From a virus, in the IMG/VR virus record IMGVR_UViG_3300036820_000065, positions 1-25,892 of that record: DNA of 25,892 nucleotides. One strand, given 5' to 3'. Each line of letters begins with the position of its first letter. The stretch's first letter is position 1. Of this stretch, positions 1 to 25,892 are shown piece by piece. A program made the translations under genes and the position numbers. The notes beneath the pieces are model-generated. The model searched no databases. It had not been told where the DNA came from and saw only the letters and a list, made by a program, of their open reading frames with translations.

Positions 1-163
1 GAGCAGGGAACTACCGACACGGCTCGGCCATGAGGTCGACGCCATCCTCGGCGGTAGTGTCCCCTGACCACCCTGACGGGTCCTTCCTACCCCCCGGCCG
101 TCATGCGGCCACGCAGCGGCCCGGAAACGCTCTAGTAAAACAGCCAAAAAATCACGGTTGACC
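1..163. other. Left-edge leader upstream of terminase; possible packaging-site region
   Basis: No complete gene is visible. Two plus-strand frames are open from the left edge: one ends at TGA 65-67 and one at TGA 159-161. Either could be the last codons of an upstream gene, and neither fragment is recognisable. The stretch contains a C-run followed by a short inverted repeat, GGCCG (96-100) and CGGCC (106-110) around a 5-base loop. Lambda-type phages place cos immediately upstream of the small terminase gene, so this is the natural place for cosN/cosB here. No known cos sequence was recognised. The last 30 bases before the gene are AT-richer and carry no clear Shine-Dalgarno sequence. Confidence 0.35.
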
Positions 164-811
164 ATGTTGACGGGCCAGATGACGGCTGTTGACGCGCAGC
201 TCCCGTTGACGATCGCGCCGCGTTCCGTGATGTGGACGGTGTCGGCGATCGCGCAGCGCGACGGCGTCTCCAAGCAAGCGGTTAGCCGTAAGGTCAAAAA
301 GCTGGCCGAAAACGGCCTGACGGTCGAGCGCGACGGCGGCGGCAACGTCAAAGCGGTCAACGTCGTTGAGTATGACCGGCTGCGCGGCCGGCTCGATGAC
401 CCCTCGAAAGCGCAGGCGCCGGCGCCGGGCGATTTCGGCGCGCCGGCGGCTAAGCCTGACCCGGAAAGCTACAATGAGGCCGCCCGGCAGGCGAAATGGA
501 TCGAGGCCGAGCGCAAGCGCATCGAGCTGGCCGAGCTGAAAGGCGAGCTGATCCGCGTCGACCGCTTCGAGGCCGCGATCATCCAGGCCGCCGGCGAGAT
601 CGCGAAAATCTGCGACCGCCTGCCCAACGTCGCCGACGATCTCGCCGCCGCTATGACCCGCGGCGGCGTGCATGCTCTGCGCGTCGCTCTCAAGCAGGTC
701 GCATCGCGGCAGCGAACCGAGATCGCCGACGCGCTCGCCGAGATCGCCGATGCCTCGCCGAAAGAGGAGATCGAGACGGTCGAGGCACCGATCGAGCCGG
801 TGCCGTCGTGA
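164..811 (+). CDS. Terminase small subunit (DNA-packaging, Nu1-like)
   Basis: This 215-aa protein has an N-terminal helix-turn-helix (about residues 24-55, with the recognition-helix pattern GVSKQAVSRKVKKL). A helical segment rich in Glu, Lys and Arg follows (about residues 100-150), then an acidic C-terminus. That architecture, directly in front of a gpA-type large terminase, fits the small terminase that binds cos DNA and recruits the motor, although overall sequence is not clearly close to lambda Nu1. Start choice is uncertain: TTG 158, ATG 164 and ATG 179 are all in frame and none has a good Shine-Dalgarno sequence; ATG 164 is preferred. The stop overlaps the GTG start of the large subunit (GTGA), so the two are probably translationally coupled. 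A stand-alone regulator is the alternative, but the context argues against it. Confidence 0.75.
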   Translation: MLTGQMTAVDAQLPLTIAPRSVMWTVSAIAQRDGVSKQAVSRKVKKLAENGLTVERDGGGNVKAVNVVEYDRLRGRLDDPSKAQAPAPGDFGAPAAKPDPESYNEAARQAKWIEAERKRIELAELKGELIRVDRFEAAIIQAAGEIAKICDRLPNVADDLAAAMTRGGVHALRVALKQVASRQRTEIADALAEIADASPKEEIETVEAPIEPVPS

Positions 812-2808
812 ATGCGCATCCCGGCGCGCTGCACCTTGTCGCCTCGCGCGTGGCCGATCGCATTCGGCCGCCGGCGCCGGTGCCGTTTTCAAGGTGGCTC
901 ACGGAAAACCTAGAGCTGGTCGATGGCCCGCAAGCCGGCGAGGTGTGGAGCGCCGCCGGCGCGCCTTATCTCGTCGAGATCGCCGATTGTCTTTCCGACG
1001 ATCATCCGTGCAACCTGGTCACGATCCGTAAGTCGCAGCAAAGCGGCGCGTCGATCCTGGCGCTCGGTTGGTGCCTCTATATCGCCGACCGCGAGCCAGC
1101 CAATACGCTCTATGCCGCGCCTAACATCGCGGCCTTGCACAAGCTTAATTCCGGCAAGCTGCAGCCGCTGATCGATGCCTGGCATGCGAGAATCAAACCC
1201 CGCAAGGTTTTTGCGGAGCAGATATCGCGATCGGGGATCGGCTCGACGATCAACACCAAAGTGTTTCCAGGCGGCCGCCTGTGGCTCGCCAACGCTAACA
1301 GCGTGACCGACCTGTCGAGCGTCACGGCAAAAAAGGGAGTCAAGGACGAGGTTTCTAAATGGGAGGCGCTGGAAAACGACGCGGACCCCGAAAATCTGTT
1401 CTTCGGCCGCTTTACCGCCTTCCGCCGCGTCAAAGATTTCAAGATTCTGGAAATCTCGACTCCCGAGGTCGACGTCGGCGAGGATAGCGAGGACGTCGAG
1501 GGACATTGCCGCATCGATCGCTCGTTCAAGCGATCGGACATGCGATTCTGGAATTGCATCTGTCCCGAGTGCGGCCGCTATTTTGTCCACCATTTCGACC
1601 GCTTCAAGATCGACGCGCAGCATCCGCACCGCTCGGTCTATCCGTGTTTCTGCGGTCACGACATAACCGAAACCGAGCGCGTGATTGCGGTGCGTGCCGG
1701 CAAATGGATCGCGAGCATCGATAACGAGCCGGAGCGTCACCCCGGCTTTCATATCGACGCTTTCATTTCGCTGATGATGGACTATGGCGCGATCGCCGAG
1801 GATTGGGTCAAGTCGCAAAAGAACGAGACGGCAAAAAAGGATTTCAGCAATCTCGTCCTCGGCTTGCCGTATCACTTTCGCGGCGACGCGCCGGATCACG
1901 AAAAGCTGCTCGCGCGCCGCGAGGATTACAAGCGCGGCCATATCCCGCCAGGCGCGTTGCTGCTCACGATCGGCGCCGACGTGCAGATGCGCGGCATTTA
2001 TTATGAGGTGCTGGCGCACGCGCCCGATCGCTCGACGTGGGTTATCGAGGCGGACTATCTCGATGGTGACACGGCCGAGATAGATGGCGGCGCGTTTGCA
2101 GAGCTGTCAAAGATTTTCGATCGCCGTTGGCCCGACGCGTTCGGCAACACCTGGCGCCACGACGAATTCGGTATCGATTCCGGCTATCGCAGCAATCAAG
2201 TCTATGCTTGGACGAAACGTCATGCGGGGAGCAAGGCGCTAAAAGGCCAGGACGGATGGGGCCACCCGGCGCTCGGCACTGCCAAGCCGCAAGACGTCGA
2301 TTATCGCGGAGTGAGGATCAGAAATGGCGCCGCGCTGCGCGGCGTCGGCACCTGGCCGCTCAAGGCGACGTTTTACAGTTACCTCGGCATCGCGCCGGAG
2401 ACGCGCAACGGCGTACCGCACTATCCCGCCGGCTACTGTCACTTCGGCAAGTTTCTCGACGAGATTTATTTCAAGCAAATCACGTCGGAGCACCTGGTTA
2501 AAGCGAAGCGGAACAATCGCGAAATCCAGCGATGGGACGAACACGGCAAAGCCGGGAATCATTTTCTCGATTGCCGCATCTACAACATGGCCATTTCCGA
2601 CGCCTATCACGCGTCGTTTACGACCGACGAATGGATCGCGCTCGCCAAGCGCCGCGGCATCGCCGCCGATCTGCAACAGCCTGACCTTTTCACGCCGGCG
2701 GAGTTTCGATCGTCCGAAAACATTGCAGGCGCGGCGCTGAGCGATGGCGCCGCTAGTGACGGCCTCTACGGCGACAGCCTCGCGGCACTTAACAAAGGCA
2801 CCTGGTGA
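808..2808 (+). CDS. Terminase large subunit, lambda gpA family
   Basis: This 666-aa ATPase/nuclease of the DNA-packaging motor is close to lambda gpA in length. An N-terminal ATPase domain has a deviant P-loop at residues 75-82 (KSQQSGAS), which lines up with lambda KSARVGYS. A Walker-B-like site lies at D180-E181. A Cys cluster (C250, C252, C255, C280, C282) forms the zinc-ribbon-like insert common in this family. The nuclease domain begins with the Asp of IGADVQ (D391), and a second acidic motif, GIDSGY, has D457. The GTG start at 808 is chosen because it overlaps the upstream stop by 4 nt; the frame stays open upstream, but that portion is only the shadow of the small subunit gene. The product cleaves concatemers and translocates DNA through the portal. 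Confidence 0.93.
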   Translation: MNAHPGALHLVASRVADRIRPPAPVPFSRWLTENLELVDGPQAGEVWSAAGAPYLVEIADCLSDDHPCNLVTIRKSQQSGASILALGWCLYIADREPANTLYAAPNIAALHKLNSGKLQPLIDAWHARIKPRKVFAEQISRSGIGSTINTKVFPGGRLWLANANSVTDLSSVTAKKGVKDEVSKWEALENDADPENLFFGRFTAFRRVKDFKILEISTPEVDVGEDSEDVEGHCRIDRSFKRSDMRFWNCICPECGRYFVHHFDRFKIDAQHPHRSVYPCFCGHDITETERVIAVRAGKWIASIDNEPERHPGFHIDAFISLMMDYGAIAEDWVKSQKNETAKKDFSNLVLGLPYHFRGDAPDHEKLLARREDYKRGHIPPGALLLTIGADVQMRGIYYEVLAHAPDRSTWVIEADYLDGDTAEIDGGAFAELSKIFDRRWPDAFGNTWRHDEFGIDSGYRSNQVYAWTKRHAGSKALKGQDGWGHPALGTAKPQDVDYRGVRIRNGAALRGVGTWPLKATFYSYLGIAPETRNGVPHYPAGYCHFGKFLDEIYFKQITSEHLVKAKRNNREIQRWDEHGKAGNHFLDCRIYNMAISDAYHASFTTDEWIALAKRRGIAADLQQPDLFTPAEFRSSENIAGAALSDGAASDGLYGDSLAALNKGTW

Positions 2809-3026
2809 TGGCGACGCTCACGCTGCAGCAAATGCTCGACGAGGCCAATGCTGCGCTGCATCGATTACAGATTGGCCAGATGGCGGTCGAGGTCGAGATC
2901 GCCGGCGGCTTGCGCACGACGTTCGCGCCGGCACAGATCGATAAGCTGCAGGCGTACATTCAGCAGCTTACCGACCAGGTTAACGGCGTCACAAAGCTAC
3001 GCGGTTCGATCGGTTTCGTTTTTTGA
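2808..3026 (+). CDS. Head-tail connector gpW-like protein
   Basis: This 72-aa protein matches lambda gpW in size, position and pattern. It has an N-terminal helix (QQMLDEANAALHRL), a short beta hairpin (VEVEIAGGLRTTF), a second helix (IDKLQAYIQQL), and the family ending LRGSIGFVF, comparable to RRGPAGFYV in lambda. gpW plugs the portal after packaging and provides the platform for the joining protein. The ATG overlaps the large terminase stop by one base (TGATG), indicating coupled translation. In lambda, W also lies between A and B, so synteny supports the call. Confidence 0.9.
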   Translation: MATLTLQQMLDEANAALHRLQIGQMAVEVEIAGGLRTTFAPAQIDKLQAYIQQLTDQVNGVTKLRGSIGFVF

Positions 3027-3043
3027 AAGAGGCCGGCCCGGTC

Positions 3044-3241
3044 ATGAGCAGAAAAGATCATCGCGCGCGCCTGCGCGCTGCGCTCGGCACCGTGCTGCCG
3101 GCCAGCGCGTCCGCAGCCGCCGACGCATCGACGGCCCCGGCGCCGGAGCCGCAGCCTCCTCGCGCGCCAGCGCCGGCGCCGGCCGCGGGACAACATTTCA
3201 TCCGTCGCACGTTTATCGACGGCCAGGTCGCGAGCGAATAG
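3044..3241 (+). CDS. Small Pro/Ala-rich protein of unknown function between gpW and portal
   Basis: This 65-aa product is not recognised. It has three visible parts: a basic N-terminus (MSRKDHRARLRAAL), a low-complexity Ala/Pro linker in the middle, and a short conserved-looking end (HFIRRTFIDGQVASE). ATG 3044 is chosen because an AGAGG-type ribosome binding site lies about 11 bases upstream; an earlier TTG at 3023 overlaps the gpW stop and would add seven residues. Position in the late operon, with the portal gene only 3 bases downstream, suggests a head or connector accessory role, but this is inference. The Ala/Pro codons are simply what this GC-rich DNA favours, so the linker itself says little about function. 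Confidence 0.6.
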   Translation: MSRKDHRARLRAALGTVLPASASAAADASTAPAPEPQPPRAPAPAPAAGQHFIRRTFIDGQVASE

Positions 3242-3244
3242 CGC

Positions 3245-4912
3245 ATGGGCCTTCAGTCATTGATCGGCGGCGCGGCGCGTGGCTTGTCGACGTGGGCCGG
3301 CGGCGTCGCCGAGCGTATGGACGGCGTCGGCGAGGGCCGCACCGGCGAGACCTATCCGGTCGCGTATCGCGGCGCGACGCTGCAGACGCAGGAAACTTAC
3401 GCCTGGCGGCCGCCGTTCACCTCGGGCGAGTCGTCGACGCTTTACGATCGCTTCCTGGCGAATGTCCGCGCGCGCGACCTTGTCCGCAATGATCCGCACG
3501 CCGCCGCGATCGTCATGCGCCTGGTCGATATGCTCGTCGGCGCCGGCTTGCGTTTGACGCCGTCGCCGAATGCGCGCGCGCTCGGGCTCGATCCGACCAA
3601 TCTGAAAGACCGCGCGACGATCCGGACTCTCGCGCAGCAAATCAAAACCGAGTGGGATCTGATCCTCAAAGACCCGGCGCGCAATTCCGATGCGCAGCGG
3701 CGCTTGTCGCTCAATGGTCAATTCCGCATGGCCGCGCGCACGTTCGCGACGCTCGACGAGGCGACGGGTTATCTCTCGTTCAAGGATCGCGCCGGCGCGC
3801 GTTACAAAACATGCTTGCGCCTAGTGGATCCCGATCGGCTGTCGAATCCGATGGGTCAGCCGGACACAATTCGGCTGCGCGGTGGCATCGAGTTTGACGC
3901 CGACGGCGAGCCGCTCGCCTATCACGTCCGCAATGGTCACCCGGCCGATTGGTTTCGCTTCGCGCAGATTCTCGAATGGACGCGGATCGAGCGCACGACG
4001 TCATGGGGCCGGCCGGTTTTCATTCACGCGTTCGAACCGGAGCGCGAGGATCAGTCGCGCGCCATCACGCCATTCTCGTCGCTGATGACGCGATTGCGTA
4101 TGATCACAAAGTTTGCCGAAACCGAGTTGGCCTCGGCGACGGTCAACGCGCTCTTTGCCGCATTTGTTTATTCCAACATGCCCGTCACGGATGCGACGCA
4201 AGCATTCACGCCCGCGGGCACGACGTTCGCCGAAAAGCGGCAGAAATTTTACGAGAAAAATCCCGCGCGCTTGAATGGCGTGCGCGTCCCGGTCATGGAA
4301 ATCGGCGACGAGATCAAGATGAACAACGCGCCGCGGCAAACGGCGAGTTTCGAAAGCTTCTATACGGCGTTTCTGCGCTCGGTCGCCAGTGCGCGCGGCC
4401 TCACTTATGAACAGGTGTCGATGGATTGGTCCAAGACCAATTACTCAAGCGCCCGCGCCGCGCTTAACGAAATGTGGCGCACCATCCAACGGCTGTTTTC
4501 GGTTTTCGTCGATCAGCTCGTCACGCCGGTTTATTATGCTTTCGTCGAGGAGGCGTTCGATCGCGGCTATATCACGGCGCCGGCCGGCGCGCCGGACTTT
4601 TGGGATTTGCCGGCGGCGTATCTCGATGCGCGCTGGATCGGTCCCGGCCGCGGCTATGTCGATCCCGTCAAAGAAGCCGAGGGCGCGACCGCGCGCATGG
4701 GCGCGCTGATGTCGACGCTCGAGCGCGAATGCGCCGAGCAGGGCTTTGATTGGGAGGACGTGCTCGACCAGGCCGCGCTCGAGGCCGAGGAGATCAAGTC
4801 GCGCGGCTTGAGCCGCATCATCGCCGCGCCCGGCCACATTGCCGACGATCCGTCCGACAAGGCCGGCGAGGCGGAAGCCGACGCCGGCAAGAAAGAGGAC
4901 GACGCCACATGA
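3245..4912 (+). CDS. Portal protein, lambda gpB family
   Basis: This 555-aa protein is similar in length to lambda gpB. It has the family N-terminal pattern (a short Gly-rich start, then a segment with RARDLVRNDPHAAAIVMRLVD and the following VGAGL), a central region with LRMITKFAETELASA, and the conserved SASAR-like stretch seen here as SVASARGLTYEQVSMDWSKT with NYSSARAAL. Portals form the dodecameric DNA channel at the capsid vertex and bind the terminase. The acidic/Lys-rich C-terminus (last 35 residues) is a variable tail. The stop overlaps the protease start (ATGA), as in a tightly coupled head operon. The assignment is firm from motif pattern and synteny. Confidence 0.92.
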   Translation: MGLQSLIGGAARGLSTWAGGVAERMDGVGEGRTGETYPVAYRGATLQTQETYAWRPPFTSGESSTLYDRFLANVRARDLVRNDPHAAAIVMRLVDMLVGAGLRLTPSPNARALGLDPTNLKDRATIRTLAQQIKTEWDLILKDPARNSDAQRRLSLNGQFRMAARTFATLDEATGYLSFKDRAGARYKTCLRLVDPDRLSNPMGQPDTIRLRGGIEFDADGEPLAYHVRNGHPADWFRFAQILEWTRIERTTSWGRPVFIHAFEPEREDQSRAITPFSSLMTRLRMITKFAETELASATVNALFAAFVYSNMPVTDATQAFTPAGTTFAEKRQKFYEKNPARLNGVRVPVMEIGDEIKMNNAPRQTASFESFYTAFLRSVASARGLTYEQVSMDWSKTNYSSARAALNEMWRTIQRLFSVFVDQLVTPVYYAFVEEAFDRGYITAPAGAPDFWDLPAAYLDARWIGPGRGYVDPVKEAEGATARMGALMSTLERECAEQGFDWEDVLDQAALEAEEIKSRGLSRIIAAPGHIADDPSDKAGEAEADAGKKEDDAT

Positions 4913-5832
4913 TCCTGTTGCCGCATATCGCCGAGCGCGTTTTCAACGCGCCGCTTTTGATCGATGCCGGCAAAGCCGTCGCGATCATTTCCGGCCTCGG
5001 CGGCCGCCTGGTCGACGGCGAGCTGATCATCGATGGTCCGCCGGCAGTTAATCACGTCGCATTTGCCAACGGTCGGCCGTCCGAACAGATGGGGCGCCTT
5101 GGCGATCGGCTCGGCAGTCGCCTCGAGTCCGCCGGCCTCGGCGATCGCATCCTGCAGATGGTCGGCCCGGTGGCCGTGATCCCGATCGAGGGCACGCTCG
5201 TTCATAAGGGCGGCTACATCGGCGCCTCGTCCGGCGAAACATCTTATGAGGGCATCCAAACGCAAGTCGCGCGCGCCAGGCGCGACGATCGCGTGCGCGC
5301 TGTCGTGTTCGAGGTCGATTCGTTCGGCGGCGAGGCTGCCGGCGCATTCGACACGGCGGATATGATCGCCGAGCTGTCGGCGGAAAAGCCGACGATCGCC
5401 ATCCTGACCGATTTTGCGCTGTCAGGCGGATATCTGCTCGCCGCCGCGGCGCGCCAGATCATCATTCCCGAGACCGGCGCTGCCGGCTCGATCGGCGTCG
5501 TCTCGATGCACGTCGACATGTCTCGCGCCGTCGAGAATGCCGGCATGCGCGTGAGCGTCATCGCATCGGGCAAGCACAAGGCGGACGGCTCGCCGTTCAC
5601 GCCGCTCGGCGACGATGTGCGGGGCGCCATTCAGGCGCGCAATGACGCCAGTCGGGACCTATTTGCGTCGGCGGTCGCGCGCTACCGCGGCCGGCGGCTT
5701 TCCAAATCGGCCGCGCTCGCGACCGAGGCGGACGTTTTCCGCGGCGAGGATGCGGTCGATGCCGGCCTTGCCGACGGCGTGCTCCGGCCATCCGTGGCTT
5801 TCGAGCAATTCGTGGCGCGCGTTTCGCGCTGA
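4909..5832 (+). CDS. Prohead maturation protease, S49 family (lambda gpC-like)
   Basis: This 307-aa serine peptidase has the SppA/S49 fold. The nucleophile is S172 in the motif ALSGGYLLA. The general base is most likely K224 in GKHKADGSPF, matching the Ser-Lys dyad of this family. The oxyanion/strand motif VFEVDSFGGEAAG at about residues 133-145 also fits. The enzyme cleaves scaffold and probably portal during procapsid maturation. Lambda gpC is longer (about 440 aa) because its C-terminus carries the scaffold Nu3; here the protein stops after the peptidase domain and the scaffold-like part is a separate downstream gene. ATG 4909 is selected for its ATGA overlap with the portal stop. Confidence 0.92.
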   Translation: MILLPHIAERVFNAPLLIDAGKAVAIISGLGGRLVDGELIIDGPPAVNHVAFANGRPSEQMGRLGDRLGSRLESAGLGDRILQMVGPVAVIPIEGTLVHKGGYIGASSGETSYEGIQTQVARARRDDRVRAVVFEVDSFGGEAAGAFDTADMIAELSAEKPTIAILTDFALSGGYLLAAAARQIIIPETGAAGSIGVVSMHVDMSRAVENAGMRVSVIASGKHKADGSPFTPLGDDVRGAIQARNDASRDLFASAVARYRGRRLSKSAALATEADVFRGEDAVDAGLADGVLRPSVAFEQFVARVSR

Positions 5833-5863
5833 TTTGTTTTTCATCAACACAAGGAGAGTCCCC

Positions 5864-6352
5864 ATGACCGCCAATCGCGGGCTTGCCGCCGTTGCGGAGG
5901 CCGCACTTTCGACGACGTCACCCGCCGCGCTCGCGACCGCGGCTCTTGCCGCTGCAGCGCCGGCGATGACAACCGACGCGGCGACCGTCGACCATACGGC
6001 CGCCCTGGCGGCGTCGCGCGCCGCCGTCAAAGCCGAGGGCGCGAAGGAAGGCGCGACCGCCGAGCGCGCCCGTATCAAGGCCATCGTTTCGTCGGACCCG
6101 GCCAAGAATCGCCAGGCGCTTGCGCACTCGCTCGCCTTCAACACCGATCTGTCGGTCGAGGCGGCGATCGCCGTGCTCGGCGATTCGCCTGAGGTGAAAG
6201 CCTCGCGCCTCGACGGCCTGGTGCCGTCGCCGAAAGTCGCCGCCACGGAAGCGCCGGCCGAGGGCGACCGTGCGCCGCTCGTCTCGGGCCTGGCCGCGGC
6301 GACACAGGCGGAATTCAAGCGGCGCAATCCCGGCGCTGCGGCGAGCAAATAA
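5864..6352 (+). CDS. Scaffold-like protein (equivalent of C-terminal part of gpC/Nu3)
   Basis: This 162-aa, Ala-rich, mostly helical protein has an excellent ribosome binding site (AAGGAGAG at 5851-5858). Its middle (KAEGAKEGATAERARIKAI, then LAHSLAFNTDLSVEAAIAVL) resembles the segment that follows the peptidase domain in many phage S49/ClpP-type prohead proteases, which is where the scaffolding function lies. Inference: it is the assembly scaffold that directs gpE shell formation and is degraded by the upstream protease. In lambda, Nu3 is made from an internal start within C; here it is an independent gene in a different frame from the protease, with a 31-base gap. Low complexity limits certainty. 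Confidence 0.7.
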   Translation: MTANRGLAAVAEAALSTTSPAALATAALAAAAPAMTTDAATVDHTAALAASRAAVKAEGAKEGATAERARIKAIVSSDPAKNRQALAHSLAFNTDLSVEAAIAVLGDSPEVKASRLDGLVPSPKVAATEAPAEGDRAPLVSGLAAATQAEFKRRNPGAAASK

Positions 6353-6398
6353 CCGCTCGCACCCCCCGTAACGTCACAACACATCGGAGAGTCCCGAA

Positions 6399-7097
6399 AT
6401 GACCGGCTTTAATCTCACGCTGCAGCGTCCCAAGCTGCAGTCCGCGGCGCTGAAATTCTTTATCGCCGAGGAGTTCAATTTCGAGGCCGAGACGCTGCTC
6501 GGCACCGGCGTCATGAATTCGACCGGCCAGTTTGCCGACGTCGGCACCGTGGTCGGCAAAGTCCTGGGGCCGGCCGTGGCGGCCGCGGTCGCCAACACCT
6601 CGCCGGCGGCAAACACCGGCAACGGCACCATCGCACTCGGCAGTCCGGCCTATGCCGCGGGCGCGCAGGTCGGCAGTTATGAGATGGTCTATATCTCGGC
6701 GACCGAGTTCGAGGTTTACGATCCGAGTGGCCGGATGCTCGGCGTCGGCAAGAACGGCGTCGCATTCTCGGATCAGATCGTGTTTACCGCGACTGCAGGC
6801 GGCACCGCCTTCGCCGCCGGCGACGGTTTCACCTTCGCGGTGACCCAAACGCCGAACCAGTGCACTGCCGTCAATGCGTCGGCGGTCGATGGTTCGCAGA
6901 TCGCGATGGGCGTCGTGATGCACGCCTGCACCGCCAACGCCGGCGCCGACAATGTCGGCGGCCTCGTCGTGCTCGAGCGCGGGCCTGCCGTGTTACTGGC
7001 CGACGGCCTGATCTGGCCCTCCGGCAGCACCACTCCACAGCAGACCGCCTGGCTCGCGCAACTCGCCGCGCTCGGCATCGTCGTTCGCGCCAGCTAA
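6399..7097 (+). CDS. Head decoration protein, lambda gpD family with inserted domain
   Basis: This 232-aa protein carries the gpD signature split in two. The N-terminal half (about residues 10-55) contains GTGVMNSTGQFADVGTVVGKVLG. The C-terminal half (about 180-232) has GGLVVLERGPAVLLADGLIW and ends LGIVVRAS. Between them is a beta-rich insert (about 65-155) beginning NGTIALGS and ending DGFTFAVTQT, of a type found in other phage decoration proteins. Decoration trimers clamp the expanded capsid and keep it stable under DNA pressure. Lambda gpD is only 110 aa, so the insert roughly doubles the size and would sit on the capsid exterior. A good ribosome binding site (CGGAGA, 6385-6390) precedes the ATG. 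It lies directly before the capsid gene, as D does in lambda. Confidence 0.88.
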   Translation: MTGFNLTLQRPKLQSAALKFFIAEEFNFEAETLLGTGVMNSTGQFADVGTVVGKVLGPAVAAAVANTSPAANTGNGTIALGSPAYAAGAQVGSYEMVYISATEFEVYDPSGRMLGVGKNGVAFSDQIVFTATAGGTAFAAGDGFTFAVTQTPNQCTAVNASAVDGSQIAMGVVMHACTANAGADNVGGLVVLERGPAVLLADGLIWPSGSTTPQQTAWLAQLAALGIVVRAS

Positions 7098-7130
7098 TCC
7101 CCAACCATCCCCGCAAAATTCAGGAAGTCG

Positions 7131-7166
7131 GTAATCAGCGGCGGTTGTTCGCCGCGCGCTGATTAC
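7131..7166 (+). promoter_or_regulatory. Hairpin in the gpD-gpE intergenic leader
   Basis: GTAATCAGCG (7131-7140) is the exact reverse complement of CGCTGATTAC (7157-7166). GCGG/CCGC extends the stem inward, with a one-base bulge and a 7-base loop. No U-run follows, so it is not a standard terminator. The left arm could alternatively pair with the second CTGATTAC copy (7173-7180), which adjoins the capsid ribosome binding site. It may act in mRNA stability or translational control of the capsid gene (inference). Confidence 0.6.
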
Positions 7167-7186
7167 TGATCACTGATTACTGAGGA
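7159..7186 (+). repeat. Four-unit 7-bp tandem repeat ending in the capsid ribosome binding site
   Basis: The units are CTGATTA, CTGATCA, CTGATTA and CTGAGGA in direct succession. The first overlaps the right arm of the preceding hairpin. The last unit supplies the GAGGA ribosome binding site 11 bases before the capsid ATG at 7198. The block is markedly more AT-rich than the surroundings. Confidence 0.85.
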
Positions 7187-7197
7187 CCTGAAACGTC

Positions 7198-8247
7198 ATG
7201 GAAAACCTTGAGCTGATTTTTCCGTACACCGCGACCGAGTTGACCGAGCAGGTCAACGTGGTGCCGAACCTGTACGGCCTCTTGAACGAGCTGAATCTCT
7301 TTCCCTCGTTCGGCTCGCGCTCGCGCCTCGTCGAAATCCGTTATGAGAACGGCGTGCTGCGCGTATTGCCGGCGAAGGAACGCGGCGCCGCGCCGACTCC
7401 GGCACTCGCCCGCACCGGCTCGACGATCTTCGTCGAAATTCCGCATTTCCCCGCCGTCGACCTGATCACGCCGACCGACATTCAGGATATCCTGATCCAG
7501 GTCGGCGAAACCAAGCGGCTGATCACCGCGCAGGAGGAGGTGGGCAAGCGGCTCAACGATATCCGCAACGGCCACGCCATCACCCGCGAATGGGTGCGCT
7601 CCACCGCGCTGCAGGGCACGATCACCGACGGCAACAGCCAGACGATCTATAATCTCTATACCGTGTTCGGAATCTCGCCGAACACGCTGGCGATGGCGCT
7701 CGGCACCAGCACGACCGACGTCAACGCCAAGTGTGCGTCGATCTGGCAGACGATCACGCAAAACCTCAAGGGCGAGACGATGAACGGCATCGAGGCCATC
7801 GTCGATCCGCAATTCTTCGAGGAGCTGATCGCGCATCCGAACGTCGCGCAATTCTGGCTGAACGCCGAGCAGGCGCTGCAGCTCGCCAACATCGTGCGCA
7901 AGGACTCTGCCGGCAACATGTGGGGCCGCGAATTCTTCTTCGGCCGCATCCGCTGGCGGGAATACTACGGCCAGGCGCCGATCAAGACGTCGCCGACGGC
8001 TTCGCTGTCGACAGCGCCGTTCTGGGCCGCGCAGACTGGCACCGCCTTTCCGGTCGGCACCAAGAACATGTTTGCGACCTATGACGGCCCGGCGAACGAT
8101 ATCCGCTTCGCCAACACCCGCGGTCAGGAACTCTATGTCTCGCCGAAATTCCTCGATCACGGCGAAGGCATTGAACTGAAATCGGAAAGCAATTGCCTGG
8201 CGATCAACAAGCGCCCGGCTGCGGTTGTTCAGCTCACCACCAACTAA
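7198..8247 (+). CDS. Major capsid protein, lambda gpE family
   Basis: This 349-aa protein matches lambda gpE in length (341 aa) and position. Recognisable family features are the start (ELIFPYTATELTEQVNVV), a segment with LLNELNLFPSFGSRS, the domain around FVEIPHFPAVDLITPTDIQ, and the C-terminal part with GTKNMFATYDGPANDIRFAN and a late LAINKRPAAVVQL. It builds the icosahedral shell with an HK97-like fold and is stabilised by the upstream gpD. The start follows GAGGA at 7182-7186. It should be among the most expressed genes of the operon; hairpins lie both before and after it. Confidence 0.94.
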   Translation: MENLELIFPYTATELTEQVNVVPNLYGLLNELNLFPSFGSRSRLVEIRYENGVLRVLPAKERGAAPTPALARTGSTIFVEIPHFPAVDLITPTDIQDILIQVGETKRLITAQEEVGKRLNDIRNGHAITREWVRSTALQGTITDGNSQTIYNLYTVFGISPNTLAMALGTSTTDVNAKCASIWQTITQNLKGETMNGIEAIVDPQFFEELIAHPNVAQFWLNAEQALQLANIVRKDSAGNMWGREFFFGRIRWREYYGQAPIKTSPTASLSTAPFWAAQTGTAFPVGTKNMFATYDGPANDIRFANTRGQELYVSPKFLDHGEGIELKSESNCLAINKRPAAVVQLTTN

Positions 8248-8270
8248 ACGCCAATCGGTGCAAGTGAGGC

Positions 8271-8301
8271 CGCCGGGCGCCGCGCGTTGCCGCGCCCGGC
8301 G
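8271..8301 (+). terminator. Strong hairpin after the capsid gene, no U-tract
   Basis: CGCCGGGCGC (8271-8280) pairs perfectly with GCGCCCGGCG (8292-8301) around an 11-base loop, 23 bases after the capsid stop. The lack of a following T-run makes complete rho-independent termination unlikely. A partial terminator or a 3'-end stabiliser that raises capsid mRNA relative to downstream genes is more plausible (inference). Confidence 0.5.
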
Positions 8302-8332
8302 TTGCGCTTCGAATCGCGCGCGGAGCAAAAAC

Positions 8333-8755
8333 ATGGGCACGCCGTTCGAGGATGCTCTTTGCGCCGCCTCCGCCGCCGTTGATGTCACTTTCGCCGATAG
8401 CGAAAGCTGGCTCTATGAGCCGATGGCGGTCGCCGAGGGCGACGTCAATGCCCGGCGCGCGCCCGATTCCGATCGCGCGCCGGTCGCTATCGTCGGCATC
8501 TTCATCGATCCCTATGCCCGCGCCCACTCCGGTGCGGCGCGGCGCCAAGGGGTTAAGGCCGAGCGACCCGGTCATGCATCCGCTCGGCCACAAATCTATT
8601 TCGATCTCACCCAGCTCGGCTATGAGCCGCGCCAGGGCGATCGCGTCCATCGCTGCAAAACCGGCGTGCTCTACCACATAGCCGAGATCAAAAAGGACAG
8701 CGCGGGGCCGCGCGCTTACGTCGATTTGAACGAGCTGACAGGCGAGGCGCGATAA
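8333..8755 (+). CDS. Probable head-tail joining protein (FII-like position)
   Basis: This 140-aa protein lies between the capsid and tail genes, where lambda has FI/FII and where most such phages encode the head-completion protein. A ribosome binding site (GGAG, 8322-8325) is 7 bases before ATG 8333. The middle (DRAPVAIVGIFIDPYARAH) and the end (RQGDRVHRCKTGVLYHIAEIKKD) show the strand pattern usual in small FII-type attachment proteins, including a late segment that reads like a beta barrel. No diagnostic motif is visible, so the assignment rests mainly on size, position and overall pattern. Its stop overlaps the next start by one base (TAATG). Confidence 0.6.
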   Translation: MGTPFEDALCAASAAVDVTFADSESWLYEPMAVAEGDVNARRAPDSDRAPVAIVGIFIDPYARAHSGAARRQGVKAERPGHASARPQIYFDLTQLGYEPRQGDRVHRCKTGVLYHIAEIKKDSAGPRAYVDLNELTGEAR

Positions 8756-9606
8756 TGGGGCTGTATCGCACCGCGCTTCGCCTCGCGACCATCGAGTCGC
8801 TGCGGCCGGCATCGCTGCTCGACACGCAAGGCCCGTGGCCGACGCTCGCCGGCCCGCGCGTCTATGACTCGCGTATCGATCCGATCGAGGACTTAAAGCC
8901 CGGCCTGGAAAACCGGCGCGCCGTGATCGTCGTCTATGCCGAAGCCGATCAAGGCTACAGCGCGCAAAAGCGCGGCGGTCCGGCATTCCGCCGCGAGGTC
9001 GATCTCGTTTTCGAGATTTCGCAGATCGCTGCGGATGGCGCCGGCGATGACTATGTCGCCGGCTATGCCTCGACCGACAGCGAACTTGAGGCCGAACTCG
9101 ACCGCATCGAATGGGAGATTTCAAACGCGCTCTATTTTGCGCGCAACGGCACTTTGATCGCCCGTTCGCAGCTCGAGCACGATTGCGCCAAGCCCGGCGA
9201 GACGCTGATGCCGATCTGGCGCGCGTTGACCGGCGAGGCCGTGACCGAGCCGCGATCGCATCCGCATCGTACCTCCGAGGAGGCGGTGCGGCTTGCCTAC
9301 CGCACCGTGACCTGGAAAGTGCAGTGCCCCGATGATCATTGGCCGACGCTGGCGCCGGCCGAGGCGATCACGGGACTCGACTCGTTTCCTTACCCGTTTC
9401 GCGGCGTCGCCAAGGCGCTCGCGCAAGTGCCGGCCTATGCGCCGCTGATCAATGGACTCGTCACCGGCGCGCCGACGCCGGCAGTCACGCCGCGGCTGCA
9501 GCGCGTCGGACTCAACATCGAAATCATTCCGCCCGGTCAAACAAAGACCGGCAACGCCAACATGAGCGCGCTGGTCGGACTGCCGCTCTGGACCCGGAGG
9601 TCATAA
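8755..9606 (+). CDS. Probable tail terminator / tail completion protein
   Basis: This 283-aa protein is not recognised by a diagnostic motif. Visible features are an N-terminal helix (YRTALRLATIESLRP), a strand-rich section where a VDLVFEISQI strand is followed by a Ser/Asp/Glu-rich helix (DSELEAELDRIEWEISNALY), and a second strand region (AVRLAYRTVTWKVQC). This resembles the alpha/beta layout of tail terminators. It sits between the joining protein and the DUF2635/sheath genes, the place of Mu gpK/gp37-type genes, so a role in capping the tail or joining it to the head is the best inference. It overlaps both neighbours by one base (TAATG at each end), implying coupled translation. Confidence 0.55.
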   Translation: MGLYRTALRLATIESLRPASLLDTQGPWPTLAGPRVYDSRIDPIEDLKPGLENRRAVIVVYAEADQGYSAQKRGGPAFRREVDLVFEISQIAADGAGDDYVAGYASTDSELEAELDRIEWEISNALYFARNGTLIARSQLEHDCAKPGETLMPIWRALTGEAVTEPRSHPHRTSEEAVRLAYRTVTWKVQCPDDHWPTLAPAEAITGLDSFPYPFRGVAKALAQVPAYAPLINGLVTGAPTPAVTPRLQRVGLNIEIIPPGQTKTGNANMSALVGLPLWTRRS

Positions 9607-9890
9607 TGCGAAACGTTTTCGTCAAACCCGCCGTCGCCGGCAACATCATCCGCGATCCTGGCACCAAGATCGCGCTTAAGGCCGATGGCGATTGGAAGCC
9701 GGCTAATCAGTTTTGGCTGCGCCGCATCGCGCAGGGCGACGTGGTCGAGGCGACTGTGGATCAGAAAAAGCTGCAGGCCGATCTCGCGGCGAAAGCAACG
9801 GCGGATGCCGCGGCTGCAGCGGCTGCGGCCAAGGTCGCGGCCGACCAGGTGCCGGTGATGGCGCCGGCGATGAAGGCGTCGAAAAGCTAA
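9606..9890 (+). CDS. DUF2635 family protein (Mu gp38-like)
   Basis: This 94-aa protein has the DUF2635 pattern: VKPAVAGNIIRDPGTK near the start, then GDWKPANQFWLRRIAQGDVVEA. In Mu the equivalent gene, gp38, lies immediately before the sheath gene, exactly as here. Its molecular role is not established; position suggests tail assembly. After about residue 55 it has an added Ala-rich helical tail not typical of the compact family core. The start is set by the one-base overlap with the upstream stop and by CGGAGG at 9595-9600. Confidence 0.85.
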   Translation: MRNVFVKPAVAGNIIRDPGTKIALKADGDWKPANQFWLRRIAQGDVVEATVDQKKLQADLAAKATADAAAAAAAAKVAADQVPVMAPAMKASKS

Positions 9891-9928
9891 AGGCCCCGTC
9901 TCCTTTTCAAGGTTTGGCTTTCACCTAT

Positions 9929-9948
9929 GCGGGCGCGCGGGCGCCCGC
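9929..9948 (+). terminator. GC-rich hairpin between gp38-like and sheath genes
   Basis: GCGGGCGC (9929-9936) pairs with GCGCCCGC (9941-9948) around a 4-base loop and is followed by only two T residues. It is the most terminator-like structure in the gap before the sheath gene. It could be a weak terminator or an mRNA 5'-end stabiliser for the sheath transcript (inference). Confidence 0.4.
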
Positions 9949-9985
9949 TTGAGCGCGGCCGCGCGCCGCTCATCGGAGAGAATCC

Positions 9986-11578
9986 ATGTCGCTGTCCGCA
10001 GTGCAATTCAACGAGGTTCCGTCAAACATTCTCGTCCCGTTCTTTTGGGGCGAGTTCAACTCCGGCGGCTCGCCTTACGAGAATTTCCCGCGGCCGCTGC
10101 TCGTCGGCCAGAAAGTGTCCGCGGGCGCAGCGGCCGCCGGCGTGCCTTATGGCCCGATCATGTCGCACGCCGACGCGGTTTATCAGTTCGGCGCCACGTC
10201 CATGCTGCTCGCGATGTACGACAAGGCGGCCGCCGCGGCGCCGCTGCAACCGTTCTGGGCGCTGCCGCTCGCCGATCCGTCGGGCGCTGCCGCTGCCGGC
10301 AGCATTTCGATCACGTCGGCGCCTGGCGTGACCGGCGTTGGCATCGTCTGGATCATGGGCCGCATCGTCACGTTCCAGGTGAACGCGTCGGATACTGCAT
10401 CCATGGTTGCCGGCAACCTGGTCGCGGCCATCAATGCGTTGAACGGAGCCAATGCACTGCCGGGCTCGAATTGCCCGATCGTCGCCGCGGTCGATGGCAC
10501 GGACGCCTACAAGTGCGATCTGACTGTCGCGTTTGTCGGCGCGCTCGGCAACGGCCTCGAGGTGACGCTGGCGCCGTCGACGTCGCAGGCGCCGAACGTG
10601 CTCACCAGCGCGAACACGACGCTCGTCGCGCTCGCCGGCGGCTCCGGCACGCCGGACCTGGCGGCGCCGCTCGCCGCGCTCGGGTCGACCGCTTACGATT
10701 GGATTGCGGCGCCGTATGCCGACTCCAACTCGCTCACCGAGGTGCAGGCGTTCTTGTCAGATCAGGACGGCCGCTGGTCGCCGGCGCAGCAATTGTTCGG
10801 GCACTATACCGGCTCTTATCTCGGGCAGTCGCTGTCGACGCTGGTTACGTTCGGCAATACGCAGAACAACCAGCACGCCACCGTGTTCGGCGGTTTTGGC
10901 GCCGGCCCGTCGCCGTCGCCGTCGTGGGAGGTGTCAGCCTCGCTCTGCGGCCTCGAGGTGCTGCATCTTGCCAATCCGCCCGAGCTGTCGCGGCCGCTGC
11001 AGACGCTGCAACTCCCCGGCATCATTCCGCCGCGCGATCCGACCACCTGGTGGACGCCGACCGAGCGCCAGGCGCTCTATTCCGACGGCATCGCCGGTGG
11101 CACCGTGACGGTCGACGGCAAATGCGCGATCGACCGCATGGTGACGACGTATCAGAAAACGGCGGAAGGCGTGAACGATCAAACCTTCCTCGATATCGAA
11201 ACCATGGCGCAGGGCATGTACGCGATGCGCTATCTGCGCACGCAAGTGACCGACGCCTGGGGCCGTGCCGCATTTGCCGACGAGGACCCTTACAACGATC
11301 CGAACGTGGCGACGCCATCGAAGCTCGCGACGACGCTGATCTTTGCTTACAACGATCTGTGCAAGCTCGGCGTCGGGCAGCATCCCGAGTTGTTCCAGCA
11401 ATATGTCGTGGTGCTGCGCAACGCGCTCGATCCCGATCGCGCCGACGCCTATGTCCCGATCAACGTCGTCGGACAGTTGCGTGTGTTCGCCGCCAACGTC
11501 ACGGCGTTCCGCTCCTATACGTCGCCGGGCGGTTCGCCGCTGGTGCCGTCGGCGCCGGGCTATCAGTCGCAAGCCTAA
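9986..11578 (+). CDS. Contractile tail sheath protein, Mu gpL family
   Basis: This 530-aa protein is close to Mu gpL (495 aa). The start motif is characteristic: the segment NILVPFFWGEFNSGG followed by RPLLVGQKVSAG. The C-terminal half also fits the sheath core, with TYQKTAEGVNDQTFLDIETM, then YAMRYLRTQVTDAWGRAAFAD, and near the end the segment PDRADAYVPINVVGQLRVFAAN. The sheath contracts to drive the tube through the cell envelope, which makes this phage a myovirus. The ribosome binding site is CGGAGAGAATCC just before ATG 9986, very similar to those of the scaffold and decoration genes. An Ala/Gly-rich inserted domain with the segment SISITSAPGVTGVG (about residues 95-170) lies between the N-terminal and core regions. 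Confidence 0.93.
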   Translation: MSLSAVQFNEVPSNILVPFFWGEFNSGGSPYENFPRPLLVGQKVSAGAAAAGVPYGPIMSHADAVYQFGATSMLLAMYDKAAAAAPLQPFWALPLADPSGAAAAGSISITSAPGVTGVGIVWIMGRIVTFQVNASDTASMVAGNLVAAINALNGANALPGSNCPIVAAVDGTDAYKCDLTVAFVGALGNGLEVTLAPSTSQAPNVLTSANTTLVALAGGSGTPDLAAPLAALGSTAYDWIAAPYADSNSLTEVQAFLSDQDGRWSPAQQLFGHYTGSYLGQSLSTLVTFGNTQNNQHATVFGGFGAGPSPSPSWEVSASLCGLEVLHLANPPELSRPLQTLQLPGIIPPRDPTTWWTPTERQALYSDGIAGGTVTVDGKCAIDRMVTTYQKTAEGVNDQTFLDIETMAQGMYAMRYLRTQVTDAWGRAAFADEDPYNDPNVATPSKLATTLIFAYNDLCKLGVGQHPELFQQYVVVLRNALDPDRADAYVPINVVGQLRVFAANVTAFRSYTSPGGSPLVPSAPGYQSQA

Positions 11579-11597
11579 ACCGCAGATTCCGCAATCC

Positions 11598-11638
11598 GAT
11601 CAGCAATCGCCGGCGCGCTCGCGTGCGCTGGCGTGATC
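11598..11638 (+). promoter_or_regulatory. Extended hairpin between sheath and tube genes
   Basis: CGCCGGCGC (11608-11616) pairs with GCGCTGGCG (11625-11633) with one G-U wobble. GATCA (11598-11602) pairs with TGATC (11634-11638) outside a 5-base bulge. No U-run follows. It sits 19 bases after the sheath stop, so a transcript-processing or stability element is possible. Confidence 0.45.
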
Positions 11639-11660
11639 GCGCGCAACAGAGGGCAGTCCG

Positions 11661-12047
11661 ATGACAAGTGAGGTTCAGGGTCAATTCGGCGGTCGCGTGG
11701 CCATTACGTTTGGCACGCTATCGCTCGTTATCGCCGAGGCCGAGGTGAAACTCTCGCCGTCGACCACCGAGGTTTCCGCCAAGGCCAACCAGGACGGCTC
11801 CGCGGCTTACGAGGTCAAGGTGCTGCTGGTCGGCGGCGAGTGTGAATTCCGCAACGTCAACGACACCAACTGGTCGACGTTCAACATGCAGTACGGCAAC
11901 GTGACCGTTACGGAAATCGATAGCGGCCGCACGCATCTGTTCACCAATACCCGGTTTGTCGGCACGCCCGACGTGAATGTGTCGAGCGGCGCCATCACCG
12001 GCCTGAAGTGGGCCGGCGGCACCTATCAGTTCCTGCCGACGTCGTAA
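11661..12047 (+). CDS. Tail tube protein, Mu gpM family
   Basis: This 128-aa protein follows the sheath gene, as M follows L in Mu, and is close to Mu gpM in length (118 aa). It is beta-rich with the pattern QGQFGGRVAITFGTLSLVIAE and ends with a typical strand-turn-strand segment (SSGAITGLKWAGGTYQFLP). Hexamers stack into the inner tube around the tape-measure protein and carry DNA to the cell. The ribosome binding site GAGGG lies just before ATG 11661. Sheath and tube as consecutive genes confirm the contractile tail. Confidence 0.9.
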   Translation: MTSEVQGQFGGRVAITFGTLSLVIAEAEVKLSPSTTEVSAKANQDGSAAYEVKVLLVGGECEFRNVNDTNWSTFNMQYGNVTVTEIDSGRTHLFTNTRFVGTPDVNVSSGAITGLKWAGGTYQFLPTS

Positions 12048-12082
12048 AAGAGCGCGATTTCAAAAAGGGAGGTTGCGAGCCG

Positions 12083-12403
12083 ATGCCTAAGACGATCGAA
12101 ATTCCGCTGGAGACTCCGCTCAAGGGGCACGGCGGGAACGTGACCAAGGTCGTCGTCCGCGAGCCCACATTCGAGGAGTATGTGCGTTTCGGCGATCCAT
12201 ATATTTTGGTGCCGATGGAGGGCGGCGGCTATTATCCGTCGGAGGATCGCAAGATCATCGAGTCCTATATGGGCGTGTGCGTAACCGAGCCCGATATTTT
12301 GATCTGCCGTGGAGGGGGGTTTGCCCTGGCGCGGCAAATCAAGGATGCGATCTTAAGTTTTTTCCTGCCCGCGTCCGCGGAGGACGCGGGCTTGAAGACA
12401 TAG
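12083..12403 (+). CDS. Tail assembly chaperone, Mu gp41 family (unshifted product)
   Basis: This 106-aa protein has a ribosome binding site GGGAGG (12067-12072) and the gp41-type pattern: a strand-rich start (IEIPLETPLKG, VTKVVVREPTFEEYVRFGD) and a helical end (LARQIKDAILSFFL). In long-tailed phages the gene between tube and tape measure encodes two chaperones that share an N-terminus, the longer one made by a ribosomal frameshift (lambda G/GT, P2 E/E'). Here the short form terminates at TAG 12401-12403, downstream of a canonical slip site. The short form probably coats the tape-measure protein during assembly and is absent from the virion (family knowledge). Confidence 0.88.
   Translation: MPKTIEIPLETPLKGHGGNVTKVVVREPTFEEYVRFGDPYILVPMEGGGYYPSEDRKIIESYMGVCVTEPDILICRGGGFALARQIKDAILSFFLPASAEDAGLKT
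12358..12391 (+). promoter_or_regulatory. Programmed -1 ribosomal frameshift site (slippery heptamer and stem-loop)
   Basis: The heptamer T TTT TTC (12358-12364) is in the correct register for gp41 (codons TTT 12359-12361 and TTC 12362-12364). Two bases downstream begins a perfect 10-bp stem: GCCCGCGTCC (12367-12376) with GGACGCGGGC (12382-12391), loop GCGGA. The spacer is shorter than the usual 5-9 nt, but the lower base pairs can melt in the ribosome. Confidence 0.87.
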
Positions 12404-12525
12404 CCGACGAGTTGGCTTTCTCGGGGCTTGCTGTCAGCTACACTCTGATTTTTGCGATGCCGATATCGCAGTTGATGTATGTCCATGGCCGTGCTGCGGC
12501 TTGGATGAAGAAGGGCCGTAAATGA
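12364..12525 (+). CDS. gp41' C-terminal extension made by -1 frameshift
   Basis: This is the second part of a fused product that joins 12083-12364 to 12364-12525. After the slip at TTC 12362-12364, reading resumes at C12364 and continues for 53 codons, giving a 147-aa fusion in place of the 106-aa short form. The added part contains a hydrophobic helix (LAFSGLAVSYTLIFAMPIS) and a basic end (RAAAWMKKGRK). No separate ribosome binding site with ATG is visible for this frame, which supports expression by frameshifting rather than as its own gene. Its stop overlaps the tape-measure start (ATGA). By analogy with lambda GT, the extension should recruit tail tube subunits (inference). Confidence 0.82.
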   Translation, partial: PARVRGGRGLEDIADELAFSGLAVSYTLIFAMPISQLMYVHGRAAAWMKKGRK

Positions 12526-14615
12526 AAACGATTGAGGCCCAGCTCGTACTCCGTGCCCAAGACGAAACCGCTGAGGGGTTGAGTAGCGTTCGGAGAAATC
12601 TGGCTTCGGTCCAGTCGGCGGTCGAGCGATTCCGCGCAGCGGCGGCGAAGTTCTCTGACACGCGCTCGAACTTTAGGGCGGCGCAGTTGGCGGTTACGCA
12701 GGCGGCGATGGCGATGCGTAGCGCCACGGCGCCGACAGTTGAATTGAGCCGCGCTTATGAGCAGGCGCAACGGGCGGTCAAGGGCGCCTCGGCAGCGTTT
12801 GAGGCGCAGAAAGTCGCGGTTCTTAGCGCCAAGGAACAAATGGAGAGCTACGGCGCGACGCTTACCGACCTCGCCGCCGGCGAAGATCGGCTGATGCGCA
12901 GAGTCGCCGCGACCGATGCCGCGCTGCGCCGCCGGGCTCGCTTCGGTGCTGCTGCCGGTGAAATGGCGTCTAATATTCTTCCCTTCGCGGGACCCGCCGT
13001 CTTGATGGGAACTAAAAGAGCCGTCATGGCGGGCGCCAGATATCAGAATGAACTGGCTTATGCCTACCCGGCCGCCGGCATCGGCGGAGCGGAGACCGAA
13101 TGGGCGCGCAAACATGCCGGCTCGTTGGCCTCGCGTTATCCGATAGTGTCTTCGGGAGATATTCTTGAACTTTATCGGGAAACGCGCTCGGTGATTTCCG
13201 GCGAGGTTCCCGGCGGCGCGAACTTGAGCCCGCAACAGCGTCTCGCCATTGCCGCGCGGGATACGCAGCGGGTATTTCCCTCCGTTGTCCAGGCCGACGC
13301 GGCGCTTAAGGCATCCGGCGCGGGCGACCCTGGCGACCTGCAGCGCCTGGTCAAAGGCTTTGAGGCGCTCGGCGTTACCCAAGACCCCGTGCGCACCGAG
13401 AAATTATTGGATGCCTACGTCCGCGCGACGCAGGTCGCTGGCAAGACAATACCCGTCGATAATGTGCTGCATGCCATTCAGCAGATGATGGGCACCGGCG
13501 GCATGCTGAGCGATGATTTTATCAAACATACCTTCGTATCGTTGGTGCAGGAAGGCGGCTCGCGCGTCGGCGCCGGCCTCGGTTCCATGGATATGACGTT
13601 TCTCGGCAAGCTCGGCAACCAGCAAGCCGCCGAATGGGAAAAACTTGGCGGCCTTTCGCCAAACGATTTGATTCGCACGAAAACCGGCGCGGTCAAGGGC
13701 CTCAAGCCGGGACACAATATCCATGGCTATCAGCTCGCGCTCAAAGACCCTGATCGCTTTATTTGGAGTGTTCTGGTTCCAGCCATGGTCCGCGCCGGCT
13801 ATACGACCAAAGAGCAACAGATTGCCGAGGTGCAAAAATTATTTGGGTCGGCGCGCGCTCGCCGTATCGCGGCGGCGCTTGTTCAACAGCAGCCGACCTA
13901 TGAGCAGGCGGCCGCGAAGTTCGACTCTGCACAAGGTCTCGGTGCTGCGGATAACGCCGGCCGATCGGCAACAGCGGCGCTGGGAGAATTAACGACCGCC
14001 TTCACCACTCTTATGGCTGCCCTGACCTCGCCGGCGATGGACCGAGCCGCGGCTATGATGGACAAGACGGCGCATTTCATGACGGAGGTTGCGGACCGCT
14101 ACGGCCAATTTGCGAAGAACAATCCGCATGCTTCGGAAGTGGCCGCGGATGCGGGTATCGGCGGCGCGCTCTATCTTGGTGGAAAGATGATGCTTGGCAT
14201 GGCGCGGCGATTGTTTGGCGCCGGCGTGGCGGAGGCGCCAGGAGCCGGGCCATCGATGCTCGGCACGATCGCGAGTTTTCTCGGCCCCGCCGCCTTCGTC
14301 GCCGGTGCTGCGCCGATCATGGCGATGTCGCCGGATTCAAATTCCCCAAACTGGTGGGGATCGCGCGGGACGCCAAACGCCGGCGTCGGCCCGCTTCCCT
14401 TCATCGGATCGCTGGCAAAGGATGCCTATGATTATTTTCATCCGCAGCCGGCCGAAGTCGGCGGTGCCGTGGGCGTCAATGTCAAAGTCGACGTGGCGCC
14501 ATCGCCGAGTTTCGCGACAGAGATCGCGAGCGACGTCGTCAACCTGTTGGGCTGGGGCCACGGGACGTCGGGGTCGACCGGCGTCTCGATGCCGGAGGCC
14601 GTTGCGGGGCCGTGA
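12522..14615 (+). CDS. Tail tape-measure protein
   Basis: This 697-aa protein immediately follows the gp41/gp41' chaperones, as in all long-tailed phages. The N-terminal 140 residues are strongly helical and probably coiled coil, starting with the usual IEAQLVLRAQDETAEGLSSV. Hydrophobic segments occur near residues 148-163, 545-565 and 579-602, fitting the membrane-active parts released into the host envelope. The C-terminus ends with strand-like VNVKVDVAPSPSF and a Gly/Ser tail. It sets tail length and probably helps DNA cross the inner membrane. Using the usual 0.15 nm per residue, the tail would be roughly 100 nm (inference). No peptidase or transglycosylase motif is seen inside it; that function is in the next gene. 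Confidence 0.9.
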   Translation: MKTIEAQLVLRAQDETAEGLSSVRRNLASVQSAVERFRAAAAKFSDTRSNFRAAQLAVTQAAMAMRSATAPTVELSRAYEQAQRAVKGASAAFEAQKVAVLSAKEQMESYGATLTDLAAGEDRLMRRVAATDAALRRRARFGAAAGEMASNILPFAGPAVLMGTKRAVMAGARYQNELAYAYPAAGIGGAETEWARKHAGSLASRYPIVSSGDILELYRETRSVISGEVPGGANLSPQQRLAIAARDTQRVFPSVVQADAALKASGAGDPGDLQRLVKGFEALGVTQDPVRTEKLLDAYVRATQVAGKTIPVDNVLHAIQQMMGTGGMLSDDFIKHTFVSLVQEGGSRVGAGLGSMDMTFLGKLGNQQAAEWEKLGGLSPNDLIRTKTGAVKGLKPGHNIHGYQLALKDPDRFIWSVLVPAMVRAGYTTKEQQIAEVQKLFGSARARRIAAALVQQQPTYEQAAAKFDSAQGLGAADNAGRSATAALGELTTAFTTLMAALTSPAMDRAAAMMDKTAHFMTEVADRYGQFAKNNPHASEVAADAGIGGALYLGGKMMLGMARRLFGAGVAEAPGAGPSMLGTIASFLGPAAFVAGAAPIMAMSPDSNSPNWWGSRGTPNAGVGPLPFIGSLAKDAYDYFHPQPAEVGGAVGVNVKVDVAPSPSFATEIASDVVNLLGWGHGTSGSTGVSMPEAVAGP

Positions 14616-15439
14616 GAAACGCGGCGCGCGTCGAGGCCAAGGCTACGGTCAACGTGATCGGCTTCTCCGGCGGCGCGAGCAGCCGGATAAATAACGGAGT
14701 GCATATAAACGGCCACGTTCTGCCATCAAACGTTTCGACCGACACGCAAGTGGCTGAGGACGATATGCCGGAGTCATTCTCCGGGCTCGTCGGATCATCT
14801 GGCGCTGCGCCCTCTGTGCAACTACCGGATCATCCGTCGATCGCGGCTCACGGCTCAGGCGCTCCGCCGCCGGCGCGGGTCGCTTCGCTGCCGCCGAGTG
14901 CCCGACAATCGCCATCGTCACCGTCGCCGGAAATTCGCTCGATGCCGCGCGCGCCGACCGCCAACGTCGACGCGGGGCTGCGCAATGCCGCCAAGGCCTC
15001 CGGTATCGACGTCAATACGCTTCGCGGCATCGCTTCGATCGAGTCGAGCGAGAATCCGGCGAGCAATCGCAACCGCAGCACGCAATATAAGGGGCTGTTT
15101 CAGCTAAACCAGCGCGAGTTCAATCAATACGGCGGCGGCGATATCTACAACGCCGGCGACAACGCCATGGCTGCGGCGCGTAAGTTCGCGGCCGATCGCA
15201 CCTGGTTCAAGTCACGTTACGGCCGCGAGCCGAGCGATCGCGAGCTGTATATGATCCATCAGCAAGGCCGCGGCTTCTTTACCCGCGGCGCCATGACCAA
15301 CATTCGCGGCAATGCCTACCCCGGCATGCGCGGCCCGCAGACCCAAGCCTCGTTCGAGGCCGGATGGGGCCGCGAGCTGGAGCGCCGCGAGGATGCGTTC
15401 CGTCGTGCCGGCACTAAGCCGACGATCACGCTGAAGTAA
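14612..15439 (+). CDS. Tail-associated lytic transglycosylase (SLT-like)
   Basis: This 275-aa protein has a low-complexity Ser/Pro-rich N-terminal half and a C-terminal lysozyme-like domain (about residues 118-235). The catalytic acid is most likely E144 in GIASIESSENP. GLFQL at 161-165 and the YMIHQQG motif at 213-219 are typical of phage SLT domains. It cleaves peptidoglycan glycan strands, probably locally during DNA injection rather than for lysis, since it sits in the tail operon and has no signal peptide. The GTG start overlaps the tape-measure stop (GTGA), so translation is coupled. In many phages this domain is fused to the tape measure; here it is a separate polypeptide. Confidence 0.82.
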   Translation: MRNAARVEAKATVNVIGFSGGASSRINNGVHINGHVLPSNVSTDTQVAEDDMPESFSGLVGSSGAAPSVQLPDHPSIAAHGSGAPPPARVASLPPSARQSPSSPSPEIRSMPRAPTANVDAGLRNAAKASGIDVNTLRGIASIESSENPASNRNRSTQYKGLFQLNQREFNQYGGGDIYNAGDNAMAAARKFAADRTWFKSRYGREPSDRELYMIHQQGRGFFTRGAMTNIRGNAYPGMRGPQTQASFEAGWGRELERREDAFRRAGTKPTITLK

Positions 15440-15450
15440 GCGAGGGACGC

Positions 15451-16776
15451 ATGGCCGCGGCGCGTGATTGGGCGAGCACATTGTGGCGCTCGTCCTACAA
15501 GGGCTTTCCGTTTTGGTATGAGCGCGACGACGTCGACGCCGGCCTCGCCATCGTCGTGCATGAATTCCCGAACAGCGACACAAACTTTAACGAGGACCTA
15601 GGCGAAAAGGCCCGCTACTTTTCCGGCAATGCCTATGTGACCGGCGACGACGCCGACGCGCAGGCCGCCGCTTTTATTCAGGTGCTGGTATCGCACGGCC
15701 CCGGCTTGCTGGTTGTGCCGACGCTCGGGCCGGCCATGGTCCGCGCCATGCCGTTCAAGCGGACGGCCGACAAGGATCGCAACGGCTATATCGCGTTCGA
15801 GGTCAAATTCGTTCGCGAGGGTGCGTCGGCCGCGTTTCCATCGGTGCCGCTGTTGCAGCAAACCGCGTTCGATGCGACGGCGTCGCTCGGCGCGGCGATC
15901 ATCGCGGTGGCGCCGGCGCTGGTGCAGGTTATCAATCAACCGGGCTTTGTCGCCGATGCCGCGGCCGACCAGGTGCTCGCCGTCGCCGGCGCGATCGACG
16001 CCGTGCGGACGTCGACGCCGGTCACCTCGGCAGTGTCGCAAGCGGTTGCCGGCGATGTGCAGGCGATCGCCAATGCGGCGGCGCCGCTGCTCGATACCAC
16101 CGGCGCGTCGGCGACCGATCTGTCCAATTTCGCCGCCGCCGCTGATCTCTCGCCGGCGCCGCCAAATGGCGTGAAGGCGATCGCGGCCGCGCTCGTCGCC
16201 ACGACGCAATCGCTCGCCTCCGGGCTCGACGCTGCGGCCGCGCAGGATGCGATGGCGAGCCTTGCCGAAAGCTTCGCGGTGCCGGCGCCGACGTCGACGT
16301 CGACGCCGAGCGCGGCGGTTGCCGCGGCGAATGTCTCCGGCGTGCTGCAGCTCGCGCGGCTTGCCGCACTGACGGCATGGGCCAACGCGGTTATCGCGCG
16401 CACCTATACCGACCGGCCGTCGGCGGTGACCGCGCGCGCCGAGGTGGCGGAGCGGTTCGAGCGCGAGCTGAATAACTGTCCCGGCGCGCGGTTTGCCGCG
16501 CTCTATATCGCGATCGAGGCGGTGCAGGGCGACGTCGTCGCCTATCTTACGCAATTGATGGCGAACCTGGCGCCGGTCAAACAGGTGGAAACGGCGATCT
16601 CGCTGCCGTCGCTGGTCGCCGCCTGGAAACTTTATCAGGACCCGACGCGCGCGGTCGACCTGGCGCTGCGCAACGGCGTCCGCCATCCGTCGTTCATGCC
16701 GCTGCAGTTCGAGGCGCTGGCGCCAGGCTACCCGGCGCCGGGTATCCCGACGGCATGGCCGGCGACGCCGCTCTGA
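15451..16776 (+). CDS. Mu gpN-like tail/baseplate protein (DNA circularisation N-terminal domain)
   Basis: This 441-aa protein has the DNA_circ_N-type N-terminus: WASTLWRSSYKGFPFWYERDD, then VVHEFPNSDTNFNEDLGEKA and VTGDDADAQAAAFIQVL. The family name is historical; in Mu the product (gpN) is a component of the tail tip/baseplate. The rest is Ala-rich and helical, with a Thr/Ser/Pro linker (PTSTSTPS, near residue 283) encoded by a small GACGTC-type repeat at about 16288-16305. The C-terminal part (WKLYQDPTRAVDLALRNGVRHPSFMP) is typical of the family. A ribosome binding site (GAGGGA) lies before ATG 15451. Confidence 0.88.
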   Translation: MAAARDWASTLWRSSYKGFPFWYERDDVDAGLAIVVHEFPNSDTNFNEDLGEKARYFSGNAYVTGDDADAQAAAFIQVLVSHGPGLLVVPTLGPAMVRAMPFKRTADKDRNGYIAFEVKFVREGASAAFPSVPLLQQTAFDATASLGAAIIAVAPALVQVINQPGFVADAAADQVLAVAGAIDAVRTSTPVTSAVSQAVAGDVQAIANAAAPLLDTTGASATDLSNFAAAADLSPAPPNGVKAIAAALVATTQSLASGLDAAAAQDAMASLAESFAVPAPTSTSTPSAAVAAANVSGVLQLARLAALTAWANAVIARTYTDRPSAVTARAEVAERFERELNNCPGARFAALYIAIEAVQGDVVAYLTQLMANLAPVKQVETAISLPSLVAAWKLYQDPTRAVDLALRNGVRHPSFMPLQFEALAPGYPAPGIPTAWPATPL

Positions 16777-16783
16777 GGACGCC

Positions 16784-17875
16784 ATGGGACCGGAACTAGT
16801 TCAAATCTCCGCCGGCGGCGGAAATTATACTGCGTTCGAGCAGATCGAGGTGACGGCCGGCTTCAACGAGGCCGCCCGCACCTTTGCGCTCACACTCGCC
16901 GCCGATCCTGATCCCGGCACGACGGCGTGGGTGTTTGCCTGTGGCACGCTCGTGACAATTTCGTCAAATGGGGATGTTCTCTGTACTGGTTATGTCGACC
17001 GCTATCTGCCGCGCCTGAATGAGAAGAACGAGGCGAAAATCGACGTTGCGGGCCGCAGCAAGGGCGCGGACGCGATCGACTCGTCGGCCATCCATCCGAC
17101 CGGCAATTTTCAGAATCAGACGCCGCTGCAGATCGCACAGGCGATCGATCCGACCGGAACAGAATGGTCCTCCGATCAGGATATGCAGCCGCTGCCGTTT
17201 TATCAGGTCACGCCGGGCGAGACGGTGTTTCGCTGCATCGAGAAACTCTGCCGGCAACAGGGGCTGTTGCTCGCCGGCCAACCGGACGGCTCGATCAAGA
17301 TCACCAAGCTTTCGGCCGGCCGCCAGGCGGCGCTGCAGGAAGGCGTCAACTGCAAGGGATTTAATTCGGATCACAATTGGGCTGGCCGGCATTCGCATGT
17401 CATCGCCCGCGGCCAGCGGCCGATCGGCAATGGCGCCGCAAACCTGCAGATCGAGAAAACGGCGAGCGACAGTGCCGTTGGCCGCTATCGCCCGCATGTG
17501 TTGATCATCGACGAGGATACCGACCCGACGCGCGCGGCGGCCCGCGCGCAATATCGGCTGCAGAGCGAGGCCGGCAATTCATTGAAGGCCACCGTCGACG
17601 TGCAGGGCTTTCACGACGATGACGGCGCGCTGTGGACGCCGGGGAATACGGTCTTTCTCGATTCCGATTTTCTCGACGTGCATCAGCTCATGGGCATCAA
17701 GCGCGTCGCCTATCGGCAGAGCAAAAAACGCGGCTCGACCGCGCAATTGACGCTGGTCGATCCGCAGGCGCTCGGCGGTCAATCGGGGCAGGGCGGTTCG
17801 GCGAATGCGGCGTGGGATGCCAGCGTAAGCGCCGCCGACGGCGCGAGTGACACCGGCGGCAGCTCGGGCGATTAG
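16784..17875 (+). CDS. Baseplate hub protein, Mu gpP family
   Basis: This 363-aa protein is close to Mu gpP (379 aa). Family features include an N-terminal ITAGFNEAARTFALTLA-type strand pattern (here VTAGFNEAARTF), a second strand region containing GTLVTISSNGDVLCTGYVDRY, VAGRSKGADAIDSSA, TPLQIAQAI, and late VQGFHDDDGALWTPGNTVFL. gpP is the structural counterpart of T4 gp27; the trimeric hub connects the tube to the spike (established for Mu). The Gly/Ser/Ala-rich C-terminal 30 residues are a disordered extension. The gene starts 7 bases after the gpN stop and ends 2 bases before the spike gene. Confidence 0.92.
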   Translation: MGPELVQISAGGGNYTAFEQIEVTAGFNEAARTFALTLAADPDPGTTAWVFACGTLVTISSNGDVLCTGYVDRYLPRLNEKNEAKIDVAGRSKGADAIDSSAIHPTGNFQNQTPLQIAQAIDPTGTEWSSDQDMQPLPFYQVTPGETVFRCIEKLCRQQGLLLAGQPDGSIKITKLSAGRQAALQEGVNCKGFNSDHNWAGRHSHVIARGQRPIGNGAANLQIEKTASDSAVGRYRPHVLIIDEDTDPTRAAARAQYRLQSEAGNSLKATVDVQGFHDDDGALWTPGNTVFLDSDFLDVHQLMGIKRVAYRQSKKRGSTAQLTLVDPQALGGQSGQGGSANAAWDASVSAADGASDTGGSSGD

Positions 17876-17877
17876 AA

Positions 17878-18453
17878 ATGGCTGAATCTTGGCTGCACGG
17901 CTCGCTGGAAAATCATAACGGCTCGCTCGGCATGATCCGGCGGGCGGCGATCCTGAAAGTCGATGACTCCGGGCCGCAGCAATTGGTCAACCTGCAGGGC
18001 CTGGCGTCGGATATGCCGATGAACGTCGTGCGGGTGCTGCCGCACGGCTTTTCGTCGAATCCGCCGCTGCAATCGGAGGGTATTCTCAAATCGCTCGGCG
18101 GCCGCTCCGATCGCGGCATGTTTATCGGCGGCGAGCATCCGCAGTATCGGCAGCGCAATCTGCCGAGCGGCAACGCCGTTCTTTACGACGACAAGGGCAA
18201 CGTCGTTTGGATGCAGGGCGCGCAGGGTATCGCGCGCACCACCAAACAGGGCGGCATTGTCGACACCTCGGCGCAAGGCGTCACCATCGAGGCCAAGGGC
18301 AACACCATTACGATCGTCGCCGACAATTTCGACATCATCGTCAATCCCAAGGCGAATAAGGTCTATCTCGGCGGCGATCCGGCAAAGGATTTGTTTGCGC
18401 TGGTCGAAACCGCGGGCGGCACGTCGGTCAACGTCTACGCCAAGATTGGATAG
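17878..18453 (+). CDS. Baseplate spike protein, Mu gp45 family
   Basis: This 191-aa protein matches the Mu gp45 layout: an N-terminal OB-fold-like part (MIRRAAILKVDDSGPQQLVNLQGL, then DMPMNVVRVLPHGFSSNPP), the family-typical GGRSDRGMFIGGEHPQYRQRNL, and a C-terminal repetitive beta region (about residues 125-191) with GVTIEAKGNTITIVADNFDI that would form the trimeric beta-helix spike. It pierces the outer membrane after sheath contraction. No H-x-H iron-binding tip motif, as in P2 gpV, is visible near the end. The next gene starts 3 bases after the stop. Confidence 0.92.
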   Translation: MAESWLHGSLENHNGSLGMIRRAAILKVDDSGPQQLVNLQGLASDMPMNVVRVLPHGFSSNPPLQSEGILKSLGGRSDRGMFIGGEHPQYRQRNLPSGNAVLYDDKGNVVWMQGAQGIARTTKQGGIVDTSAQGVTIEAKGNTITIVADNFDIIVNPKANKVYLGGDPAKDLFALVETAGGTSVNVYAKIG

Positions 18454-18456
18454 GCG

Positions 18457-19056
18457 ATGCCGATCATCAATCCGTCCGATCCGACGACGCTGACCACGGC
18501 GGCGCTCAATGCCGCCGAGGCGTCGATCAATCTGTCGCTGATCGGCACAACGCCGGCGCCGCCGCTTTCGGCTGCGCGATCGGCCAAGAGCGGCCTGGTC
18601 GCCGGCATCTTCAATTCGCTGCGCGTGCAGCCGATCGCCTACACGGTCGGCAGCAACGCCTACACATGGGACGCGTCCGACGAGTCCATAAACGCGCTCA
18701 ATGGGGCGCTGATTGCCGGCGTCATCACCGCGCTCGGCAGTTCATTTACTGATCTCGCGACGAATTTATCGAGCATGCTTTATGGCCTGCAGGCTGAGAT
18801 CGGTGGCAGCACTTACAATGGCCCGAGCAGCTTTACCGCCGAGCCGGTGCTGGGCTCGGTATCATGGACGCCGATCGGCGCTACGGCGCCGGTGACGTTG
18901 ACGGCAGCACAGGCGCAGGGGTTGCTCGCCGCCATCGCGGCGCGTCGCGCCACGCTGCAGGGTTTGCGGCTTACGCAACAGGCGGCGATCGCCGCGTGCA
19001 CCACGGTGGCGCAAGTCATCGCGCTCAGTGTGTCGTCGGGTTGGGGGACGGATTAA
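18457..19056 (+). CDS. Baseplate-region protein with DUF4376-like C-terminus
   Basis: This 199-aa protein has an N-terminal part beginning MPIINPSDPTTLTTAALNA and a C-terminal helical part (about residues 145-199) in which LTAAQAQGLLAAIAARRATLQ and the segment AACTTVAQVIAL resemble DUF4376, a helical domain usually found in tail-fibre-related phage proteins. Mu has no equivalent gene between gp45 and gp46. A structural accessory role at the baseplate, or a chaperone for it, is inferred from position alone. The 68-base gap after it holds a strong hairpin, so this protein may end a translational sub-block. Confidence 0.6.
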   Translation: MPIINPSDPTTLTTAALNAAEASINLSLIGTTPAPPLSAARSAKSGLVAGIFNSLRVQPIAYTVGSNAYTWDASDESINALNGALIAGVITALGSSFTDLATNLSSMLYGLQAEIGGSTYNGPSSFTAEPVLGSVSWTPIGATAPVTLTAAQAQGLLAAIAARRATLQGLRLTQQAAIAACTTVAQVIALSVSSGWGTD

Positions 19057-19060
19057 GTGC

Positions 19061-19104
19061 GCCGCGCGCAAATAGCCGCCACACCAACCCTATTTGCGCG
19101 CGGC
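19061..19104 (+). promoter_or_regulatory. Perfect 15-bp inverted repeat before gp46
   Basis: GCCGCGCGCAAATAG (19061-19075) is the exact reverse complement of CTATTTGCGCGCGGC (19090-19104), with a 14-base C-rich loop. It begins 5 bases after the preceding stop and ends 20 bases before the gp46 start. There is no U-tract. It is the strongest hairpin in the window and may be an attenuator, an mRNA processing site or a protein-binding operator. Confidence 0.7.
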
Positions 19105-19124
19105 ATGATTGGAGCGAGCGGCGA

Positions 19125-19712
19125 ATGTCCGATCTTTTGATCCGCGCGCAGGAAGGCTGCGAGCCCGATCCGTTTCTGTTGTGGGACTCGGTCCACAAGA
19201 GCATCGAGGACGGCACTGATTTCGTCTGCGATTGGGCGATCGCCGGGCCTGGCGCCAACACCCTCAACGTCGGCGGCCTGCAGGCGGTCGCGGCCCTCGG
19301 CACCGCGGTCTATCTGCTCTTGTTCACGGACGTCTATTGCCCGCCGGACCATCCGCTTGCCTATCTCGCCGCCGGCGATCGCCGCGGCTGGTGGGGCGAC
19401 GGCATCGACGTGCGCACCGATCTCGACGAGCAGCCGCTCGGCTCGTTGCTCTATCTGCTCGATCGCGCGCCCATGGTCGCCGCCGGCATACCGATCGAGC
19501 AATGGGCCAAGACGTTTGCCACCGATGCGCTGGCGCCACTCTTGGCGCAGGGCGTCGTCGCCTCGATCGACGTCGAAACTTGGGCCGACGATGAGGACGA
19601 TCGCGTGTATGCAGCGATCGCTCTCTATGGCAGCGACGGCTCAGTCCTTTTTGCCGTCGATAGCCGCGTGACGGCGGCGTTCGCGCTGGTGTGGCGCCAG
19701 CTCGTCAAGTGA
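19125..19712 (+). CDS. Baseplate wedge protein, Mu gp46 family
   Basis: This 195-aa protein fits the gp46 family, comparable to T4 gp25-like wedge components. Core motifs are LLLFTDVYCPPDHPL, GDRRGWWGDGIDV and GSLLYLLDRAPMV, followed by a helix and the pattern LLAQGVVASIDVET. The ATG at 19125 is preceded by GGAG (19111-19114). It lies before gp47 as in Mu, and both form the baseplate wedge ring. The gene follows a 68-base gap with a long hairpin, in contrast to the tight packing of the rest of the baseplate operon. Confidence 0.9.
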   Translation: MSDLLIRAQEGCEPDPFLLWDSVHKSIEDGTDFVCDWAIAGPGANTLNVGGLQAVAALGTAVYLLLFTDVYCPPDHPLAYLAAGDRRGWWGDGIDVRTDLDEQPLGSLLYLLDRAPMVAAGIPIEQWAKTFATDALAPLLAQGVVASIDVETWADDEDDRVYAAIALYGSDGSVLFAVDSRVTAAFALVWRQLVK

Positions 19713-19720
19713 GGGGCTAA

Positions 19721-20866
19721 ATGTCGTTTCCGATTCCATCACTGTCGAGCCTTGTTCAGCGCGCCCGCCAGGCTGTCCGCACCTATCTGCCGGGCAGCGA
19801 CGCCTGGCTGTGGCCGAACAATCTCAATGTGGTCGCCAAAGTCATCGGCGGGTTGATCTTCGAGATTTTCGGCTTTGCCGATTACATCTGCAAACAGGTT
19901 TTTGCCTTGACGGCCGACGGCGACAGCCTCGATCTGCACGGCGCCGAGTATGGCCTGGCGCGCCGCGCGGCGCAGCCGGCGGCCGGCACTATCGTCATCA
20001 CCACGCAGGCCGCGATCACGGTCGCGGCCGCGGCGCAATTTGCGCGCAGCGACGGCGTCCTGATCGTCGCCGACCAGGCGGCGATGCTGCCCGGCGGGGG
20101 CGCCTTTTCGATCGCGGCCGAGGCGGCGCAGGGCGGCCAGAACACCTCCACGATCGCCGGCACCGAATTGACGATCGTCTCCGGTGTGACCGGGCCGGGC
20201 GCGGCGACGGCGACGGTCGCGGTCGACGACAACGGCCTGACCGGCGGCACCAATGTCGAGCCGGACGGCGAGCCGTTTACCACGGACCTGTCGACGTTCC
20301 GCGGCCGCATCATCTGGCGCAAGCGCAATCCGCCGTTCGGCGGCGCGCCGGCCGACTATGTGCAATGGTGCACCAATGTGACGGGCGTCACTCGCGTGTT
20401 CGTCGAGCGGCTATGGGACGGCCCCGGCACCGTGCGCGTGTTTCCGATCATGGACGATCTTTATGCGGCGACCGGCGGCATTCCGGGGCCGGCCGATCTG
20501 CAGCGCGTGATCGATTATCTGCAGACGGTGCAGCCGTCCGATGCGCTGGTCACGGTTGCCGCGGCGGTGCCGGTGCTGGTGCCGGTTACCATCCAGAAGC
20601 TTTCGCCGAACACGACAACGGCGCAGGAGGCGGTCCTCGCCGAGCTGCGCGCCATGTTCCGCCGGCGCTCGCGTGTCGCCGGCAATGACGTGTTTTTGCC
20701 GGCGCTGCCGTTTCTCGCCTATCCGGCCACGTTCGATCTGTTGTGGGTATCGGGCGCCATCGCCAACGTCGCCGGCCTCGCCGGCGCCGATCTGATCGCG
20801 CCGAACATGGACGTGCCGCTCGGCGCCGGACAGTTTCCGGTGCTCGGCAACGTTCTCTTTGAATAG
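19721..20866 (+). CDS. Baseplate J family protein, Mu gp47
   Basis: This 381-aa protein is similar in length to Mu gp47. The N-terminal region includes LFQRARQAVRTYLPG-type sequence (here LVQRARQAVRTYLPG), then DYICKQVFALTADGDSLDLHGAEYG in two adjacent stretches. The conserved middle motif FRGRIIWRKRNPPFGGAPADY and VTGVTRVFVERLWDGPGTVRV follows, with PVTIQKLSP in the C-terminal strand region. It is the counterpart of T4 gp6, a wedge protein that holds the baseplate together before contraction. The ribosome binding site GAGGGG lies across the gp46 stop, 4 bases before the start. Confidence 0.94.
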   Translation: MSFPIPSLSSLVQRARQAVRTYLPGSDAWLWPNNLNVVAKVIGGLIFEIFGFADYICKQVFALTADGDSLDLHGAEYGLARRAAQPAAGTIVITTQAAITVAAAAQFARSDGVLIVADQAAMLPGGGAFSIAAEAAQGGQNTSTIAGTELTIVSGVTGPGAATATVAVDDNGLTGGTNVEPDGEPFTTDLSTFRGRIIWRKRNPPFGGAPADYVQWCTNVTGVTRVFVERLWDGPGTVRVFPIMDDLYAATGGIPGPADLQRVIDYLQTVQPSDALVTVAAAVPVLVPVTIQKLSPNTTTAQEAVLAELRAMFRRRSRVAGNDVFLPALPFLAYPATFDLLWVSGAIANVAGLAGADLIAPNMDVPLGAGQFPVLGNVLFE

Positions 20867-20878
20867 GGAGGCTAGGCG

Positions 20879-21085
20879 GTGACAACGTTGGGAGAGGACT
20901 TGCCGAAAGTGACGGCGCGCGTTCGCGACGAATTGATGCCGATGTATCAATCCATCGGCCCGGCTGGCGGCTTTGCGCTCGCAATGATGCGCGCCGATCT
21001 GGACCGGGCCACAAAGGCACTCGCCGAAGGCGACATTTCGGCGATGATTGCAGCTTACGAATCGCTGCGTAGCTACAAAGCCTAG
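20879..21085 (+). CDS. Small unknown protein between gp47 and gp48
   Basis: This 68-aa protein starts with GTG after an AGGGAGG ribosome binding site (20867-20873). It is predicted to be all helical: an acidic N-terminus (LGEDLPKVTARVRDELMPMY), a Gly-rich turn (SIGPAGGF), and a second helix (ALAMMRADLDRATKALAEGD) ending with SYKA. It resembles no named family to me. Since it sits between two baseplate genes that are adjacent in Mu and keeps its own good ribosome binding site, it is probably real and may be a baseplate accessory or assembly factor (inference). Confidence 0.6.
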   Translation: MTTLGEDLPKVTARVRDELMPMYQSIGPAGGFALAMMRADLDRATKALAEGDISAMIAAYESLRSYKA

Positions 21086-21098
21086 GCGCGGTCGGCTC

Positions 21099-21878
21099 AT
21101 GTCGTCTTGTCCCTCGACGGCGCCGGGGCCGTTGTTCTGCCCGACGCTCGAGCAGTCGATCGAGGCCACCGCGCAGCTCTTGCCGCGCGGCCGCGCCTGG
21201 CCGGCGAATGCGCGCTGGATCATTCCGGCGTTCCTGCAGTGGCTCGGCAACCTGGCCGGCGTTCCCGCGCTTGACGAATGGCCGGCCGGTTATGTGCAGG
21301 CAGCTTTCATCGCCGCGCTCGGCGCGGTGCGCAATTTCGTCGAGACGCAACTCTGCGCGCTGCGGCTTGAGTTTTGGTGCCAAACGCAAACGCTCACGAC
21401 CGCGCAATGGCTGGCCGATTATGGCCTGCCCGACGCGTGCGAGCCGTTTCCTGATCTATGCGTCAAAGTCGCCGCGATCGGCGGCCGGCGCTGCGAACTT
21501 TATCAAGAGCTGGTCGCATCGAGCGGCTGGACGATCGAATGCGAGCCGGCGAATTGTGCCGGCGCTTTTGCCGGCTCGGCGCTGGCGAATTGCGCGATGG
21601 CCGGCGGCCGCACGCCGCCGGCGACCATCATCATCGTCGTCTATCTGGCGCTGAGTTCGGCTTATCAGGGCGCGCCGCCGACGGCGGGTCCGCCGGCGCC
21701 GGCCGCGGCGATGGCGCTCGCCGGCTCCGCTTACGCCGGCATGGCGCTCAATTCCTGTCCGCAGGCGCCGGATATCGAAACGACGCCGCCGGATATCGCG
21801 CCGCTGCAGTGCCTGGTCGAGCGCATCGTGCCGGCGCACGTCGTCGTCGTCTACCGCACGCAATGGGCGCCGGGCTGA
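21099..21878 (+). CDS. Mu gp48-like baseplate protein (YmfQ/DUF2313 family)
   Basis: This 259-aa protein shows the YmfQ pattern: a helical start with LLPRGRAWP, the central WLADYGLPDACEPF motif (usually DWE...GLPD.C), and a strand-rich end with PAHVVVVYRTQW. The family is the gp48 class of Mu-like baseplates (comparable to T4 gp53 in position), at the interface with fibres. ATG 21099 is preferred over an upstream in-frame start inside the preceding gene. It is rich in cysteine (12 in total), and an Ala/Gly-rich section (GAFAGSALANCAMAGG) lies before the last third. It is the last clear Mu-type tail gene in the window. Confidence 0.85.
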   Translation: MSSCPSTAPGPLFCPTLEQSIEATAQLLPRGRAWPANARWIIPAFLQWLGNLAGVPALDEWPAGYVQAAFIAALGAVRNFVETQLCALRLEFWCQTQTLTTAQWLADYGLPDACEPFPDLCVKVAAIGGRRCELYQELVASSGWTIECEPANCAGAFAGSALANCAMAGGRTPPATIIIVVYLALSSAYQGAPPTAGPPAPAAAMALAGSAYAGMALNSCPQAPDIETTPPDIAPLQCLVERIVPAHVVVVYRTQWAPG

Positions 21879-21968
21879 TCGGCCCGCGCCGTTCCTAGCA
21901 AACAAACACCGTCAATCGTTTCGCTACCGGTTTTCCCGGCCGGCGAAAGCAATGCGCGAGGGTAGGGC

Positions 21969-23345
<1,377 letters not shown>

Positions 23346-23405
23346 CCCGCGCGTCGCTGATCCGGCGCGGCCGATTCATCTTTTCCAAAACCAGCGAGGG
23401 CAACA

Positions 23406-24527
23406 ATGAGCGTTACACCGAATCAGATTGTGTTCTACGGCTCGGCCGACATGCCGGAGGCCGACGGCGTCACGGTCGGCGGCGCACTCGATACCACCAA
23501 GCGCGTCGCGTTCTATGATCTGCCGACCGCGGGCGCGCTCGACGTCGTGTCGTCGTCGGCGGCGGATACTGCGACCAAAATTCAGGTCACCGGCCGCGAT
23601 TCCACCGGTACCATCCAGACGCCGGCGGCGATCACGCTGACCGGCACCACGGTCATCGCCAATGCGTTTGGCGCGCAATCGTTCGAGCGGCTGCTCGCCG
23701 GCGTCATCACCGGCGGCGCGATCGCGGGGCTGTCCAATCCCGGCGGCACCGCGGCGGTCGGCGACGTCGCCGTCCTGGCGCATACCCGCGAGATTTCCGG
23801 CCATACCGCGCAGGCCGGCTCGGCCAGCACCTCGGGCACCACGCCGCCGCTGTTCCATCTGCAGTCCGGCGACGGCGCCACCATCGGCGCGCTCAATTAT
23901 GCCGGCCTCGGTTTGGTCATCCGCATCACCGGCGGCACCGGCGTGGGCCAGCTCCGCATGATCGCGGCGCAATATGCTTCGGGCGCTTACGGCGCCGATT
24001 ATGTCGCGGTCAATCGCGATTGGACCACCGTTCCCGACGCGACGTCGACTTACGATATCGCGTTCGGCATGCTGTTTGACGTCTCGCCGAATCCGGTGAC
24101 CGCGATCACCCGGCTGTTTGCCACCGCGCAGGCCGACGTGCCCGGCGGCTCGACACGCACGTTCTATGAGAAACTCTTTGCGCTCAATACCAACACCGTG
24201 ACGGCGCTCACCGCCGCGGCGATCGAGGTGTTGAGCGAAACGCCGGCGCTGCCCGGCTCGGCGCTGCTCGACCTCGCTTTGTGCAAGGCGCTCAATGACA
24301 CCGAGACGTCGGCCAACCGGCAGACGCTGCCGACCAACGGCGATTCCTCGGCGCTCACTTTCGTCACGCAACCGTCGCCGGTGTCCGTCATCGCCTCGCC
24401 CGGCTCGCTGCCGAATGGCAACGCCGCTGCCGATGCGCAGGGCATCTGGCTGCGGCTGACGCTGCCGGCCGGCACCACGACCTACAAGGGCGCGGCCGAT
24501 CTGCGCACCACCGGCACCACGACCTAA
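23406..24527 (+). CDS. Phage structural protein of the fibre region
   Basis: This 373-aa protein is beta-rich throughout. It begins SVTPNQIVFYGSADMPEADG followed by VTVGGALDTTKRVAF, a start I associate with virion proteins of Mu-like tails. The central part (LVIRITGGTGVGQLRMIAAQY) and the end (PAGTTTYKGAADLRTTGTTT) carry repetitive Thr/Gly-rich strands like those of appendage proteins. No enzymatic motif is visible. The gene lies between two fibre-type genes with a GAGGG ribosome binding site, so an appendage or fibre-support role is inferred. A long open frame on the opposite strand is a GC-rich shadow. Confidence 0.68.
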   Translation: MSVTPNQIVFYGSADMPEADGVTVGGALDTTKRVAFYDLPTAGALDVVSSSAADTATKIQVTGRDSTGTIQTPAAITLTGTTVIANAFGAQSFERLLAGVITGGAIAGLSNPGGTAAVGDVAVLAHTREISGHTAQAGSASTSGTTPPLFHLQSGDGATIGALNYAGLGLVIRITGGTGVGQLRMIAAQYASGAYGADYVAVNRDWTTVPDATSTYDIAFGMLFDVSPNPVTAITRLFATAQADVPGGSTRTFYEKLFALNTNTVTALTAAAIEVLSETPALPGSALLDLALCKALNDTETSANRQTLPTNGDSSALTFVTQPSPVSVIASPGSLPNGNAAADAQGIWLRLTLPAGTTTYKGAADLRTTGTTT

Positions 24528-24533
24528 CAAAAA

Positions 24534-24758
24534 ATGCCCGCGGCCGTCATTGCCGGCGGCAAGATCGTCGCCGTGCTCATGGCCGATGCGACGACCGATG
24601 CCGTGCCAAAAGGTTACCCCGCCGACGCCGTGCTGATCGCGGCGCCGGCGGGGTGCAATGAGACTTGGACTTACGATCCATCGGCAGGTTTCAAGTCGCC
24701 GGCGCCAGCTCCGGCGTCGCCGGCTCCGGCGCGAGCCTCGAACAAGATCGAATTCTAG
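24534..24758 (+). CDS. Small hypothetical protein of the fibre cassette
   Basis: This 74-aa protein has an N-terminal strand pair (AAVIAGGKIVAVLMADATT), a GYPADAVLIAAP segment, then WTYDPSAGF and a Pro/Ala/Ser-rich tail (SPAPAPASPAPA) ending KIEF. The strand-turn-WTYD pattern is common in small proteins encoded next to phage tail-fibre genes, but no function is known to me. There is no clear ribosome binding site before ATG 24534 (an A-run precedes it), and it lies only 6 bases after the upstream stop, so translation may depend on termination there. The cupin gene follows directly. Confidence 0.6.
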   Translation: MPAAVIAGGKIVAVLMADATTDAVPKGYPADAVLIAAPAGCNETWTYDPSAGFKSPAPAPASPAPARASNKIEF

Positions 24759-25052
24759 ATGGCCCATCCGCGCTTACTGTCGTTTGTCATGACGCTGCCG
24801 TCGGGCGAGCGGCAGCTCGTGCAGGCTTATTTGTTTGACGCCGCGGGCGACGAAATTCCGCTGCATGTGCATGCCGATTTTTGGCACTCGTCGCTCTGCG
24901 TCGCCGGCGCCTGCGAGGTGTACGATTCTTCCGGCACGCGCGCGCGCGTGGCGGCCGGGGCGTTTGTCGAATTTGCGCGCGGCCGCGAGCACGCCGTGCG
25001 CGCGCTGGAGCCTGGCACGATCGCCATCCATGTTTGCGAGCCGGACCACTGA
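24759..25052 (+). CDS. Small cupin-fold protein in the fibre cassette
   Basis: This 97-aa single-domain cupin has motif 1 at G30-x5-H36-x-H38-x4-H43-x6-G50. It has the exact cupin spacing but with His in place of the usual metal-binding Glu. Motif 2 is G67-x5-A73-x-G75-x2-H78, with Ala replacing the usual Pro. H36, H38, H43 and H78 could therefore bind a metal. The strand pattern LHVHADFWHSSLCVAG and VEFARGREHAVRAL fits a beta barrel. The ATG directly follows the upstream TAG. The substrate is unknown: sugar or host-surface modification, or a non-enzymatic structural role, are options. Confidence 0.75.
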   Translation: MAHPRLLSFVMTLPSGERQLVQAYLFDAAGDEIPLHVHADFWHSSLCVAGACEVYDSSGTRARVAAGAFVEFARGREHAVRALEPGTIAIHVCEPDH

Positions 25053-25055
25053 CGC

Positions 25056-25892
25056 GTGACCACAAAAACCGTTCAAATCACCTCCGGCACGAGCTGGACG
25101 CCGCCGTCCGATGCCTTTGGTGCCGTGGCGCAAATCATTTGTTGGGGCGCTGGCGCTAACGGCATCATCGGCAGTCCGGCGCCATGCGGCGGCGGCACGG
25201 GCCCCGGCGGCACGGGGGGCAACTCCGGTTGCGTCGCGTCGATTACCGGCTACACGCTGCCATCATCGGGCACGGTGCCGATTCAGATTCCGGCCGGCAA
25301 CTCGTCGTCGCAATGCTGGTTTAATTCCTCGGCGACGGTCGCGGCGAATTCGCAATCGACGTCGACCTCCGGCATGGTCGGCGCCACCAAGGTCGCCGGC
25401 ACTCCAGGCGCGGCGCCCATCGGCGGCCTTGGCGGCCCCGGCGGCGGCGCGCCGGGACTATCGACGGCCGGCTCCGGTTCGACACCCGGCACGCCGAATT
25501 ATACGCTGACCGCGGGCGGCACCGCGGGACCTGGCGCTGGTGGTTCCGTCTCCGGCGCCGCCGGCTCGCCTTTCGGCGGCGGCGGCGGCGGCGGTAATGG
25601 CGGCAGCACTTGCGGTTGCGGTAGCGGCGTGCCTTCCTCCGGCGCCGCCGGCGCGGCCGGCGGCATCGTTATCATTTACACGCCGTTGACAACTGTCACG
25701 GTCGACGGCCGCGGGGCCGCGGAGGCGCTCGCCAACCTGCGCCGCGACCAGGACGGCGCCGATGAGCTGCTCGCCAACCTGCGCCGCGACCAGGACGGCG
25801 CCGATGAGCTGCTCGCCGGCCTGGCACGCGCCAGCGCAGCCAGCGTCGCCATTGCCGGCAGTGTTCGCGGCGATGGCGCTCTCGGTGTCGCG
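25056..25892 (+). CDS. Gly-rich tail fibre protein (partial, runs off right edge)
   Basis: From GTG 25056 the frame is open for 279 codons to the window end, with no stop. The start (KTVQITSGTSWTPPSDAFGA, then IICWGAGANG) is the common fold-start of Gly-rich fibre domains. It continues as a long Gly-rich section (about residues 45-200) that ends with GAAGGIVIIYTPL, a typical terminus of such domains. These can form bundles of polyglycine helices displaying variable loops. A 14-residue repeat follows (42-bp units at 25727-25817) with LRRDQDGADE, probably a coiled-coil stalk, then AAS/GSV-type sequence. It is inferred to be a receptor-binding or distal fibre. No good ribosome binding site is seen before the GTG. 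Confidence 0.75.
   Translation, partial: MTTKTVQITSGTSWTPPSDAFGAVAQIICWGAGANGIIGSPAPCGGGTGPGGTGGNSGCVASITGYTLPSSGTVPIQIPAGNSSSQCWFNSSATVAANSQSTSTSGMVGATKVAGTPGAAPIGGLGGPGGGAPGLSTAGSGSTPGTPNYTLTAGGTAGPGAGGSVSGAAGSPFGGGGGGGNGGSTCGCGSGVPSSGAAGAAGGIVIIYTPLTTVTVDGRGAAEALANLRRDQDGADELLANLRRDQDGADELLAGLARASAASVAIAGSVRGDGALGVA
25727..25817 (+). repeat. 42-bp tandem repeat inside the Gly-rich fibre gene
   Basis: CTCGCC-starting units begin at 25728, 25770 and 25812. The first two are essentially identical over 42 bp and the third is only a partial start. Each unit encodes 14 residues (two heptads) containing NLRRDQDGADE. The copies keep the reading frame. Confidence 0.9.

Follow-up and report, generated by a model that had tools for sequence, protein, structure and literature searches.

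The locus analysed here raises the question of whether the tail assembly chaperone (TAC) gene of a Mu-type tail module is read by all ribosomes to a single stop, or whether some of them slip back one base near its end and produce a second, longer protein, and of what part a hairpin just past the slip site might play. The window, by which we mean the whole stretch of 25,892 bases, is a virus record, and the module around the chaperone gene is that of a contractile, Mu-type tail. A Pfam search gave, in order, a lambda-type portal (PF05136), sheath (PF04984), tail tube (PF10618), the chaperone gene and the tape measure, followed by a DNA circularisation protein N, a Mu gpP-like hub and baseplate J. 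The chaperone gene lies between tail tube and tape measure, which is the position expected of TAC genes, and its product is homologous to the TACs of loci L001-L012. It matched no Pfam model, PF10109 (Phage_TAC_7) included, and only one uncharacterised PHROG. PF10109, the family to which P2 E and Mu gp41 belong, names the P2 gene E; six of 10 aligned relatives match it (best E 2.8e-7), although the window protein itself does not. At the far end of the window, an ORF at 25056-25892 runs off the window end; close to its end, about 14 residues (ANLRRDQDGADELL) occur as a direct repeat.

The predicted slip site and its two reading frames

The chaperone ORF opens at ATG 12083 and closes with a stop codon at 12401-12403. 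The heptamer T TTT TTC stands with TTT (12359-12361) and TTC (12362-12364) as in-frame codons, and reading in the -1 frame from this point proceeds for 53 codons to a TGA (12523-12525) that overlaps the tape-measure ATG at 12522 as ATGA (Table 1). The original prediction had described a heptamer in perfect register, a perfect 10-bp stem with a 5-base loop two bases past it, and a -1 frame of 53 codons that ends at the tape-measure ATGA and would give a 147-aa fusion, and all three were confirmed in the sequence. The +1/-2 frame of the gene closes approximately 12 codons past the slip site, and thus the window gene holds no extension of the Mu-type, -2 kind.

Table 1. Features of the tail module in the window and, in the last row, of homologous loci that lack the heptamer.
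Feature	Position	Strand	Basis
Tail sheath protein	9986..11578	+	Pfam PF04984, E 2.7e-11
Tail tube protein	11661..12047	+	Pfam PF10618, E 8e-7; PHROG 185
Probable Shine-Dalgarno of chaperone gene, GGGAGG	12067..12072	+	direct reading
Tail assembly chaperone, short 0-frame form, 106 aa (lambda gpG / P2 gpE role)	12083..12403	+	position; homology to TACs
Slippery heptamer T_TTT_TTC	12358..12364	+	canonical heptamer in register in 57/60 homologues
Spacer CT, 2 nt	12365..12366	+	direct reading
Perfect hairpin, 10 bp, loop GCGGA, likely stimulator	12367..12391	+	
-1 frame extension, 53 codons + TGA (lambda T / P2 E' role)	12364..12525	+	homologous extensions
Tape measure protein	12522..14615	+	tblastn matches 3' of TAC in relatives
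TAC homologues with conserved -1 extension, no canonical heptamer	L032:5366-5401, L028:5240-5275, L091:5340-5375		

We consider it very probable, as judged from sequence comparison, that this arrangement is a programmed -1 ribosomal frameshift site. A slip back by one base that yields a longer tail-building helper is common to most long-tailed phages. Most ribosomes would read the 106-aa chaperone through to its stop at 12403; in a minority, the P- and A-site tRNAs on TTT TTC would together move back by one base onto TTT TTT, after which translation would continue to the TGA at 12525. If the two products act as lambda gpG and gpGT do, the short one may coat the tape measure and the fusion, which is the rarer of the two, may recruit tail tube subunits; with such different roles, the ratio between the two would matter.

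Conservation among homologous chaperone genes

Direct searches with the window TAC gave no match in viral contigs, phages or plasmids, and blastn of 11661-14615 gave none against phages. Because the direct TAC searches found nothing, we used the sheath as an anchor and fetched 12 loci, then 77 viral loci and six from bacterial genomes, the latter assigned to Xanthobacteraceae, Rhodopseudomonas, Bradyrhizobium, Chelatococcus, Bosea and unclassified Pseudomonadota. The TAC alignment was too divergent for use in scanning; a chaperone profile search returned 73 homologous ORFs, which reduce to 60 distinct ones. In 57 of these 60, a canonical heptamer stands in register at most 160 nt from the 0-frame stop and is followed by an open -1 frame, which extends for 43-92 codons, in strong support of the predicted -1 frameshift in a tail assembly chaperone pair. 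With a threshold of 40 codons, the combination of heptamer and open -1 frame occurred in one of 57 sheath genes and in none of 54 tube genes; the TAC score of 57/57 in this comparison reflects a set limited beforehand to genes with a site.

The heptamer is TTTTTTC at 32 of the 57 sites, TTTTTTT at 20, GGGAAAC at four and CCCTTTG at one, and additional loci carry C CCA AAG, C CCT TTA or A AAA AAG at the corresponding place. Its identity thus differs between lineages, with register and position held constant. By lineage, G GGA AAC is found in L074, L040, L085, L094 and L126, C CCA AAG in L113, A AAA AAG/A in L130 and L134, and C CCT TTG/A in L081 and L142.

The codon preceding TTT may be GGT, GAT, AGT, TCT, AAT or GCT, so that the amino acid varies; its third base is T at all 52 T-type sites, as against only 15% of the codons of these genes that end in T, and TTT accounts for only 21% of background Phe codons. 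Downstream of the slip, the -1 extension is homologous as a protein: the window extension aligns with those of L007, L008, L009 and L012 at E values from 4e-9 to 7e-10 (the lowest for L012), with a common motif, PAR..RGL.D.ADELAF...YWHGRA, that starts at the first residues past the slip. Taken together, the constant T before TTT, the conserved -1 protein and the switching of heptamers are signs that both the nucleotides and the -1 frame are under selection. The original prediction had proposed that homologous loci be aligned to see whether heptamer and stem are conserved while neighbouring codons vary; the heptamer is indeed kept and the adjoining codon varies, but a comparable stem accompanies only 15 of the 57 sites. 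Two distant homologues recovered by weak matches (L115:5338-5697 and L121:3143-3502) have a plausible -1 extension (GWLAYRFGF...), and no canonical heptamer was found in them.

The hairpin and competing explanations

The arms of the stem, GCCCGCGTCC (12367-12376) and GGACGCGGGC (12382-12391), form the only stem in the 25.9-kb window that pairs perfectly over 10 bp or more and closes a loop of 3-8 nt, and the slip region folds more stably than all of 200 shuffles (z = -4.2). In the predicted fold, part of the U run can alternatively pair with GAAGA 3' of the stem. The strong stem begins after 2 nt, closer than in the standard cassette, where the 3' structure lies 5-9 nt past the heptamer. The original prediction had called this spacer unusually short, which holds with respect to the usual range, but L013, L055 and L057 also have 2 nt before a significant stem; the short spacer of the window is thus not unique. 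It should also be noted that 5-9 nt is the spacing commonly studied, and that the variety of spacer lengths is considered under-appreciated (PMC5009743).

Could the fused frame arise without ribosomal slippage, or could the hairpin serve another purpose? RNA polymerase might add or drop a U on the T run, so that some mRNAs carry the fused frame, and the T6 run of the window, together with runs of seven or eight at 20 of the 52 T-type sites, would give it room to do so. Polymerase slippage requires a long homopolymer, however, and the other 32 T-type sites have only six T, the heptamers G GGA AAC, C CCT TTG and C CCA AAG contain runs of just three identical bases, and the register to the codon frame is constant throughout the homologues. 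The replacement of the T-type heptamer by these three sequences favours tandem tRNA slippage over polymerase slippage, which we regard as very unlikely. It is similarly hard to believe that a small independent gene with a start codon of its own occupies the -1 frame: candidate starts do exist, as a GTG at 12277 upstream and an in-frame TTG at 12412, but such a gene would leave unexplained both the in-register heptamer of 57/60 homologues and a -1 peptide that is conserved right from the first codons past it (PAR...). As for the hairpin, its GC-rich stem might suggest a transcription terminator, yet neither strand has a T run after it, the T run on the + strand precedes it, and it lies within an operon, 5' of the tape measure; a scan found no terminator-like site, and we rejected this reading, whose probability we take to be negligible.

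A more serious alternative, which is compatible with the frameshift itself, is that the heptamer acts alone or with other signals and that the hairpin is incidental. The scarcity of comparable stems in the family speaks for it, a significant hairpin being one equalled by at most 2 of 40 shuffles, as do the spacer, which falls short of the usual 5-9 nt (PMC5009743), and the RG-rich peptide, which demands GC-rich codons. However, when codons were redrawn synonymously with the -1 peptide fixed, only 2 of 300 redraws folded as stably, and 1 of 1500 contained a perfect stem of 10 bp or longer. Stems are also enriched in the family (26% versus approximately 7% expected), several of them with spacers of 2-7 nt, and that of the window ranks among the strongest in the homologue set. 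The closest relative in this gene, among those aligned, has approximately 37% identity, and none is near enough for a compensatory-change test of the stem. An incidental hairpin is therefore a real possibility that we consider somewhat doubtful, and we lean towards a stem that stimulates frameshifting in the window; its presence in only about a quarter of relatives suggests that it is probably an optional stimulator. Such a stem would probably slow the ribosome and raise the slip rate. With the heptamer in the P and A sites, the 2-nt gap would imply that the lowest base pairs are already melted, which would leave approximately 6 bp of stem whose effective distance comes close to the usual 5-9 nt.

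Related systems and a side branch without the heptamer

Tailed phages differ in the shift that they use, -1, -2 or +1, and Mu employs -2 (PMC5009743), which has been called exceptional (PMC4378225). The suggestion of the original prediction that a plain -1 site would be a variation on the Mu-type strategy does not stand: -1 is the rule in such tails (P2, SfV and other Mu-like phages), tail genes usually shift in this direction, and with the -2 of Mu as the exception, the window site is not a variation on Mu. In Mu itself, gene 41 and the frame that overlaps it have the gene position and order of the window, but gene 41 carries no in-register heptamer.

The closest parallels lie elsewhere. P2 E and E+E' resemble the window pair in the contractile tail, the position before the tape measure, the -1 direction and the overlapping short and extended products; the P2 heptamer T TTT TTG, annotated as -1, is of the same type, with G instead of C as the third base of the second codon, and Citrobacter phage phiNP also has T TTT TTG. 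The Mu-type tail of SfV has an identical in-register T TTT TTC in its orf13 region (NC_003444), where the -1 frame is open toward the tape measure, the difference being that the SfV heptamer is close to the 0-frame stop. We note that the record of SfV orf13 (L097:4861-5272; NC_003444 9363-9774) bears no frameshift annotation at this heptamer. In the D3112-like P. aeruginosa phage PaMx73, which is Mu-like, a T TTT TTC -1 site is predicted in core ORFs 35/36, with an extension that runs as far as the start codon (ATG) of the following gene; this site is a prediction only, and the tail is a flexible siphovirus one, unlike that of the window (PMC4378225). No site was found in the Mu-like phage KS10 (PMC2628397). 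The layout of lambda G/GT is like that of the window, with a short chaperone and a rarer -1 extended form whose ratio must be balanced, in a long tail that, in contrast to that of the window, is non-contractile; gpG and gpGT are made at about 30:1, and the efficiency of the P2 type is 2-3 fold higher (PMC5009743).

The window site is thus a well-supported but ordinary case of the known -1 frameshift of tail genes. The Mu-type tail modules that would use this ordinary shift form a wide and largely uncultured group, with relatives among alphaproteobacterial genomes, and annotators should therefore join both frames; seen against this group, the -2 shift of Mu looks like an exception. A heptamer that changes its identity with register and position fixed is also a natural experiment, and a clean one, whose outcome favours tandem tRNA slippage.

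A more curious by-product than the window site is a small sub-lineage without a canonical heptamer. Homologues that keep both frames and lack the heptamer had been named in the original prediction as evidence against the site, and 3 of the 60 (L028, L032 and L091) do keep the -1 extension without an X_XXY_YYZ heptamer. L146 and L147, found later, have the same extension and likewise lack a canonical heptamer; a genome search for further members gave only two weak matches. The side branch thus comprises L028/L148, L032/L145, L091, L146 and L147, and all five sequences share a 16-nt element, CCCTAYCGAGGSCTGA, across the stop codon. This shared element, in the absence of a heptamer, suggests a non-standard -1 shift; it is quite conceivable, if short of probable, that the branch uses such a shift, perhaps a slip of a single P-site tRNA-Pro from CCU to CCC, a reading based on these five sequences. 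Variation within CCCTAYCGAGGSCTGA falls at third positions of the -1 frame (TAC/TAT, GGC/GGG), and PYRGL is kept.
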